Below, piece by piece: positions 1-64,000 of a stretch of DNA of 64,000 bases. Every line of letters begins with the position of its first letter. Position 1 is the first letter of the stretch. The notes under the pieces were generated by a model. The model was not told the origin of the DNA, did not search any database, and saw only the letters and a list, made by a program, of their open reading frames with translations. The position numbers were made by a program, and so were the translations under genes. Source of the stretch: Thalassobius vesicularis (lineage in GTDB: Bacteria; Pseudomonadota; Alphaproteobacteria; Rhodobacterales; Rhodobacteraceae); the NCBI RefSeq assembly GCF_004799325.1, contig NZ_SSMD01000005.1:62001-126000 (forward strand), written 5' to 3'.

Positions 1-332
1 GCAAAAGCTGCGACACCTTCGGGCCGGTGGGGCCGTGGCTGGTCAGCCGCGATGACGTCGCCGACCCGCAGAACCTGTCGCTGGAGCTGGACCTGAACGG
101 CCAGAAGGCGCAGCGCGGGAATACCTCGTCGATGATTTTCACTGTCGCACAGATCATCGAGCATCTGTCAGAGATGATGAGCCTGCATCCGGGCGACGTG
201 ATCGCCACCGGGACGCCTCCGGGTGTCGGGATGGGGATGAAACCGCCGCTATTCCTGAAGGCCGGCGATGTGATGGAGCTGCGGATCGAAGGGCTGGGCA
301 GCCAGCGGCAAGAGGTCCAGCAGGACGCGTAA
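1..332 (+). CDS. fumarylacetoacetate hydrolase family protein, C-terminal part
   Basis: The reading frame is open from base 3 and enters from outside the window, so only about 109 C-terminal residues are present. They contain CDTFGPVGPWLV, the VIATGTPPGVGMG stretch and the FLKAGDVMELRIEGLG tail typical of the FAH fold (COG0179, fumarylacetoacetate hydrolase / 2-keto-pentenoate hydratase / oxaloacetate decarboxylase enzymes). These metal-dependent cytosolic enzymes act on acyl-pyruvate-type substrates in aromatic or tyrosine catabolism. The metal ligands lie upstream of the window edge, so the exact substrate cannot be read here. The gene ends 3 bp before a convergent hydrolase gene. Confidence 0.85.
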   Translation, partial: KSCDTFGPVGPWLVSRDDVADPQNLSLELDLNGQKAQRGNTSSMIFTVAQIIEHLSEMMSLHPGDVIATGTPPGVGMGMKPPLFLKAGDVMELRIEGLGSQRQEVQQDA

Positions 333-334
333 GA

Positions 335-1303
335 TCAGCAGGCGACCGGTGCGGTTTGCTCGTCCCGGTCGCAATGCGCTTCGAACAGATCGACGCATTG
401 GCGGATGACCGAGGCGCGAATCGCCGGGGTTTCCATCAGCACCTCGTGCTCGGCCCCGTCGATTTCGACCAGTTGCCCGTCAGGCCAGCAGGCCATGCGC
501 GACTGGATGCGGCGCGGATCGACGATACGCTCGTTCGTGCCGACAAAGGTGATGCACGGCACGGCGGGCGAGGGCTGGCGGCTTAGCTCCAGCGTCTCTT
601 TCAGCGCCTCGTGCAGCCAATTGAGCGACGGCCCCCCAAGCGACAGCTCCGGATGGGTCAGAAGGTGCTGGCGCATCATTTCGAACATGTCCGGGTCGGT
701 GGTCAGGGTGTTGTCCGCAAACGGCTCGGTCAGAACATAGGCGTCTTGTCGGGTGCCAGGGGCCAGGCCATTGGACGTACCCAGTTTGCGGCTGGCCCAG
801 GTGATGGCCCAGGCGGCGGGACGCGCGGCGGCGTTCAGGATGATACCCCACATCGGCCCGGTAAAGACGCTGGCGTTGACCGGCAGCCCCTCCATCAAGG
901 CGCGCAGACCGATTGCGCCGCCCATCGAGTGGGCAATCAGATACCACGGCTTGGGCAGTTCCAGATGTTCTGCGGCAGCGATGAGCGCCGCGACATCACG
1001 CTGATAATCCGAGAAGACCCCCACGTGGCCGATCTTGGGATTGTCCAACAGACGTTCGGCCAGACCCTGACCGCGCCAGTCGATGGCAAAGGTGGCGTAA
1101 CCCTCTTTGGCGAAATCGGCGGCGGTCTGGGCGTATTTCTCGGCGTATTCGGTGCGACCGGGGAACATCAGAACTGTTCCCCGCGCGTTTTCAGCAGGCC
1201 AAAGGACCGCGCGAATGCGCGGCCCGTCCGCCGTATCCAGCCAGTAGGCGCGCCCGTCGGGGGCGGTTTCGCAAATCTCGGACAGGAACGGCGCTTGCTG
1301 CAT
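335..1303 (-). CDS. alpha/beta hydrolase (lysophospholipase/monoglyceride lipase type)
   Basis: This 322-residue protein has the serine-hydrolase nucleophile elbow HSMGG with Ser126 as the likely nucleophile. A late DPRR stretch and GAEHEV could supply the acid and the histidine of the triad. The oxyanion-side motif MFPGRTEYAEKY and DWRGQG match the lysophospholipase/monoacylglycerol lipase group (COG2267). It has no signal peptide, so it probably acts on lipids or esters in the cytoplasm. It starts 5 bp after the stop of the SCP2-domain gene on the same strand, so the two are probably co-transcribed; the pairing with a lipid-binding SCP2 protein fits a lipid substrate. The actual substrate is unknown. 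Confidence 0.85.
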   Translation of the reverse strand: MQQAPFLSEICETAPDGRAYWLDTADGPRIRAVLWPAENARGTVLMFPGRTEYAEKYAQTAADFAKEGYATFAIDWRGQGLAERLLDNPKIGHVGVFSDYQRDVAALIAAAEHLELPKPWYLIAHSMGGAIGLRALMEGLPVNASVFTGPMWGIILNAAARPAAWAITWASRKLGTSNGLAPGTRQDAYVLTEPFADNTLTTDPDMFEMMRQHLLTHPELSLGGPSLNWLHEALKETLELSRQPSPAVPCITFVGTNERIVDPRRIQSRMACWPDGQLVEIDGAEHEVLMETPAIRASVIRQCVDLFEAHCDRDEQTAPVAC

Positions 1304-1308
1304 TGCGA

Positions 1309-1599
1309 TCAGGCCAGAGCCGCGCCCAGCTGCATGGCTTTGCCCATGTCGCCGTCCACGCTCAGCTTGCCGGTCATGAAGGCCGCGGTGGGGTTCATGT
1401 CGCCGGTCATCATCGCTTCGAACGTGTCGGCATCGGCGGTCAGGGTGACGTCGGTTTCGTCATCGCCCAGACGCGCGCCAGCGGCGTCCACGACGATCGA
1501 ACCTTCGCCTTCGATCACGAATTTGGCCGAACCTTCAAAGCCCGCGTCGGCCAGTTTCTCGTTCAGAGCCGCCAGGGCCGCTTCGATCTTGTCGCTCAT
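1309..1599 (-). CDS. SCP2 sterol-binding domain protein
   Basis: This is a single-domain protein of 96 residues. Alternating hydrophobic strands followed by DTFEAMMTGDMNPTAAFMTG and KLSVDGDMGKAMQL match the SCP2 lipid-binding fold, in which a hydrophobic tunnel holds acyl chains or sterol-like molecules. I chose the ATG at 1599 because GGAAGAGA lies just upstream; a longer reading frame reaches 1686 but its extra residues look non-coding and run into the divergent TPR gene. It lies upstream of the alpha/beta hydrolase in a probable two-gene operon. It may carry lipid for that enzyme, but this is only inferred from position. Confidence 0.85.
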   Translation of the reverse strand: MSDKIEAALAALNEKLADAGFEGSAKFVIEGEGSIVVDAAGARLGDDETDVTLTADADTFEAMMTGDMNPTAAFMTGKLSVDGDMGKAMQLGAALA

Positions 1600-1668
1600 G
1601 GTCTCTTCCCTTTTATTTGATGTGCCGGGACTGTTCTTTCCCGGCCTGCGCGTTACACTCGGCCTGTT

Positions 1669-2241
1669 ATGAGCGTGAAGATACACTTTCTCAAACCTAT
1701 CGTCGCGGCAACACTGATCACAGTCACGTTTTCCTTACCCATATGGGCGGAAAACGAGGCTGAGGGCACTTTGCCTGCGGACATGCTTGGTGCGCTTCGG
1801 CAGGCTGAACCCGCCGAGGCGAAACGGCTGGCCGATGAGCTGGCCGTTAGGTGGGAGGCGTCCGGCTCTCCGGCGATGGATCTGCTGGTCAAACGGGCAA
1901 AGGATGCCGTCGCACGCGGCGACATGGATCAGGCGTTGGAGCATCTGACCGCGCTGACGGATCACGCTCCCGATTTTGCCGAAGGCTGGCACATGCGCGC
2001 CAATGCTTTCTTTCAGAATCAGCAGCTTGGCCTGGCCCTGCACGATCTGGAACGCACGCTTTCGCTGAATCCGAACCAGTTTCAGGCGCTGTTCGGACTG
2101 GGCACCATCATGGAGCACCTGGGCAAACCCGATCTGGCGGCGGATGCCTATCGGCTTGCGCTGGCCATTTACCCGCACTACGAGGATGCGAAGAACGCCA
2201 TCGCGCGGATCGAGGCGCAGGCCGGCGGCCGCGACCTCTGA
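1669..2241 (+). CDS. exported tetratricopeptide-repeat protein
   Basis: This 190-residue protein begins with a signal peptide (basic MSVKIHFLK, a hydrophobic run, then IWAENEA near residue 27), so it should be periplasmic or membrane anchored. From about residue 85 it holds two to three TPR units, visible as FAEGWHMRANAFFQNQQLGLALHDLERTL-type helices (quoted in part) and ALFGLGTIMEHLGKPDLAADAYRLAL. TPR proteins are protein-protein scaffolds; no partner can be named. It is divergent from the SCP2 gene with a 69 bp gap and ends 22 bp before the helicase gene, so the two may share a transcript. Confidence 0.85.
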   Translation: MSVKIHFLKPIVAATLITVTFSLPIWAENEAEGTLPADMLGALRQAEPAEAKRLADELAVRWEASGSPAMDLLVKRAKDAVARGDMDQALEHLTALTDHAPDFAEGWHMRANAFFQNQQLGLALHDLERTLSLNPNQFQALFGLGTIMEHLGKPDLAADAYRLALAIYPHYEDAKNAIARIEAQAGGRDL

Positions 2242-2263
2242 CGCCCCTGGACAAGGACGGGCC

Positions 2264-5029
2264 ATGGCCCAGAACGCACGCATCACGGCGGTCCTGGGGC
2301 CGACCAACACCGGCAAGACCCATTACGCGATCGAGCGGATGCTGGGCTATCGCTCGGGCGTGATCGGCTTGCCGCTGCGCCTGCTGGCGCGCGAGGTTTA
2401 CGACAAGATCGTTGCGGCGCGTGGGCCGTCTGTCGTGGCGCTGGTCACAGGCGAGGAACGCATCGTTCCGCCCCGCGCGCAATACTGGGTCTGCACGGTC
2501 GAGGCGATGCCCGAAGGCATGGGCGCCGATTTCGTCGCCATCGACGAAATCCAGCTCTGCGCCGACCCTGAGCGTGGCCATGTCTTTACTGACCGGCTGA
2601 TGCGCGCGCGCGGGCTGAAAGAGACGATTTTCATGGGGTCGGACACCATGCGCGGCCCCATCGCGCAGCTGGTCCCAGGGGTCGAGTTCATGCGCCGCGA
2701 ACGCATGTCGAAGCTGACCTACACCGGCCCCAAGAAAATCAGCCGGATGAAGCCGCGCAGCGCCATCGTCGGCTTCTCGGTCGAGGATGTCTACGCCATT
2801 GCCGAGCTGATCCGCCGTCAGCGGGGCGGGGCAGCGGTGGTGATGGGGGCGCTGTCCCCTCGGACACGCAACGCCCAGGTCGAGCTGTACCAGAACGGCG
2901 ACGTGGATTTTCTGGTGGCGACGGATGCCATCGGGATGGGCCTGAACCTGGACATCGACCACGTCGCGTTTTCCTCGATCATCAAGTTCGACGGGCGGCG
3001 GATGCGCTATCTGCAATCCAACGAGCTGGCCCAGATCGCCGGACGGGCAGGGCGGGGCATGGCGGACGGATCGTTCGGGGTGACCGGCGAGGCGCCGAAC
3101 CTGCCCGAGGAAACCGTCGACGCCATCGAGGAGCACCGCTTCGAGCCGGTCCGCAAACTGCAATGGCGCAGCGCCGCGCTGCGCTTTGCCACCATTGACA
3201 GCCTGATCCGCAGTCTGGAAGAGGTGCCGCAACACCAATTGTTGCACCGCGCGCGCGAGGCAGATGACCTCATGGCGCTTAAATCGCTGCAGTCCGTGGC
3301 GGAAATTCGGGCGCGCGCGTCGGATGCTGCTTCGGTCCGGTTGCTATGGGACGTATGCCGCATTCCCGACTTCCGTGGTATCAGCCATAATGAACACGCC
3401 AGCCTGCTGGAGCAGATCTTCCGCTTTCTGCACGAAAACGGACGGGTGCCCAACGACTGGATGGCGCGGCAGATCCAGCGGATCGACCGGGTCGAAGGCG
3501 ACATTGACACATTGTCGAAACGTCTGGCCTTTATCCGCACGTGGACATATGTCGCGCAGCGGGCAGGCTGGGTGGACGATGAAACCCATTGGCGTGACGA
3601 GACGCGCGCTGTAGAAGACCGATTGTCGGATGCGCTGCATCAGCGTCTGACTCAAAGATTTGTGGACCGGCGCACATCCGTGTTGCTGCGGCGGCTCAAA
3701 CAGAAGGAGGCCCTTTTGGCCGAAGTGAATGATCAGGGTGAAGTGACCGTCGAAGGCGAATTCGTCGGTCGTCTGGAAGGGTTCCGGTTCCGTCAGGACA
3801 AGGACGCAACAGGGCAGGAGGCGAAGACACTTCGTCAGGCCAGCCTTCAGGCATTGGCGCCGCATTTCCACCTGCGGGCGGACCGGTTCTATAACGCGCC
3901 GGATACCGAGATCGACTTCACCGAGCAGGGTGGCCTCATGTGGGGCGATCAGGCCGTGGGTAGGCTGGTCAAGGGCGACGACGCTCTGAAGCCGTCGGTC
4001 GTGGCCTTCGTTGATGACGAAGCCGGTGCCGACGTGGCCCAGAAGGTGCAGCGCCGTCTGCAGCACTTCATCGACCGCAAGATCGCAGCCCTGTTCGAGC
4101 CGCTGCTGGCGCTGGCCCGTGACGAGGCCCTGTCGGGTCTGGCGCGTGGTTTTGCCTTCCAGCTGGTCGAGAATTTCGGGATCATCCCGCGTGGCCAGGT
4201 CGCCGATCAGGTCAAGGAGCTGGACCAGGATGCCCGCGGCGCGCTGCGCAAGCATGGCGTCCGTTTCGGCCAGTTCACCATCTTCCTGCCGCTGGTGCTG
4301 AAGCCCGCTCCGACCCGTCTGCGTCTGGTGCTGTGGTCGCTGTCGCGCGGTCTGGATGATTTCCCCGAGGCGCCGCCTCCGGGTATGGTCACCGTGCCGG
4401 CACTGGCCGGGATGCCCGACGGGTTCTTTGCCATGTCTGGCTATCGTGCCGCAGGCGAGCGCGCGATCCGCATCGACATGCTGGAACGTCTGGCCGATCT
4501 GCTGCGCGCCCAAGACAGCCGCGCGGGCTTTGAGGCCAACGCCGACATACTGTCGATCACCGGCATGACGCTGGAACAGTTCGCCGACCTGATGCAGGGC
4601 CTGGGCTACAGCGCTGAGCGTGGCGAGCGTGAGAAGGCCAAGCCGGTCGTCGAAGCGCCTGCCGCTGAAGGCGAAGCCGCTGAGACCACCGAAGCACCCG
4701 CCGAGGCTGCTGAGGCCCCCGCAGAACCCGAAGCGCCTGAAATCGAAGTGTTTTTCACCTTCACTTGGGGCGGTAACCGTCGTCAGGGCGGCAAACCGCG
4801 TGGCGAGCGTTCCGAACGTCCGCGTGGCAAGCCCGCGGATCGCGGCGAACGCAGCGAAAAGCAGGGCGATCGCCCGCGCGGCCCCAAGAAGGGCGGCAAG
4901 CCGCGTGGCGACAAGCCCCGCCAGCAAGGTGCCAAAACCTTCGAGGCGCGTCCGCCCCGCAAGGAAAAGGCCATCGATCCCGACAACCCCTTCGCCGCAG
5001 CTCTGATGGGGCTGAAGGGCAAGTCCTGA
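2264..5029 (+). CDS. Suv3-like RNA helicase (SF2) with basic C-terminal tail
   Basis: The predicted 921-residue protein has a Walker A at residues 12-19 (GPTNTGKT), motif II DEIQ at 94-97, ATDAIGMGLN at 219-228 and motif VI QIAGRAGR at 257-264. The GPTNTGKT and DEIQ variants are those of the Suv3/mitochondrial degradosome helicases, which unwind RNA for exonucleolytic decay. After the helicase core there is a long alpha-helical region, an acidic Ala/Glu/Pro stretch near residue 800, and a basic tail of Arg/Gly/Lys repeats (GKPRGERSERPRGKP) that probably binds RNA. I chose the ATG at 2264 because the longer frame would overlap the TPR gene. An Hsp15-like RNA-binding gene follows 7 bp later. 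Confidence 0.88.
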   Translation: MAQNARITAVLGPTNTGKTHYAIERMLGYRSGVIGLPLRLLAREVYDKIVAARGPSVVALVTGEERIVPPRAQYWVCTVEAMPEGMGADFVAIDEIQLCADPERGHVFTDRLMRARGLKETIFMGSDTMRGPIAQLVPGVEFMRRERMSKLTYTGPKKISRMKPRSAIVGFSVEDVYAIAELIRRQRGGAAVVMGALSPRTRNAQVELYQNGDVDFLVATDAIGMGLNLDIDHVAFSSIIKFDGRRMRYLQSNELAQIAGRAGRGMADGSFGVTGEAPNLPEETVDAIEEHRFEPVRKLQWRSAALRFATIDSLIRSLEEVPQHQLLHRAREADDLMALKSLQSVAEIRARASDAASVRLLWDVCRIPDFRGISHNEHASLLEQIFRFLHENGRVPNDWMARQIQRIDRVEGDIDTLSKRLAFIRTWTYVAQRAGWVDDETHWRDETRAVEDRLSDALHQRLTQRFVDRRTSVLLRRLKQKEALLAEVNDQGEVTVEGEFVGRLEGFRFRQDKDATGQEAKTLRQASLQALAPHFHLRADRFYNAPDTEIDFTEQGGLMWGDQAVGRLVKGDDALKPSVVAFVDDEAGADVAQKVQRRLQHFIDRKIAALFEPLLALARDEALSGLARGFAFQLVENFGIIPRGQVADQVKELDQDARGALRKHGVRFGQFTIFLPLVLKPAPTRLRLVLWSLSRGLDDFPEAPPPGMVTVPALAGMPDGFFAMSGYRAAGERAIRIDMLERLADLLRAQDSRAGFEANADILSITGMTLEQFADLMQGLGYSAERGEREKAKPVVEAPAAEGEAAETTEAPAEAAEAPAEPEAPEIEVFFTFTWGGNRRQGGKPRGERSERPRGKPADRGERSEKQGDRPRGPKKGGKPRGDKPRQQGAKTFEARPPRKEKAIDPDNPFAAALMGLKGKS

Positions 5030-5036
5030 TCCCCGG

Positions 5037-5420
5037 ATGAGCGAGCCCGTCGCCAAGCTGAGGGTCGACAAATGGCTGTGGTTCGCGCGCTTCTACAAGA
5101 CGCGCGGACTGGCCAGCACCATGGTCAACGGCGGGCACATCCGGGTGAATGGCAACAAGATCGCCAAGGCCTCTCACTCGATTGGCCCTGGCGACGTTCT
5201 GACCCTGCCGCAGGGTAACCAGATTCGCGTTGTTCGTGTCCTGGAATTGGGCACCCGCCGCGGCCCCGCGCCCGAAGCGCAAACGCTGTACGCCGATTTG
5301 ACCGAGGTCAAGGACGCGGTCCCGCCTGCTCCTCGATATGAGGGCAAAGGACGCCCGACCAAGCGTGACCGGCGAATGATCGACCTGATCGCGCCCGAAG
5401 GCCAAGGGGAACTTGAATGA
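5037..5420 (+). CDS. hslR: S4-domain RNA-binding protein, Hsp15-like
   Basis: This 127-residue protein has an N-terminal S4 RNA-binding domain (residues 8 to about 65: LRVDKWLWFARFYKTR, then VNGGHIRVNGNKIAKAS) and a basic C-terminus. The layout matches the Hsp15 family, which in Escherichia coli binds free 50S subunits carrying nascent chains and helps recycle stalled ribosomes after heat shock. The gene follows the Suv3-like helicase by 7 bp, suggesting a shared transcript and a common RNA-related role. The symbol is by family resemblance only. Confidence 0.85.
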   Translation: MSEPVAKLRVDKWLWFARFYKTRGLASTMVNGGHIRVNGNKIAKASHSIGPGDVLTLPQGNQIRVVRVLELGTRRGPAPEAQTLYADLTEVKDAVPPAPRYEGKGRPTKRDRRMIDLIAPEGQGELE

Positions 5421-5470
5421 TCCGGGCGCATGTTCTAGCTAAGCCCTGACCGATAAGATGGAAGAGAGAT

Positions 5471-5809
5471 ATGACTTACGTCGTCATCGATAACTGCATT
5501 GCCTGCAAATACACCGACTGCGTCGAAGTATGCCCCGTGGACTGCTTCTACGAAGGCGAGAACATGCTGGTGATCCATCCCGACGAATGCATCGACTGCG
5601 GCGTGTGCGAGCCCGAGTGCCCCGCCGATGCCATCCGCCCGGACACCGAGCCGGACATGGAGAAATGGGTCGAGTTCAACCGCAAATACTCGGAAATGTG
5701 GCCGGTGATCGTGGCCAAGAAAGACCCGCTGCCCGGCTACGAAGAGCGCGACGGCGAGCCGGACAAGGTGACCAAGTACTTCTCGGAAGCGCCAGGCGAA
5801 GGCAGCTAA
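5471..5809 (+). CDS. fdxA: seven-iron ferredoxin FdxA
   Basis: This 112-residue protein has the cysteine layout of 7Fe-8S ferredoxins. Cys9, Cys17 and Cys50 should hold the [3Fe-4S] cluster, and Cys21, Cys40, Cys43 and Cys46 the [4Fe-4S] cluster, each one residue later than in Azotobacter ferredoxin I. The C-terminal extension [16 protein letters not shown] is also typical of FdxA. It is a soluble cytosolic electron carrier; partners are unknown. A GAAGAGAG ribosome-binding site precedes the ATG, and a strong terminator hairpin lies 48 bp after the stop, so it ends its transcript. Confidence 0.93.
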
Positions 5810-5857
5810 GCCCGATTCGCGGCCTTTCGGACGCATGCGAGCTTTAAGATTTTCGAG

Positions 5858-5884
5858 AAAGCCCTTTGTTTCAAAGGGCTTTTT
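5858..5884 (+). terminator. rho-independent terminator of fdxA
   Basis: An 11-bp perfect stem (AAAGCCCTTTG paired with CAAAGGGCTTT, loop TTT) runs directly into a short T tract. It lies 48 bp downstream of the fdxA stop. Confidence 0.85.
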
Positions 5885-6091
5885 CCGTTCACGACCTTAT
5901 GATGCTTCCAGTAAGCCTGTTTTTGTGGTATGCTCTCTGTCACATGACGAAGATCACCTGAAACCCAACCCATCACGCCTCGGCCCGTGGATGGGCTTTT
6001 CTGCGAAAATTCCAGACTGACGAGCGTATTTCGGTGCTCTCGCCCGTCTTTTTTGTCGCCCGGGACGGTGATCCTTGCAAGGAAGGATTGC

Positions 6092-6601
6092 ATGAGCAAA
6101 ACGAAGAAAAACGAGTTCAGCCCCAACGATTACGTGGTCTATCCGGCGCACGGTGTGGGGCAGATCCTCTCGATCGAAGAACAGGAAATCGCCGGTATCA
6201 AGCTGGAGCTGTTCGTTATTTCGTTCGAAAAGGACAAGATGACCCTGCGCGTCCCGACCAACAAGGCCGTCGAGATCGGCATGCGGTCGCTGTCCACTCC
6301 GGACGTGGTCAGTCAGGCGATGAAGACCTTGAAAGGAAAGGCAAAAGTCAAACGGGCGATGTGGTCGCGCCGGGCTCAGGAATATGAGCAGAAGATCAAC
6401 TCGGGCGATCTGATCGCGATTGCCGAGGTGGTCCGCGACCTGCACCGCACGGACGATCAACGCGAGCAGAGCTATTCCGAGCGCCAGCTTTACGAAGCGG
6501 CCCTGGAGCGCCTGACCCGCGAAGTGGCTGCCGTGTCGGGCAGCGACGAAGGTTCGGCCGCCAAACAGGTGGATGAGGTCCTGATGTCGCGCGCCGCCTG
6601 A
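6092..6601 (+). CDS. carD: CarD/CdnL-family transcription regulator
   Basis: This 169-residue protein starts with the RNA-polymerase interaction (Tudor-like) domain: NDYVVYPAHGVGQILSIEEQ, then a strand region with LRVPTNKAVEIGMRSL. A helical DNA-binding half follows, with KRAMWSRRAQEYEQKINSGD and YERQLYEAALERL-like helices. CarD/CdnL proteins bind the RNA polymerase beta subunit and stabilise the open complex, especially at rRNA and growth-related promoters. The ATG at 6092 is preceded by AAGGAAGGA; the frame stays open further upstream but there the protein is unlike the family. It has its own terminator and stands between fdxA and two tRNA genes. Confidence 0.92.
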   Translation: MSKTKKNEFSPNDYVVYPAHGVGQILSIEEQEIAGIKLELFVISFEKDKMTLRVPTNKAVEIGMRSLSTPDVVSQAMKTLKGKAKVKRAMWSRRAQEYEQKINSGDLIAIAEVVRDLHRTDDQREQSYSERQLYEAALERLTREVAAVSGSDEGSAAKQVDEVLMSRAA

Positions 6602-6621
6602 GGCCAGCGACAGACCCAAAG

Positions 6622-6648
6622 AATGGCGCCTTCGGGCGCCATTTTTTA
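6622..6648 (+). terminator. rho-independent terminator of carD
   Basis: AATGGCGCC and GGCGCCATT form a 9-bp perfect stem closed by a very stable TTCG tetraloop, followed by a T tract. It starts 21 bp after the carD stop. Confidence 0.9.
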
Positions 6649-6726
6649 TGCGCGCCAGACAGTTAGACGACAAAGCTCAACCGCCGGGGCGGTGTGTCTT
6701 TCAGCCATGTGAGGGAGGTTTCAAAC

Positions 6727-6801
6727 TGGAGCGGGCGAGGCGATTCGAACGCCCGACCCTAACCTTGGCAAGGTTATGCTCTACCCCTGAGCTACGCCCG
6801 C
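6727..6801 (-). tRNA. tRNA-Gly (GCC)
   Basis: On the minus strand this folds as a normal cloverleaf: a 7-bp acceptor stem GCGGGCG/CGCCCGC, D arm GCTC...GAGC, anticodon loop TTGCCAA with anticodon GCC inside the stem TAACC/GGTTA, and T loop TTCGAAT. The 3' CCA is encoded (bases 6729-6727). The 75 bases are identical to the copy at 7003-7077. Confidence 0.97.
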
Positions 6802-6819
6802 AAACCAGTTCGTAGGGGG

Positions 6820-6848
6820 TAATTAGGCATTCCCGCGGCCGTCTGCAA
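6820..6848 (-). promoter_or_regulatory. sigma-70-type promoter of tRNA-Gly copy 1
   Basis: On the minus strand, TTGCAG (6848-6843) is followed after exactly 17 bases by TAATTA (6825-6820), 18 bp before the tRNA 5' end. The sequence before the -35 box (TTTTCCGC) is nearly the same as that before the second copy, so promoter and gene were duplicated together. Confidence 0.65.
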
Positions 6849-6951
6849 GCGGAAAATCACGCCCCGAAGACAGATTTTTTACCCGGCCTGGCGGCCCGTT
6901 TCAAACCTGATGCATCGCATGAGGTTTGTCCCGAAAGCGCCTGTTCCAAAA

Positions 6952-6976
6952 CGAAAAAACGCGGCCGAAGCCGCGT
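6952..6976 (-). terminator. rho-independent terminator of tRNA-Gly copy 2
   Basis: Read on the minus strand, ACGCGGC-TTCG-GCCGCGT makes a 7-bp stem with a TTCG loop and runs into TTTTT. It lies 27 bp beyond the CCA end of the tRNA at 7003-7077, upstream of the other copy, so the two tRNAs are separate transcription units. Confidence 0.85.
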
Positions 6977-7002
6977 CTTTCGTGTTCCCGTGAGGGAGAT
7001 TT

Positions 7003-7077
7003 TGGAGCGGGCGAGGCGATTCGAACGCCCGACCCTAACCTTGGCAAGGTTATGCTCTACCCCTGAGCTACGCCCGC
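7003..7077 (-). tRNA. tRNA-Gly (GCC), second identical copy
   Basis: The 75 bases, including the encoded CCA (7005-7003), are identical to the tRNA-Gly at 6727-6801. The anticodon GCC reads GGC and GGT, which are the dominant glycine codons in this GC-rich window, so a double gene dose makes sense. Confidence 0.97.
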
Positions 7078-7094
7078 TTCCTTGGGTGAGGCGT

Positions 7095-7123
7095 GAAATA
7101 GTAAATGTCGCGCGGGGCTGCAA
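7095..7123 (-). promoter_or_regulatory. sigma-70-type promoter of tRNA-Gly copy 2
   Basis: On the minus strand, TTGCAG (7123-7118) and TATTTC (7100-7095) are separated by 17 bases, 17 bp before the tRNA. The -35 box and the preceding TTTTCCAC match the promoter of the other copy. Confidence 0.6.
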
Positions 7124-7164
7124 GTGGAAAATGACAGTCGTGCGTATTTTTTGAAGCGCCCCGT

Positions 7165-7210
7165 CACCAAAAGAGAAACGCCCCGCGCGGTGGGGACCGG
7201 GCGGGGCGTT
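7165..7210 (-). terminator. rho-independent terminator of pyc
   Basis: On the minus strand, AACGCCCCGC (7210-7201) pairs with GCGGGGCGTT (7186-7177) in a 10-bp perfect stem with a 14-base loop, followed by TTCTCTTTT. It lies 53 bp after the pyruvate carboxylase stop codon. Confidence 0.8.
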
Positions 7211-7263
7211 CAGGGTTTGTTGGGCCGCAGAATCGTAAGGTTTTGCGGCGTTTTCGTACGGCG

Positions 7264-10200
7264 TTATTCCAGCTCGACCAGCAGGTCCTTGGCGTCGATC
7301 TGGGCGCCAGGGGTGACGTGCAGCGCCTTGACGGTGCCGGCACGTTCGGCGTGGATGCCGGTCTCCATTTTCATGGCTTCGATGGTCAGCAGCATGTCGC
7401 CCTCGGCCACTTTCTGGCCGACGGTGACGGCGACCGAGGCCACCACGCCGGGCATCGGCGCGCCGATGTGACCGGGGTTGCCGGCGTCGGCCTTGGGCCG
7501 GGCGGCGGTGGTGGCCTTGATCAGGCGGTTGGGCACGCGGATCACGCGGGGCTGGCCGTTGAGTTCGAAGAACACCTTCACCTCGCCCTGATCATCGGTT
7601 TCGCCGATGGCCTGCAGGCGGATCTCCAGCGTCTTGCCGGGGTCGATCTCGGCGCTGATCTCCTCGCCCGGTTCCATCCCGTAAAAGAAGGTGCGGGTGG
7701 GCAGGGTGCGGACGGGGCCGTAGATGCGGTGGCGACCTGCGTAATCCAGGAAGACCTTGGGGTACATCAGGTAGCCGTTGAGGTCTTCGTTGTCGACCAT
7801 CAGGCCCTCCAGCTCAGCTTGCAGCTGGGTGCGGGTGGCGTCCAGATCGACGGGGGGCAGGTGCTTGCCGGGGCGCTCGGTGTTGGGGGCCTCGCCCTTG
7901 AGCACCTTTTTCAGGATGCCCGCCGGAAAGCCGCCCGGGGGCTGGCCCAGGTTGCCGCGCATCATGTCGATGACCGAGTCGGGGAAGGCGACTTCGCGGT
8001 CGGGGTTTTCGACCTCGGCGCGGGTCAGGTTCTGGCTGACCATCATCAGGGCCATGTCGCCGACGACTTTGGAGGACGGCGTGACCTTGACGATATCGCC
8101 GAACATCTGGTTGACGTCGGCATAGGTGCGGGCGACCTCGTGCCAGCGGTCTTCAAGGCCGAGGCTGCGGGCCTGCGCCTTGAGGTTGGTGAACTGGCCG
8201 CCGGGCATTTCGTGCAGGTAGACCTCGGACGCCGGGGCGGCGAGGCCGGATTCGAAGGCCACGTATTGGCCGCGCACCTGTTCCCAGTAGTCGCTGATCT
8301 GACGCACGGCGTTGATGTCCAGCCCGGTGTCGCGGTCGGTGTGGCGCAGCGCCTCGACGATCGAGCCAAGGCAGGCCTGCGAGGTGCCGCCCGAGAACGC
8401 GTCCATCGCGGCGTCCACGGCATCGACGCCCGCCTCGGCGGCAGCCAGGATGGTGGCTCCGGCGATGCCGCTGGTGTCGTGGGTGTGGAAGTGGACGGGG
8501 ATCGACAGCTCGTCCTTCAGCGCCTTGACCAGCACGCGGGCGGCGGCGGGTTTCAGCAGGCCGGCCATGTCCTTCAGCCCCAGGATATGGGCGCCTGCGG
8601 CCTCCAGGTCCTTGGCCATCGAGACGTAGTATTTCAGGTCATACTTGGCGCGGGCGGGGTCCAGGATGTCGCCGGTATAGCAGATCGTGCCTTCGCAGAT
8701 CTTGCCCGACTCAACGACCGCATCCATCGCGACGCGCATGTTTTCGACCCAGTTCAGGCTGTCGAAGACGCGGAACACGTCGACGCCGGTCTCGGCCGCC
8801 TGGCGCACGAACTCTTGCACCACGTTGTCGGGGTAGTTGGTGTAGCCAACCCCGTTCGAGGCGCGCAGCAGCATCTGCGTCAGCAGGTTGGGCATGGCCG
8901 CGCGCAGGTCGCGCAGGCGCTGCCAGGGGCATTCCTGCAAGAAGCGATAGGCCACGTCGAACGTCGCCCCGCCCCAGCATTCGACCGAGAACAGCTGCGG
9001 CAGATTGGCGGCATAGGCGGGTGCCACCTTGATCATGTCGATCGAGCGCATCCGGGTGGCCAGCAAGGATTGGTGCCCGTCACGCATGGTGGTGTCGGTC
9101 AGCAGCAGCTGCTTTTGATCCAGCATCCAGTCGGCGACGGCCTTGGCGCCCTTGTCCTGCAACAGGTTGCGGGTGCCGGGGGCGGGCTCGGCCTTCAGCT
9201 TGGGGGCGCGGGGCAGCTTGGCCTCGGCCGGTTTGGCGCGGCCGGTGGTTTCGGGGTGCCCGTTCACGGTGATGTCCGCGATATAGGTCAGCACCTTGGT
9301 GCCGCGGTCCTTGCGCTTGGCAAAGTTGAACAGGCCCGGGGTCTCGTCGATGAACTTGGTGGTGTACTTGTTCGACAGGAATGTCGGGTGCTTCAGCAGG
9401 TTTTCCACAAAGGCGATGTTGGTGGAGACGCCGCGGATACGGAATTCGCGCAGCGCGCGGTCCATGCGGGCGATCGCCGCCTCGGGCGTTTGCGCATGGG
9501 CCGTCACCTTGACCAGCAGCGAGTCGTAATACCGCGTGATGACGCCGCCCGCGTAAGCGGTGCCGCCGTCCAGACGGATGCCCATCCCGGTGGCCGAGCG
9601 GTAGGCGGTGATGCGGCCATAATCGGGGATGAAGTTGTTCTGCGGGTCCTCGGTGGTGATCCGGGTTTGCAGGGCGTGGCCGTTCAGGCGGATGTCGTCC
9701 TGGCTGGCCTTGCCGGTGGCCTCGGCCAGGGTCTTGCCCTCGGCGATCTTGATCTGGGCCTGCACGATGTCGATGCCGGTGACTTCCTCGGTCACGGTGT
9801 GTTCGACCTGCACGCGCGGGTTCACCTCGATGAAGTAAAACGCACCGGTGTCCATATCCATCAGGAATTCGACCGTGCCCGCGCATTCATAGTTCACATG
9901 CTGGCAGATGCGTTTGCCCAGTTCGCAAATCTCCTCGCGCTGAGCTTGCGTCAGATAGGGGGCAGGGGCGCGCTCAACAACCTTTTGGTTGCGGCGCTGG
10001 ACCGAGCAATCGCGTTCCCACAGGTGATAGATCTGGCCATGCTGGTCGCCCAGGATCTGCACCTCGACGTGGCGGGCGCGCTGGATCATCTTTTCCAGGT
10101 AGCCCTCGCCATTGCCAAAGGCGGCCTCGGCCTCGCGGCGGCCCTCCATGACCTTTTCGGCCAGTTCTTTCTCGCTGTAGATCGGACGCATGCCGCGCCC

Positions 10201-10701
10201 GCCGCCGCCCCAGGACGCCTTGAGCATCAGCGGATAGCCGATCTCGGCCGCCTCGGCCTTGATGGCGGTCATGTCATCGCCCAGCACCTCGGTCGCGGGG
10301 ATCACCGGCACACCGGCGGCAATCGCCACTTTGCGCGCGCTGGCCTTGTCACCCAGGGCGCGCATCGTCTCGGCCTTGGGCCCGATGAAGGCAATGCCGT
10401 TCTTGGCGCAGGCATCCACGAATTCCGGGTTTTCCGACAGCAGGCCATAGCCCGGATGGATCGCGTCCGCCCCGGATTCCTTGGCCACGCGGATGATCTC
10501 GGGGATCGACAGGTAGGCCGCAACCGGCCCCATGCCCTCGCCAATCCGATACGCCTCGTCCGCCTTGAAGCGGTGCAGACCCAGCTTGTCCTCTTCGGCA
10601 TAGACGGCAACCGTCTTCTTGCCCAACTCGTTCGCCGCCCGCATCACGCGGATCGCAATCTCACCACGGTTGGCGATCAGGATTTTCTTGAAATCAGGCA
10701 T
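7264..10701 (-). CDS. pyc: pyruvate carboxylase
   Basis: This 1145-residue protein has the full single-chain pyruvate carboxylase layout. An N-terminal biotin carboxylase (KILIANRGEIAIRVMRA, then the ATP-grasp loop KASWGGGGRGM) is followed by a carboxyltransferase domain beginning DTTMRDGHQSLLATRMR, and a C-terminal biotinyl domain with the acceptor Lys1111 in EAMKMETG. It carboxylates pyruvate to oxaloacetate in the cytosol and refills the TCA cycle. I chose the ATG at 10701, 9 bases after AGAGGGG; an alternative in-frame ATG is at 10725. It has its own terminator and a possible operator upstream. Malate synthase G at the window's far end serves a related anaplerotic role. Confidence 0.97.
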   Translation of the reverse strand: MPDFKKILIANRGEIAIRVMRAANELGKKTVAVYAEEDKLGLHRFKADEAYRIGEGMGPVAAYLSIPEIIRVAKESGADAIHPGYGLLSENPEFVDACAKNGIAFIGPKAETMRALGDKASARKVAIAAGVPVIPATEVLGDDMTAIKAEAAEIGYPLMLKASWGGGGRGMRPIYSEKELAEKVMEGRREAEAAFGNGEGYLEKMIQRARHVEVQILGDQHGQIYHLWERDCSVQRRNQKVVERAPAPYLTQAQREEICELGKRICQHVNYECAGTVEFLMDMDTGAFYFIEVNPRVQVEHTVTEEVTGIDIVQAQIKIAEGKTLAEATGKASQDDIRLNGHALQTRITTEDPQNNFIPDYGRITAYRSATGMGIRLDGGTAYAGGVITRYYDSLLVKVTAHAQTPEAAIARMDRALREFRIRGVSTNIAFVENLLKHPTFLSNKYTTKFIDETPGLFNFAKRKDRGTKVLTYIADITVNGHPETTGRAKPAEAKLPRAPKLKAEPAPGTRNLLQDKGAKAVADWMLDQKQLLLTDTTMRDGHQSLLATRMRSIDMIKVAPAYAANLPQLFSVECWGGATFDVAYRFLQECPWQRLRDLRAAMPNLLTQMLLRASNGVGYTNYPDNVVQEFVRQAAETGVDVFRVFDSLNWVENMRVAMDAVVESGKICEGTICYTGDILDPARAKYDLKYYVSMAKDLEAAGAHILGLKDMAGLLKPAAARVLVKALKDELSIPVHFHTHDTSGIAGATILAAAEAGVDAVDAAMDAFSGGTSQACLGSIVEALRHTDRDTGLDINAVRQISDYWEQVRGQYVAFESGLAAPASEVYLHEMPGGQFTNLKAQARSLGLEDRWHEVARTYADVNQMFGDIVKVTPSSKVVGDMALMMVSQNLTRAEVENPDREVAFPDSVIDMMRGNLGQPPGGFPAGILKKVLKGEAPNTERPGKHLPPVDLDATRTQLQAELEGLMVDNEDLNGYLMYPKVFLDYAGRHRIYGPVRTLPTRTFFYGMEPGEEISAEIDPGKTLEIRLQAIGETDDQGEVKVFFELNGQPRVIRVPNRLIKATTAARPKADAGNPGHIGAPMPGVVASVAVTVGQKVAEGDMLLTIEAMKMETGIHAERAGTVKALHVTPGAQIDAKDLLVELE

Positions 10702-10791
10702 CGAATGGTTCCCCTCTTTGGTCATTCCGGTCCCATGCGCGCATTGCTAACGGTCTGCCGCAGCGCAGCGCAATACCCAGTCATGCTGAGT

Positions 10792-10816
10792 GTGAAAGAT
10801 TTGTGTAACATTTCAC
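10792..10816. promoter_or_regulatory. inverted repeat upstream of pyc, candidate operator
   Basis: GTGAAA (10792-10797) and TTTCAC (10811-10816) form a perfect 6-bp inverted repeat around a 13-base AT-rich centre that itself contains TGTGTAACA. It lies about 91 bp upstream of the pyc ATG, in the 225-bp gap after the LldD-type gene. The symmetry fits a dimeric regulator. No cognate factor can be named from sequence. Confidence 0.3.
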
Positions 10817-10926
10817 CCCATGAACGCCAGCATAGACCGCCCGATTGCGACAATTAAACCGATATTTGCGCAAAATAACGATATTTCAGTGGGTGAGAAT
10901 GACGCTAGGTCACAAATTCGGTCGAA

Positions 10927-12057
10927 TCAGATCAAGCGGCTGCGCAGATCGGCCAGACGCGGCGTGCCCAGCTGCCCCATGTTCGAGACGATGTCCTTCG
11001 TCAGCATGTCCACCAGATGCGCAGGGCCAGCAGCCCCAAGTGCACCCAGCGCGAAATGCCAAGCCCGGCCCATCATCACGAAATCGGCCCCCAGGGCCAG
11101 GGCGCGGCAGATATCCAGCCCGCCCTCGATCCCGCTGTCGAAGATCACCGGCAGGCGGGTCGCAGCGCGAATACCCGGCAATACCTCGATGCTCGAAGGG
11201 GCGCCGTCGAACTGCCGCCCGGCATGGTTGCTGACCCAGATCGCATCGACCCCGGCAGCCTCCAGCGCGGGCACGTCGCGCGCATCCAGCACACCCTTGA
11301 CGATCAGCGGCCCGTCCCAGCCATCGCGCAACGCCTTCAGATAGTCCCAGTCGGGCGAGGTGCGCAGCAGATAGCCCACATGCTCGGTCGAGCTCAGCCC
11401 CGTCACCTTGTCCGCATAGCCGTCGATCAACCGCATCCGCGGCATCCCCAGCCGCGCCGTCCCCAGCGCCCAGGCCGGACAGCGCGCCACCTGCGTCAAC
11501 AGCCGCGGAGTCAGCTTGGGCGGGCTGGTCAGGCCGGATCGCGTCTGCCGCTCGCGCCGGCTGGCCACCGGCACATCGACCGTCAGCACCAGCGCATGAA
11601 ACCCGGCATCCTTGGCCCGCTTCAGCATATCCGCCCGAATCCCTGGATCGCGCGGCGGATAGACCTGGAACCAGCCATTGCCATCCAGACAATCGGCCAC
11701 ATCCTCGGGCGTGCGGCTGGCCACGGTGGACAGCCCATAAGGCAAACCTTGCCGCGTCGCCTCGGCCGCCAGCAACCGCTCGGCATTCGGCCAGAACAGC
11801 CCCGACATCCCCACCGGCGACACCCCGAACGGCAAGGGATAGCGCCGCCCGAACATATCTACCGACAGGTCCGGCTTGAACTCCCCATGCAGGATCGAGG
11901 GCATCAGCAGCACCTCGTCCAGCTTGGCCCGGTTGCGCGCCTGTGTGGCTTCGGTGCCGGTCGCACTATCCAGATATTCAAACACGAACCAGGGAATGCG
12001 CCGCCGCGCCTTCGCCTTCAGATCGCTGATCGCGGGGTATTTCTGAAACAGATCCAT
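10927..12057 (-). CDS. lldD: FMN-dependent alpha-hydroxy-acid dehydrogenase (LldD family)
   Basis: This 376-residue protein fits the TIM-barrel FMN family that oxidises L-lactate, glycolate or mandelate to the 2-keto acid. Visible signatures are FEYLDSATGTE near the N-terminus, VSPVGMSGLFWPNAE, LIVKGVLDARD with the catalytic-side lysine, VSNHAGRQFDGAPS with the catalytic histidine, and the phosphate-binding FDSGIEGGLDICRALALGAD. The length equals that of typical LldD. The substrate is not certain; lactate is the default, and pyruvate carboxylase lies downstream on the same strand. The start at 12057 is chosen because residues encoded further upstream come from a dispersed repeat. There is only a weak ribosome-binding site. 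Confidence 0.85.
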   Translation of the reverse strand: MDLFQKYPAISDLKAKARRRIPWFVFEYLDSATGTEATQARNRAKLDEVLLMPSILHGEFKPDLSVDMFGRRYPLPFGVSPVGMSGLFWPNAERLLAAEATRQGLPYGLSTVASRTPEDVADCLDGNGWFQVYPPRDPGIRADMLKRAKDAGFHALVLTVDVPVASRRERQTRSGLTSPPKLTPRLLTQVARCPAWALGTARLGMPRMRLIDGYADKVTGLSSTEHVGYLLRTSPDWDYLKALRDGWDGPLIVKGVLDARDVPALEAAGVDAIWVSNHAGRQFDGAPSSIEVLPGIRAATRLPVIFDSGIEGGLDICRALALGADFVMMGRAWHFALGALGAAGPAHLVDMLTKDIVSNMGQLGTPRLADLRSRLI

Positions 12058-12100
12058 GCGCGCATTAGCGGCCCGACCTTCGATCTTGTCCAGCCCCCTT

Positions 12101-12160
12101 GCTTCTTCTTTTCCCAAATATCCCGGGGGGAGTCGCGCAGCGACGGGGGGCTGGCCCCCC
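12101..12160. repeat. composite dispersed repeat (GCTTCTT...AAATA + GGGGGCTGGCCCCC hairpin)
   Basis: GCTTCTTCTTTTCCCAAATA is followed by a run of C and G, a small hairpin GTCGC-GCA-GCGAC (12132-12144) and the hairpin GGGGGG-CTGG-CCCCCC (12145-12160). The same order of elements recurs after murD at 26519-26566. It fills much of the divergent gap between the LldD-type gene and uvrD. Confidence 0.7.
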
Positions 12161-12253
12161 TGACCCCGCCCGCCGCAGGCGAATGCACAAATTATGCGAA
12201 CACAACGGGAACAACCCTTCCCCTTACGCCCTCCGCCCGCTAGATTGCGCCGC

Positions 12254-14590
12254 ATGAGCGATCCCGACCTGCCCCAGCCCAAACCCTCCCTGTCCGCCCG
12301 CGCGATGGCGCTCGCCCCGATGCCCTATCTGGACGGGCTCAACGCCGCCCAACGTCAGGCGGTCGAGGCGCTGGATGGCCCCGTGCTGATGCTGGCGGGT
12401 GCGGGCACCGGCAAGACCAAGGCGCTGACCACCCGCATCGTGCACCTGCTGACGACGCACCGCGCGCAACCGCACGAGATCCTCGCCGTCACCTTCACCA
12501 ACAAGGCCGCGCGAGAGATGAAGGACCGCGTTTCCCGCCTGCTGGGCCAACCGGCCGAGGGGATGCCGTGGCTGGGCACCTTCCACTCGATCTGCGTGAA
12601 ACTGCTGCGCCGCCATGCCGAGTTGGTCGGGCTGAAATCCAACTTCACCATTCTGGACACCGACGATCAGGTCCGCCTGCTCAAGCAATTGATCCAGGCC
12701 AATAATATAGACGAGAAACGCTGGCCCCCGCGCCAGCTGGCCTCGATCATCGACAACTGGAAAAACCGTGCCTGGACCCCAACCCAAGTACCAGCGGGCG
12801 AGGCGGGTGCCTTCAATCATCGCGGCACGGAACTCTACGACCAATACCAGACCCGCCTGCGCGAGCTGAACGCCACCGATTTCGGCGACCTGCTGCTGCA
12901 CATGGTCACGATCTTCCAGAAACACGACGACATCCTTGAGCAATACCGCCGCTGGTTCCGCTACATCCTTGTGGACGAATATCAGGACACCAACGTCGCC
13001 CAATACCTGTGGCTGCGCCTGCTGGCCGGCGGGCACAAGAACATCTGTTGCGTCGGCGATGACGACCAGTCGATCTATGGCTGGCGCGGTGCCGAGGTGG
13101 GCAATATCCTGCGGTTCGAAAAGGATTTTCCCGGCGCGGCGGTGATCCGGCTGGAGCAGAACTACCGCTCGACCCCGCACATCCTGGCAGCGGCCTCGAA
13201 CGTCATTCGCTGCAACGAGGGGCGGCTGGGCAAGACCCTCTGGACCGAGGCCGAAGAGGGCGAAAAAGTCCGCCTGATCGGCCATTGGGACGGCGAGCAA
13301 GAGGCAATCTGGATCGGTGAAGAGATCGAATCCCTGCAACGCGGTACCCGCGGAATGCGCAAGTTCGGGCTGGACCAGATCGCGATTCTGGTCCGCGCCA
13401 GCCACCAGATGCGCGCCTTCGAGGACCGCTTCCTGACCATCGGCCTGCCTTACCGCGTGATCGGCGGCCCGCGTTTCTATGAGCGGCTCGAAATCCGCGA
13501 TGCGATGGCCTATTTCCGCGTGGTGACCTCGCCCAGCGACGATCTGGCATTCGAGCGGATCGTGAACACCCCCAAACGCGGGCTTGGCGACAAGGCCCAG
13601 CAAAACATCCGCGCCGTGGCCCGCGAAAACGGCACCAGCCTGGTCGACGGCGCGCGCCTGCTGTTGCGCGACGGCGGCATCAGCGGCAAGGGCGCAGGCC
13701 AATTGCGCACCCTGATCGAGGGCATCGACCGCTGGGGCCGCATGGCGGGGGACGACGACCTTTCGCATATGGAACTGGCCGAGATCATCCTCGACGAATC
13801 GGGCTACACGACGATGTGGCAAAACGACAAGACGCCCGAAGCGCCCGGCCGTCTGGAAAACCTGAAGGAACTGGTCACACAGCTGGAAAAATTCGAAAAC
13901 CTGCAAGGCTTTCTGGAACATGTCAGCCTGGTCATGGACAATGATCAGGACGACGGCGGCGAAAAGGTCAGCATCATGACCCTGCACGCGGCCAAAGGGC
14001 TGGAATTCCCCGCGGTTTTCTTGCCGGGATGGGAGGACGGCCTGTTCCCCAGCCAACGCAGCATGGACGAATCCGGCCTCAAGGGCCTCGAGGAAGAACG
14101 CCGCCTGGCCTATGTCGGCATCACCCGGGCCGAGGAACTGTGCACGATCTCGTTCGCAGGCAACCGGCGGGTGTTCGGGCAATGGCAATCGCAACTGCCC
14201 TCGCGCTTCATCGACGAGCTGCCCGAAGATCACGTCGAAGTCCTGACGCCCCCGGGCCTATACGGCGGCGGATTCGGCGCCGCACGCCCGACCAGCAGCA
14301 TCGAGGAACGCGCCACAAAGGCCGACGTCTACAACTCGCCGGGCTGGCAACGCATGCAGGCCCGCGCCTCACAACGCCCCGTCAGCCAACCCCGCGAAAG
14401 CCGCGCCCCTGTGATCGACCTGACCGCCACCAGCAGCTTTGCGGTGGGCGACCGGATTTTCCACCAGAAATTCGGCTACGGGTCTGTGCTGGGCATCGAA
14501 GGCGACAAACTGGAAATCGCCTTTGACAAGGCCGGCGAAAAGAAAATCGTCGCGCGTTTTGTGTCAGCGGCCGACGACATCCCGTTCTGA
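12254..14590 (+). CDS. uvrD: UvrD/PcrA-type DNA helicase
   Basis: This 778-residue protein carries the SF1A helicase motifs in order: Walker A GAGTGKT at residues 49-55, LVDEYQDTN, GDDDQSIYGWRGA, VIRLEQNYRS, VSIMTLHAAKGLEFPAVFLP and YVGITRAEE. UvrD/PcrA translocates 3' to 5' on single-stranded DNA and acts in nucleotide-excision and mismatch repair and in clearing recombination intermediates. The C-terminal DRIFHQKFGYGSVLGIEGDK segment is the small domain by which UvrD/PcrA binds RNA polymerase. I start at the ATG at 12254; sequence upstream in frame is repeat-derived. The gene converges on the CcsR sRNA cluster. Confidence 0.95.
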   Translation: MSDPDLPQPKPSLSARAMALAPMPYLDGLNAAQRQAVEALDGPVLMLAGAGTGKTKALTTRIVHLLTTHRAQPHEILAVTFTNKAAREMKDRVSRLLGQPAEGMPWLGTFHSICVKLLRRHAELVGLKSNFTILDTDDQVRLLKQLIQANNIDEKRWPPRQLASIIDNWKNRAWTPTQVPAGEAGAFNHRGTELYDQYQTRLRELNATDFGDLLLHMVTIFQKHDDILEQYRRWFRYILVDEYQDTNVAQYLWLRLLAGGHKNICCVGDDDQSIYGWRGAEVGNILRFEKDFPGAAVIRLEQNYRSTPHILAAASNVIRCNEGRLGKTLWTEAEEGEKVRLIGHWDGEQEAIWIGEEIESLQRGTRGMRKFGLDQIAILVRASHQMRAFEDRFLTIGLPYRVIGGPRFYERLEIRDAMAYFRVVTSPSDDLAFERIVNTPKRGLGDKAQQNIRAVARENGTSLVDGARLLLRDGGISGKGAGQLRTLIEGIDRWGRMAGDDDLSHMELAEIILDESGYTTMWQNDKTPEAPGRLENLKELVTQLEKFENLQGFLEHVSLVMDNDQDDGGEKVSIMTLHAAKGLEFPAVFLPGWEDGLFPSQRSMDESGLKGLEEERRLAYVGITRAEELCTISFAGNRRVFGQWQSQLPSRFIDELPEDHVEVLTPPGLYGGGFGAARPTSSIEERATKADVYNSPGWQRMQARASQRPVSQPRESRAPVIDLTATSSFAVGDRIFHQKFGYGSVLGIEGDKLEIAFDKAGEKKIVARFVSAADDIPF

Positions 14591-14625
14591 CCTCGCCCCC
14601 CGGCGCGCGTGGCCGCGTCGGATTT

Positions 14626-14726
14626 GAGTATTTTCATCAGAAAGAAGCAGAAATGCGGCGTCCTTCTCCGCCCGCGCGCGGTGAGGGGAAGGACGGCATT
14701 CAGGCTTCTTTCTGATCCAAATACTC
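14626..14726. repeat. 101-bp near-perfect palindrome built from two inverted dispersed-repeat copies
   Basis: The arms 14626-14648 and 14704-14726 are inverted copies of the repeat core (GAGTATTT...ATCAGAAAGAAGC), differing at only two positions over 23 bases. Inner arms (AATGC plus CGTCCTTC, with a 2-base insertion) extend the pairing to about 40 bp per side around a roughly 20-base centre. It lies between convergent uvrD and the sRNA cluster terminator, so it could act as a bidirectional transcription stop or mRNA end stabiliser. Confidence 0.85.
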
Positions 14727-14768
14727 ATGGCCCTGCATTCGGGGCCGGTGCTGTCTTTTGGGGATTTG

Positions 14769-14857
14769 GAAAAAGAAAACGGCGGCGCCCAGGGAGGAGG
14801 AGGGGGCACCGCCGTCTTTGTTACGTCCAGCCCAGGGAGGAGTAGAGGGCCGACGTA
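14769..14857 (-). ncRNA. CcsR/cuckoo-type sRNA 4 with terminal terminator
   Basis: This is the last of four two-hairpin units read on the minus strand. Hairpin one (14857-14822) has the stem TACGTCGGCCC/GGGCTGGACGTA, slightly imperfect, around CTACTCCTCCCT. Hairpin two (14815-14779) has the stem ACGGCGGTGCCC/GGGCGCCGCCGT around CCTCCTCCCT, and runs into TTTCTTTTT (14777-14769), so it is also the rho-independent terminator of the whole cluster. The linker between the hairpins is 6 bases. See the DUF1127 gene for the family. Confidence 0.85.
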
Positions 14858-14871
14858 TGCTGGTCAAGGAT

Positions 14872-14950
14872 GCGGTGGCCCTCAGGGAGGAGGAGGGAGG
14901 GCCACCGCTCTTGACTACGAAGTGGCCTAGGGAGGAGGGGGCCCTTCGTA
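14872..14950 (-). ncRNA. CcsR/cuckoo-type sRNA 3
   Basis: Two minus-strand hairpins separated by 7 bases. The first (14950-14916) pairs TACGAAGGGCC with GGCCACTTCGTA, with one bulge, around CCCTCCTCCCTA. The second (14908-14872) pairs GCGGTGGCCCT with AGGGCCACCGC over 11 perfect base pairs around CCTCCTCCTCCCTG. Each loop presents an anti-Shine-Dalgarno-like CCTCCTCCC, the hallmark of CcsR RNAs. Confidence 0.88.
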
Positions 14951-14964
14951 TCTGTTGTGCAAGT

Positions 14965-15042
14965 GCGGCGATCCTCAGGGAGGAGGAGGGAGGATCGCCG
15001 CTCTTTGCAACGGACCCCGAAAGGGAGGAGGAAGGGGTCCGT
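14965..15042 (-). ncRNA. CcsR/cuckoo-type sRNA 2
   Basis: Two minus-strand hairpins separated by 8 bases. The first (15042-15010) has the 9-bp stem ACGGACCCC/GGGGTCCGT around TTCCTCCTCCCTTT. The second (15001-14965) has the 11-bp perfect stem GCGGCGATCCT/AGGATCGCCGC around CCTCCTCCTCCCTG, with extra outer pairing between TTGCAA and TTGCACAA. Stem sequences differ from those of the other units but pairing is kept, which shows selection for structure. Confidence 0.88.
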
Positions 15043-15074
15043 ATCTGTTTGGGCCGTTTGGCCCGGAATTTGGT

Positions 15075-15145
15075 GCGGTGACATCAGGGAGGAGGAGAGA
15101 TGTCACCGCTGTTCCAGAAATCCCAGGGAGGAGGAGAGGGATTTC
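15075..15145 (-). ncRNA. CcsR/cuckoo-type sRNA 1
   Basis: Two minus-strand hairpins separated by 7 bases, starting 12 bases after the DUF1127 stop codon. The first (15145-15117) has the 8-bp stem GAAATCCC/GGGATTTC around TCTCCTCCTCCCT. The second (15109-15075) has the 11-bp perfect stem GCGGTGACATC/GATGTCACCGC around TCTCCTCCTCCCT. The 32-base gap to the next unit is longer than the others and holds a further small hairpin (GGGCC-AAAC-GGCCC, 15064-15051). Confidence 0.88.
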
Positions 15146-15157
15146 CGAAGAGATATC

Positions 15158-15376
15158 TTAGTGCGCGTCGTAGACGTGCTCGTATGCGACCGAGCGGATC
15201 TGCGAGCGGCACAGGCCGAGGTCACGCAGTTCCATGTCGGACAGGGAGGCCAGCTCGACCAGGGTCCGGCGGTAGGTTTTGTAGCGGGCGAAACGCGCGC
15301 CCACAGACTTGGTCAGGGCGGCGAAACGATCTGCGATGCCACCTTCGGAGGTGCGGATATCCGATGCGTATGCCAT
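15158..15376 (-). CDS. ccaF1: DUF1127 small protein, CcaF1-like
   Basis: This 72-residue basic protein ends in the DUF1127 (YjiS-like) domain: YKTYRRTLVELASLSDMELRDLGLCRSQI. In Rhodobacter sphaeroides the DUF1127 protein CcaF1 (RSP_6037) is encoded directly upstream of four CcsR sRNAs, is co-transcribed with them under stress from an RpoH-type promoter, and is an RNA-binding factor affecting sRNA maturation and turnover. Length, domain, downstream hairpins and promoter type all match that locus here. The ATG at 15376 is chosen because the upstream in-frame extension crosses the promoter. The symbol is given by synteny. Confidence 0.9.
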   Translation of the reverse strand: MAYASDIRTSEGGIADRFAALTKSVGARFARYKTYRRTLVELASLSDMELRDLGLCRSQIRSVAYEHVYDAH

Positions 15377-15432
15377 GTTCAGCTTCTTTCGTTCTGTTCG
15401 CGTCTTTGCAGTTTCCTGCGCTGTTGGATTGA

Positions 15433-15460
15433 AGATGGGGGAATTGCTGCAGTTGCACAA
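15433..15460 (-). promoter_or_regulatory. RpoH (heat-shock)-type promoter of the ccaF1-CcsR operon
   Basis: On the minus strand TTGTGC (15460-15455) is followed after 14 bases by CCCCATCT (15440-15433). This matches the sigma-32-type consensus (TTGAA, 13-15 bases, CCCCAT). It would give a leader of about 50 bases before the DUF1127 ATG. Stress sigma factors RpoHI/RpoHII drive the homologous operon in Rhodobacter sphaeroides. Confidence 0.7.
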
Positions 15461-15630
15461 TGCCCGATGCTGCATTGCAGCTATGCAAAAAATGCATAAG
15501 CATTGTTGACCTATCGTAAACCTGCATTCTGGATGTGTATTGTCGCAGTTTCCGGTTTCGGCGGTGGCGGGCCTTGCCTTGGCGCCAAAAAACAGCACCT
15601 ATTGCGGCGAATTTTTCGCAGGAGATCGCC

Positions 15631-16701
15631 ATGTCAGTCACGCGCCAGCAGGTGGAACAGGTTCTGTCCCGGATCGAAGTGCCCGGAGGAGGGACGCTGA
15701 TAACGCGCGATCTGGTGCGGGCATTGGTGGTCGAGGGGGGCGATGTGCGCTTTGTGATCGAGGCGCCCAGCCCCGAGGCCGCCCGCGCGATGGAGATGGT
15801 GCAGGCCGACGCCGAGGACCAGCTGAAGCGGCTGCCCGGCGTGGGCAAGGTGATGGTTGCGCTGACCGCGCACGGCCCGGCGCCCAAGAAACCCGCCCCC
15901 AGTCTGAAGATCGGCGGACATCCGACTCCGCAGGCGGGGCCGACGAAACCGGCGGGCGTGGACAAGATCATCGTCGTGGGCTCGGGCAAGGGTGGCGTGG
16001 GCAAATCCACGGTTTCGTCCAACCTGGCGGTGGCTTTGGCCAAGGCGGGGCGGCGGGTTGGCCTGCTGGACGCGGACATTTACGGCCCCTCGCAGCAGCG
16101 CATGATGGGGACGACCAAGCGCCCCTCGAGCCCGGACGGCAAGACGATCGAGCCGCTGCACGCACATGGCGTCACCATGATGTCGATCGGCGCGATGATG
16201 GACCCCGACAAGGCGGTGATCTGGCGCGGGCCGATGCTGATGGGGGCGTTGCAGCAGATGCTGGGGCAGGTGGCCTGGGGCGATCTGGACGTGATGATCG
16301 TGGACCTGCCGCCGGGCACGGGCGACATCCAACTGACGCTGTGCCAGAAGACGCTGCTGACCGGGGCCATCGTGGTCTCGACCCCGCAGGACGTGGCGCT
16401 GATCGACGCGCGCAAGGCGCTGGACATGTTCAAGACGCTGAACACGCCGGTGCTGGGCCTGATCGAGAACATGTCGGTGTTCCACTGCCCCAATTGCGGG
16501 CACGAGGCGCATATCTTTGGCCATGGCGGCGTGGCGGACGAGGCCAAGAAGCTGGGCGTGCCGCTGCTGGCCGAGCTGCCGATCGACCTGGAAACCCGCC
16601 TGGCGGGCGATGCGGGTACGCCGATTGCGGCGGGCGACAGCGCGATGGCGCAGGCCTATGCGCAGGTGGCGCAACGTCTGATCCAGGGCGGTATGGCTTG
16701 A
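15631..16701 (+). CDS. mrp: Mrp/NBP35 family iron-sulfur cluster carrier ATPase
   Basis: This 356-residue protein has an N-terminal MIP18-like domain (residues 1 to about 85), a Pro/Lys-rich linker, and a ParA-like ATPase domain with the deviant Walker A GSGKGGVGKS at 117-126, DADIYGPSQQ, and VDLPPGTGD. The bridging-cluster motif CPNC (in FHCPNCGHEAHIFG) is present. Mrp/ApbC proteins hold a labile [4Fe-4S] cluster at the dimer interface and deliver it to apoproteins in the cytosol. The ATG at 15631 follows CAGGAG by 7 bases. It is divergent from the stress-induced DUF1127/sRNA operon. Confidence 0.95.
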   Translation: MSVTRQQVEQVLSRIEVPGGGTLITRDLVRALVVEGGDVRFVIEAPSPEAARAMEMVQADAEDQLKRLPGVGKVMVALTAHGPAPKKPAPSLKIGGHPTPQAGPTKPAGVDKIIVVGSGKGGVGKSTVSSNLAVALAKAGRRVGLLDADIYGPSQQRMMGTTKRPSSPDGKTIEPLHAHGVTMMSIGAMMDPDKAVIWRGPMLMGALQQMLGQVAWGDLDVMIVDLPPGTGDIQLTLCQKTLLTGAIVVSTPQDVALIDARKALDMFKTLNTPVLGLIENMSVFHCPNCGHEAHIFGHGGVADEAKKLGVPLLAELPIDLETRLAGDAGTPIAAGDSAMAQAYAQVAQRLIQGGMA

Positions 16702-16710
16702 TCTGACACC

Positions 16711-16738
16711 GATCGCGGCGGGATTGTCTGCCGCGATC
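16711..16738 (+). terminator. hairpin after mrp, possible terminator without T tract
   Basis: GATCGCGGC (16711-16719) and GCCGCGATC (16730-16738) make a perfect 9-bp stem, 10 bp after the mrp stop. No T run follows, so it may block exonucleases or need Rho rather than act as an intrinsic terminator. Its loop contains the first GGGATT of the phased array that follows. Confidence 0.4.
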
Positions 16739-16796
16739 ACGGGCATTCACGGGAATTCGGCGGGATTGCGCGGGATTTCCGGGAATTCACGGGAAT
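16720..16796 (+). repeat. helically phased GGGAATT array A upstream of mraZ
   Basis: GGG followed by ATT, AATT or CATT occurs at 16720, 16741, 16751, 16762, 16772, 16781 and 16791. Apart from one missing box, the start-to-start spacing is 9-11 bp, one helical turn. The period resembles the E. coli MraZ operator (TGGGA repeats every 10 bp). The array sits right after mrp, about 580 bp before mraZ. Two more boxes (GGGATT 16918, GGGAAA 16928) again differ by 10 bp. Confidence 0.6.
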
Positions 16797-17005
16797 GACT
16801 GCGCCAGTTCCCGCCGAACCGAATCACTTTCCGTTGAAAATTGTAGGAAAACAGGCCCGCGCGACCGGGGTTGCGCCGGTTTTTGCTGCTTTGGGCTACC
16901 AAATCTTGAAATTTTCCGGGATTGCACGGGAAAAATTTTCAGCTCCGCGACATTACTATATCTAGTGGTTGATTTTCATTTATGGGCAAATTATGCCAAA
17001 TAATC

Positions 17006-17025
17006 TGTGGATAACCGGTGGATAA
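17006..17025 (-). promoter_or_regulatory. two adjacent DnaA boxes
   Basis: On the minus strand TTATCCACA (17014-17006) is a perfect DnaA box, and TTATCCACC (17025-17017) is a one-mismatch box one helical turn (11 bp) away in the same orientation. They lie about 350 bp upstream of mraZ, between the two GGGA arrays. DnaA could regulate the dcw transcript here; two boxes alone are too few for an origin. Confidence 0.5.
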
Positions 17026-17057
17026 CTCTCTGTTTCGGGGTGTTGTACTGGCCTTGT

Positions 17058-17113
17058 CCCGGAAAAATCCCGCCAATTCCTGTTGATTTCCATGAATTCC
17101 CATGGCATCCCTT
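17058..17113 (-). repeat. helically phased GGGA array B, candidate MraZ operator
   Basis: Read on the minus strand, six boxes (GGGAT, GGGAA, GGAAA, GGAAT, GGGAT, GGGAC) follow one another at 10-bp steps between 17111 and 17058. It is the mirror orientation of array A. It lies just upstream of the expected start of the UpsM/mraZ leader transcript, the place where an autorepressor such as MraZ would bind. In E. coli MraZ binds TGGGN repeats of 10-bp period. Binding here is inference. Confidence 0.5.
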
Positions 17114-17117
17114 GTGT

Positions 17118-17323
17118 ATCGAAAAAAGACGGAACGGGGACACAGAGCCCCGGTCAAAAATAAAAAAAGCAGGTTTCATACAGGCTCCGCTTTCTTCGAA
17201 CCAAGAGATCCGGCGCGCGAGCGAGCAGACATCCCCCCAGGTGGCGCGTGCAGCTGGACACACCCCGCAAAGCGGGACGAGGGCGGCGGATTGGGCAGTG
17301 GCAGCAGCTCAATCCGCCGTTTT
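17118..17323 (+). ncRNA. UpsM-like sRNA from the mraZ 5' leader (5' end estimated)
   Basis: In Rhodobacter sphaeroides the dcw mRNA has an unusually long leader that is prematurely terminated to give the roughly 206-nt sRNA UpsM. Here a terminator-like hairpin lies 50 bp before mraZ in the same place, and no gene occupies the 670 bp between mrp and mraZ. The 3' end is set by the hairpin at 17284-17323; the 5' end is only set by the known size of UpsM and I could not find a convincing -10/-35 pair. Identity rests on position, not on recognised sequence. Confidence 0.5.
17284..17323 (+). terminator. terminator/attenuator in the mraZ leader
   Basis: CGGCGGATTG (17284-17293) and CAATCCGCCG (17310-17319) form a perfect 10-bp stem with a 16-base loop, followed by TTTT. 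It stands 49 bp before the mraZ start codon. Partial termination here would yield a short leader RNA and limit expression of the whole dcw cluster. Confidence 0.7.
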
Positions 17324-17372
17324 CCGTAATACGGCCCGGAAACGGGTCAGGGACAGGTAAAGGAGCGCCGCG

Positions 17373-17876
17373 TTGGCCGGCATGTTCATAGGCGAACACA
17401 CCTTCAAGGTGGACGGAAAGGGACGCGTGTCGATCCCTGCCGATTTTCGCAATGAGCTGACCGAGGGTGACCCCCAAGCCGCCGCAACTGGCCGTCCCCG
17501 CATGGTGATCGTCTACGGTCACGAATCCCAGAAACAACTGATCGTCCACACCTTCGAGGGCTTCCGCGCCCTGGCCGAGGAAATCCGCGGGCTTCCGCGT
17601 GGATCCAAGCGCCGGATCATCATGGAGCGCATGATCCTGAACCTGGCCAAGCCGATCGAGCTGGACAATGACGGCCGCTTTGTGCTGCCGCAGATGATGC
17701 GCGACAAGATCGGGCTGGACGGCACGGCGTATTTCGCCGGGATGGGCGAGACCTTTGAGATCTGGAAGCCCGAAACGCACGAGGCCGAGCAGGCCAGCTT
17801 TGCCGAGGATTGGCTGGCCGAGATGGGGCCGAACGCCAACCCTCTGTCGCTGTTGGATGAAGCGGGGGATCTGTGA
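17373..17876 (+). CDS. mraZ: MraZ, transcriptional regulator of the dcw cluster
   Basis: This 167-residue protein has two MraZ/AbrB-like DNA-binding repeats: [20 protein letters not shown] near the N-terminus and [20 protein letters not shown] at about residues 90-110. MraZ forms rings and represses its own operon by binding GGGA-type repeats. The start is probably the TTG at 17373, because AAGGAG (17360-17365) is 7 bases away; the first ATG at 17382 is 16 bases away, which is too far. It is the first gene of the dcw cluster and its stop overlaps the rsmH start (TGATG). Confidence 0.95.
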
Positions 17877-18853
17877 TGTCCTCGGCTGATCGCCCCCACA
17901 TTCCCGTTCTTCTGCGGCCGCTTCTGAAAGCGGTCGCGCCTGTCTCTGGGGTCTGGCTGGACGGCACGTTCGGCGCAGGCGGATATACGCGTGGATTGCT
18001 TGCCGCCGGGGCCGACAAGGTGATCGGCGTGGACCGTGACCCGCTGGCGTTCCAGATGGCCGCCCCTTGGGCAAGCGAGTATGGCGACCGGCTGGAGCTG
18101 GTGCAGGGCGTGTTTTCGAAGCTGGACGAATATGCCAGCGATCTGGACGGGGTGGTGCTGGACCTGGGCGTCAGCTCGATGCAGCTGGACCTGGCCGAGC
18201 GGGGGTTTTCCTTCATGAAGGACGGCCCGCTGGATATGCGGATGAGCCAATCCGGCCCCTCGGCGGCGGATATCGTGAACACGGCCTCGGAATCCGATCT
18301 GGCCGACATCCTGTTCAACTACGGCGAGGAACGCGCCAGCCGCAAGATCGCGCGGGCCATCGTGAAAGACCGCGAGGCGGTGCCCTTCACCACGACGCTG
18401 CAACTTGCCGGGCTGATCGAACGGATCATGCCGCGCGTCAAGCCGGGGCAATCGCACGCGGCGACGCGCAGTTTCCAGGCGCTGCGGATCGCGGTGAATG
18501 ACGAATACGGCGAGCTGGTCGGTGGGCTGGAAGCCGCCGAACGCGCGCTGAAGCCGGGCGGAAAGCTGGCGGTGGTGACCTTCCACTCGATCGAGGATCG
18601 GATGGTCAAGCGGTTCTTCCAAAGCCGTGCGGGTAAGTCGGGGGGCAACCGCTATGCCCCCGAAGCCCATGAAACGCCTGCACAATTCGAGCTGGTCACC
18701 CGCAAGGCCGTCGGCCCGGACGATCAGGAACTGGACGAAAACCCGCGCGCCCGCAGTGCCAAGCTGCGCGTGGCGGTGCGGACGGATGCGGCGCCGGGCG
18801 AAACCGACCGCAAGCAACTGGGTATGCCGATGCTGAGCAAGGGGAAGAAGTGA
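17876..18853 (+). CDS. rsmH: 16S rRNA (cytosine-1402-N4)-methyltransferase RsmH
   Basis: This 325-residue protein has the SAM-binding start [40 protein letters not shown] with AERGFSF, and the C-terminal [16 protein letters not shown] characteristic of RsmH (MraW). It methylates N4 of C1402 in 16S rRNA in the decoding centre. The ATG at 17876 shares its A with the mraZ stop codon; a GTG one codon earlier is possible. Its stop overlaps the ftsL start in the same way. Confidence 0.97.
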
Positions 18854-19215
18854 TGCGCAGCCTGCTTTATGTCCTGACAGCAATGGCCGTGATCGGCCTG
18901 GCCTTTTGGGCGTATCGCGAGAATTACCAGACACAGGCAGCGCTGGACCGGGTCGAGCGTCAGCACGGCCAGATCGCCGATGCGCGCGCCCGTCTGGGGA
19001 TGCTGCGGGCCGAATGGGCCTATCTGAACCGCCCCGAACGCCTGCGCGAACTGGCGGCGATCAACTTTGACCGGCTGGAGCTGATGCCCTTTGCGCCCGA
19101 GCAATTCGGCCGGGTCGATCAGGTGTCCTACCCGCTGCCGCCGGATCTGGAGCCGATTGTTGAACCGATCGAGGTGTCCTCGGCCAATGGGATGACCGAG
19201 GAGAGCAAGCCGTGA
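18853..19215 (+). CDS. ftsL: cell division protein FtsL
   Basis: This 120-residue bitopic membrane protein has one transmembrane helix at the very N-terminus (LLYVLTAMAVIGLAFWAY) and then a periplasmic coiled coil (YQTQAALDRVERQHGQIADA), ending in the conserved LNRPERLRELAAINFDRLEL. FtsL forms the FtsQLB complex that recruits and activates FtsW and FtsI at the septum. It overlaps both neighbours by a few bases (rsmH stop/ATG, ftsI GTGA), which implies coupled translation. Confidence 0.9.
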   Translation: MRSLLYVLTAMAVIGLAFWAYRENYQTQAALDRVERQHGQIADARARLGMLRAEWAYLNRPERLRELAAINFDRLELMPFAPEQFGRVDQVSYPLPPDLEPIVEPIEVSSANGMTEESKP

Positions 19216-20996
19216 TCCGTACGCCGCTGCGTCCTCTGGCCCGTATTCTGGACGCCCGCACCAAGGGCGAAAACCCCGATGCGATCGAGCGTGAAAACAT
19301 CCGTCTGCGGCACGAGGAAATGCGCGACCGCTCGCGTCTGCGGGCCGAAAGCCGCCTGCTGGTGCTGGCGCTGGCCTTTGTCGGTGCGTACGGCGTGATC
19401 GGGGTGCAGATGGGGACGCTGGCCGCCAGCGACCCGGTCGAGCCGCGCGCCTCGGTGACCGAGGCGACGATCCGCGCGCAACGGGCCGATATCGTGGACC
19501 GTCAGGGCCGCATTCTGGCAACGAATATCGAGACTTACTCGCTGTATGCCACACCGCAGAACATGGTCGATCCGGCCTATGCGGCGGCCCAGCTGGCCTC
19601 GATCTTTCCCGAGTTGAACGAGGAACGCCTGCTGCGCGATTTCAGCGGCAAGCGCAAATTCATCTGGCTGCGGCGCAAGCTGAGCCCCGAGCAAAAGCAG
19701 CTGGTGCATGACATCGGCGAACCCGGTCTGCAATTCGGCCCGCGCGAGATGCGGCTGTATCCGAACGGCAGTCTGGCCGCGCATGTGCTGGGCGGTGCCA
19801 GTTTTGGCGCCGAGGATGTGAACGCCGCCGAAGTGATCGGCGTCGCCGGGATCGAGCGTATGTTCGATGAACGCCTGCGTGATCCGGCCCGTGCCGACAA
19901 GCCGTTGCAGCTGTCGCTGGATCTGGCGGTGCAGGACGCGACCGAGCAGGTGCTGGCCGGCGGCATGCGCCTGATGAACGCCAAGGGCGCCGCCGCGGTG
20001 CTGATGGACGTGAAAACCGGCGAGGTGATCAGCTTGGTCTCCTTGCCCGATTTCGATCCGAACGACCGGCCGCGCCCGGCGGTCGAGGGCTCGCCCTCGG
20101 ACAGCCCGCTGTTCAACCGCGCGGTGCAGGGCGTGTACGAGCTGGGCTCGACCTTCAAGATTTTCGCCGCCGCGCAGGGGATGGAACTGGGCCTGGTCAA
20201 TCCCCAAACCGAGATCGAGACCAAGGGCCCGATGAAATGGGGCCGCTTCACCATCCGCGATTTCCACAATTACGGGCCGAAGCTGACGCTGGAAAAGGTG
20301 ATCGTGAAGTCGTCCAACATCGGGACGGCGCGGGTGGCCATGATGATCGGCGCGGAACGCCAGCAGCAATTCCTGAAATCGCTGGGCTTCTTTGAGCAAA
20401 CCCCGCTGGAGATCACCGAAGCCTCGGGTGGCAAGCCGCTGCTGCCGCCGAAATGGTCCGAGCTGTCGACGATGACGATTTCCTACGGTCACGGGCTGTC
20501 GGCGACGCCGTTGCACCTGGCCTCGGCCTATGCGGCGGTGGCGAATGGCGGCTACCGCGTCTACCCGACGATCCTGCGCCAGCCGCTGATCCAGAAGGGC
20601 GAGCGCGTGATGTCCGAAAAGGTCGCCCTTGCTGCGCGCGACATGCTGCGCAAGGTCGTCACCGAAGGCACTGCCAGCTTTGGCGAGGTCGAGGGCTACG
20701 AGGTCGCCGGCAAGACCGGCACCGCCGACAAGCCCAAGGAAAAGGGCGGCGGGTACTATGATGACAAGGTGATCGCCACCTTTGCCTCGATGTTCCCGGT
20801 GTCGGACCCGAAATACGTGCTGGTGGTGACGCTGGACGAACCCGTCGACACGATGGGCGAGGAGCCGCGCCGCACCGCAGGCTGGACCGCCGTGCCGGTC
20901 GCCGCCGAGATGATCCGGCGTGTCGCGCCCCTGCTGGGACTGCGCCCCACGATTGAACCCACCGCTGCGGCTGGTATAACGCTGGCAAAGAACTAA
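19212..20996 (+). CDS. ftsI: septal peptidoglycan transpeptidase FtsI (PBP3)
   Basis: This 594-residue class B penicillin-binding protein has a basic cytoplasmic tail, a transmembrane helix at about residues 47-65, the pedestal domain (RADIVDRQGRILATN) and a transpeptidase domain with Ser313-Thr-Phe-Lys316, SSN at 367-369 and KTGT at 501-504. It cross-links septal peptidoglycan as partner of FtsW. Translation starts at a GTG overlapping the ftsL stop (GTGA). All catalytic residues are present. Confidence 0.97.
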   Translation: MIRTPLRPLARILDARTKGENPDAIERENIRLRHEEMRDRSRLRAESRLLVLALAFVGAYGVIGVQMGTLAASDPVEPRASVTEATIRAQRADIVDRQGRILATNIETYSLYATPQNMVDPAYAAAQLASIFPELNEERLLRDFSGKRKFIWLRRKLSPEQKQLVHDIGEPGLQFGPREMRLYPNGSLAAHVLGGASFGAEDVNAAEVIGVAGIERMFDERLRDPARADKPLQLSLDLAVQDATEQVLAGGMRLMNAKGAAAVLMDVKTGEVISLVSLPDFDPNDRPRPAVEGSPSDSPLFNRAVQGVYELGSTFKIFAAAQGMELGLVNPQTEIETKGPMKWGRFTIRDFHNYGPKLTLEKVIVKSSNIGTARVAMMIGAERQQQFLKSLGFFEQTPLEITEASGGKPLLPPKWSELSTMTISYGHGLSATPLHLASAYAAVANGGYRVYPTILRQPLIQKGERVMSEKVALAARDMLRKVVTEGTASFGEVEGYEVAGKTGTADKPKEKGGGYYDDKVIATFASMFPVSDPKYVLVVTLDEPVDTMGEEPRRTAGWTAVPVAAEMIRRVAPLLGLRPTIEPTAAAGITLAKN

Positions 20997-21010
20997 GCCG
21001 GGGAAGGCGT

Positions 21011-22495
21011 ATGCCGGGGCAGCGAAAATCTCTATCCGAACTGGGGCTGACGGCTCAGGCGGGCCGTGACGCACAGGTCACCGGCCTGAGCGTGGACAGC
21101 CGCGAGGTGCGTCCGGGCCACCTGTTTTTTGCGCTGCCGGGCACCAAGGTGCATGGCGCGACGTTCATCGCCACCGCGCTGGAACGGGGCGCGGCAGCGA
21201 TCCTGACCGATGCCGAGGGCGCGAAACTGGCCGCTGATGCGCTGGCCGCCTCGTCCGCCGCGCTGATCGTGGCCGAAGACCCTCGCCAGACGCTGGCCTA
21301 TGCCGCGGCGCTGTGGTTCGGCGCGCAGCCGCCGATCATGGCGGCGGTGACGGGGACGAACGGCAAGACCTCGGTATCCACCTTCACGCGGATGATCTGG
21401 GCCGAGCTGGGCCATGACGCGGTGAACCTGGGCACGACCGGGGTCGAGGGCGCCTATGTCGCCCCGCTGCACCACACCACGCCCGAGCCGATCACCCTGC
21501 ACCGGCTGCTGTCGGAATGCGCCTTTGCCGGGGTGACCCATGCGGCGATGGAGGCGTCCTCGCACGGGCTGTCTCAGCGTCGGTTGGACGGGGTGCATCT
21601 GCGCGCGGCGGGGTTCACGAATTTCACGCAAGACCACCTGGATTACCACGCCACGTTCGAGGAATACTTCGCCGCCAAGGCGGGCCTCTTTGATCGCGTG
21701 CTGAGCGAGGACGGCGTCGCCGTCATCAACGTCGACGACCCCAAGGGCCCGGACATGGCGCGGATCGCGGGGACGCGCGGGCAGGCTGTGATCTCGGTCG
21801 GGCGGGGGCCGAATGCGCGGCTGCGCCTGCTGGGCCAACGCTTCGAAGCGGCGGGTCAGCAGATCCGGTTCTCGTACGAGGGCGAAACCTACATGCTGCG
21901 CCTGCCGCTGATCGGCGGGTTCCAGGCGGAAAACGTGCTGCTGGCCGCCGGTCTGGTCATCGGCTGCGGCGAGGAACCGGCGCGCGTGTTCGAAACCCTG
22001 CCGCATCTGAGCGGCGTGCGCGGGCGGATGCAGTTGGCCGCGACGCGGGCCAATGGCGGGGCGGTGTTCGTCGATTACGCTCATACCCCCGACGCGGTGG
22101 CGACGGCGCTGAAGGCGATGCGCCCGCATGTGATGGGCCGCCTGATCGCCATCATCGGCGCAGGCGGGGATCGTGATCGCACCAAGCGGCCCTTGATGGG
22201 GCAGGCGGCGGCGGAACATGCCGATCTGGTCATCGTGACCGACGACAACCCGCGCAGCGAGGACCCGGCCAGCATCCGTCAGGCCGTCTTGCTGGGTTGT
22301 CCCGATGCGCTGGAATTTGGCGACCGGGCCGAGGCGATCCTGCGTGGCGTCGATGCCTTGGGGCCGGGCGATGCGTTGCTGATCGCGGGCAAGGGGCACG
22401 AAACCGGCCAGACCATCGGCGACCGGGTGCTGCCTTTTGACGATGTGGAACAGGCCAGCATGGCCGTGATGGCACTGGACGGGGGACTGGCATGA
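21011..22495 (+). CDS. murE: UDP-MurNAc-L-Ala-D-Glu:meso-DAP ligase MurE
   Basis: This 494-residue Mur ligase has the N-terminal VDSREVRPGHLFFAL, the ATP-binding GTNGKT at residues 115-120, and DNPR at 412-415, the motif that marks meso-diaminopimelate (not lysine) as the substrate. It adds the third peptide residue to the cytosolic precursor, so the wall is DAP type as expected of Gram-negatives. The final ATGA overlaps the murF start codon. Confidence 0.97.
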   Translation: MPGQRKSLSELGLTAQAGRDAQVTGLSVDSREVRPGHLFFALPGTKVHGATFIATALERGAAAILTDAEGAKLAADALAASSAALIVAEDPRQTLAYAAALWFGAQPPIMAAVTGTNGKTSVSTFTRMIWAELGHDAVNLGTTGVEGAYVAPLHHTTPEPITLHRLLSECAFAGVTHAAMEASSHGLSQRRLDGVHLRAAGFTNFTQDHLDYHATFEEYFAAKAGLFDRVLSEDGVAVINVDDPKGPDMARIAGTRGQAVISVGRGPNARLRLLGQRFEAAGQQIRFSYEGETYMLRLPLIGGFQAENVLLAAGLVIGCGEEPARVFETLPHLSGVRGRMQLAATRANGGAVFVDYAHTPDAVATALKAMRPHVMGRLIAIIGAGGDRDRTKRPLMGQAAAEHADLVIVTDDNPRSEDPASIRQAVLLGCPDALEFGDRAEAILRGVDALGPGDALLIAGKGHETGQTIGDRVLPFDDVEQASMAVMALDGGLA

Positions 22496-23925
22496 GCCTG
22501 TGGACCGCAGCAGAGGCCGCCCGCGCAACCGGCGGGCAGGCCGTTGGGGATTGGGCGGTCGAGGGGGTCTCGATCGACACGCGCACGATCCAGCCCGGCG
22601 ATTTGTTCGTGGCACTAAAGGCCGCGCGCGACGGGCATGACTTCGTGGCGCAGGCGCTGGCCGCCGGGGCGGGGGCCGCGCTGGTCAGCCGCATCCCCGA
22701 GGGCGTGGCCGCGGATGCGCCGCTGCTGATCGTGCCGGACGTGCTGGCAGGGCTGGAGGATCTGGCCCGCGCCGCCCGCAAGCGCACCAAGGCCAAGGTG
22801 GTGGCGGTGACCGGCTCGGTCGGGAAGACCTCGACCAAGGAGATGCTGCGCACGGTGCTGGGCGGGCAGGGGCGCACCCACGCGGCCGAGGCCAGCTACA
22901 ACAACCATTGGGGCGTGCCGCTGACGCTGGCGCGGATGCCGCAGGACACACAATTCGCGGTGATCGAGATCGGGATGAACCACCCGGGCGAGATCGCGCC
23001 GCTGACCAAGCTGGCGCGCCCGCATGTGGCGATGGTGACGACCGTTGCGGCGGCCCACCTGGAAGCCTTTGAAAACATTGAAGGGATCGCCCGCGAAAAG
23101 GCCAGTATCGTCGAAGGGCTGGAACCCCGCGGCGTGGCCGTTCTGAACGGCGATCTGCCCACCAGCCCGATCCTGATCGACGCGGCCAAGGCACGCGGCG
23201 CGCGGATCATCACCTTTGGCGAGGGGCCGCAGAACCACCACCGTCTGAGCCAGGTGCAACTGGTCGATGATGTCACCGTGGCTCAGGGCCGCGCGTGGCG
23301 GCGTCCGGTGCTGTTCAAGGTGATGGCGGCGGGGCGGCATTTCGCGGTCAACGCGATGGGTGTCATGGCCGTGGCGCAGGCGCTGAAACTGGACACCACG
23401 ATGGCCGCCGCCGATCTGGCGCAATGGCTGCCGCCGGCGGGGCGTGGTTTCCGCGAAAAGGTGCAGCTGGACAAGGTGCTGGACGAACAGGTCATGGATC
23501 TGATCGACGACGCGTTCAACGCCAACCCGACCTCGATGGCCGCGGCGCTGGAGGTGCTGGCCGCCGCGAAACCCACCGACGGGCTGGGCCGCGTGGCCAA
23601 GGGGCGCCGGGTGGCAATCCTGGGGGATATGCTGGAGCTGGGCCCCGACGAGATGGCGCTGCACGAAGGCATCGCCGCGCTGCCGTTCATTCAGGACATC
23701 GACGTGATCCATTGCGTCGGCCCGCGCATGAACCGGATGTGGCACGCGCTGCCCGCCGCCAAGCGCGGCGACTGGACCGAAGAGGCCAAACCCATGGCCG
23801 AGCGCGCGCATCGGCTGATTGACGCCGGGGATGTGGTGCTGGTCAAGGGCTCGAAGGGCAGCAAGGTCTCGCTTGTTGTTGACGCGATCAAGAAACTGGG
23901 CCAAGGGGCACGGCAACCCGAATAA
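22492..23925 (+). CDS. murF: UDP-MurNAc-tripeptide:D-Ala-D-Ala ligase MurF
   Basis: This 477-residue Mur ligase has GVSIDTRTIQPGDLFVALK, the P-loop GSVGKT at residues 108-113, the EIGMNHPGEI segment and NANPTSMAAAL typical of MurF. It attaches the D-Ala-D-Ala dipeptide made by Ddl (encoded at 34.2 kb). It overlaps murE by 4 bases, so the pair is probably translated together. Confidence 0.97.
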   Translation: MSLWTAAEAARATGGQAVGDWAVEGVSIDTRTIQPGDLFVALKAARDGHDFVAQALAAGAGAALVSRIPEGVAADAPLLIVPDVLAGLEDLARAARKRTKAKVVAVTGSVGKTSTKEMLRTVLGGQGRTHAAEASYNNHWGVPLTLARMPQDTQFAVIEIGMNHPGEIAPLTKLARPHVAMVTTVAAAHLEAFENIEGIAREKASIVEGLEPRGVAVLNGDLPTSPILIDAAKARGARIITFGEGPQNHHRLSQVQLVDDVTVAQGRAWRRPVLFKVMAAGRHFAVNAMGVMAVAQALKLDTTMAAADLAQWLPPAGRGFREKVQLDKVLDEQVMDLIDDAFNANPTSMAAALEVLAAAKPTDGLGRVAKGRRVAILGDMLELGPDEMALHEGIAALPFIQDIDVIHCVGPRMNRMWHALPAAKRGDWTEEAKPMAERAHRLIDAGDVVLVKGSKGSKVSLVVDAIKKLGQGARQPE

Positions 23926-23969
23926 CCCTCGACTAACCGGCGATGCGCCGGGCTGGAAGGACCTGAACC

Positions 23970-25052
23970 ATGCTGTATTGGCTGACCGCATTGTCGGACG
24001 GTGGCGATGTCTTCAACCTGTTTCGCTACATCACCTTCCGTGCTGGCGGAGCGTTCATGACGGCGCTGATCTTCGGTTTCATCTTCGGGCAGCCGCTGAT
24101 CAACGTGTTGCGCAAGAAGCAGGGCAAGGGTCAACCGATCCGCGAGGACGGCCCCGCCGGGCATTTCGTCAAGGCAGGCACGCCGACGATGGGCGGGCTG
24201 CTGATCCTGTCGGCGCTGGTGGTGGCGACGCTGCTGTGGGCGCGGCTGGACAATGCCTATGTCTGGATGGTGCTGTTCGTGACGATGGCCTTTGGCCTGA
24301 TCGGGTTCCTGGACGACTACGCCAAGGTCAGCAAGCAGAACACCAAGGGCGTTCCGGGCCGCGTGCGGCTGTTGCTGGGCTTCGTGATCGCCGGGATCGC
24401 GGGCTACTGGGCCACCGTCTCGCACCCCGAGGCGCTGCAATTCCGCTTGGCGCTGCCGGTGTTCAAGGACGTGCTGATCAACATGGGCCTGCTGTTCATC
24501 CCGTTTGCGATGATCGTGATCGTGGGCGCGGCCAATGCCGTGAACCTGACCGACGGTCTGGACGGGCTGGCGATCATGCCGGTGATGATCGCCTCGGCCA
24601 CGCTGGGGGTGATCGCCTATGCCGTTGGCCGCGTTGACTTTTCCGAATATCTGGACGTGCATTACGTCCCCGGCACCGGCGAGATTTTGATCTTTGTCGC
24701 AGGGCTGATCGGGGGCGGGCTGGGCTTCCTGTGGTACAACGCGCCGCCCGCGGCCGTGTTCATGGGCGACACCGGATCGCTGGCCTTGGGCGGCGCTTTG
24801 GGTGCCATCGCGGTGGCCACCAAGCATGAGATCGTGCTGGCCATCGTCGGCGGCCTCTTCGTGGTCGAGGCGCTGTCGGTCATCATCCAGGTGCTGTACT
24901 TCAAGCGCACGGGCAAGCGCGTGTTCCTGATGGCTCCGATCCATCACCACTATGAGAAAAAGGGCTGGGCCGAGCCGCAGATCGTGATCCGCTTCTGGAT
25001 CATCGCGCTGATCCTGGCAATGATCGGCCTGGCCACGCTAAAGGTCCGCTGA
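23970..25052 (+). CDS. mraY: phospho-MurNAc-pentapeptide translocase MraY
   Basis: This 360-residue polytopic membrane enzyme (about ten helices) has the signatures [42 protein letters not shown] and [12 protein letters not shown]. It transfers the MurNAc-pentapeptide phosphate to undecaprenyl phosphate on the inner face of the cytoplasmic membrane and forms lipid I. The acidic DD and the HHH cluster of the active site are intact. GGAAGGACC precedes the ATG. Confidence 0.97.
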
Positions 25053-25123
25053 ACGCAGGCCATCTGGCCGCAACGCGCGGGATCGGGTAGCGATAGTCTG
25101 ACAGCGGGCAGGGGAGAAGACGC

Positions 25124-26530
25124 ATGATTCCGGTCAAGGGCTTCGATGGACACAAGGTGGCGGTTCTGGGTCTCGGGCGCTCGGGGCTGGCGACGGCGCG
25201 GGCGCTGAAGGCAGGCGGTGCGATCCCGGTCTGCTGGGACGACAACCCCGCCGCGCGCGACAAGGCCGAGGCCGAGGGCTTTGCCACCGCCGACCTGATG
25301 CAGCCCGGCGCCTTTGACGAGATCGCCAGCCTGATCGTCAGCCCCGGCATCCCGCATCTTTACCCCGAACCCAACAAGGTGATCTCCGCCGCCTGGGCCG
25401 CCGGTGTGCCCGTGGACAACGATATCGGCCTGTTCTTCCGGTCCCTGGCCGGGGGCGAGTGGCACGAGTTCGACACCCCGCCGCGCGTCGTCGCGGTGAC
25501 CGGCTCGAACGGCAAATCCACCACCTCGGCGCTGATCCACCACATCCTGACCGAGGCGGGCAAACCTTCGCAGCTGGCGGGCAATATCGGCCGCGGCGTG
25601 CTGGACATCGACCCGCCCGAGGATGGCGGCGTCGTGGTGCTGGAACTCAGCAGCTACCAGACCGACCTCGCCCGCGCGCTGACGCCGGACGTGGCCGTCT
25701 TCACAAATCTGTCGCCCGATCACTTGGACCGCCACGGCGGCAAAGGCGGCTATTTCGCCGCCAAACGCCGCCTGTTCGCCGAGGGCGGACCCGACCGCGC
25801 CATCATCGGCGTCGACGAAAACGAGGGGCGGTATCTCGCCAATCAACTCTCCGAAGGGGCGGCGGATGACCGGGTGATCCGCATCTCCTCGGCGCAGAAA
25901 CTGACCGGGCCGGGCTGGCAGGTCTTCGCCCGCAAGGGGTTCCTGGCTGAATACCGCAAGGGGCGTCAGACCGCCTCCATCGATCTGCGCCCGATTCCCG
26001 GGCTGCCGGGCGCGCACAACCACCAGAACGCCTGCGCCGCCTACGCCGCCTGCCGCGCCCTGGGCCTGTCGCCGCGCACGATCGAGGACGCCTTCCACTC
26101 CTTCGCCGGCCTGCCGCACCGTAGCCAGACCATCGCCCAGGCGAACGGCGTGCGCTACGTCAACGACTCCAAGGCCACCAACGTCGACAGCGCCGAAAAG
26201 GCCCTGCGTGCCTTCACCAATATCCGCTGGATCTGCGGCGGCCTGGAAAAAGAGGGCGGCCTCGACGGCCTGCGCGACGCCCTGACTTCCGTCAAAAAGG
26301 CCTACGTGATCGGCCGCGAAGCCGCGCATTTCGCCATGCAGCTCACAGGCACCGACGCCGAAATCTGCACCACGATGGAAACCGCCGTCGCCCGCGCCAT
26401 GGCCGAGGCCGAAGACGGCGACACCGTCCTTCTGGCCCCCGCCGCTGCCAGCTTCGACCAGTACAACAACTTCGAAGAACGCGGCGACGACTTCACCGCC
26501 CGCGTCCGCGCGGCCTTGGCTTCTTTCTGA
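25124..26530 (+). CDS. murD: UDP-MurNAc-L-Ala:D-Glu ligase MurD
   Basis: This 468-residue Mur ligase has the N-terminal Rossmann [13 protein letters not shown], the P-loop GSNGKST at 127-133, LELSSYQTD and the C-terminal [16 protein letters not shown] with [22 protein letters not shown]. It adds D-glutamate to UDP-MurNAc-L-Ala in the cytosol. The last four codons, including the TGA, lie inside a dispersed repeat (26519-26541), so the natural C-terminus may have been altered by its insertion; the core stays intact. Confidence 0.97.
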
Positions 26531-26566
26531 TCGAAATACTCCGGGGGTCTGGGGGCTGGCCCCCAG
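26519..26566. repeat. composite dispersed repeat at the murD 3' end
   Basis: GCTTCTTTCTGAT followed by CGAAATACTC (26519-26541) is an inverted copy of the core at 31689-31711 and of the palindrome arms at 14626-14726. The hairpin CTGGGGG-CTGG-CCCCCAG (26549-26566) follows, as in the element at 12101-12160. It separates convergent murD and the flavoprotein gene and could serve as a bidirectional terminator. Confidence 0.75.
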
Positions 26567-26581
26567 CTGCCCCAGCCCGTC

Positions 26582-27769
26582 CTACCCGCGCATCCGTTGC
26601 CGGATCGCCTGTCCCGCGGCCCAGCCCGAGGACCAGGCCCACTGGAAATTATACCCGCCCAGCCAGCCGGTCACGTCGACGCATTCGCCGATGAAATACA
26701 GCCCCGGCACCGATTTGGCCTCCATCGTGGCCGAATTCAGCCCGCCCGTATCCACCCCGCCCAGCGTCACCTCGGCGGTGCGGTAGCCCTCGGATCCGTT
26801 GGGCACCAGGTCCCATTTCTCCACCCGCTCGACCAGTGCGCGCAGGGCCTTGTCGGACTGGTCCGCCATGTTGCCGCTCAGGCCCCATTCGGTGGCCAGA
26901 TGATCGGCCAGACGTCCGGGCAGGATCTGGCCCAGCACGGTGGTCAGGTTCTTGCGCCCGTCTTGCGTGCGCCGCGCGCGCAGCAGGTCGAACAGCGTGC
27001 CCGAGGGCATCAGGTTCACCGAGATCGCCTCGCCCTCGCGCCAGTAGGACGAGATTTGCAGCACCGACGGCCCCGAAATGCCGCGATGGGTGAACAGCAG
27101 TGCCTCGTCAAAGCTGGTGCCGCCGCCGGTGATGCGCACGGGCAGTGACAGGCCGGCCAGCCCGGCAAAACGCCCCTCGGGAAAAGTCAGCGGCACGAGG
27201 GCAGGGCGGGTCTCTGTCACCTCCAGCCCGAACTGGCGCGCGATGTCATAGGCCAGCCCGGTCGCGCCCATCTTGGGGATGGATTTGCCGCCCGTCGCGA
27301 CCACCACATTCGCCGCGCGCAGGGTATTGCGCCGCCCGTTATTCTCGGTCACCACGCGAAAGCCGCTGTCCTCGCGCGCGACCTCGACAATCGCGGCCTC
27401 CAGCCAGACAGCGGCATCGGCTTTCGCGGCTTCCTCCAGCAGCATGGCGACGATCTGCTTGGCCGAGCCGTCGCAGAACAGCTGCCCCAGCGTTTTCTCG
27501 TGCCAGGCGATGTTGTGGCGGCTGATCAGCTCGATGAAGTCCCACTGGGTGTAGCGGGCCAGCGCCGATTTGGCGAAGTGCCGGTTCTGCGACAGGAAAT
27601 TGCGCGGACCCGGGTCCATGTTGGTGAAATTGCAGCGCCCGCCGCCCGAGATGCGGATCTTCTCGCCCGCGGCCTTGGCATGGTCCAGCACCAAGCAACG
27701 CCCGCCCGCATGGGCGGCGCACATCAGGCCGGCAGCCCCGGCCCCCAGAATGATCGTATCGAATTCCAT
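26582..27769 (-). CDS. BaiN/HI0933-like flavoprotein (NAD(P)/FAD-dependent oxidoreductase)
   Basis: This 395-residue protein has the N-terminal FAD-binding ILGAGAAGLMCA, then GEKIRISGGGRCNFTN, VVVATGGKSIPKMGATG, FTHRGISGPSVLQIS and the C-terminal AEVTLGGVDT plus GLYFIGECVDVTGWLGGYNFQWAWSSG (quoted in part). These define the HI0933/BaiN family (TIGR03862 branch), whose physiological reaction is mostly unknown; the gut homologue BaiN reduces bile-acid derivatives. The gene lies on the minus strand inside the otherwise plus-strand dcw cluster, between murD and ftsW. The start at 27769 fits the family N-terminus. Confidence 0.88.
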   Translation of the reverse strand: MEFDTIILGAGAAGLMCAAHAGGRCLVLDHAKAAGEKIRISGGGRCNFTNMDPGPRNFLSQNRHFAKSALARYTQWDFIELISRHNIAWHEKTLGQLFCDGSAKQIVAMLLEEAAKADAAVWLEAAIVEVAREDSGFRVVTENNGRRNTLRAANVVVATGGKSIPKMGATGLAYDIARQFGLEVTETRPALVPLTFPEGRFAGLAGLSLPVRITGGGTSFDEALLFTHRGISGPSVLQISSYWREGEAISVNLMPSGTLFDLLRARRTQDGRKNLTTVLGQILPGRLADHLATEWGLSGNMADQSDKALRALVERVEKWDLVPNGSEGYRTAEVTLGGVDTGGLNSATMEAKSVPGLYFIGECVDVTGWLGGYNFQWAWSSGWAAGQAIRQRMRG

Positions 27770-27936
27770 GCGCCCAGCCCTGCCCGAAGCCCGCGCGCTT
27801 GGCAAGGGGGTGCCGAGCCGCGCCGCGCCCCCTTTTAACGCTGGTGCGATGATGCGTGATTCGGTACAGTTGCCCCACGAGACCCCGAAAACGGGGCGAA
27901 GGCAGAGACAGACAGGCAACGAACGGCGGTATTCCC

Positions 27937-29103
27937 ATGACTGAGATGGTCTATGGTTCCCTTCCCATTCAGGCGGGCGATCCGGTTCTTCCCAAGTGGT
28001 GGCGGACAATCGACAAATGGACGATGTCCTGCATCCTGATCCTGTTCGCGGTCGGGCTGCTGCTGGGCTTTGCCGCCTCGCCGCCGCTGGCCGAGAAGAA
28101 CGGCTTTGCCCCCTTCCACTATGTTCAGCGTCAGGCGTTTTTCGGCGGGCTGGCGATGGTGGCGATGCTGCTGACCTCGATGATGACGCCGCAGATGGTG
28201 CGCCGGATCGCGACGCTGGGCTTTCTGGCCGCTTTTGTTGCGCTGCTGGGCCTGCCGTTTCTGGGCACCGATTTCGGCAAGGGCGCGGTGCGCTGGTACT
28301 CGCTGGGCTTTGCCAGCGTGCAGCCGTCCGAGTTCCTGAAGCCGGTCTTCGTGATCGTGTCGGCCTGGCTGCTGGCCGCCGCGCAAGAGATCAACGGCCC
28401 TCCGGGGCGGATGTGGTCCTTCGGGCTGACCATCATCATCGTGACGATCCTGGCGTTGCAGCCGGATTTCGGGCAGGCCTCGCTGGTGCTGTTCGGCTGG
28501 GGCGTGATGTATTTCGTGGCCGGTGCGCCGATGACCCTGCTGGTGGGCATGGCCGGGATGGTCGTGGCCGCAGGGACGTTCGCCTATAACAACTCGGAAC
28601 ACTTTGCCCGCCGCATCGACGGTTTCCTGACCGCCGAGGTCGATCCGCGCACGCAGCTGGGCTATGCCACCAACGCCATCCAAGAGGGCGGTTTCTTTGG
28701 CACGGGCGTCGGCGAAGGCTCGGTCAAGTGGTCGCTGCCGGATGCGCATACCGATTTCATCATCGCCGTCGCGGCCGAGGAATACGGGCTGGTGCTGGTG
28801 CTGTTCATCATCGCGCTTTACTCGGTGATCGTGCTGCGCTCGTTCTTCCGTCTGATGAAGGAACGCGACCCGTTCATCCGTCTGGCCGGCACCGGCCTGA
28901 CCGCGATGTTCGGTGTGCAGGCGATGATCAACATGGGCGTGGCCGTGCGCCTGCTGCCCGCCAAGGGCATGACCCTGCCGTTCGTCAGCTATGGCGGCTC
29001 GTCGCTGATCGCGGGCGGGGTGGCTGTCGGGATGCTGCTGGCGTTCACGCGCTCGCGTCCGCAGGGCGAGATCGGAGACATCCTGCGGGGGCGCGTCCGA
29101 TGA
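27937..29103 (+). CDS. ftsW: septal peptidoglycan glycosyltransferase FtsW
   Basis: This 388-residue SEDS-family membrane protein has about ten helices, with the family patterns [20 protein letters not shown] (start of the large loop), [27 protein letters not shown] and [15 protein letters not shown]. FtsW polymerises lipid II at the septum together with FtsI. Because a minus-strand gene lies directly upstream, ftsW must have its own promoter in the gap 27770-27936, where I see only a small CCCCG-AAAA-CGGGG hairpin and no clear -10/-35 pair. Its stop overlaps the murG ATG. Confidence 0.96.
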
Positions 29104-30191
29104 ACGCGCCGCTGCTGGTGATTGCCGCCGGGGGCACCGGCGGGCACATGTTCCCCGCTCAGGCCTTGGCCGAGGCGATGCTGCGCAAGGGCTGGCGGGT
29201 CAAGCTGTCCACCGATGCGCGCGGGGCGCGCTACACCGGCGGCTTCCCGCATATGGTTGAGATTGAACAGGTTTCCAGCGCCACCTTTGCTCGTGGCGGT
29301 GCTCTGGCCAAGCTGGCGGTGCCGTTCCGCATCGCGGGCGGTGTGCTGGGCATGATGAAGCGGATGCGCCGCGACCGGCCCGCCGTGGTGGTGGGCTTTG
29401 GCGGCTATCCGTCCATTCCGGCGATCGGGGCGGCGACGCTGCTGAAGCTGCCGCGCATGATCCACGAACAGAACGGCATCCTTGGCCGTGTGAACCAGAT
29501 TTTCGCCACCCGCGTCGATGCGGTGGCCTGCGGCACCTGGCCGACGACCCTGCCTGCCGGGGTCGAGGGTGTGCATACCGGCAACCCGGTGCGCAAGGCC
29601 GTGCATGACCGCGCCGGGGCCGCCTATATCCCGCCGGGCGACTACCCGATGTCCATTCTGGTGATGGGTGGGTCTCAGGGGGCGCGCATCCTGTCGGACG
29701 TGGTGCCGGGGGCCATCGCCGCCCTGCCGCCCGAGGTGCTGCAGCACCTGCGCGTCAGCCATCAGGCCCGGGACGAGGATTTCGACCGCGTGACGCAGTT
29801 CTACGCCGATCACGGCATCTCGGCCGACGTGCAGCCGTTTTTCACCGATGTTCCCGCAAGGATGAGTGAGGCGCAGCTGGTGATCTCGCGCTCGGGCGCG
29901 TCCAGCGTGGCGGATATCTCGGTGATCGGGCGTCCCTCGATCCTGGTGCCCTTTGCGGCGGCCACGGGCGATCACCAGACGGCCAATGCGCGCGGGCTGG
30001 TGGAAGCAGGGGCTGCGATCCTGATCCCGGAAAACCGGCTTGAGGTTTCGACGCTGGCAGAGCAAATAGCCACGGTGCTGACCAACCCCCGTGGGGCGCA
30101 GATGATGGCGAATGCCGCGCTGAGCGTGGGCAAGCCCGAAGCGACAGAAGAGCTGGTGCAAATGGTCGAGGCACTGGCAAGGAAGGACTGA
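29100..30191 (+). CDS. murG: lipid II synthase MurG
   Basis: This 363-residue GT-B glycosyltransferase starts with the diagnostic [20 protein letters not shown] (glycine loop at residues 10-15), and has [35 protein letters not shown] and the UDP-GlcNAc-binding [11 protein letters not shown]. It adds GlcNAc to lipid I at the inner membrane face. The ATG overlaps the ftsW stop (ATGA), so the two are translationally coupled. Confidence 0.97.
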
Positions 30192-30195
30192 GGAC

Positions 30196-31596
30196 ATGAA
30201 CGCCGCAACCAAGCTGCCCACCGATGTGGGCCCCATCCATTTCGTGGGCATTGGCGGCATCGGCATGTCCGGCATCGCCGAGGTTCTGGTGAACCACGGC
30301 TACACCGTTCAGGGCAGCGACCTGAAAACCTCGAAAATCACCGACCGTCTGGCCGGGATGGGCGCGACCATTTTCGAAGGCCAGCGCGCCGAGAACCTGA
30401 TCGGGGCCGAGGTCGTCGTGATCTCGTCGGCGATCAAACCCGGCAACCCCGAGCTGGACGAGGCGCGCCGTCTGGGCCTGCCCGTCGTGCGCCGGGCCGA
30501 GATGCTGGCCGAACTGATGCGCCTGAAATCCAACATCGCCATCGCCGGCACCCACGGCAAGACCACGACCACCACGATGGTCGCCACGCTGCTGGATGCG
30601 GGCGGGGTGGACCCGACCGTGATCAATGGCGGGATCATCCACGCCTATGGCTCGAACGCGCGGATGGGCGAGGGCGAGTGGATGGTCGTCGAGGCCGATG
30701 AAAGCGACGGCACCTTCAACCGGCTGCCCGCGACCATCGCCATCGTTACCAATATCGACCCCGAGCATATGGAGCATTGGGGCACCATCGAGAACCTGCG
30801 CAAGGGGTTCCTCGATTTCGTCTCGAACATCCCGTTCTACGGGCTGGCGGTGTGCTGCACCGACCACCCCGAGGTGCAGGCGCTGGTCGGCAAGATCACC
30901 GACCGCCGCGTCGTGACCTTTGGCTTCAACGCGCAGGCCGATGTGCGCGCCACGAACCTGACCTATAAAAAGGGCGTGGCGCATTTCGACATCCTGCTGC
31001 AGCCCGAGGGCATCAAGATCGAGGGCTGCACCCTGCCGATGCCCGGAGATCACAACGTTTCCAACGCCTTGGCCGCTGTCGCCGTGGCCCGTCACCTGGG
31101 CATGAAGGGCGAGGAAATCCGCGCCGCCTTGGCCGCGTTCGGGGGCGTGAACCGCCGCTTCACCAAGGTGGCCGAGGTCAACGGCGTCACCATCATCGAC
31201 GATTACGGCCACCACCCGGTCGAGATCGCTGCCGTGCTGAAGGCCGCGCGTCAGGCGTCCGAGGGGCGCGTGATCGCCGTGCATCAGCCGCACCGCTATA
31301 CTCGTTTGCACTCGTTGTTCGAGGATTTCTGCAGCTGTTTCAACGATGCCGACGTGGTGGGTATCGCCGAGGTCTATGCCGCCGGTGAGGCTCCGATCGA
31401 GGGCGCGACGCGCGACGATCTGGTCGCCGGGCTGATCCGCCACGGCCACCGCCACGCCCGCGCCATCCTGACCGAGGACGATCTGGAGCGCCTGGTGCGC
31501 GAACAGGCCGGGCCGGGGGACATGGTGGTCTGCCTGGGTGCCGGCACGATCAGCGCCTGGGCGCATGGGTTGCCGGCGCGTCTTTCGCAGGGCTGA
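30196..31596 (+). CDS. murC: UDP-MurNAc:L-alanine ligase MurC
   Basis: This 466-residue Mur ligase has [18 protein letters not shown] at the N-terminus, the P-loop GTHGKT at 118-123, [15 protein letters not shown], and the C-terminal DYGHHPVEI and [16 protein letters not shown]. It starts the peptide stem of the precursor in the cytosol. GAGG lies just before the ATG, 4 bp after murG. Confidence 0.97.
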
Positions 31597-31688
31597 CCCT
31601 TTCCCTTTGATCGTCGTCATTTTGCCGGGACGGCAATGTGATAGGCTTGATGCTGAAGCGCAGCGTGGGCTTTGCGGCCTGCGCCGTT

Positions 31689-31711
31689 GAGTATTTTCGA
31701 TCAGAAAGAAG
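31689..31711. repeat. dispersed repeat core, forming the permease ribosome-binding site
   Basis: GAGTATTTTCGATCAGAAAGAAG matches the arms of the palindrome at 14626-14726 and is inverted relative to the copy in murD (written here in pieces as GAGTATTTTCG and ATCAGAAAGAAG). Its 3' end AGAAG plus GGG makes the Shine-Dalgarno sequence for the GTG start at 31721. The G-rich hairpin part of the composite repeat is absent here. Confidence 0.75.
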
Positions 31712-31720
31712 GGGCTGGTC

Positions 31721-32908
31721 GTGACAGAGCAGTTGAAGCGACGGATCGGGTTGGGATTGCTGACGGCCTATGGCGTGGGGGTCATGGTCGGCGCGGGGAT
31801 TTACGTGCTGGTGGGCGCGGTGGCGGCCGAGGCGGGGATCTGGGCGCCGTTGGCCTTTGTGCTGGCCGGGCTGATCGCGGCACCGACGGCGCTGAGCTAT
31901 GCGGAGTTTTCCACGCGACTGCCTGAGGCGGCGGGCGAGGCGGCCTATGTCGCCAAGGGCTTCGGCTGGCCGTTGCTGGCGCTGCTGGTAGGGGTGGCGA
32001 TCGTGGCGGCGGGCATGATCTCGGCCGCGGCGGTGTTGCGTGGGGGCGTGGGCTATCTGGTCAGCATCGTGGATGTGCCGTTTGATTGGGCGATTGTCGG
32101 GGTCGGCGTGGCGCTGACGCTGGTGGCGGTGTTGGGGGTGCTGGAGAGCCTGGCCATGGCCGCGCTGTTCACCGCGATCGAGCTGATCGGGCTGGGGCTG
32201 GTAATCTATGCTGGCTGGGCGGCGCCGGCCTCGCCGGATTTTGCGCTGCCCGAGGCGCCGTTGTGGAGCGGCGTGGGGGCAGGGGCCGTGCTGGCGTTTT
32301 TCGCCTTTATCGGGTTTGAGGACATCGTGAACATGGCCGAGGAGGTCGAGCGCCCCGAGCGGACGCTGCCTCGGGCGATCCTGTTGTCGCTGGTGGTGAC
32401 CAGCGTGATTTACGGGCTGGTGGCGGTGGCCGCGATCCGGGCGGTTCCGCTGGAGGAGCTGGGCGACTCGGACCGGCCTTTGGTGCTGGTGTGGGAGGCG
32501 GGCGTTGGCGGCGGGGCTGCGATGTTCGCAGGCATCGCCGTTGTGGCGGCATTGAACGGCATTCTGGCGCAGATCGTGATGGCCGCGCGGGTGCTGTTCG
32601 GGCTGGGCAAGAAACACGCGGTGCTGCGGATGTTCCACCACGCGCATCCGCGCTTTGGCACGCCGGTTCTGGCGACGGTTCTGCTGGGGGCCGGGGTGAT
32701 CGCGGCGGCGTTGCGGCTGCCGATTGCGTCGCTTGCGGGGACGACCTCGTCGATCCTGCTGGCGGTGTTCGTGCTGGTGAATGCTGCGCTGATCCTGGTC
32801 AAGCGCAAGGCACCGCGGGCGGATTTCACCGTTGCGATGTGGGTGCCGGTCGTGGGTCTGGTGCTGGCCGCCGGGGCGCTGGCGATGACCTTGGGGGTGG
32901 GCTCATGA
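31721..32908 (+). CDS. APC-superfamily amino acid permease
   Basis: This 395-residue membrane protein has about 11-12 hydrophobic helices. The first contains GVMVGAGIYVLVGA, the substrate-backbone-binding GxG pattern of APC transporters, and FFAFIGFEDIVNMAEEVERP follows at helix 6, also typical. It probably imports an amino acid or polyamine by proton or cation symport. The GTG start is supported by AGAAGGGG 6 bases upstream. It interrupts the dcw order between murC and murB and overlaps the next gene by 4 bases (ATGA). The substrate is unknown; L-Ala or D-Glu for wall synthesis is only a guess from position. Confidence 0.85.
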   Translation: MTEQLKRRIGLGLLTAYGVGVMVGAGIYVLVGAVAAEAGIWAPLAFVLAGLIAAPTALSYAEFSTRLPEAAGEAAYVAKGFGWPLLALLVGVAIVAAGMISAAAVLRGGVGYLVSIVDVPFDWAIVGVGVALTLVAVLGVLESLAMAALFTAIELIGLGLVIYAGWAAPASPDFALPEAPLWSGVGAGAVLAFFAFIGFEDIVNMAEEVERPERTLPRAILLSLVVTSVIYGLVAVAAIRAVPLEELGDSDRPLVLVWEAGVGGGAAMFAGIAVVAALNGILAQIVMAARVLFGLGKKHAVLRMFHHAHPRFGTPVLATVLLGAGVIAAALRLPIASLAGTTSSILLAVFVLVNAALILVKRKAPRADFTVAMWVPVVGLVLAAGALAMTLGVGS

Positions 32909-33165
32909 TGTCGCTGTTTGCCGCCTGTGCGTGGTTCGTGATCGCCAATGTCGGCGCGATGCTGCCCAGCAAGCGCAAGCATTGGCCCTTTGCCTATGGG
33001 CTGATCGCGGTGGGCATTCCCATTCTGGGCTGGGTGGTCTATGAGCAGGGTCCCTGGGTCGGGCTGCTGGTGCTGGCGGCTGCCATGTCGGTGTTGCGCT
33101 GGCCCGTGATCTACCTGTGGCGCTGGATCAAGCGCGGCGGAAAGGCGAAAGATGCAGATGCCTGA
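32905..33165 (+). CDS. DUF2484 family small membrane protein
   Basis: This 86-residue protein has three hydrophobic segments ([54 protein letters not shown]) and a basic tail [11 protein letters not shown]. It matches DUF2484, a Rhodobacterales family found beside murB. The function is unknown. It overlaps the permease stop by 4 bases and the murB start by 14, so it is embedded in the wall-synthesis transcript. A second ATG at 32908 is an equally possible start. Confidence 0.8.
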
Positions 33166-34072
33166 GGTGCGGGGCGCGCTGACCCCCGGCAAATCCCTGT
33201 CCGAGCTGACCTGGCTGCGTGTGGGCGGCCCGGCGGACTGGCTGTTCCAGCCGGCGGACCTGGCGGATTTGCAGGGCTTCCTTGCCGGCCTTGGTGCGGA
33301 CGTTTCTGTGTTTCCGATGGGGGTGGGCAGCAACCTGATCGTGCGGGATGGCGGTTTGCGCGCCGTGGTGATCCGGCTGGGGCGCGGGTTCAACGGAATC
33401 TCGGTGGATGGACGCCGTGTGACCGCAGGGGCCGCGGCACTGGACGCGCATGTGGCGCGCAAGGCGGCCGAGGCGGGGGTCGACCTGACATTCCTGCGCA
33501 CGATCCCCGGCAGTATCGGCGGCGCGGTGCGGATGAATGCGGGCTGCTATGGCTTTTACGTGGCGGATGCGTTTGTCAGCGCGCAGGCCGTGGCGCGGGA
33601 TGGCACGCTGGTGACGTTGGGGCCGGATGATCTGCGGTTCGAGTACCGCCAGAGCCACCTGCCCGACGGCATGGTGCTGGTCGAGGCCACGTTTGACGGC
33701 CCCGCAGGCGACCCGGCAGAGCTGGCCGCGCGGATGGACGAGCAGATCGCCAAGCGCGACGCCAGCCAGCCGACAAAGGACCGCAGCGCAGGCAGCACTT
33801 TCCGCAATCCGGCGGGGTTCTCCAGCACGGGGCGTGCGGACGATGTGCACGACCTGAAGGCGTGGAAGCTGATAGACGATGCCGGCATGCGTGGCGCCAC
33901 GCGTGGGGGCGCTCAGATGAGCCCCAAGCACTCGAACTTCCTGATCAATACGGGGGCGGCGACGGCGGCTGACCTCGAAGGATTGGGCGAAGAAGTGCGA
34001 AAAAAGGTTTACGATTCCTGCGGGATCACGCTAGAGTGGGAAATCATGCGCGTCGGCGAACCGGCGGCGTAA
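33152..34072 (+). CDS. murB: UDP-N-acetylenolpyruvoylglucosamine reductase MurB
   Basis: This 306-residue flavoenzyme has [49 protein letters not shown], and [14 protein letters not shown], where the serine-glycine-serine stretch holds the proton-donor serine of type I MurB. It completes UDP-MurNAc by reducing the enolpyruvyl group with NADPH and FAD. It starts inside the DUF2484 gene; ATG 33152 or 33158 are both possible, with GGAAAGG upstream. Confidence 0.96.
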
Positions 34073-34171
34073 TCCGGGGATCAAACCCCAAATCAGGTCC
34101 GCATAAGACGGGCTGAAAAAGCAGCAGAACAGGCCGTAAAAACGGCCGGAATATTGAGGCGAACGGTGGGT

Positions 34172-35086
34172 ATGTCGAGCAGGACAAACCCCAAGGTTGC
34201 GGTGTTGATGGGCGGTCCCTCGGCTGAGCGCGAGGTGTCCCTGTCATCCGGGCGCGAATGCGTCAAGGCACTGAGGGGCGAAGGATTCGAGGTGGTTGAG
34301 GTCGACGCAGGCCGCGATCTGCCTGCGCGTCTGGCCGAAATCCAACCCGATGTCGTGTTCAACGCCCTGCATGGCCGCTGGGGCGAGGATGGCTGCGTTC
34401 AGGGTCTGCTGGAATGGCTGAACATTCCCTACACGCATTCGGGTGTGCTGGCCTCGTCTCTGGCGATGGACAAAGAGCGCACCAAGCAGGTTTACCGCGC
34501 CGCCGGGTTGCCGGTGGCCGACAGCTGTCTGGCCAGCAAGGCCGAGGTCGAGGCGCGCCACGTGATGGAGCCTCCCTACGTGGTGAAACCGTATAACGAG
34601 GGCTCCTCGGTCGGCGTTTACATCGTGCAAGAGGCCGCCCACGGCCCGCCGCAGCTGAACGAACAGATGCCCGATGTGCTGATGGTCGAACAATACGTGC
34701 CGGGGCGCGAGCTGACGGCAACCGTGGTGGGCGATCGCGCGCTGACGGTGACGGATATCATCACCGACGGCTGGTACGATTATCACGCCAAATACGCCAC
34801 CGGCGGATCGCGCCACGTGGTGCCCGCCGAGGTGCCGCAAGAGATTTTCGACGCCTGTCTGGACTATGCCCTGCGCGCGCATCAGGCGCTGGGGTGCCGG
34901 GGTGTCAGCCGCACCGATTTCCGCTGGGACGAGGCGCGCGGCATGGACGGTCTGATCCTGCTGGAAACCAACACCCAGCCGGGGATGACGCCGACCTCGC
35001 TATCGCCCGAGCAGGCGGAAAAATGCGGGATGTCGTTCGGCCAGCTGTGCCGCTGGATGGTGGAGGACGCCTCATGCAACAGGTGA
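34172..35086 (+). CDS. ddl: D-alanine-D-alanine ligase
   Basis: This 304-residue ATP-grasp enzyme begins [20 protein letters not shown] and has [43 protein letters not shown] and [20 protein letters not shown]. It makes the D-Ala-D-Ala dipeptide that MurF uses. I prefer the ATG at 34172, as the family starts about here; a TTG at 34154 would add six residues. Its 3' end overlaps the ftsQ start by 13 bases. Confidence 0.95.
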
Positions 35087-35940
35087 TGCGTCGCGCGGAT
35101 CCGGCGCCCTCGCGCCTGTCTTACAGAATGCAGCGCATGATGCTGACCCCGCTCGTGCGGGGTCTGTTGCGCATTGGGCTTCCGTTCGCGATTACGATCG
35201 CGGCGGGCGGGATCTACCTGTCGGACGAGGCGCGCGTGGACAATATCCGCCTTGCGGTCTCGGACATTCGGCACAAGATCGAATCCCGCCCCGAATTCAT
35301 GGTCAAGCTGATGGCCGTCGACGGCGCCGGCCCCGAAATTGCCGAGGACATCCGCGAGATCGTCGGGATCGACTTCCCGGTCAGCTCGTTCGATCTGTCG
35401 CTCGAGGAAATCCGCAGCACCATTCTGGAACTGCCCGCCGTGGCCGATGCCAGCGTGCGGATCAAACCGGGCGGCGTGCTGCAGGTGGACCTGAAGGAAC
35501 GCGTGCCGGTGATGCTGTGGCGCTCGGCCCAGGGGCTGGTGCTGCTGGACGCCGAGGGCAACTATGTCGGCGAGGCAACGGCCCGCGCCGCACACAAGGA
35601 TCTGCCGGTCGTGGCCGGTGCGGGCGCCGATCGCGCGGTGGGCGAGGCGATGCGCCTTCTGGCCGCCGCCGGACCGCTGACCCCGCGCATCCGCGGCCTT
35701 GTCCGCATGGGCGAACGGCGCTGGGACATGGTGCTGGATCGCGGCCAACGCATCCTGCTGCCGGTGGACAATCCGGTGCAGGCGCTGGACCGCGTGCTGG
35801 TGCTGAACCAGTCGAACGACATGATGGCTCGCGATCTGGCGCATGTGGACATGCGCATCGCGGCACGGCCGACCATCCGGATGAATGCGGATGCGGTGGC
35901 AGAATGGTGGCGTATCAAGAAGATCAGTGCAGGAGACTGA
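35074..35940 (+). CDS. ftsQ: cell division protein FtsQ
   Basis: This 288-residue bitopic protein has a basic cytoplasmic tail, one transmembrane helix at about residues 30-48 ([17 protein letters not shown]) and a periplasmic POTRA-like domain ([21 protein letters not shown] then [17 protein letters not shown]), followed by the FtsQ beta domain with [10 protein letters not shown]. It links early and late divisome proteins. GGTGGAGGA sits 7 bases before ATG 35074, inside ddl, so translation is coupled. An in-frame ATG at 35086 is a less likely start. Confidence 0.92.
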
Positions 35941-35946
35941 CGGGAC

Positions 35947-37281
35947 ATGACCGGGCTTTATGAAACCCAACGCGCGATGCGGAACATGCGCAAGGCAGCC
36001 ATGCAGCGAGGCGTGATCGCCATTCTGGATGTGGGCAGCTCCAAGATTGCCTGCCTTGTTCTGCGCTTTGACGGCTCGGACCGGCTGAAGGAAACCGACG
36101 GGGTTGGCCCGATGGCCGGGCAGGCCGGGTTCCGGGTGATCGGCGCCGCGACGACCCGTTCGCGCGGGGTGCGCTTTGGCGAAATCGACGCCATGCAGGA
36201 AACCGAACGCGCCATTCGCACCGCCATTCAGGCTGCGCAGAAGATGGCGAATATCCGGGTGGACCACGTGATCGCCTGCTTCTCGGGGGCCGAGCCGCGC
36301 AGCTATGGCCTGGCCGGGGCGATCGACGTCGAAGGCAACGTCGTGTCCGAGCAGGACATCAGCCGCGTGCTGGCCGCCTGCCACCTGCCCGACTACGGCA
36401 TGGGCCGCGAGGTGCTGCACGCCCAGCCCGTGAACTTTGCGCTGGATCACCGCACCGGCCTGTCCGATCCGCGCGGTCAGATCGGCCAGACCCTCTCGAC
36501 CGACATGCACATGCTGACGGTGGATGCGACCGCCGTGCAGAACCTGGCCCATTGCGTCAAACGCTGCGATCTGGAACTGGCGGGTATCGCCAGCTCGGCC
36601 TATGTCGCGGGGATCTCCGCGCTGGTCGAGGATGAGCAGGAACTGGGCGCCGCCTGCATCGACATGGGCGGCGGGGCGACCAGCCTGTCGATCTTCATGA
36701 AGAAACACATGATCTATGCCGACACCGTGCGCATGGGTGGCGATCACGTCACCGGCGACATCTCGATGGGCCTGTCGGTGCCGTTCAACACCGCCGAGCG
36801 GATCAAGACCTTCTACGGTGGCGTCGTCGCCACCGGCATGGACGACCGCGAGATGATCGACCTCGAAGGCGACACCGGCGACTGGGAACACGACCGCCGC
36901 GCCGTCAGCCGGGCCGAACTGATCGGCATCATGCGCCCCCGCGTCGAGGAAATCCTGGAAGAGGTGCGCGCCCGTCTGGACGCCGCCGGGTTCGACCACC
37001 TGCCCAGCCAGCAGATCGTGCTGACCGGCGGTGGCAGCCAGATCCCCGGCCTTGACGGGCTGGCCAGCCGCATCCTGGGCCACCAGGTCCGCCTGGGCCG
37101 CCCGCTGCGTGTCCACGGCCTGCCGCAGGCCGCCACCGGACCGGGTTTCGCCAGCGCGGTCGGCCTGTGCCTGTTCGCCGCCCATCCGCAGGACGAATGG
37201 TGGGATTTCGACCTTCCGGTCGAGCGTTACCCCGCCCGTTCGCTGCGTCGTGCCGTCAAATGGTTCCGGGATAACTGGTAA
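35947..37281 (+). CDS. ftsA: cell division protein FtsA
   Basis: This 444-residue actin-like ATPase has AILDVGSSKIACLVL (phosphate 1), the 1C insert region, CIDMGGGATSLSIFMKKH (phosphate 2), and VLTGGGSQIPGLDGLASRIL (adenosine motif). A C-terminal amphipathic end (SLRRAVKWFRDNW) should anchor it to the membrane. FtsA tethers FtsZ filaments to the inner membrane. It starts 6 bp after ftsQ with GGAGAC upstream. A terminator-like hairpin follows. Confidence 0.96.
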   Translation: MTGLYETQRAMRNMRKAAMQRGVIAILDVGSSKIACLVLRFDGSDRLKETDGVGPMAGQAGFRVIGAATTRSRGVRFGEIDAMQETERAIRTAIQAAQKMANIRVDHVIACFSGAEPRSYGLAGAIDVEGNVVSEQDISRVLAACHLPDYGMGREVLHAQPVNFALDHRTGLSDPRGQIGQTLSTDMHMLTVDATAVQNLAHCVKRCDLELAGIASSAYVAGISALVEDEQELGAACIDMGGGATSLSIFMKKHMIYADTVRMGGDHVTGDISMGLSVPFNTAERIKTFYGGVVATGMDDREMIDLEGDTGDWEHDRRAVSRAELIGIMRPRVEEILEEVRARLDAAGFDHLPSQQIVLTGGGSQIPGLDGLASRILGHQVRLGRPLRVHGLPQAATGPGFASAVGLCLFAAHPQDEWWDFDLPVERYPARSLRRAVKWFRDNW

Positions 37282-37327
37282 GCCCAATATCTGGTCATTT
37301 CGGCAAAATCCCGCGTAGTTGCCTTGT

Positions 37328-37366
37328 AAAATATCCCATATTTTGGGGTATTTTTGCGCTTTTTTG
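37328..37366 (+). terminator. AT-rich hairpin between ftsA and ftsZ
   Basis: AAATATCCC (37329-37337) pairs with GGGGTATTT (37345-37353), with one G-T pair and a 7-base loop, followed by TTGCGC and TTTTTT. It may end part of the ftsA transcripts or attenuate ftsZ. The rest of the 177-bp gap is AT-rich for this genome and probably holds an ftsZ promoter that I could not define. Confidence 0.5.
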
Positions 37367-37458
37367 CGTGACGATCCGGCCTGTTACGAGTAAACTCGGC
37401 GCTTAATAGGCAGAAAAATCACCTGCGCAAGGCAGGCCAACATCAGGCGGACAGATCA

Positions 37459-39069
37459 ATGACATTGAACCTTTCGGTGCCCGGTCAGGAAGAATTGAAA
37501 CCCCGTATTACCGTGTTCGGTGTGGGCGGGGCAGGCGGCAACGCCGTCAACAACATGATCCAGAAAGAGTTGGAAGGCGTCGATTTCGTCGTTGCCAACA
37601 CCGATGCTCAGGCACTGCAACAGTCGAAGGCGGGCAACCGCATCCAGCTGGGCGTGAAGGTCACCGAAGGTCTGGGCGCCGGTGCGCGCGCCTCGGTCGG
37701 CGCCGCCGCTGCCGAAGAAAGCATCGAACAGATCGTCGACCACCTGGCCGGCGCGCATATGTGCTTCATCACCGCCGGCATGGGCGGTGGCACGGGCACG
37801 GGTGCGGCCCCCATCATCGCGCAAGCCGCGCGTGAGCTGGGCGTGCTGACCGTCGGCGTCGTGACCAAGCCCTTCCAGTTCGAAGGCGCCAAGCGGATGC
37901 GTCAGGCCGAAGAAGGCGTCGCAACCCTGCAAAAGATGGTCGACACCCTGATCATCATCCCGAACCAGAACCTGTTCCGTCTGGCCAACGAAAAAACCAC
38001 CTTCACCGAAGCCTTCGCAATGGCTGATGACGTGCTGTACCAGGGCGTCAAGGGTGTGACCGACCTGATGGTCAAGCCCGGCCTGATCAACCTCGACTTC
38101 GCCGACGTCCGCTCGGTCATGGACGAGATGGGCAAGGCGATGATGGGCACCGGCGAAGCGTCGGGCGAAGATCGCGCCATTCAGGCCGCCGAAAAGGCAA
38201 TCGCCAACCCGCTGCTGGACGAAATCAGCCTGCGCGGTGCCAAGGGCGTGCTGATCAACATCACCGGCGGTCACGACCTGACCCTGTTCGAACTGGACGA
38301 AGCCGCCAACCGCATCCGCGAGGAAGTGGACCCGGACGCCAACATCATCGTCGGCTCGACGCTGGATACCGACATGGACGGCATGATGCGTGTGTCGGTC
38401 GTGGCGACCGGTATCGACGCGTCCGAAGTGGTCTCGGAAATCCCTGTGCCGCGCCGCTCGATGGCCGCACCGCTGAAGCAGACCGTCACCGTCGAAGAGA
38501 AGAAGGCCGAGCCCGTCGCCGCCAAGGCAGCGCCCGTTGCCCAAACGGCAGAGCCCAGCCTGTTCCAGGATCTGGAAGCACCGAAGCCCGTCGCCGCCCC
38601 CGTGGCCAAAGCGCCGGTCGAGGAAGCCTACGAGGACGATTTCGAAGCTGCGGACGACATGCCGCCGCCGCTGTACCGCCCGCAGGTCGCCAGCTTCCAG
38701 CCGCAGCCTGACGTGGCCGACGATCCGGTCGAAACCTTCGTGGCCCCGAAAGCGCCGACCGCTGGCACGCCCTCGCCCGAGGCGCTGGCCCGTCTGCAAG
38801 CCGCCGTTCAAAAGGCCCCGGCCGCACCCCAGCGCCCCGCCGCGCCCGTCGCAGAACGCGTTGCCGCCAAGCCCGCGCCCAAGCCTGAACAGGCTGGTCG
38901 TTTCGGCGGCATCAACTCGCTGATCAACCGCATGACCGGCCACGGCCACGAGGCTGCCCCGCAGGCCGCCGCGCGTCAGCAACCCAGCGTTCAGGCTGCC
39001 GAACCGAAGGCCGATCCCGAGCAAGACCGCATCGAGATCCCGGCTTTCCTGCGTCGTCAGGCAAACTGA
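37459..39069 (+). CDS. ftsZ: cell division GTPase FtsZ
   Basis: This 536-residue protein has [18 protein letters not shown], the tubulin signature GGGTGTG at 109-115, the T7-loop region [13 protein letters not shown], and a C-terminal conserved peptide [12 protein letters not shown]. It polymerises into the Z ring. It is much longer than E. coli FtsZ (383 residues) because of a roughly 190-residue Ala/Pro/Glu-rich disordered linker, typical of alphaproteobacteria. A strong terminator follows, so ftsZ ends the division gene block. Confidence 0.98.
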
Positions 39070-39090
39070 CCTTAAGTAAAAGATGATCGA

Positions 39091-39116
39091 AAAGCCGCCC
39101 TCAGGGGCGGCTTTTT
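39091..39116 (+). terminator. rho-independent terminator of ftsZ
   Basis: AAAGCCGCCC and GGGCGGCTTT form a 10-bp perfect stem with a TCAG loop, followed by TT. It lies 21 bp after the ftsZ stop and separates ftsZ from lpxC. Confidence 0.9.
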
Positions 39117-39202
39117 CGTTTTGTAACAATCGGTTAGGCGGGGTGTGAGCGGGTTTGTGCCAGTTTGTTTCAGGGATGTTTCAACCCGTTACAAAGATTG
39201 AA

Positions 39203-39231
39203 TTGAGACGAGAGGTTGTCACGCATAACTA
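39203..39231 (+). promoter_or_regulatory. sigma-70-type promoter of lpxC
   Basis: TTGAGA (39203-39208) and TAACTA (39226-39231) are separated by exactly 17 bases. Transcription would start near 39238, giving a leader of about 40 bases that contains the TTAA-N7-TTAA box. Confidence 0.5.
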
Positions 39232-39247
39232 TGTGCACAAATCAAAG

Positions 39248-39262
39248 TTAAACAGCCGTTAA
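39248..39262 (+). promoter_or_regulatory. CtrA-like box TTAA-N7-TTAA in the lpxC leader
   Basis: TTAA (39248-39251) and TTAA (39259-39262) are separated by seven bases, the exact spacing of the CtrA recognition sequence known from Caulobacter. It is placed between the predicted transcription start and the lpxC start codon, a position that would favour repression. The pattern is rare by chance in GC-rich DNA, but binding is not shown. Confidence 0.45.
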
Positions 39263-39278
39263 GGCTTGGGGAAAAACC

Positions 39279-40199
39279 TTGCAGAATACCTTGAAAGCTG
39301 CCGTCACCTTCAACGGCGTGGGCCTGCACTCTGGCAAACCTGTCCGCATGACGGTTCGCCCTGCCTCGGCCGATTACGGTATCTGGTTCAAGCGGACCGA
39401 CGTTCTGTACACCGATCCCCTAGTTCAGGCGCGCTGGAGCGCGGTCAACCAATCGCCGCTGTGCACCAAGCTGGAAAACGACAGCGGCATCAGCGTCTCG
39501 ACCGTCGAACACGTCATGGCCGCGCTGGCCGGTTGCGGCATCCACAACGCCCTGATCGAGATCGACGGCCCCGAAGTGCCGATCCTGGATGGCAGCTCGG
39601 CCCCGTTCGTGCGCGCGTTCCTGCTGCGTGGCCTGGCCGCGCAGGATGTCGCCGTGCGCGCCATCGAAGTGCTGAAACCCGTCGAGGTCCGCAAGGGCGA
39701 GGCCTGGGCCCGTCTGGAGCCCGGCAGCGATCTGACCATCGATTTCCACATCGACTTTGAGGACGCGGCGATCGGCGTGCAGAACAAGTCGCTGAAAATG
39801 TCCAACGGCACCTTCGTGCGCGAGCTGTGCGACAGCCGCACCTTCTGCCGCAAGGCCGACGTCGATTTCATGCATGCCAACGGGCTGGCCCTGGGCGGCA
39901 CGCTGGAAAACGCCGTGGTGGTCGAAGGGGACGCGATCCTCAGCCCCGGCGGTCTGCGTCACGCCGACGAACCCGTGCGCCACAAGATGCTGGACGCGCT
40001 GGGGGATCTGGCGCTGGCCGGCGCCCCGATTCTGGGCCACTACACCGGGTTCCGGGCGGGCCATGCGCTGACCAACGATTTGCTGCATGCCCTGTTCGCC
40101 GATCCGACCAACTTTCGCATGGTCGAGTGTGACCCCGTGAAAATGGCGCGTTTGCCCGGTGTTGGCGCACATCTGGACGAGATGCCTGCCGTCGCCTGA
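39279..40199 (+). CDS. lpxC: UDP-3-O-acyl-GlcNAc deacetylase LpxC
   Basis: This 306-residue zinc enzyme commits precursor to lipid A. Its likely zinc ligands are His78 (VEHVMAAL), His235 and Asp239 (RHKMLDALGD), with Glu77 as base and His262 (GHALTN) as catalytic histidine, each within three residues of the E. coli positions. The frame is closed by a stop at 39249, so the TTG at 39279 is the only good start, preceded by GGGGAAAA. The weak start codon and the CtrA-like box just upstream suggest tight control of LpxC level. Confidence 0.96.
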   Translation: MQNTLKAAVTFNGVGLHSGKPVRMTVRPASADYGIWFKRTDVLYTDPLVQARWSAVNQSPLCTKLENDSGISVSTVEHVMAALAGCGIHNALIEIDGPEVPILDGSSAPFVRAFLLRGLAAQDVAVRAIEVLKPVEVRKGEAWARLEPGSDLTIDFHIDFEDAAIGVQNKSLKMSNGTFVRELCDSRTFCRKADVDFMHANGLALGGTLENAVVVEGDAILSPGGLRHADEPVRHKMLDALGDLALAGAPILGHYTGFRAGHALTNDLLHALFADPTNFRMVECDPVKMARLPGVGAHLDEMPAVA

Positions 40200-40335
40200 C
40201 GCGGCATGCATGGCGGTGCGGCGCGCTTGCGCCGAAATGCACCAAAGGCGTTTTGCACCGGAAATTTCTGTGCTAGGACCGGTTTGAGCAGAGGGGCCCG
40301 GTGCCCCCATTTGTGCAGACGAGGGTATTTACAGC

Positions 40336-41184
40336 ATGACAGGCGGCGGCTCCCGGAAATGGATCTTCGGCATGGTTCTGGCCACTGTTGTGCTGGCCGG
40401 TTGTGGCGAAGGCGGCAAGGTGGACCGCGGCGAAGTTCCGCTGGAAAACTACACGGCCGAACAGATCTTTGAACGCGGCGAGTTTGAGCTGGAGCGGCGC
40501 AAGCCCGCGCGCGCGGCCTTCTTCTTCTCTGAGATCGAGCGTCTGTACCCCTATTCCGACTGGGCCAAGCGCGCCTTGATCATGCAGGCCTTTGCCTATC
40601 ACAAGGATCAGGACTACGAGAACAGCCGCGCCGCCGCACAGCGTTACATCGATTTCTACCCGACCTCGGATGACGCGGCCTATGCGGCGTACTTGCTGGC
40701 GCTGTCCTATTACGACCAGATCGACGAGATCGGCCGCGATCAGGGCCTGACCTTCCAGGCATTGCAGGCGCTGCGGGCCGTGATCGAACGCTATCCCGAC
40801 AGCGAATATGCACGCTCGGCCATTCTGAAGTTCGACTTGGCCTTCGATCACTTGGCCGCCAAGGAAATGGAAGTCGGGCGCTACTACCTCAAGCGCCACC
40901 ACTACGCCGCCGCCGTGAACCGGTTCCGCGTGGTGGTCGAGGATTTCCAGACCACGACCCACACCGCCGAGGCGCTGCACCGTCTGGTCGAATCCTACCT
41001 GTCGCTGGGCCTGACCGACGAAGCCCAGACCGCGGGCGCGATCCTGGGCCACAACTTCCAGTCCACCGAATGGTATCAGGCCAGCTACAAGCTGCTGACC
41101 GGGCAGGGGCTGGAGATGAAGGCCAAGGGGAACAACTGGCTCAGCAAGGTTTACCGCCAGATGATCAAGGGCGAGTGGATCTGA
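40336..41184 (+). CDS. bamD: outer membrane assembly lipoprotein BamD
   Basis: This 282-residue protein has a lipoprotein signal peptide with lipobox LAGC and Cys23 as the lipidated residue. Five TPR-like repeats follow (YTAEQIFERGEFELERRKP, AKRALIMQAFAYHKDQDYENS-type, ALQALRAVIERYPDSEYA and so on). BamD is the essential lipoprotein of the BAM complex, which inserts beta-barrel proteins into the outer membrane. It follows lpxC after 136 bp, a region with a CGGCGC-GCTT-GCGCCG hairpin (40219-40234) but no T tract. Confidence 0.94.
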   Translation: MTGGGSRKWIFGMVLATVVLAGCGEGGKVDRGEVPLENYTAEQIFERGEFELERRKPARAAFFFSEIERLYPYSDWAKRALIMQAFAYHKDQDYENSRAAAQRYIDFYPTSDDAAYAAYLLALSYYDQIDEIGRDQGLTFQALQALRAVIERYPDSEYARSAILKFDLAFDHLAAKEMEVGRYYLKRHHYAAAVNRFRVVVEDFQTTTHTAEALHRLVESYLSLGLTDEAQTAGAILGHNFQSTEWYQASYKLLTGQGLEMKAKGNNWLSKVYRQMIKGEWI

Positions 41185-41202
41185 TCTACCTCCGAGGGCA
41201 CG

Positions 41203-42852
41203 ATGCTGCGCAGCGTTGAAATCCGCGACATGCTGATCATCGACCGGCTGGAATTGGATTTCCAGCCGGGTCTGAACGTGCTGACCGGCGAAACCGGCGC
41301 GGGCAAGTCGATCCTGCTGGACAGTCTGGGCTTTGTGCTGGGATGGCGTGGGCGCGCCGAACTGGTGCGCTCGGGGGCTGATCAGGGCGAAGTCGTCGCC
41401 GTGTTCGACCTGCCCGATGGCCACGCCGCCCATGACGTGCTGACCGAGGCTGGCCTGCCGGATGGCGAAGAGTTGATCCTGCGCCGCGTCAACAGCCGCG
41501 ACGGCCGCAAAACCGCTTGGGTGAACGACCGCCGCTGCTCGGGCGAGGTGCTGCGCGCGCTCTCTGATACGCTGATCGAGCTGCACGGCCAGCACGACGA
41601 CCGCGGCCTGCTGGACCCCAAGGGCCACCGCGCGCTGCTGGACGCCTTCGGGGCCTACCCGGTGCTGCAATCAGACGTCCGCGATGCCTGGCGCGCCATG
41701 AGCGCCGCCCGCAAGGCCCTGTCAAAGGCCGAAACCGCGCTGGCCGAGGTCCGCAAAGAAGAGGACTTCCTGCGCCACGCCGTGGACGAGCTGGACAAGC
41801 TGGCCCCGGAACCCGGCGAGGAAACCCAGCTGGACACCCACCGCCGCATGATGCAGGGCGCCGAGCGTATCCGCGACGACGTCGCCAAGGCGCTGAACGC
41901 GCTTGGCAATGACGGGGCCGAGGGCTCGATGGGCGATGCGCTGCGCTGGCTCGAAGGGGTCTCGGACCGTGCCGAGGGGATGCTGGACACCCCCATCGAC
42001 GCGCTTGGCCGCGCCTTTGCCGAACTGTCGGATGCGGTCGCCGGTGTCGAAACCGCGCTGGACCGCCTGCAATTCAACCCGCATGAGCTGGAAGAGACCG
42101 AGGAGCGCCTGTTCGCCATACGCGCCGCCGCCCGCAAGCATGGCGTTCTGGCAGACGATCTGGGGGCGCTGGCCGACGATCTGCGCGCCCGTCTGCACGC
42201 GCTGGATCAGGGCGACGCCGATCTTGAACGTCTGCGCGCAGAGCTGCGCGCCGCAGACAGCGCCTATGCCGAAGCCGCCGCCCGGCTGACCGCCGCCCGG
42301 CAAGAGGCCGCCGTGCGTCTGGACCGCGCCGTCGCCGCCGAACTGGCCCCGCTGAAGATGGAGCGCGCGGTCTTTCTGACCCAGATCACACTGGCCGATG
42401 CCGGGCCCGATGGGGTGGATCAGGTCGCCTTTACCGTCGCCACCAACCCCGGCGCGCCGTCCGGTCCGCTGGCCAAGATTGCCTCGGGCGGCGAACTCAG
42501 CCGGTTCCTGCTGGCGCTCAAGGTCTGCCTGAGCCAGCAACAGGACGGCGTGACGATGATCTTCGACGAGATCGACCGCGGTGTCGGCGGGGCAACCGCC
42601 GATGCGGTGGGCCGCCGTCTGGCGGCACTGGCGCAGGGCGGGCAGGTGCTGGTCGTGACCCACTCGCCGCAGGTGGCGGCGCTGGGGGCGCATCACTGGC
42701 GCGTCGAAAAGCGGGTGGACGGGGACATCACCACCTCGACCGTGGTGCCGCTCAGCCCCGAGGAACGCGTGGACGAGATCGCCCGCATGGTCTCGGGCGA
42801 CTCGATCACCGACGAAGCGCGCGGCGCGGCCAAGGCGCTGCTGGCGGGCTGA
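41203..42852 (+). CDS. recN: DNA repair ATPase RecN
   Basis: This 549-residue SMC-like protein has the Walker A GETGAGKS at residues 29-36, a central coiled coil, the ABC signature ASGGELSRFLLALK, and Walker B MIFDEIDRGVGG followed by VTHSPQVAALG. RecN is recruited early to double-strand breaks. It starts 18 bp after bamD and is tail to tail with the GlcD-type gene (13 bp gap). No SOS box was evident upstream. Confidence 0.96.
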   Translation: MLRSVEIRDMLIIDRLELDFQPGLNVLTGETGAGKSILLDSLGFVLGWRGRAELVRSGADQGEVVAVFDLPDGHAAHDVLTEAGLPDGEELILRRVNSRDGRKTAWVNDRRCSGEVLRALSDTLIELHGQHDDRGLLDPKGHRALLDAFGAYPVLQSDVRDAWRAMSAARKALSKAETALAEVRKEEDFLRHAVDELDKLAPEPGEETQLDTHRRMMQGAERIRDDVAKALNALGNDGAEGSMGDALRWLEGVSDRAEGMLDTPIDALGRAFAELSDAVAGVETALDRLQFNPHELEETEERLFAIRAAARKHGVLADDLGALADDLRARLHALDQGDADLERLRAELRAADSAYAEAAARLTAARQEAAVRLDRAVAAELAPLKMERAVFLTQITLADAGPDGVDQVAFTVATNPGAPSGPLAKIASGGELSRFLLALKVCLSQQQDGVTMIFDEIDRGVGGATADAVGRRLAALAQGGQVLVVTHSPQVAALGAHHWRVEKRVDGDITTSTVVPLSPEERVDEIARMVSGDSITDEARGAAKALLAG

Positions 42853-42865
42853 CGCGGGTCCGCGC

Positions 42866-44239
42866 TTAGTTCCCGCGCACCATTTTCCCCGGATTCATGA
42901 TGTTCTGCGGGTCCAGCGCGCGCTTGACCTGTCCCATCACGTCCCACGCATCGCCGTGCTCGGCCTCCATGTATTTCAGCTTGCCGACGCCGATCCCATG
43001 CTCGCCCGTCGCCGTTCCGCCAAGCGCCAGCGCGCGTTCGACCATGCGGTGAGCCAGATCCTCGGCGGCGTGTTCCTCTTCCGGCTTCGTCGGATCGAAC
43101 AACAGGATCGAGTGGAAATTCCCGTCCCCCACATGCCCCAGGATCGGCCCGGTGATCGGCGACGCCTCGATATCCGCGCGGGTTTCATTGACCGCTTCGG
43201 CCAAGCGCGAGATCGGCACGCAGATATCCGTCACGATCGACCGCGCCCCGGGTTTCGAGGCCATCACCGCCCAATGCGCGTGATGCCGCATCGTCCACAG
43301 CGCGGTGCGATCCTCGGGCTTGGTGGCCCATTCGAACCCCTTGCCGCCGTGATCTGCGACGATCTCGCCAAAGGTTTCGGCCTGTTCCGCGACGCCCTGT
43401 TCCGAGCCGTGGAATTCCACCATCAAATGCGGGCATTCCGGCATCTCGGACCCCGAATAGGCGTTGAACGCCGACGCGGTTGCGGCATCCACAAATTCGA
43501 TCCGCGCCATCGGAATGCCCATCTGGATGGTGTCGATCACGGCTGACACCGCATCCTCGATCCGTTCAAACGCGCAGACGGCGGCGGTGACGGCTTCGGG
43601 CTGGCCACGCAGGCGCAGCGTCAGCTCGGTGATCAGGCCCAGCGTCCCCTCGGCGCCTACGAACATGGCGGTCAGGTCATAGCCTGCGCTGGATTTGCGC
43701 GCGCGCGTGCCGGTGCGGATGATCCGCCCGTCGGCCAGCACCACCTGCAACCCCAGCACGTTGTCGCGCATCGTGCCATAGCGCACCGCCGTGGTCCCCG
43801 ACGCGCGCGTCGACGCCATCCCCCCGATCGAGGCATTCGCCCCCGGATCGACCGGAAAGAACAGCCCCGTGGCGCGCAATTCGGTGTTCAGCTCTTCGCG
43901 GGTGATGCCGGGCTGGACGGCCACGTCCATATCCTCGGGCGATAGCCGCAGGATCTTGTTCATGTTGCGGAAGTCGACGGAAATCCCCCCCGAAAACGCC
44001 TGTGCCTGCCCCTCAAGCGAGGTGCCAGCCCCCCAACCGACCACCGGACAGCCGTGCCGCGCGCAAATCTTGACGATCTCGCTGACCTCTTCGGCAGTTT
44101 CGGGATAGGCGACCGCATCGGGCGGGGTCAGCGGAAAATGCGTCTCAGAGGCGCCATGTTGGTCCAGATCGGACTTGGACCGGCTCAACCGTTGTCCTAG
44201 TAAGTTGGAAAGTTCCTCAAGCGCGGACTGGATGGCCAT
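42866..44239 (-). CDS. FAD-binding 2-hydroxy-acid dehydrogenase (GlcD/D-lactate dehydrogenase type)
   Basis: This 457-residue protein belongs to the vanillyl-alcohol-oxidase fold. The FAD-binding part has PVVGWGAGTSLEGQAQAFSGG, VQPGITREELN, DPGANASIGGMASTRASGTTAVRYG and FVGAEGTLGLITELTLRL (shown in part), and the C-terminus has TGEHGIGVGKLKYM. Mitochondrial and bacterial D-lactate dehydrogenases (cytochrome) look like this; glycolate oxidase GlcD is the alternative. It would pass electrons to the respiratory chain. GGAGGAACAGT directly before the ATG at 44239 fixes the start. Confidence 0.88.
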   Translation of the reverse strand: MAIQSALEELSNLLGQRLSRSKSDLDQHGASETHFPLTPPDAVAYPETAEEVSEIVKICARHGCPVVGWGAGTSLEGQAQAFSGGISVDFRNMNKILRLSPEDMDVAVQPGITREELNTELRATGLFFPVDPGANASIGGMASTRASGTTAVRYGTMRDNVLGLQVVLADGRIIRTGTRARKSSAGYDLTAMFVGAEGTLGLITELTLRLRGQPEAVTAAVCAFERIEDAVSAVIDTIQMGIPMARIEFVDAATASAFNAYSGSEMPECPHLMVEFHGSEQGVAEQAETFGEIVADHGGKGFEWATKPEDRTALWTMRHHAHWAVMASKPGARSIVTDICVPISRLAEAVNETRADIEASPITGPILGHVGDGNFHSILLFDPTKPEEEHAAEDLAHRMVERALALGGTATGEHGIGVGKLKYMEAEHGDAWDVMGQVKRALDPQNIMNPGKMVRGN

Positions 44240-44325
44240 ACTGTTCCTCCGGAAGATGCTGGGGAACACTAGGCCAAGCAAGCGGGCCGGAAAAGAGGAA
44301 TACGCCGATACTGCGGGGATGGTTA

Positions 44326-46011
44326 ATGGCATTGCAACTGGGCAAAGTGCTGGCTGGCGTCGCGGTACAGGCGCGCCAATCCGCCGTGGACGCGTTCCGG
44401 CTGATGCGTCGTCAGGGGCCCAGCCAGGTGCAGTTCTGGCTGCTGGCCCTGTCCATCGGCGTCGGGGCGGGCTTTGCGGCGCTGTTCTTTCGCAAGGGCA
44501 TCGACCTGCTGCAATCCACGATCTACGGCACCCGTGACCTGACGCACCTGCACAGCTTTGCCGAAAGCCTGCCGTGGTACTGGGTGCTGATCGTCCCGAT
44601 CATCGGCGGGCTGATCACCGGCATCGTGCTGCACCTGTTCACGCCCGATGGCCGCGTCCGCTCGGTCGCCGACGTGATCGAGGGCGCCGCCATGCATGAC
44701 GGCCGGGTCGAGGGCAGGGCGGGCATCGCCTCGGCCTTTGCCTCGCTGGTCACCCTGTCCACCGGCGGCTCGACCGGGCGCGAGGGGCCGGTGGTGCACC
44801 TGGCCTCGGTCCTGTCCAGCTGGGTCAGCGAAAAGATCCACGCCAACGGCATCACCGGGCGCGACCTGCTGGGCTGCGCCGTGGCCGCCGCCGTCTCGGC
44901 CAGCTTCAACGCCCCCATCGCCGGGGCGCTTTTCGCGCTCGAGGTGGTGCTGCGCCATTTCGCCGTCCACGCCTTTGCGCCCATCGCCATTGCCAGCGTC
45001 GCGGGCACCATCATCAACCGGCTAGAGTTCGGCGGCGTGACCGAGTTCCACCTGCCCGAAGGCAACACGCTGGAATTCTATGTCGAGCTTCCCGCCTTCA
45101 TCCTGCTGGGCCTGATCTGCGGCGTCGTGGCCTTTGCCCTGATGCGCGCCGTCTTCATCGCCGAGGACGCCGCCAACCAGATCCAGACCGGCACCGGCAT
45201 GCCGCGCTGGCTGCGCCCCGCCGTGGCGGGGGCGCTGCTGGGCGCGCTGGCCATCGCCTATCCGCATATCATCGGGGTCGGCTACGAAACCACCTCGGCC
45301 GCGCTGACGGGGCAACTGTTGTGGCACGAGGCGATCGTCTTTGCCGCGCTCAAGGTGATCGCCGTGTCGATCACCATGGCCGGGCGGATGGGCGGGGGCA
45401 TGTTCTCGCCCGCGCTGATGGTGGGGGCGCTGACCGGGCTGGCCTTTGGCCTGATCGCCACCGGCGTGTTCCCCGAGGTCTCGGGCTCGCACACCCTCTA
45501 CGCGCTGGCCGGGATGGGCGCTGTGGCGGCGGCGGTGCTGGGTGCACCGATTTCCACCACCATGATCGTGTTTGAACTGACCGGCGACTGGCAGACCGGT
45601 CTGGCCGTGATGGTCACCGTCTCGCTGTCCACCGCGCTGGCCTCGCGCCTTGTGGATCGGTCGTTCTTCCTGACCCAGCTGGAGCGGCGCGATATCCACC
45701 TTGCCGCCGGGCCGCAAGCCTACCTGTTGGCGATGTTCCGGGCCGATACGCTGATGCGCAAACCCGACGATCCCGGCGCCGCCGATCCCAAACGCTGCGA
45801 GGACATGGTCGAGGACGGCATCTACCTTGAAATGACCGCCACGCTGGAACAGGCCATGCCGCTGTTCGACCGCGCCGGTGCGCCGTTCCTGCCGGTCATC
45901 AGCCGCGAAAACGACGAAGCGCCCCAGATCCGGGGCGCCTTGTTCCATGTCGATGCGTTGAAAGCGTTCAATCGCGCCCTGGCCGCAACCGCGGCCGAGG
46001 AACACTCTTAA
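44326..46011 (+). CDS. ClC-family chloride channel/transporter
   Basis: This 561-residue membrane protein has the ClC selectivity elements GSTGREGP (Glu153 in GREGP is the gating glutamate) and the later GRMGGGMFSPALMVGA. About ten hydrophobic segments span residues 35-445. The C-terminal 110 residues look like a single or degenerate CBS region (LEMTATLEQAMPLFDRAGAPFLPVISRE), not the usual pair. It would exchange Cl- for H+ or conduct Cl-. It overlaps the convergent DUF427 gene by 4 bases. Confidence 0.9.
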   Translation: MALQLGKVLAGVAVQARQSAVDAFRLMRRQGPSQVQFWLLALSIGVGAGFAALFFRKGIDLLQSTIYGTRDLTHLHSFAESLPWYWVLIVPIIGGLITGIVLHLFTPDGRVRSVADVIEGAAMHDGRVEGRAGIASAFASLVTLSTGGSTGREGPVVHLASVLSSWVSEKIHANGITGRDLLGCAVAAAVSASFNAPIAGALFALEVVLRHFAVHAFAPIAIASVAGTIINRLEFGGVTEFHLPEGNTLEFYVELPAFILLGLICGVVAFALMRAVFIAEDAANQIQTGTGMPRWLRPAVAGALLGALAIAYPHIIGVGYETTSAALTGQLLWHEAIVFAALKVIAVSITMAGRMGGGMFSPALMVGALTGLAFGLIATGVFPEVSGSHTLYALAGMGAVAAAVLGAPISTTMIVFELTGDWQTGLAVMVTVSLSTALASRLVDRSFFLTQLERRDIHLAAGPQAYLLAMFRADTLMRKPDDPGAADPKRCEDMVEDGIYLEMTATLEQAMPLFDRAGAPFLPVISRENDEAPQIRGALFHVDALKAFNRALAATAAEEHS

Positions 46012-46337
46012 AGACGCTCAACCGCCAGCTTGTCGGACGCGTAGAACGACAGGTAGTCCTTCAGACGTTCCGCATCCGCCACCGGAGCCTCATAGCTCAG
46101 CGCGGCGTCCGTCAGCGTCGTGCTTTTGGTGACGATGGAATAATGCGTGGCCGCGCCTGCGGCCCCCGTGGTCACCTTGGCGGTCTTGTCCAGAAACGCC
46201 ATCGCGATATCCCCGCGCGGGAAAAAGATCGCGGCGGGCTTGTCGCCCTCGCTCAGCTCCAGCGCGTTGCTGGTTTCGCCCAGAACGGCACCGCCTGCGC
46301 GCACCACCCATGTGCCTTCGGCCTTGCGTATCGTCAT
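46008..46337 (-). CDS. DUF427 domain protein
   Basis: This 109-residue single-domain protein matches DUF427: MTIRKAEGTWVVRAGGAVLGET, IFFPRGDIAMAFL, HYSIVTKSTTLTDAALSYE and YLSFYASDKLAVE (each shown in part). The family has a small beta-rich fold and no established function. I chose ATG 46337, with GGGGAAT just upstream; a TTG at 46349 would add four residues. Its stop overlaps the ClC stop on the other strand. Confidence 0.85.
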   Translation of the reverse strand: MTIRKAEGTWVVRAGGAVLGETSNALELSEGDKPAAIFFPRGDIAMAFLDKTAKVTTGAAGAATHYSIVTKSTTLTDAALSYEAPVADAERLKDYLSFYASDKLAVERL

Positions 46338-46411
46338 CGTATTCCCCAATTCAGTTCCCCTCTCCTGTGCGTCCTGCCCGCCCGGTATGACAGAGTGATG
46401 TCACAGCCGGT

Positions 46412-48214
46412 TCACAGCGGCGCAGTCGCATCGCGCAACCATATCCGAGCGGCCTCGCTTAACCGAGAGCCGATTTTGTCGCGGCACGCAGCGTGATACG
46501 CGTTCACCCAGGCGATCTCGGCGGGCGACAGCATCTCGCGCGCGATCAGGCGCCGGTCGATGGGCACCCAGGTCAGCGTCTCGAAGGCAAACATCGCGCG
46601 CGCATCCGCGCCGTCCAGCGCCGGGGCGTCCTGCACGACGATCAGGTTCTCGATCCGGATGCCGAACGCGCCCTCGCGGTAATAGCCCGGCTCGTTCGAC
46701 AGGATCATCCCCGGCTTCAGCGGGATCGTGGAAATCCGCGACAGCCGCGCCGGCCCCTCGTGGACGCACAGGAACACACCCACACCATGCCCGGTGCCGT
46801 GGTTGTAATCCAACCCCGCCAGCCACAGCGGATAGCGCGCAATCGCGTCCAGATCGCGCCCCGCCAGCCCTTGGGGGAAGCGCGCGCGCGAAATCCCGAC
46901 CATGCCCTGCAGCACGCGGGTGAAACAGGCGCGCTCCTCCTCCCCGACCTGGCCGATGGGCAGGGTGCGGGTGATGTCGGTGGTGCCGTTCAGGTACTGC
47001 CCGCCGCTGTCCACGACGATCAGCTGGCCGTCCTCCAGCGTCCGGTTGGTCTTCTCAGTCACGCGGTAATGGATCACCGCCCCGTTCGGCCCGGCGCCCG
47101 AGATCGTGTCAAAGCTGATATCCCGCAGCGCGTTCGTCGCCCTGCGGAACCCCTCCAGCGATTTGACCACGTCGATCTCGGTGATGCTGCCGGGGGTCTG
47201 CGCATCGAACCAGCACAGGAATTCGCACATCGCGGCGGCGTCGGTCAGGTGGGCGGCGCGGGTGGCGGCGATCTCAGCATCCGTTTTGCAGGCCTTGGGC
47301 AGGATGCACGGATCCTGCGCCCAAGCGACCGGCACACCAGCCTCCTCCAGCTCCAGGCTCACCTGCAAGGGCGCGGTCGCGCGGTCCACCCGCACCGGCC
47401 CGGTCAAGGAGCGCAACCCCGCCTCGAACCCCGAGGGCGGGCGGATCGTCACCTCGGCCCCCAGATGGGCGCGCACGTCTTTGTTCAGTTTGGCGGCGTC
47501 CGCGAACAGGCTCAGATGGCCGGTGTCGTGCAGGATGGCAAAGGCATGCGCCACCGGGTTGCGCGGGATGTCCGCGCCGCGAATATTCAGCAGCCACGCG
47601 ATGGAATCGGGCAGCGTCAGGACGGCGGCCTCATGTCCCGCCTTGCGCAGCCCCTCGGCCAGCCGGGCGCGTTTTGCGGCGTGGCTCTCGCCCGCCAGAT
47701 CGTCGGGATAGATCATGATCGCGCCCTGCGGCGGGGCGGGCTGGTCGGCCCAGATCCGATCCACCAGGTTATCCGTCGCCCGCAGGCTGATGTCCGAGCC
47801 TTGCAGGATGCGCTCCAGTTCCTCGACCTCTTCGGCGGTGTGCAGCCACGGGTCAAACCCGACGATGCCACCCTTGGGCAACTGCTCCAGCAGCCAGTCG
47901 CCCAGCCGCGTTTCGGGCCACGGCACCGGCGTGAAATGCGCCAGATCGACCTGCGCCTTGACCTGCGTGCGATAGCGCCCGTCGATGAACACCCCCGCCA
48001 CGCCCTTCAGCGCCGCGCAGAACCCGGCCGAGCCGGTGAACCCCGTCAGCCACGCCAGCCGGTCGTCGCGCGCGGCCACGTATTCGCCCTGATGCGCATC
48101 GGCGCGCGGGATCAGGAACCCGGCCAGCCCCTCGCGCCGCAGCTGATCACGCAGCTGCGCCAGACGTCCGGGCCCCTTCGACGGGTCCGAGGTTTCGTGA
48201 AAGCTCTGGAACAT
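46412..48214 (-). CDS. pepP: M24 aminopeptidase P (Xaa-Pro aminopeptidase)
   Basis: This 600-residue protein has two creatinase-like N-terminal domains (AGFLIPRADAHQGEYV, LTGFTGSAGFCAAL) and a C-terminal M24 metallopeptidase domain. Metal ligands are visible in VVDSGGQYLNGTTDITRT (two aspartates), GTGHGVGVFLCVHEGP (histidine), SNEPGYYREGAFGIRIENL (glutamate). It removes N-terminal residues that precede proline, in the cytosol. The length and order equal those of the long, eukaryote-like Xaa-Pro aminopeptidases. It lies 57 bp after cobT on the same strand. Confidence 0.92.
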   Translation of the reverse strand: MFQSFHETSDPSKGPGRLAQLRDQLRREGLAGFLIPRADAHQGEYVAARDDRLAWLTGFTGSAGFCAALKGVAGVFIDGRYRTQVKAQVDLAHFTPVPWPETRLGDWLLEQLPKGGIVGFDPWLHTAEEVEELERILQGSDISLRATDNLVDRIWADQPAPPQGAIMIYPDDLAGESHAAKRARLAEGLRKAGHEAAVLTLPDSIAWLLNIRGADIPRNPVAHAFAILHDTGHLSLFADAAKLNKDVRAHLGAEVTIRPPSGFEAGLRSLTGPVRVDRATAPLQVSLELEEAGVPVAWAQDPCILPKACKTDAEIAATRAAHLTDAAAMCEFLCWFDAQTPGSITEIDVVKSLEGFRRATNALRDISFDTISGAGPNGAVIHYRVTEKTNRTLEDGQLIVVDSGGQYLNGTTDITRTLPIGQVGEEERACFTRVLQGMVGISRARFPQGLAGRDLDAIARYPLWLAGLDYNHGTGHGVGVFLCVHEGPARLSRISTIPLKPGMILSNEPGYYREGAFGIRIENLIVVQDAPALDGADARAMFAFETLTWVPIDRRLIAREMLSPAEIAWVNAYHAACRDKIGSRLSEAARIWLRDATAPL

Positions 48215-48271
48215 AGCACACCCCCTTGGCTGACGCACAGTTGTGCAAATCCGCGCAGGGGGTGCAAGGGT

Positions 48272-50143
48272 TTAGCTGGCCTTCTTGATGCCCATCATGC
48301 GGGCACGCGCGCGCGGGTCCTGATCGAACAGCGCGGCCAGTTGTTCGGTCATCGCACCGGCCAGCTGTTCCACATCCGTGATCGTCACCGCGTGCTGGTA
48401 ATAGCGCGTCACGTCGTGGCCGATGCCGATGGCGATCAGCTCGACGATCTTTTTCTTCTCGATCATCGAGATCACGTCGCGCAGGTGTTTTTCCAGATAA
48501 TTCGCGGGGTTGACCGACAAGGTGCTGTCATCCACCGGCGCACCGTCCGAGATCACCATCAGGATCTTGCGCTGCTCGTGCCGCGCCATCATGCGGCGGT
48601 GCGCCCATTCCAGCGCCTCGCCGTCGATGTTTTCCTTCAGCAGGCCCTCTTTCATCATCAGGCCCAGATTGGTGCGGGTCCGGCGCATCGGGGCGTCCGC
48701 GCGCTTATAGACGATGTGGCGCAGGTCGTTCAGGCGGCCCGGCAGCTGCGGGCGCCCGTCGGCCAGCCATTTTTCACGGCTCTGGCCGCCTTTCCACGCG
48801 CGGGTGGTAAAGCCCAGCACCTCGACCTTGACGTCGCACCGCTCCAGCGTGCGGGCCAGAACGTCGGCGCAGATCGCCGCAATGGAAATCGGCCGACCCC
48901 GCATCGAGCCCGAGTTGTCCAGCAACAGCGTCACCACCGTGTCCTTGAACTCGGTGTCTTTTTCCACCTTGAACGACAGCGGAGTCGTCGGGTTCGCCAC
49001 CACGCGCGCCAGACGTCCGGCGTCCAGGATGCCTTCTTCCATGTCGAACAGCCAGCTGCGGTTCTGCTGTGCCTGCAGGCGGCGTTGCAGCTTGTTGGCC
49101 AGTCGGCTGACAGCGCCCTTCAGCGGCTCCAGCTGTTGATCCAGATAGGCGCGCAGGCGCTCCAGCTCGGCGGGTTCGGCCAGCTCTTCGGCGGCGATCT
49201 CCTCGTCGAAATCGGTGATGTAGGCGCCATAATTCGGGTCCGCGTCCGACAGCGGGGCAGGGGGCGGCGGCTCCAGCGGGGCCTCGCCCTCGGGCAGCTC
49301 GGTCTCGTCGGACATCTGCTCGTCCGCCATGTCATCCATGGTGACCTGCGCCTCGGAGCTATCCTGAGTCTCGTCCTGCGATTGCTCGGGATCGGCCTCG
49401 GCGTCCTGATCGTCCTGATCATCCTGGCCGCTTTCCTGATCCTCTTGCTCTTCGGCGTCTTCCTGCGCCTCGTCCTGCTGGTCTTCGTCCGGCTGGTCGG
49501 GGTCATCGCCCAACTGATCGCCGTATCCCAGCTCTTCGATGATCTGACGGGCAAAGCGCGCGAATTCCGCCTGGTCCGACAGCTTTTCCTTCACGTCTTC
49601 CAGCGTGCCGCCGGCCTGGTCCTCGATGAACCCGCGCCACAGCTCCATCACGTTGGCCGCAGCCGGGGGCAGGGCCCGCCCGGTCGCCAGATGCCGCACC
49701 ATGTAGCCCGCCGCCATGTGCAGCGGCGCGTCGGCGGCCTGCGTGATCTGGTCATAGCCCAGCCGCTTGGCGTCGGTCTGGATCTTGGCGTCGATATTGC
49801 CCGCCGTACCCGGCATGTCGCGCGCGCCCATCGCCTCGCAGCGGGCGGTCTCCATCGCTTCGTAGATCGAGCGCGCCATATCCCCCGGCGGCACATAGCG
49901 CGCGTGGATCTTGTCGTTGTGATACTTGCGCTGCATCGCCAGCGCGTCGGCGGTGCCGCGCGCCAGCAGCACCTCGTCCGCGGTCATGCGGCGGGTCACC
50001 TGCGGCAGGCGCATCGTGTCGCCCGTCAGGCCCGACGGATCGACCGAGTAATTCACGGTCAATTCGGGATCGTCCGCCAGCACCTTGGTCGCTTCGGCCA
50101 GGGCTTTCTTGAACGGATCGGCTGGGTTGTCGGTCTTCTTCAT
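48272..50143 (-). CDS. cobT: aerobic cobaltochelatase subunit CobT
   Basis: This 623-residue protein has an N-terminal CobT domain, a very acidic middle ([18 protein letters not shown]), and a C-terminal von Willebrand A domain with the MIDAS motif [11 protein letters not shown]. With CobS it forms the AAA+ chaperone that drives CobN to insert cobalt into hydrogenobyrinic acid diamide in aerobic B12 synthesis. The start is ATG 50143; a GTG at 50155 is possible and neither has a strong ribosome-binding site. cobN is not in the window, and cobS lies 1.4 kb away on the same strand. Confidence 0.95.
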
Positions 50144-50289
50144 CGTCGCGGCCACGGATCTGTCATACGTTTCCCGTGCACCCTAATCCGGGATATCGGG
50201 ATTGACCATAGGGCGCGCGCAGCAGCGTCACGTCAGGTTTTCCGATGGGCCGTTTTGGCGTATGCAAAGACAAGGGCAGGAGGGACGCC

Positions 50290-51063
50290 GTGAAAGTGGT
50301 CTATTGCGCCTATGGCGCGGCGAAATATGCGGATCAGCTGGCGCAATCCGTGCGCTCGCTGAAGGCATGGCACCCCGAGGCGCGGATTGTTGTGTGGTCC
50401 TCGGCCGATTTCACACAAAACCTGTGGAATTTGCCGGTCGAGGTGGTCGTTTCCCCGGTCGCCGAGCGCCCCTCGGACTGGCACGATCCGCTGATGAAAC
50501 TGCGCGCCATCGCCGATCAGGCAGCGCAGGCAGAGCCGTTTCTGTATCTCGACACCGACACGTTTATCGCCGGCCCGCTGGATGAGGCGTGGAAATTACT
50601 GAGCGATTACGACTGCTTAGGTGTCCATTCCCCGATCCCCGACCAGCGCGGTTTCCTTGTGCTGCCGCCCGCACCCGGCCTGACCCGCCCCGATCCGGCG
50701 GTGTTTCCCGAATGGAACGGCGGCGTTCTGTTCTTCTCGGGCCGGGACGGCGCGCAACGGATTGCGCGTAACTGGTTGGTATGGCAGGAAAAAATGATCC
50801 CCGGCGGCGGCGATCAATGGACGCTGGCGCAGGCGCTCTGGTCCAGCGGAGCCCGTCTGCATGCGCTGCCCAACACCTGGAATTGCCGCCTTCCGGCCTC
50901 TCCCTCGGTCTATGGCGCCGTGAAAATCCTGCACGACGATCACCCGGACCTGGCGAGTGTTTCTGAAATAATCAATCAGGAACAAAGGCTTAGGCGAATT
51001 GTCCGCGACGGTGAGACCTACGTCCTCGCGCATGATCTGACAGACGGGCGGCGCTGTTTCTAG
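50290..51063 (+). CDS. GT8-like glycosyltransferase / nucleotide-diphospho-sugar transferase fold protein
   Basis: This 257-residue protein has a Rossmann-like N-terminus (KVVYCAYGAAKYADQLAQSV) and a DxD metal site at residues 88-90 in FLYLDTDTFI, followed by FPEWNGGVLFF and GGGDQWTLAQAL. These patterns are those of GT-A fold transferases related to family 8. The acceptor and sugar are unknown. The start is GTG 50290 because AGGAGG lies 6 bases before it. It is inserted on the opposite strand between cobT and cobS, and overlaps the small secreted-protein gene by 4 bases at its end. Confidence 0.7.
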   Translation: MKVVYCAYGAAKYADQLAQSVRSLKAWHPEARIVVWSSADFTQNLWNLPVEVVVSPVAERPSDWHDPLMKLRAIADQAAQAEPFLYLDTDTFIAGPLDEAWKLLSDYDCLGVHSPIPDQRGFLVLPPAPGLTRPDPAVFPEWNGGVLFFSGRDGAQRIARNWLVWQEKMIPGGGDQWTLAQALWSSGARLHALPNTWNCRLPASPSVYGAVKILHDDHPDLASVSEIINQEQRLRRIVRDGETYVLAHDLTDGRRCF

Positions 51064-51455
51064 CTGAGTAGCAACGAGCGGCACTCACCGATCTGCCGCA
51101 CTGCCAGCCGTTCGGCCCGCTGCGCCGCGCGTTTGTCCTGCCCAAACGTCGCCCGCGTCAGCAGATAGGCATGCGCCATCTTCGCCTCGACCCGCCAAGC
51201 CAACACCTCGCGCCCTTGCTCGGGTGGCATAAGTGCCTCCAGCAATTCAATAATTCCGGCGCGCTGGCGTTGGGTTTCTTCCGATCCGGGGCCGTCGAAC
51301 ATCCATTGCCACTCCATCTGGGCCGACAGCCGGCCGACGCAGGTGGCAAAGGTGCGCAGCTGATCTTGCCACGGGGCAACCTGCGCCCAAGCGGCGGGGG
51401 CGGTCCCGATTCCGCCCAGCATGATCGCCAAGAGAAGAGTTCGCAAAGTGCCCAT
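51060..51455 (-). CDS. small secreted protein of unknown function
   Basis: This 131-residue protein begins with a clear signal peptide (MGTLRTLLLAIMLGGIGTAP, then AAWAQ as the likely cleavage site), so it is periplasmic. The mature part is helical with two conserved-looking cysteines (TFATCVGRLSA and IGECRSLLL), which could form a disulfide. I do not recognise a named family. It is on the same strand as cobS, 123 bp downstream of it. A longer frame to 51530 lacks a good start. Confidence 0.75.
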   Translation of the reverse strand: MGTLRTLLLAIMLGGIGTAPAAWAQVAPWQDQLRTFATCVGRLSAQMEWQWMFDGPGSEETQRQRAGIIELLEALMPPEQGREVLAWRVEAKMAHAYLLTRATFGQDKRAAQRAERLAVRQIGECRSLLLS

Positions 51456-51578
51456 AAAATGGACTATACGGTCAAAAAATATCCAGACAAAGCACCATTT
51501 TCTACCCTGCCTCAATGCCCCGAAACGCAAAACGGCGCCCGCGAGGGGCGCCGTTCAGGCCAACCGATGGGGTCGGGC

Positions 51579-52550
51579 TTATTTCATCGCCATCGAGACG
51601 GCGCTTTCCGGCAGTTCCTCGTCAAAGCAACGCTGGTAGAACTCGGCCACGGTCTGGCGCTCCAGCTCGTCGCATTTGTTCAGGAAGGACAGGCGGAACG
51701 CATAGCCGACATTGCGGAAAATCTCGGCGTTCTGGGCCCAGTTGATCACGGTCCGGGGCGACATGACGGTGGACAGGTCGCCATTCATGAAGGCGGTCCG
51801 GGTCAGGTCGGCCAGCGTCACCATCTGGCTGATCTGCTTGCGTCCCTTCTCGGTGTTGTAATGCGGGTTCTTGGCCAGCACGATCGCGGTTTCGGCGTCA
51901 TGCGACAGGTAGTTCAGCGTGGCGACCAGCGACCAGCGGTCCATCTGCGCCTGGTTGATCTGCTGCACCCCGTGGTACAGGCCCGTGGTGTCGCCCAGAC
52001 CAACGGTGTTGGCGGTGGCGAACAGACGGAAATAGGGGTTCGGCGTGATGACCTCGTTCTGGTCCAGCAGGGTCAGCTTGCCGTCATGCTCCAGCACGCG
52101 CTGGATCACGAACATCACGTCCGCACGGCCCGCGTCGTATTCGTCGAACACGATGGCGCAGGGGTTGCGCAGGGCCCAGGGCAGGATGCCTTCGTGGAAT
52201 TCGGTGACCTGCTTGCCGTCCTTCAGCTTGATCGCGTCCTTGCCGATCAGGTCGATCCGGCTGATGTGGCTGTCCAGGTTGACGCGGACGGTGGGCCAGT
52301 TCAGGCGCGCGCCGACTTGCTCGATATGGGTCGATTTGCCGGTGCCGTGGTAGCCCTGGATCATCACGCGGCGGTTGTTGCGGAAACCCGCAAGGATGGC
52401 CAGCGTGGTGTCGGGGTCGAATTTATAGGTCGGGTCGATCTCGGGCACGCGTTCAGTGCGGTCGGCAAAGCCCTTCACGGTCATGTCCGTGTCGATCCCG
52501 AACATGTCGCGGACAGAGATCTCTTCGGTGGGTTTTGCGTGCTTGTCCAT
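51579..52550 (-). CDS. cobS: aerobic cobaltochelatase subunit CobS
   Basis: This 323-residue AAA+ ATPase has Walker [10 protein letters not shown] at residues 66-74, Walker B VFDEYD at 134-139, and the sensor segment [17 protein letters not shown]. It partners CobT in the ATP-driven chelatase complex for B12 synthesis. The ATG at 52550 follows GGACGAGAC. It lies 203 bp downstream of the J-domain gene. No cobalamin riboswitch was seen in front of cobS or cobT. Confidence 0.96.
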
Positions 52551-52753
52551 GTCTCGTCCGCCTTTACCTGCGTGCTGAATTGGGGGCCGGATTGCCCGTG
52601 CCCCCGAGTGGTGCAACATATTGCGCGCGAGGGCAAGAGCCAGTGCGCCGTTCCGCCGCGTCCGATTGTATCGTTGCGTCACTTGCCGCCTGACATGGCG
52701 TGCCAAAGAAAAAGGCGGGGAAATCCCCGCCCGTTTTCCGGCATTTGACCGCG

Positions 52754-53377
52754 TCACTTGAAGTTGCGGCTTTCCTTGATCTGGTCCCAGGCCCAGACGA
52801 CCAATTGCAGCTGTTCTTCCTGGCTGCGGTCGCCGCCGTTCATGTCAGGGTGCAGCACCTTGATCAGCTTCTTGTAGGCCTTGCGGACCTCGGCCTTGGT
52901 CCAGGTGTCCTGTGCTTCGAGGATCTCGATGGCGCGGCGTTCGGTCGGGGGCAGGCGGCGGCCAGCGGCGGCGGCCTTGCCGGGGTTCTTGGTGGCGTTG
53001 GCGCCCAGCACCTGATGCGGGTCCTCGATGCCCAGACGGGCCCAGGCGCGGGCCTCGGGGTCGCCCATCGGACGGGTCTGGCGTTCCCACACCTTGTCCT
53101 TGGACATCTGGGCGTTCAGCTCGGCCTCGGTGGTGCCGTCGAAGAAGCTCCACTTCTGGTTATATTCGCGTACGTGGTCCTTGCAGAACCAGAAATACTC
53201 GTCCAGCACATCGGGTGCCTTGGGCGCGCGGTACTGGCCTGCCTCTTGGCAGCCCTCGTGTTCGCAGACGCGTTGCGAGGTTTCGAACGCCCCGGACATG
53301 CCTCGGCGGCCGCGGGTCGTTTTCTTTTTCGCCGACGAAACGGACATGTCGAACCCGAAGGGGTCTGATTTAGCCAT
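52754..53377 (-). CDS. J-domain (DnaJ-like) co-chaperone
   Basis: This 207-residue protein ends in a J domain (about residues 145-207) with the HPD tripeptide in [17 protein letters not shown], which stimulates DnaK. The N-terminal part has [15 protein letters not shown] and [15 protein letters not shown], a likely zinc-binding pair of cysteine/histidine motifs. Such J proteins lie upstream of cobS in many Rhodobacterales; a role in folding the chelatase is plausible but not shown. GAGGTGACC precedes the ATG. Confidence 0.88.
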
Positions 53378-53536
53378 GGGGTCACCTCTCGACTCGGACG
53401 GTGGAGTTTACACTTGTTGACGCCGAGTTGAAGGGGCGTCCGCGAAAAAATGGCAGGCACCTGGTCGTAGAGGGTAAGCGCCAGAGAATCGTGCCGCGCT
53501 AATCTATTGACGAATATTGACGTTTTTATGTGTGCG

Positions 53537-53992
53537 TTAATCTTCGGCGTCCGTGTCCGCCGGTTTCAGCGCGGACTGAGACGCCCGCGCGCGCAGCAGC
53601 GCGGCGGCGGGGCTGTCCATGTCGGCGGTGTCCTCGACCCCGTTATCCGACGCGTGGGCAAAGAAATTATCGGGCCCGTCCTCGTCGTCCTCCTCCTGCG
53701 GCGGAGGCGGGGTGGCAACCGGCGGCTCCAGCAGGCGGGGGGCGTAATCCTCGGTGTCCGAGGCGATGCGCCGGAACACCAACACATTGCGGTAGGTCGT
53801 GGTGACGGTGGTCAGCCCGTGGCGTTCCTCCGAGGGCAGGGTCTCGGCGCGCTGGTATTCCCAGCCGTCCGCCCCCATCCGGTTCATCAGGTCCTGCAGG
53901 GCATAGGCAAACCGCGCCTCGTGCCCGCGCACGCCTCTGGCCTTCAGTCCCTTCGCTGGTGCGGGAACCACCTTGTACTCGTATTTCGGCAT
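53537..53992 (-). CDS. DUF4177 domain protein
   Basis: This 151-residue protein begins with the DUF4177 domain (KYEYKVVPAPAKGLK, then NRMGADGWEYQRAETLPSEE and TYRNVLVFRR), a small fold in which DGWE is typical. The C-terminal 70 residues are acidic and proline-rich (VATPPPPQEEDDEDGPDN) and probably disordered. No function is known. It stands alone between the thioesterase and J-domain genes. Confidence 0.8.
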   Translation of the reverse strand: MPKYEYKVVPAPAKGLKARGVRGHEARFAYALQDLMNRMGADGWEYQRAETLPSEERHGLTTVTTTYRNVLVFRRIASDTEDYAPRLLEPPVATPPPPQEEDDEDGPDNFFAHASDNGVEDTADMDSPAAALLRARASQSALKPADTDAED

Positions 53993-54070
53993 CTATTGTT
54001 GTCCGTGCTCAAATCACGTCAACAGTATCAGCCCTGTGGCAAAACGCAAAAGCGATCCGCCCTGCAGGGG

Positions 54071-54550
54071 TCACTTCTTCTGAATACCGATGGGAAGACC
54101 GACAAAATTGGGCACCGGCAGGTGGCTGTGCGCCTCCAGCATGGCGTTGACCTTTTTGGCGACGTCCGGCGGGTAGGGGACGACGCGCGGGCCGCTCATG
54201 TCGACATGCAGCGTGACGCCCTCGCCGGTGGCCGAGACCCAGCCGTCCTCGTGGTACAGCCACTGGGCAAAGTGGAATTTCTTCTGATCCGTGGCCAGCA
54301 ACTGAAAGCCGACGCGCACCTTGTTGCCGACATGGATTTCGCGCAGGTAACGCACCCGGAAATCGGCCGTATAGGTGGTGTGCTGGCGCGTCGCCGCATA
54401 GTCGGGGCCAAAGCCCATCAGGATAAATGCCTCGTCCACGCCCCGGTCGAACAGGACGTTGTAATAGGCCATGTTCAAGTGTCCGTTATAGTCGATCCAT
54501 TCCGGCAGCACTTCCATGACAGACGAGAGGAACGGGGCTTTGTGGGGCAT
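54071..54550 (-). CDS. hotdog-fold acyl-CoA thioesterase
   Basis: This 159-residue protein has the 4-hydroxybenzoyl-CoA thioesterase-type motif EWIDYNGHLNMAYYNVLFD with the catalytic aspartate, then RVRYLREIHVGNKVRV. The family hydrolyses acyl-CoA thioesters; in roseobacters related enzymes act on carnitine or betaine derivatives, so the substrate stays open. I chose ATG 54550, with GGAAAGAAG just upstream, over the GTG at 54580. Confidence 0.85.
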   Translation of the reverse strand: MPHKAPFLSSVMEVLPEWIDYNGHLNMAYYNVLFDRGVDEAFILMGFGPDYAATRQHTTYTADFRVRYLREIHVGNKVRVGFQLLATDQKKFHFAQWLYHEDGWVSATGEGVTLHVDMSGPRVVPYPPDVAKKVNAMLEAHSHLPVPNFVGLPIGIQKK

Positions 54551-54610
54551 CGCGGGCTTCTTTCCATTGGTGATTTGCACACCCTAAGGCGAAGCGGCCC
54601 CCCGACGCAA

Positions 54611-54637
54611 GAAAACGGGAGGCACAAGGCCCCCCGT
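54611..54637 (-). terminator. rho-independent terminator of gatB
   Basis: On the minus strand ACGGGGGG (54637-54630) pairs with CCTCCCGT (54622-54615), with one G-T pair, followed by TTTTC. It lies 27 bp after the gatB stop. Confidence 0.75.
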
Positions 54638-54663
54638 CTGATGCAATTCTTGCTGATCCGGGA

Positions 54664-56178
54664 TCAGAGGCCGAGTTTTTGCAGAACCAGCGCGTTCACG
54701 GCGGCCGGGTTGGCCTTGCCGCCGGTGGCCTTCATTACCTGACCGACGAACCAGCCCGCCAGTTTCGGGTTCTGCTGAGCCTTTTCGACCTGCGCGGGGT
54801 TGGCGGCGATCACCTCGTCCACGGCAGCCTCGATGGCGCCGGTGTCGGTGACCTGCTTCATGCCGCGCGCATCCACGATTTCCGCCGGGTCACCACCTTC
54901 GGTATAGACGATCTCGAACAGGTCCTTGGCGATCTTGCCCGAGATGTCCCCGGCTTTGATCAGCTTGATGATGCCGGCCAGTTGCGCCGGGCTGACCGGG
55001 CTGTCGGTGATATCGTGGTCTTCTTTCTTCAGACGGCCGAACAGTTCGTTGATGACCCAGTTGGCGGCCAGCTTGCCGTCGCCTGCCTCGGTCACAACCG
55101 CTTCGAAATAGGCGGCGTTCGCCACTTCGGCGGTCAGCACGCTGGCATCGTATTCGGACAGGCCGAAATCACCGACGAAGCGGGCCTTCTTCTCGTCCGG
55201 CAGTTCGGGCAGCGAGGCTTTGATGTCGTCGACCCAGGCCTGCTCGATCTCTAGCGGCAGCAGGTCGGGATCGGGGAAGTAGCGGTAGTCGTGCGCCTCT
55301 TCCTTGGACCGCATCGAGCGGGTCTCGTTCTTGTCCGGGTCATACAGGCGGGTTTCCTGCACGACCGAACCACCGGCTTCGACGATGGCGATCTGGCGGC
55401 GTGCCTCGACCTCGATCGCGGCCTGGATAAAGCGCATCGAGTTCATGTTCTTGATTTCGCAGCGCGTGCCCAGATGGCTGAAATCCTGGGTTTCCTGGTA
55501 CTTCTCGTACGCACCGGGACGGCAGATCGAGACGTTCACGTCCGCCCGCAGGTTGCCGTTCTGCATGTTGCCATCGCAAGTGCCCAGATAGCGCAGGATC
55601 TGGCGCAGCTTGGTCACGTAGGCGGCGGCCTCTTCGGGGCCACGGATGTCGGGGCGGCTGACGATCTCCATCAGGGCCACGCCGGTACGGTTGAAGTCGA
55701 CGAAGGACATGTTCGGGTCCATGTCGTGCACCGATTTGCCGGCGTCCTGTTCCAGGTGGATACGTTCAATGCGGACCAGACGCGCCACGCCGGGGCCCAT
55801 GTCGACCAGGATCTCGCCCTCGCCCACGATCGGGTGATAGAGCTGCGAAATCTGATAGCCCTGCGGCAGGTCCGGGTAGAAATAGTTCTTGCGGTCGAAG
55901 GCGGACCACAGGTTGATCTCGGCCTTCAGGCCCAGCCCGGTGCGGACGGCCTGTTCGACACAATATTCGTTGATGACGGGCAGCATCCCGGGCATCGCCG
56001 CGTCCACGAAGGACACGTTCGAGTTCGGCTCGGCCCCGAATTTGGTCGACGCGCCCGAGAACAGTTTCGCGTTCGAGCTGACCTGGGCGTGGACCTCCAT
56101 ACCGATCACCAGTTCCCAGTCGTGCTTCGCGCCAGCGATCACCTTGGGTTTCGGGGTCTCATAGGTCAGGTCCAGCAT
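54664..56178 (-). CDS. gatB: Asp/Glu-tRNA amidotransferase subunit B
   Basis: This 504-residue protein has [57 protein letters not shown] and [18 protein letters not shown] (shown in part), all hallmarks of GatB, plus the C-terminal YqeY-like tail domain ending [16 protein letters not shown]. In the GatCAB complex it activates and amidates Glu-tRNA(Gln) and/or Asp-tRNA(Asn). gatA and gatC are not in the window. Confidence 0.97.
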
Positions 56179-56268
56179 CGCATCCGTCCTTTGTCACGGG
56201 AATTGACCCGCGTTCTAGGACAGGGGTGCAAAAGGGGCAAGAGGGGCGATGCCCAAATGCCCGTTCGC

Positions 56269-57564
56269 TTAGGCGCGTGGCTGGATTTGAGGGCCGTTTT
56301 CGCCAAAAACCACGCGCGCACCGTTGCGGATTTCGGTTTCGAAATGTCGCGCGATGCGGCGGAACGCGCTTCCGCGGCCTTTTTCGGCGAGGGACTCGTT
56401 ATAGGTCAGCTCGTGCTCGTCCATCGAATCCCTTTCGGCAAGGGCCCAGACCAGCGGGTGCACTTCGCGCAGGTGGTCCGCCAGAATCCAGTCGAACGCG
56501 CCGCGCAACGCCTCGATCTGTGGCTTATAGGCCGAGCCGCGCAGCCGCGCCGTGTGCATGGTGACGGCACAGAAGGCCGCGAACAGGTTGGCGGTGTGTT
56601 GGTCCTGACGCCGTTCCAGGATGTCGTGCATCCCTTCGATGAACATGTCGGTTTCCAGCAGGTTCAGCACCTCGGGGTCCAGCCGCAGGGCGTCCAGACA
56701 GGTCCAGGCGTAGCCGCCGGCGCCCCAGACATCCTCGGTCAGGGCGGCCATGCGGCGGGCCTGCACCTCTAGCTGTTGATACGATCCGAACCAGCGCGGC
56801 AGCATGAACCGCCCAAAGGCGCGCATGTGGCCGGGGTTGTGCGGGTCCAGGTCGATCAGGTCCTCGTAATCGTCCACCACGCGCGATTGCGGGTTTTGCT
56901 GGGCGGGCAGCATGGCGCAGCGGGCGGCGGCCAATGCAGGGCTGTTCTGTTCGAACGCGTCAAAGCGGTCCAGGATTTCCTCGGCGCTGGACATCAGCGC
57001 GTGAAAGGCGCGGGCCCGCGGTTTCGAGGGTTCCGAGGACGGCTCGATCCCGTGGAACGCCCAGGCCAGATCCTGCAACGCGTGCAAAACGACCAGCGCG
57101 ACACCGTAATCGTTCGGAGCGTCCTCCAGCGCGTATTCCAATTGGGTCAATGCGGGCAGATCCTCGATATCCGAGGCGTCGATCCGACCGGCGCGGATCT
57201 GGCGGATCAGCGGCTCAACCACGTCCGAGCGCGCGCCATAGGACAGCAGATCGCTCAGCGGCATGTCAGCGGCGGTGCGGGCGCGTTTGCGGTCGTGGTT
57301 GCGCAATTCGGCGCCCAACTCCTCCCACATGTCCTGACGCGCCAGGAATTGGCCACGCGAGATGACGTATTCACGGCGCGACTGTTCATGGCTGGTATCC
57401 ATGACCGGGATATCCAGCGCCCGTTGCAGACGGATCGGCATCGGGCCGGGGGACGATTCCTGTATGGGCTTGGCCGGGGCTGCGTCGACGACCCGGGCCG
57501 AGCGTCGCAGCAATCCAACCGAGCCCAATCCAAAACCGGAGCCTCTGGTGAACAGATGTTTCAT
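56269..57564 (-). CDS. conserved-looking protein of unknown function (431 residues)
   Basis: I do not recognise this protein. The codon use matches its neighbours, and a real frame is supported by the absence of other open frames of like quality. It starts with a basic, glycine-rich stretch (MKHLFTRGSGFGLGS), then becomes alpha-helical throughout with many Asp/Glu and Arg and Trp residues (DMWEELGAELRNHDRKRARTAA, ALQDLAWAFHGIEPS and so on, given in part). Helical pairs around residues 95-300 resemble a TPR-like solenoid, without a clear consensus. No signal peptide or transmembrane segment. It lies between gatB and an SDR gene on the same strand. Confidence 0.7.
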   Translation of the reverse strand: MKHLFTRGSGFGLGSVGLLRRSARVVDAAPAKPIQESSPGPMPIRLQRALDIPVMDTSHEQSRREYVISRGQFLARQDMWEELGAELRNHDRKRARTAADMPLSDLLSYGARSDVVEPLIRQIRAGRIDASDIEDLPALTQLEYALEDAPNDYGVALVVLHALQDLAWAFHGIEPSSEPSKPRARAFHALMSSAEEILDRFDAFEQNSPALAAARCAMLPAQQNPQSRVVDDYEDLIDLDPHNPGHMRAFGRFMLPRWFGSYQQLEVQARRMAALTEDVWGAGGYAWTCLDALRLDPEVLNLLETDMFIEGMHDILERRQDQHTANLFAAFCAVTMHTARLRGSAYKPQIEALRGAFDWILADHLREVHPLVWALAERDSMDEHELTYNESLAEKGRGSAFRRIARHFETEIRNGARVVFGENGPQIQPRA

Positions 57565-57701
57565 GTGTGGTCAGTGCGTGTCCAAAAGTGCATTGGACCG
57601 ATATGACCGCAGCTTTCTGTCCGAATAATGGCCAGTTCGGGCTGGTTTTGGGGAAATGCCGTGTGCTGGGTGGCGTCTGGTCGCCATAAGGTAGAGTGGC
57701 C

Positions 57702-58439
57702 CTAGCGCCCCCCGGTGACGTCAATCAGCGCGCGGGTCACGTAGGACGAGTGATCCGACAGCAGCCACAGAATGGCATCCGCCACCTCTTGGGCCGAGCC
57801 TGATCGGCGCATCGGCACCATGTGCGACAGGCGGGCCAGGCGGTCGGGCTCTCCGCCTTTGGCGTGGATTTCCGTCTCGATCAGGCCGGGACGGACGGCG
57901 TTCACGCGAATCCCCTCGGGCGCCAACTCATCCGCCAGACCCAGGGTGAACGTGTCGATCGCGCCCTTGGTGGCGGCATAGTCCACGTATTGGTTGCCCG
58001 ACCCCAGCCGCGCAGCGGCCGACGACACGTTGACGATATGGCCGGACTGTCCGCAGCGCCGCATGTGGGCAACGGCCCCTTTCGCCACCAGCATCGCACC
58101 CACGACGTTGACGGCAAAGATGTTGGTCAGCCGCTCGGCCGTCAGATCGGCGATCGAGGCGGTCGGCCCCACAACACCGGCGTTGTTGACCAGATGGATG
58201 GGGCAGGCGGGGTCGATCTCGCTAAACATCCGGTCGATCTGCTCCGGCTGGCCGACATCGCAGCGGATGATCTGGGCGCGCTGACCTGCGGCCTTGACCG
58301 CTGCCGCCGTTGCCTCGGCCCCCGCGCGGTCGCTGTTATACGTCAGAATGATGTCATGGCCGCGCTCGGCCGCCATAACCGCGCAAGCCGCGCCGATACC
58401 CGCGCTACCGCCGGTGATAAGAATGGTGTGATGTGACAT
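57702..58439 (-). CDS. short-chain dehydrogenase/reductase
   Basis: This 245-residue classical SDR has the cofactor loop TGGSAGIG at residues 9-16, NNAG at 85-88, catalytic Ser139/140, Tyr154 and Lys158 (YAATK) and the PGLIETEIHA segment after the active site. It resembles 3-oxoacyl-ACP reductase/glucose dehydrogenase-like enzymes, with NADP more likely because of the small, polar residues after the second strand. The substrate is unknown. Confidence 0.9.
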   Translation of the reverse strand: MSHHTILITGGSAGIGAACAVMAAERGHDIILTYNSDRAGAEATAAAVKAAGQRAQIIRCDVGQPEQIDRMFSEIDPACPIHLVNNAGVVGPTASIADLTAERLTNIFAVNVVGAMLVAKGAVAHMRRCGQSGHIVNVSSAAARLGSGNQYVDYAATKGAIDTFTLGLADELAPEGIRVNAVRPGLIETEIHAKGGEPDRLARLSHMVPMRRSGSAQEVADAILWLLSDHSSYVTRALIDVTGGR

Positions 58440-58464
58440 GATCTTCTCCTCCCAAATGGGAGTT

Positions 58465-58908
58465 TCAGGTCAGTGTGATCTTGGCGTCAACCCGGATTGG
58501 TCGCCCATTGAACCAGCGGCGCAATACCGGGGCTGCGGGCAGGCAGGTCAGAGGCAGTTGCACCTTGCGCCCGCCGGACAGTTCCAGATGCGGGGCGCGC
58601 GCATAGAAGGGCGCAGCCCGTGCGCCCACGGCGCGGATGCCCGTCAGCGGAAAGGTCCAGTGCTTTTGCCCGTAATAGACGTTCAGATGCGTGTCCGTCA
58701 TCCACGCGCCCGAGCTTTTGCGGTTCAGCAATTCACGCAGGAATGCCGCGCTGGCCAGCGCCACTGTGCCGATCAGCAGGATCATCTGCCAGTCGGGCAA
58801 CACGCGCGCCATGATGAACATCACGCCCCACGCCAGCAGCAACGTAACGCCGCCAGCGATGTGCAATGGGTCCAACCCGCGCCAATGATATTCCGCAATC
58901 CTGTTCAT
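58465..58908 (-). CDS. small membrane protein of unknown function
   Basis: This 147-residue protein has two transmembrane helices (HIAGGVTLLLAWGVMFIMA and WQMILLIGTVALASAAFL) followed by a beta-rich cytoplasmic domain (AWMTDTHLNVYYGQKHWTFPL, KVQLPLTCLPAA) that looks like a bacterial PH-type domain. I cannot assign a family with certainty. It lies 25 bp upstream of the SDR gene on the same strand. Start uncertain: ATG 58908 is chosen, but the frame is open to 58953. Confidence 0.65.
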   Translation of the reverse strand: MNRIAEYHWRGLDPLHIAGGVTLLLAWGVMFIMARVLPDWQMILLIGTVALASAAFLRELLNRKSSGAWMTDTHLNVYYGQKHWTFPLTGIRAVGARAAPFYARAPHLELSGGRKVQLPLTCLPAAPVLRRWFNGRPIRVDAKITLT

Positions 58909-59037
58909 GACTTCAGTATGACGCCTGAGGAATGGCAAAAATACGGTTAACAACCGGCCGCATCGGTCACTTCCGGTGTTTTTTCCGTGTCCTGTTGCGC
59001 GCAGGCTTCAGTTCGATTGCGTATGGTCCTCAGGCAG

Positions 59038-61590
59038 TTACGCCTTTCGTATACGTTCGACCATTTCGCGGGTGTCGCGGCTGAGGGTGTCGATTTCCAG
59101 GATGCGGTCCAGCTGTGTCGCGATCAGCGCCTGCCGGTCCGCATCGTAGCGCCGCCACGTTTCGAAGGCCGAGCACATCCGCGCCGTGGTCTGCGGGTTC
59201 AGCGGGTCCAGCTGGATCAGCCAGTCGGCCAGCAGCGCATAGCCCTTACCGCTGGCGTGGTGGAACCCGGCGGGGCTCATGGCCAGTGCGCCAAGGGTGG
59301 CGCGGAACCGGTTGGGGTTCTTCATCGTGAAGTCGGGGTGCTGCGTCAGCGCGGCGGTGACATCGGCGGCCTGATCGGGGTCGGCCTGCACGATCTGCAT
59401 GGTGAACCATTTGTCGATCACCAGCCGGTCGTGTTTCCACCGCTCATAGAAGGCTTTCGTGGCTGCCTGACCCTTGCCCGCCGACAGCAGGCAGCCAAAG
59501 GCGGCCAGTTGCTGGGTCATGTTGTCGGCCGCGTCATATTGCTTTTGCGCTTGGGCTCCGCCGTCCAGTCGGCTCAGCAGCGCCAGTGCCGCATTCGCCA
59601 GCGCCCGCGCGCCGGATTGCTCGGCATCGGGCTGAAAGGGCGCGTCCACCTGGTATTGCGCGTAGATCCGGGGCAGCAGGTCTTGCATGTGCTGGGCGGT
59701 GGCCTGGCGCAGGGTTTCCAGCGCCTGCCAGATCGCTTGCGGATCGGGGATCTCGCCCAGATCGACCAGCGCCTGAGCCAGATCGTCCTGGCTGGGCAGG
59801 CCCATCGCCAACGCGCGGAAGGCCGGGTCTTGCGCATCGTCGCGCACGACGGCCGTCAGAGCCTCCAGATAGGCCATGTCGGGCGCGGCGCTGTCGCGGA
59901 TCATGTGCAGCAGCCCGTCGCGGGCCAGCGCACGGCCGGATTCCCACTTGTTGAACGGGTCGGTGTCATGGGCCAGCAGAAAGGCGCGTTCCTCGTTCGT
60001 GGTGTCTCGCTGCAAGATCACCGGGGCCGAGAAGCCGCGCAGGATCGACGGCACCGGACGCACCGCCAGCCCGTCGAAGGCAAAGCTCTGCTCGGCCTCG
60101 GTCATCTCCAGCACGGTCGTTGGGACAACCTCGTCGCCATTGGGGTTCAGCAGGCCCACGGCGATGGGGATCACGCGGGGGTCTTTGACCGGTTGGCTGG
60201 GCGTGGGCGGCGTGGACTGGCGGAACGTCAGGGTATAGGTGCCGTCGGCATACTCCTCGCTGACCGACAGGCGCGGGGTGCCGGCCTGCGAATACCAGCG
60301 TTTGAACTGGCTCAGGTCGCGGCCGGTGGCGTCCTCGAACACCTGTAGCCAATCCTCGATCGTGGCGGCGTCGCCGTCGTGGCGGTCGAAGTACAAATTC
60401 AGCGCGTTTTCGTACGCTTCGTCCCCGACCAGCGTCTTCAGCATCCCGATCAGCTCGGCCCCTTTTTCGTAGACGGTGGCGGTGTAGAAGTTGTTGATCT
60501 CGACAAAGCTCTCGGGGCGCACGGGATGCGCCAGCGGGCCGTTATCCTCGCGGAACTGGCGGGCGCGCAGCTGGATGACGTCGCTGATCCGCTTCACCGG
60601 GGCCGAGCGCATGTCGGCGGTGAACTGGCTGTCGCGGAACACCGTCAACCCCTCTTTCAGGCACAGCTGGAACCAGTCGCGGCAGGTGATGCGGTTGCCG
60701 GTCCAGTTGTGGAAATACTCGTGCGCGATGATCGCCTCGATCCGCTCGAAATTCATGTCGGTCGAGGTGTCGGGCGAGGCCAGAACGCAGGAGGAGTTGA
60801 AGATGTTCAGCCCCTTGTTCTCCATCGCGCCCATGTTGAAATCGTCCACCGCGACGATGTTGAAGATATCGAGGTCGTATTCGCGGCCATAGACATCTTC
60901 GTCCCATTTCATGGACTTCTTCAGCGCCTCCATGCCAAAGGCGCACTTATCCTCGTCACCGGGGCGGACCCAGATGTTCAGCTCGACTGGCTTACCGGAT
61001 TTGGTGGTGAATGTGTCGGGGTGGTTCAGCAATTCGCCTCCAACCAGCGCGAACAGGTAGGCCGGTTTGGGCCAGGGGTCGTGCCATTCGGCCCAGCCGT
61101 CGCCCTGCGCCACCGGGTTGCCGTTGGACAGAAGGACAGGCAGGTCGCCCTCGATGCGGACGGTGAAAACACTCATCACGTCGGGACGGTCGGGGTAATA
61201 GGTGATCTTGCGGAAGCCCTCGGCCTCGCACTGTGTGCAGTACATGCCGTTGGACATGTAAAGCCCTTCCAGCGCGGTGTTGGTTTCGGGGCTGATCTCG
61301 ACCTCGGTCTCGAACACGAACGGAGCGTCGGGGACGTCCAGCCGCAGGCCGGTCGGCGTCAGCTCTGGTGAGACCGCGGCCCCGTCCAGTTTCGCGTCAA
61401 TCAGGCTCAGCTGCTCGCCATGCAGAAAGAAGTCGCGCGATTGCGCCGCCGGGTTGGGCCGGAACGCGATCCGGCTGATGACGCGCGTCGCGGTCGGGGC
61501 CAGACGGAATGTCAGGTGCACCGAGTCCACGATGAACCCGAAGGGCTGGTAGTCGGACAGGTAGATCGTCTGCGGTGCGGCGTCTTTCAT
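59038..61590 (-). CDS. pepN: aminopeptidase N (M1 metallopeptidase)
   Basis: This 850-residue protein has the exopeptidase motif GAMEN at residues 254-258 and the zinc site HEYFH at 290-294 with Glu313 as third ligand (LKEGLTVFRD). The length and the C-terminal helical superhelix match E. coli-type PepN. It removes N-terminal residues from cytosolic peptides. It is divergent from the DUF2256 gene; the 128 bp between them must hold both promoters. Confidence 0.96.
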   Translation of the reverse strand: MKDAAPQTIYLSDYQPFGFIVDSVHLTFRLAPTATRVISRIAFRPNPAAQSRDFFLHGEQLSLIDAKLDGAAVSPELTPTGLRLDVPDAPFVFETEVEISPETNTALEGLYMSNGMYCTQCEAEGFRKITYYPDRPDVMSVFTVRIEGDLPVLLSNGNPVAQGDGWAEWHDPWPKPAYLFALVGGELLNHPDTFTTKSGKPVELNIWVRPGDEDKCAFGMEALKKSMKWDEDVYGREYDLDIFNIVAVDDFNMGAMENKGLNIFNSSCVLASPDTSTDMNFERIEAIIAHEYFHNWTGNRITCRDWFQLCLKEGLTVFRDSQFTADMRSAPVKRISDVIQLRARQFREDNGPLAHPVRPESFVEINNFYTATVYEKGAELIGMLKTLVGDEAYENALNLYFDRHDGDAATIEDWLQVFEDATGRDLSQFKRWYSQAGTPRLSVSEEYADGTYTLTFRQSTPPTPSQPVKDPRVIPIAVGLLNPNGDEVVPTTVLEMTEAEQSFAFDGLAVRPVPSILRGFSAPVILQRDTTNEERAFLLAHDTDPFNKWESGRALARDGLLHMIRDSAAPDMAYLEALTAVVRDDAQDPAFRALAMGLPSQDDLAQALVDLGEIPDPQAIWQALETLRQATAQHMQDLLPRIYAQYQVDAPFQPDAEQSGARALANAALALLSRLDGGAQAQKQYDAADNMTQQLAAFGCLLSAGKGQAATKAFYERWKHDRLVIDKWFTMQIVQADPDQAADVTAALTQHPDFTMKNPNRFRATLGALAMSPAGFHHASGKGYALLADWLIQLDPLNPQTTARMCSAFETWRRYDADRQALIATQLDRILEIDTLSRDTREMVERIRKA

Positions 61591-61718
61591 CGTGGTCTCC
61601 GGTCTGGTGTCGGCCAGACGTTAGGACGCCGGGCAGGGGGCTTCAATGGCGGATGCGCATCCCTTTTCGTGGCGCGGGTTGCGGCTAGATCTGCTGTGAA
61701 CGGGCCAGAATGGGGGGA

Positions 61719-61883
61719 ATGCCGGTGAAACAGCGTAAGAAAGCGGATTTGCCGACGAAAATCTGCGTCACCTGCGGACGACCGTTTGCGTGGCGGCGAA
61801 AATGGGCGAAGGTCTGGGATGAGGTGCGCTATTGCTCGGACCGGTGCCGGCAGGCGCGCGGAACCGCGCGAAACGGCACATGA
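61719..61883 (+). CDS. DUF2256 small zinc-ribbon-like protein
   Basis: This 54-residue protein carries the whole DUF2256 pattern: KKADLPTKICVTCGRPFAWR, then WAKVWDEVRYCSDRCRQAR. Four cysteines in two pairs (CVTC and CSDRC) probably bind zinc. The function is unknown. The gene is short but its residues match the family so closely that I take it as real. Start uncertain: ATG 61719 or the in-frame ATG 61710 (three more residues). Confidence 0.88.
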   Translation: MPVKQRKKADLPTKICVTCGRPFAWRRKWAKVWDEVRYCSDRCRQARGTARNGT

Positions 61884-61946
61884 GCGGGATTGTTTTAAGA
61901 TTTTTGAAGCATCTTCGGCTAAATTGGTAATATTATTTGACCACTC

Positions 61947-61975
61947 TTGTTGCCTATAGGAAACTTCCGTTCTAT
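61947..61975 (+). promoter_or_regulatory. candidate promoter of malate synthase G
   Basis: TTGTTG (61947-61952) and TTCTAT (61970-61975) are 17 bases apart, about 35 bp before the ATG. The AT-rich stretch directly upstream (TTGGTAATATTATTTGACCA) has partial dyad symmetry and might be an operator. Confidence 0.4.
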
Positions 61976-62010
61976 TGAGAAACACGACTCAGGGAAATCA
62001 GGGGGACGAG

Positions 62011-64000
62011 ATGACGATCCGGATCGAAAAATACGGGCTTCAGGTGGCGGAACAGCTGGTTGCCTTCGTCGAGGGCGAGGCGCTGCCGGGCACTGGCGTT
62101 CAGGCCGATGCCTTTTGGGCTGGCCTGTCTGCGCTGGCGCATGAGCTGGGGCCGAAGAACCGAGCCTTGCTGGAAAAGCGCGAAGCGTTTCAGCAGAAAC
62201 TGGACGATTGGCACGTCAAGCATCGCGGCAAACCCCATGATGCCGCCGCCTACACCGCGTTTCTGAACGAGATCGGCTACCTGGTGCCCGAAGGCCCGGA
62301 GTTCCAGATCGAAACCGCGGGTGTCGACCCCGAGATCGCCGAGGTTCCCGGCCCCCAACTGGTGGTTCCGATCACCAACGCGCGCTTTGCGCTGAATGCC
62401 GCGAATGCGCGGTGGGGGTCTTTGTATGACGCCCTTTATGGTACGGACGCCTTGGGCGATCTGCCGACGGGCAAGGGCTATGACGCCGGGCGTGGCGGAC
62501 GCGTGATCGCCTGGGGCCGTCAGTTCCTGGACGATGCGGTGCCGCTGGCCTCGGGCTCGTGGTCGCAGATCGCGGGTATCGCGGTCGAGGGCGGAAAGCT
62601 GGTGCCGGAACTGGCGCAGCCCGAGGGGTTCCTGGGCTACCAGGGCGACGCGGCCAAACCGACGGCCATCCTGCTGCGCCATAACGGGCTGCATATCGTC
62701 ATCGACATCGACCCGACTAGCCCGATTGGCAGCGGTGACGCGGCGGGCATTTCGGACATCCGTCTGGAATCCGCCATGTCCACCATCATGGACTGCGAAG
62801 ATTCAGTCGCCGCCGTGGATGCCGAGGACAAGGCGCTGGCCTATCGCAACTGGCTGGGCCTGATGAAGGGCGACCTGACCGAGACCTTCGAGAAGGGCGG
62901 CAAGGCGATGACCCGCCGCATGGCCCCTGACCTGAGTTTTACCGGGGCGGACGGGCAGCCGCTGGTGCTGAAGGGGCGCTCGCTGATGCTGGTGCGCAAC
63001 GTGGGGCACCTGATGACCAACCCGGCGGTGCTGGACCGCGACGGGCACGAGATCGGCGAAGGGCTGATGGATGCGCTGTGCACGACGCTGATCGCGATGC
63101 ATGACCTGCGCAAGACCGACGGCGCGCGCAACTCGCTGCATGGTTCGGTCTATGTGGTGAAGCCCAAGATGCATGGGCCGGAAGAAGTGGCTTTTGCGGA
63201 CGAGATTTTCTCGAAGGTCGAGGACATTCTGGGCCTGCCGCAATACACCGTCAAACTGGGCATCATGGACGAAGAGCGCCGGACCTCGGCCAACCTGAAG
63301 GAATGCATCCGGGCGGCAAAGCACCGGGTGGCGTTCATCAACACCGGGTTCCTGGACCGGACGGGGGACGAGATTCACACCTCGATGGAGGCGGGGCCGT
63401 TCCTGCCGAAAGGCGAGATGAAAACCACCCCGTGGATCCTGTCCTACGAGGATCGCAACGTGGATATCGGCTTGGCTTGCGGCCTGCAGGGCAAGGCGCA
63501 GATCGGCAAGGGCATGTGGGCGATGCCCGACATGATGGCGGACATGCTGAAGGCCAAGATCGGCCATCCGATGGCGGGTGCGAACTGCGCCTGGGTGCCG
63601 TCGCCCACCGCCGCCACGCTGCATGCTACGCATTATCACAAGGTCGACGTGAAGGCGCGTCAGGCCGAGATCAAGGCAGGCGGGCCGCGCGGCACGCTGG
63701 CCGATCTGCTGACGATCCCGGTCGCGACGGGGCGCAACTTCAGCGACGAGGAAATCACCCGCGAGATCGAGAACAACGCGCAGGGCATCCTGGGCTACGT
63801 GGTGCGCTGGGTGGACCAGGGTGTCGGGTGCTCGAAAGTTCCGGATATCCATGATGTCGGGCTGATGGAGGACCGGGCGACGTGCCGGATTTCCTCGCAG
63901 GCGCTGGCGAACTGGCTGCATCACGGTGTGGTCAGCCAAGAGCGGGTGATGGCCGCGATGCGCAAGATGGCGGCCGTCGTGGACCGTCAGAACGCGGGCG
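62011..64000 (+). CDS. glcB: malate synthase G, N-terminal 663 residues
   Basis: The frame is open from ATG 62011 (GGGGGACGAG just before it) to the window end. The protein has [57 protein letters not shown] (in part), [16 protein letters not shown]-type and [18 protein letters not shown], all of the single-chain G isoform. MSG condenses glyoxylate with acetyl-CoA to malate in the cytosol. About 60 C-terminal residues lie beyond the window, given the usual length near 720. It links glycolate and glyoxylate use to the TCA cycle. Confidence 0.96.

What the first reader, a model, noticed from the sequence alone, without database searches (positions are those of the whole stretch)
14769..15376. 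Four paired CcsR/cuckoo sRNAs (eight CCTCCTCCC-loop hairpins) behind a DUF1127 gene
Eight minus-strand hairpins have different stems but almost the same loop (CTCCTCCCT). The linkers alternate between short (6-8 bases, within pairs) and long (14-32 bases, between pairs), so they group into exactly four two-hairpin RNAs. Stem bases vary while pairing is kept, a sign of selection for structure. The layout equals the CcsR1-4/CcaF1 locus of Rhodobacter sphaeroides. The loops are complementary to Shine-Dalgarno sequences, so these RNAs may act on ribosome-binding sites or be sponges. Copy number and stem sequences in this species appear worth describing.
Basis: partly seen in the sequence, partly recalled or inferred. 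Interest (0 to 1): 0.8.

Follow-up and report, generated by a model that had tools for sequence, protein, structure and literature searches.

The report
Stress sRNA operon with carbon-storage promoter
The eight hairpins form a standard set of four small regulatory RNAs behind a small RNA-binding-protein gene, as known from a purple bacterium, but their promoter carries conserved sites that look like those of the bacterium's carbon-storage (PHB) sensor, which would tie this stress RNA system to carbon storage.

Summary
In detail: eight CTCCTCCCT loops, all on the minus strand, each closed by its own stem, pair into four two-hairpin units behind a DUF1127 gene. It is a CcaF1-CcsR ("CIN1"/cuckoo) operon, a known kind; Rfam's CcsR1 model hits all four units (best E 7.6e-14 genome-wide) but below its gathering score. 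Four units are normal for the genus (8 of 9 loci; one has five).

New here: the ccaF1 promoter is an RpoH-type promoter with TGC-palindromes. Site 1 matches the footprint consensus of PhaR, the PHB-granule sensor (TGCRNYGCASMA), exactly. A matrix of S. meliloti PhaR sites ranks this promoter first and second in the window and scores >=12 upstream of ccaF1 in 50 of 61 family loci. Site 2 is there in 57 of 61. Its word ATTGTGCANNYGCAG has two exact hits in the 3.79-Mb genome: at ccaF1, and just before a fifth, free-standing CcsR unit. CCTCC-loop hairpins also lie between phaP and phaR in 34 of 76 CcsR-positive genomes (0 of 16 CcsR-negative).

Best explanation: a stress- and probably PHB-responsive anti-Shine-Dalgarno RNA operon. 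Identity is near certain; PhaR control is inferred; no binding or expression was tested. The locus is a new member of a known kind; the PHB link is the novel part.

The parts
15161..15376 (-). ccaF1-like gene, 72-aa DUF1127 protein (stop codon at 15158-15160)
   Evidence: PF06568 48.4 bits, E 7.5e-13; 42-88% identical relatives in 11 named loci, four of them named Thalassovita
15070..15154 (-). CcsR-like sRNA 1 (hairpins 15113-15149 and 15075-15109)
   Evidence: RF02791 59.2 bits, gathering 65.3; folds
14960..15045 (-). CcsR-like sRNA 2 (hairpins 15010-15042 and 14961-15005)
   Evidence: RF02791 39.3 bits; folds
14867..14952 (-). CcsR-like sRNA 3 (hairpins 14916-14950 and 14872-14908)
   Evidence: RF02791 32.8 bits; folds
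14774..14860 (-). CcsR-like sRNA 4 (hairpins 14827-14853 and 14776-14818)
   Evidence: RF02791 35.4 bits; folds
14770..14818 (-). probable intrinsic terminator: the last hairpin plus a T-rich tract
   Evidence: sequence; fold
15468..15481 (-). site 1 of the promoter: GCTGCAATGCAGCA, PhaR-type palindrome
   Evidence: coordinates; PWM 16.5 at 15465 and 14.8 at 15473, the two best of the window; exact match to TGCRNYGCASMA
15445..15461 (-). site 2: ATTGTGCAACTGCAGCA, overlapping the RpoH-type -35 TTG (15458-15460)
   Evidence: ATTGTGCANNYGCAG has two exact hits in the genome; site-2 core within 300 bp upstream of ccaF1 in 57 of 61 loci; 17-mer in 79 of 102 CcsR-positive and 1 of 18 CcsR-negative genomes, reversed control 0 of 120
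15432..15441 (-). RpoH-type -10 (CCCCCATCTT; A at -12 and T at -9 fit the R. sphaeroides rule)
12194..14590 (+). downstream neighbour, UvrD/PcrA-type helicase, convergent (not part of the operon)
15634..16701 (+). divergent neighbour, Mrp/ApbC-type ATPase (shares the intergenic region)

Best explanation
This is a CcaF1-CcsR (CIN1/cuckoo) operon of a Thalassovita-like rhodobacterium. One transcript starts about 48 nt before a small DUF1127 RNA-binding protein gene, runs through four two-hairpin sRNAs and ends in the last hairpin. The sRNAs are cut out of the 3' UTR (RNase E with CcaF1 help, by analogy), and their CUCCUCCCU loops pair with purine-rich Shine-Dalgarno sequences of target mRNAs. 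Transcription comes from an RpoH-type promoter whose -35 region is flanked and overlapped by two TGC-palindromes; the best candidate binder is PhaR (AniA), the PHB-granule sensor, so the operon would be raised by stress and further released when PHB binds PhaR. Shown here: gene order, predicted hairpins, stem covariation, CcsR homology, the conserved promoter block and its close tie to CcsR genes. Inferred: transcript ends, processing, SD pairing, PhaR binding and the sign of its effect.
For: Identity. Mechanism by analogy: PMC10253847 and PMC8307010 (RNase E/CcaF1 maturation, RpoHI/RpoHII promoter, FlhR mRNA as target); PMC3927594 calls the loop an anti-SD. Promoter: TTG-N21-A-N2-T fits the R. 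sphaeroides RpoH rule. PhaR: site 1 matches the footprint-derived consensus TGCRNYGCASMA exactly. A PWM from 18 S. meliloti sites in efficiently bound promoters ranks the ccaF1 promoter first and second in 64 kb and also finds own phaP (22.0, 18.0), phaR (17.5) and phaC/phaZ (14.6). PWM >=12 in 50 of 61 ccaF1 upstream regions against 5 of 305 shuffles and 1 of 122 other stretches. Site 2 in 57 of 61, and the gap from site 1 to site 2 is 14 or 15 bases in 43 and 6 bases in 12 of the 55 loci that have both. CTGCATRGCAGMAT, the family form of site 1, occurs once in the R. sphaeroides-like genome G069, between phaC-like and phaZ-like ORFs. Site 2 lies before a thiolase-like ORF in G099. One PhaR gene in the own genome. 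Site 2 stands 49-130 nt before cuckoo hairpins, too close for a DUF1127 gene, in 6 of the 13 loci without a DUF1127 hit, and 22 nt before the fifth unit of the own genome. phaP, phaC, phaZ and the thiolase were named by eye from translations; PhaR by PF07879.
Against: No expression, binding or processing data. In most other genera site 1 is TGCATRGCAGCA, one base off the Y of the consensus, and site 2 has TGC-N4-GCA instead of N3, which the matrix does not score as a site. Six of 61 ccaF1 upstream regions score under 10, among them the R. sphaeroides-like G069 (7.7). The R. sphaeroides operon is described as RpoHI/RpoHII-driven, with no PhaR in the passages I read. PhaR is in 117 of 120 genomes and the three without it are nearly or wholly CcsR-free, so co-occurrence tests little. 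In 26 of 91 phaP zones the matrix scores under 12, G018 only 5.8. Of the own DUF1127 genes one has no site and another only 12.2 without palindrome. CcsR1 gathering score not reached.
Confidence: 0.72

Rival explanations
1. The same operon and RNAs, but the TGC-palindromes bind another regulator, or are an extended form of the RpoH promoter; PhaR is not involved.
For: Site 2 contains the -35 TTG and tracks CcsR genes far more closely than PHB genes: 23 of 30 sampled site-2 loci are followed by two or more cuckoo loop words. Site 1 deviates from the PhaR consensus at one base in most other genera, and the G069 ccaF1 promoter scores only 7.7. Of the five own DUF1127 genes, one (L094) has no site and one (L095) only a weak 12.2 without palindrome.
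Against: The S. meliloti PhaR matrix finds PHB genes and ccaF1 alike. The family form of site 1 is found once in G069, between phaC-like and phaZ-like ORFs; PhaR is reported to repress phaZ in R. sphaeroides (PMC6201568 passage). No CTGC-N3-GCAG palindrome upstream of -35 belongs to the RpoH promoter rule read in PMC3441632.
Confidence: 0.28
2. The loops act mainly by binding a protein (CcaF1 or another CU-rich RNA binder) or by titrating it, not by pairing with SD sequences.
For: CcaF1 binds RNA and affects CcsR maturation and other RNAs (PMC10253847). Many identical loops in a row are what a protein sponge looks like (inference).
Against: Free-standing CcsR units without a DUF1127 gene keep the loop. 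The loop is the complement of extended SD sequences. FlhR mRNA is described as a target of CcsR RNAs (PMC8307010 passage).
Confidence: 0.2
3. Repetitive terminator-like or REP-like elements without trans function.
For: The last hairpin looks like a terminator, and tandem duplication is evident in G008 and G069.
Against: Loop conserved while stems change with pairing kept; CcsR1 matches in 102 of 120 family genomes; shared promoter block at free-standing copies.
Confidence: 0.03

Closest known systems
CcaF1-CcsR1-4 operon of Rhodobacter sphaeroides (Rfam CcsR1, RF02791)
   Same: DUF1127 gene followed by two-hairpin RNAs with the CCUCCUCCC loop, RpoH-type promoter, Mrp-like neighbour; the R. sphaeroides-like genome G069 also carries site 2 and a near-match of site 1 (CCGCATGGCAGCA).
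   Different: Scores 32.8-59.2 bits, under the gathering score of 65.3. G069 holds 14 loops with five near-identical tandem units; the window has four distinct units.
cuckoo RNA family / CIN1 locus (Reinkensmeier and Giegerich 2015, known here only through passages of PMC4504443 and PMC10253847)
   Same: [quoted passage not shown] association with short DUF1127 genes.
   Different: Nothing that excludes it; the primary paper is not held, so its full definition was not read.
ar14 (RF02344), alphaproteobacterial relative
   Same: Matches over the same region below gathering (53.2, 45.1 and 41.5 bits against 58.8); PMC3927594 describes three- and four-hairpin rhizobial RNAs with the same loop.
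   Different: Two hairpins per unit here; that those rhizobial RNAs are the ones in ar14 is recalled.
PhaR/AniA regulon (PHB genes; sRNA gene mmgR in S. meliloti)
   Same: Palindromes flanking or overlapping the -35 element as at phaP; site 2 resembles the mmgR site CAATTGTGCACCGCAGCATTA apart from one extra base.
   Different: DUF1127 has no occurrence in PMC12542648. Its Table 3 lists many unnamed S. meliloti genes by locus tag; whether one of them is a DUF1127 gene was not checked beyond (six tags or terms sought in PMC12218461, none there).

Membership tests
Rfam CcsR1 (RF02791) | score at or above the gathering cut-off of 65.3 bits | tested here: not met
   59.2, 39.3, 35.4 and 32.8 bits; only 7 of 120 family genomes reach it
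Rfam CcsR1 (RF02791) | significant full-length match to the model | tested here: met
   positions 1-83 in all four units, E 7.8e-14 to 5.1e-6 in a 901-base search
cuckoo RNA / CIN1 locus | hairpins with the CCUCCUCCC loop and helices free in sequence | tested here: met
cuckoo RNA / CIN1 locus | short DUF1127 gene directly upstream, same strand | tested here: met
CcaF1-CcsR operon | RpoHI/RpoHII-type promoter | tested here: met
   by sequence only: TTG-N21-A-N2-T in the conserved block
CcaF1-CcsR operon | co-transcription and RNase E/CcaF1-dependent maturation | not testable with these tools
   needs RNA
CcaF1-CcsR operon | Mrp-type neighbour as in the R. sphaeroides-like genome | tested here: met
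   window; L098 carries a divergent Mrp-like ORF (read by eye)
PhaR regulon | operator TGCRNYGCASMA (footprint-derived consensus) | tested here: met
   site 1 of the window exact; most other genera one base off
PhaR regulon | PhaR encoded in the genome | tested here: met
   PF07879 98.5 bits; 117 of 120 family genomes
PhaR regulon | PhaR binding and change of expression in a phaR mutant | not testable with these tools
   bench experiment

The most novel reading that the evidence does not exclude
The cuckoo/CcsR RNAs are the RNA arm of the PHB carbon-storage circuit in Rhodobacteraceae. PhaR, released or held according to PHB, gates an RpoH stress promoter that drives CcaF1 and anti-SD RNAs, also at free-standing CcsR genes without a DUF1127 partner. 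A cuckoo-type hairpin in the phaP 3' UTR and the CcsR loops pair with the GGGAGGA ribosome-binding site of phaR, closing a feedback loop between stress, translation and carbon storage.
Probability: 0.35. Interest if true: 0.8.

Novelty: new member of a known kind. Interest (0 to 1): 0.58.

Why it matters
What sets CcsR/cuckoo RNA levels beyond stress, and which mRNAs they were selected for, is open in what I read. The promoter block gives a direct, cheap test (PhaR shift, phaR deletion) and a sequence tag that finds cuckoo genes where no DUF1127 gene helps. The phaP-phaR hairpins nominate phaR as a conserved target. [quoted passage not shown]

Tried and rejected
Other CTCCTCCCT copies in the own genome (25 in all): the two at C1:308536 and 308617 are not in the loops of hairpins. 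RF02791 hits of G006:C24 and G019:C12 show no CTCCTCC-loop hairpin on the strand of the hit and are doubtful. Rfam hits to Scr3202, 6C, ar7, ncS035, anti-hemB and two miRNA families are far under their gathering scores and overlap the CcsR/ar14 hits or lie on the other strand; taken as chance.

Prophage origin of the lone unit: phage-like genes lie beside it and G004 has a similar tRNA-Met/tRNA-Leu pair without the unit, but whether phage or host owns it was not settled.

phaR SD as a selected target: 52 of 76 CcsR-positive phaR starts hold >=6 nt of loop complement, but so do 8 of 16 CcsR-negative ones, so this does not discriminate. Start codons were guessed, and the control of 34 window ORFs took the best of several possible starts and is crude.

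Dropped or weak rows. The matrix uses 18 Table 3 sequences of promoters rated Efficient; two of the four exoH sequences were left out. In one search the best hit of L152 lies at -275 and that of L145 over site 2, not at site 1. In one search two of 61 loci had no site-1 core by regex, and the leftmost-match rule placed L044 and L144 wrongly; searches are the cleaner counts. In one search, L250 is a short contig end (704 bases). In one search, one of 92 PhaR loci was too short for the phaP zone (91 counted). The 60 family cuckoo loci are one per genome from the listed matches, whose listing was truncated (102 positive genomes); G062 was passed over because its hit lies at a contig end. Thirteen of the 74 loci had no DUF1127 hit and are outside the 61. 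The L050 locus shows 7 hairpins by the rule and 8 loops. Rows are related by descent, so the Fisher values overstate the evidence.

Print: ten paper searches. One search lists 9 papers with the word starts 'phar' and 'DUF1127'; I opened passages of three: one names both phaR and DUF1127 genes in separate places without joining them, two have no PhaR; the other six were judged by title. One search lists 5 papers with the words PhaR and CcsR, unrelated by title. Only open-licence PMC papers are held, and the primary CcsR, CcaF1 and cuckoo papers are not.

Full report
OBSERVATION. The window holds exactly eight CTCCTCCCT words, all on the minus strand within 14791-15133; shuffles give 0.36 on average and none reaches eight. 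Every word sits in the loop of its own predicted hairpin. Spacing groups them in four pairs. A DUF1127 gene ends just before the first hairpin, and the last hairpin is followed by a T-rich run. Hairpins picked by loop sequence alone, without regard to stems, are 83% paired over ten levels in 50 distinct genus hairpins, against 43-55% for slid partners and 56% for arms dealt anew, with three to six pair types per level. Over 61 loci the figures are 72%, 43-60% and 52% (292 distinct hairpins).

IDENTITY. At gathering thresholds Rfam finds only two tRNAs in the window. A permissive search of the region gives CcsR1 (RF02791) on all four units, 59.2 to 32.8 bits against a gathering score of 65.3, and ar14 (RF02344), also below gathering. 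In whole genomes CcsR1 is found at E <= 0.001 in 102 of 120 Rhodobacteraceae genomes (119 genera), but over the cut-off in only 7. The cut-off is therefore narrow; I do not file the units as formal RF02791 members, but as members of the wider cuckoo/CIN1 kind. The genus is Thalassovita-like: four of the 11 named loci encoding ccaF1 relatives are named Thalassovita. Eight of nine genus loci, the window included, have four units and one has five, two of them near-identical tandem copies. Copy number here is ordinary.

PROMOTER. Upstream of ccaF1 a block of about 85 bp is conserved in the nine genus loci. It contains GCTGCAATGCAGCA (site 1, 15468-15481) and ATTGTGCAACTGCAGCA (site 2, 15445-15461), followed by CCCCCATCTT (15432-15441). 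TTG of site 2 and the A and T of the -10 have the spacing of R. sphaeroides RpoH promoters (TTG at -36 to -34, A-12, T-9; PMC3441632 passages); the operon of R. sphaeroides has an RpoHI/RpoHII promoter (PMC10253847, figure legend). Across the family the block reads CTGCATRGCAGCATTG, a spacer, ATTGTGCANNYGCAGCA, then the -10; the strict RpoH spacing was found in 33 of 59 loci with a site-1 core by regex. The site-2 core lies within 300 bp upstream of ccaF1 in 57 of 61 loci. In the 55 of these that also have site 1, the gap between the two takes only three values: 15 (28 loci), 14 (15) and 6 (12, the window among them).

WHY PhaR. Site 1 is an exact match to TGCRNYGCASMA, deduced with DNase footprints for B. 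diazoefficiens PhaR (PMC6201568 passages), and to YGCRNYGCR of S. meliloti (PMC12542648, section 18 part 1). A matrix made from 18 sites listed there in efficiently bound promoters gives only three positions of 13 bits or more in the window; the best two, 16.5 and 14.8, are in the ccaF1 promoter, and block shuffles give 0.4 per window. The same matrix finds own phaP (22.0 and 18.0), phaR (17.5) and phaC/phaZ (14.6), and two of the four other own DUF1127 genes (25.3 and 13.8); a third has 12.2 without a palindrome about 125 nt before the domain match, the fourth nothing of 9.5 or more. In the family it scores 12 or more within 300 bp upstream of ccaF1 in 50 of 61 loci, against 5 of 305 shuffles and 1 of 122 other stretches, but under 10 in six, the R. 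sphaeroides-like G069 among them (7.7). It scores 12 or more in 65 of 91 phaP zones. In 12 genomes CTGCATRGCAGMAT has eight hits in all and no reversed-control hit. Five lie in ccaF1/CcsR promoters, the single one of G069 lies between phaC-like and phaZ-like ORFs, and two (G123, G013) look like coding sequence (by eye).

SITE 2 TAGS CUCKOO GENES. In the own genome ATTGTGCANNYGCAG has two perfect hits, 14 further hits with one mismatch, and no reversed-control hit. The two perfect ones are the ccaF1 promoter and a place 22 nt before a fifth CcsR unit at G000:C12:27363-27447. That unit has two hairpins with CTTCCTCCCT and CTCCTCCTCCCT loops and its own T-tract terminator, no DUF1127 gene, and lies after a tRNA-Met/tRNA-Leu pair and beside phage-like genes. 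In 120 genomes ATTGTGCANNYGCAGCA is present in 79 of 102 CcsR-positive and 1 of 18 CcsR-negative genomes, with no reversed-control hit; the one exception (G135) has no DUF1127 hit and a single CCTCC word 735 nt away (Fisher 6.6e-9, not corrected for descent). Of 30 fetched site-2 loci, 23 are followed within 900 nt by two or more cuckoo loop words, 20 with and 3 without a DUF1127 hit; of the other 7, one precedes a thiolase-like ORF that I read as PhaA by eye. Of 13 cuckoo loci without a DUF1127 hit, 9 have site 2, and in 6 it stands 49-130 nt before the first loop, too close for a DUF1127 gene. So the promoter block belongs to the RNAs and not only to the protein gene.

A SECOND CUCKOO PLACE. 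Upstream of phaR, behind phaP, a CTCCTCCC-type hairpin occurs in 34 of 76 CcsR-positive genomes and in 0 of 16 CcsR-negative ones (Fisher 3.5e-4). Controls: antisense 0 of 92, phaR coding 0 of 92 on either strand, an upstream stretch 4 of 91 sense and 2 of 91 antisense. These 92 genomes are those examined of 117 with PhaR. The own genome has one such hairpin and G003 two. The own phaR ribosome-binding site, GGGAGGA, is a perfect complement of the loop (duplex -14.3 kcal/mol, against -1.5 for ccaF1). Strong phaR ribosome-binding sites also occur in CcsR-negative genomes (8 of 16 with 6 nt or more, against 52 of 76), so this is suggestive only. The 11 highest-scoring PhaR matches all belong to CcsR-negative genomes, so CcsR presence follows a clade or PhaR subtype and descent is a confounder.

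MECHANISM. By analogy with R. sphaeroides the transcript is cut by RNase E with CcaF1 into two-hairpin sRNAs (75-85 nt by the units seen here) whose loops pair with Shine-Dalgarno sequences; FlhR mRNA is named as a target there (PMC8307010 passages). PhaR is described as sequestered by accumulated PHB, which relieves repression of phasin and PHB depolymerase genes (PMC12542648 abstract). Placed over and beside the -35, PhaR would most likely repress; stress sigma factors and PHB would then act together. This is inference.

VERDICT. Observation confirmed, interpretation supported, locus ordinary for its kind. The conserved PhaR-type, RpoH-type promoter block, its use at free-standing CcsR genes, and the cuckoo hairpins at phaP-phaR were not found in the papers searched (and passages) and make a testable link between PHB storage and cuckoo RNAs.

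Noticed in passing
G000:C12:27363-27447 (L037 2964-3048 minus): Fifth, free-standing CcsR unit with its own terminator, 3' of tRNA-Met/tRNA-Leu and beside phage head genes; shares site 2 with ccaF1.
   Followed up: partly
L093 about 7480-7520 minus; L039 2980-3080: CCTCC-loop hairpins between phaP and phaR, then a separate terminator-like hairpin before phaR.
   Followed up: yes
window 14864-14914 and 14957-15007 minus: In units 2 and 3 the 3' hairpin has an extra outer helix (e.g. GTCAAG with CTTGAC) closing an internal loop; similar TGTCA/TGACA pairs are visible in relatives.
   Followed up: partly
L096 and L097: Two other DUF1127 genes of the own genome also carry the PhaR-type palindrome upstream (25.3 and 13.8 bits).
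   Followed up: partly
L040 2608-3080: In G014 cuckoo-type hairpins lie behind a tRNA-Met(cat) on a 5.2-kb contig, with TGC-palindromes between.
   Followed up: partly
L098: The R. sphaeroides-like genome G069 holds 14 loops at ccaF1, including five near-identical tandem units of about 115 bp; more than the four CcsR RNAs named in print.
   Followed up: partly
window 16750-17373: Gap before an mraZ-like ORF at the start of a dcw-like cluster (names by eye), where R. sphaeroides has the UpsM leader sRNA (title of PMC5089854); not examined.
   Followed up: no
window 6730-6801 and 7006-7077: Two tRNA genes 276 bp apart with the same Rfam score and the same printed alignment.
   Followed up: no
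61 ccaF1 starts: ccaF1 itself has little SD complementarity to the loops (0 of 61 with 6 nt or more, start codons guessed), as if it avoided its own RNAs.
   Followed up: no
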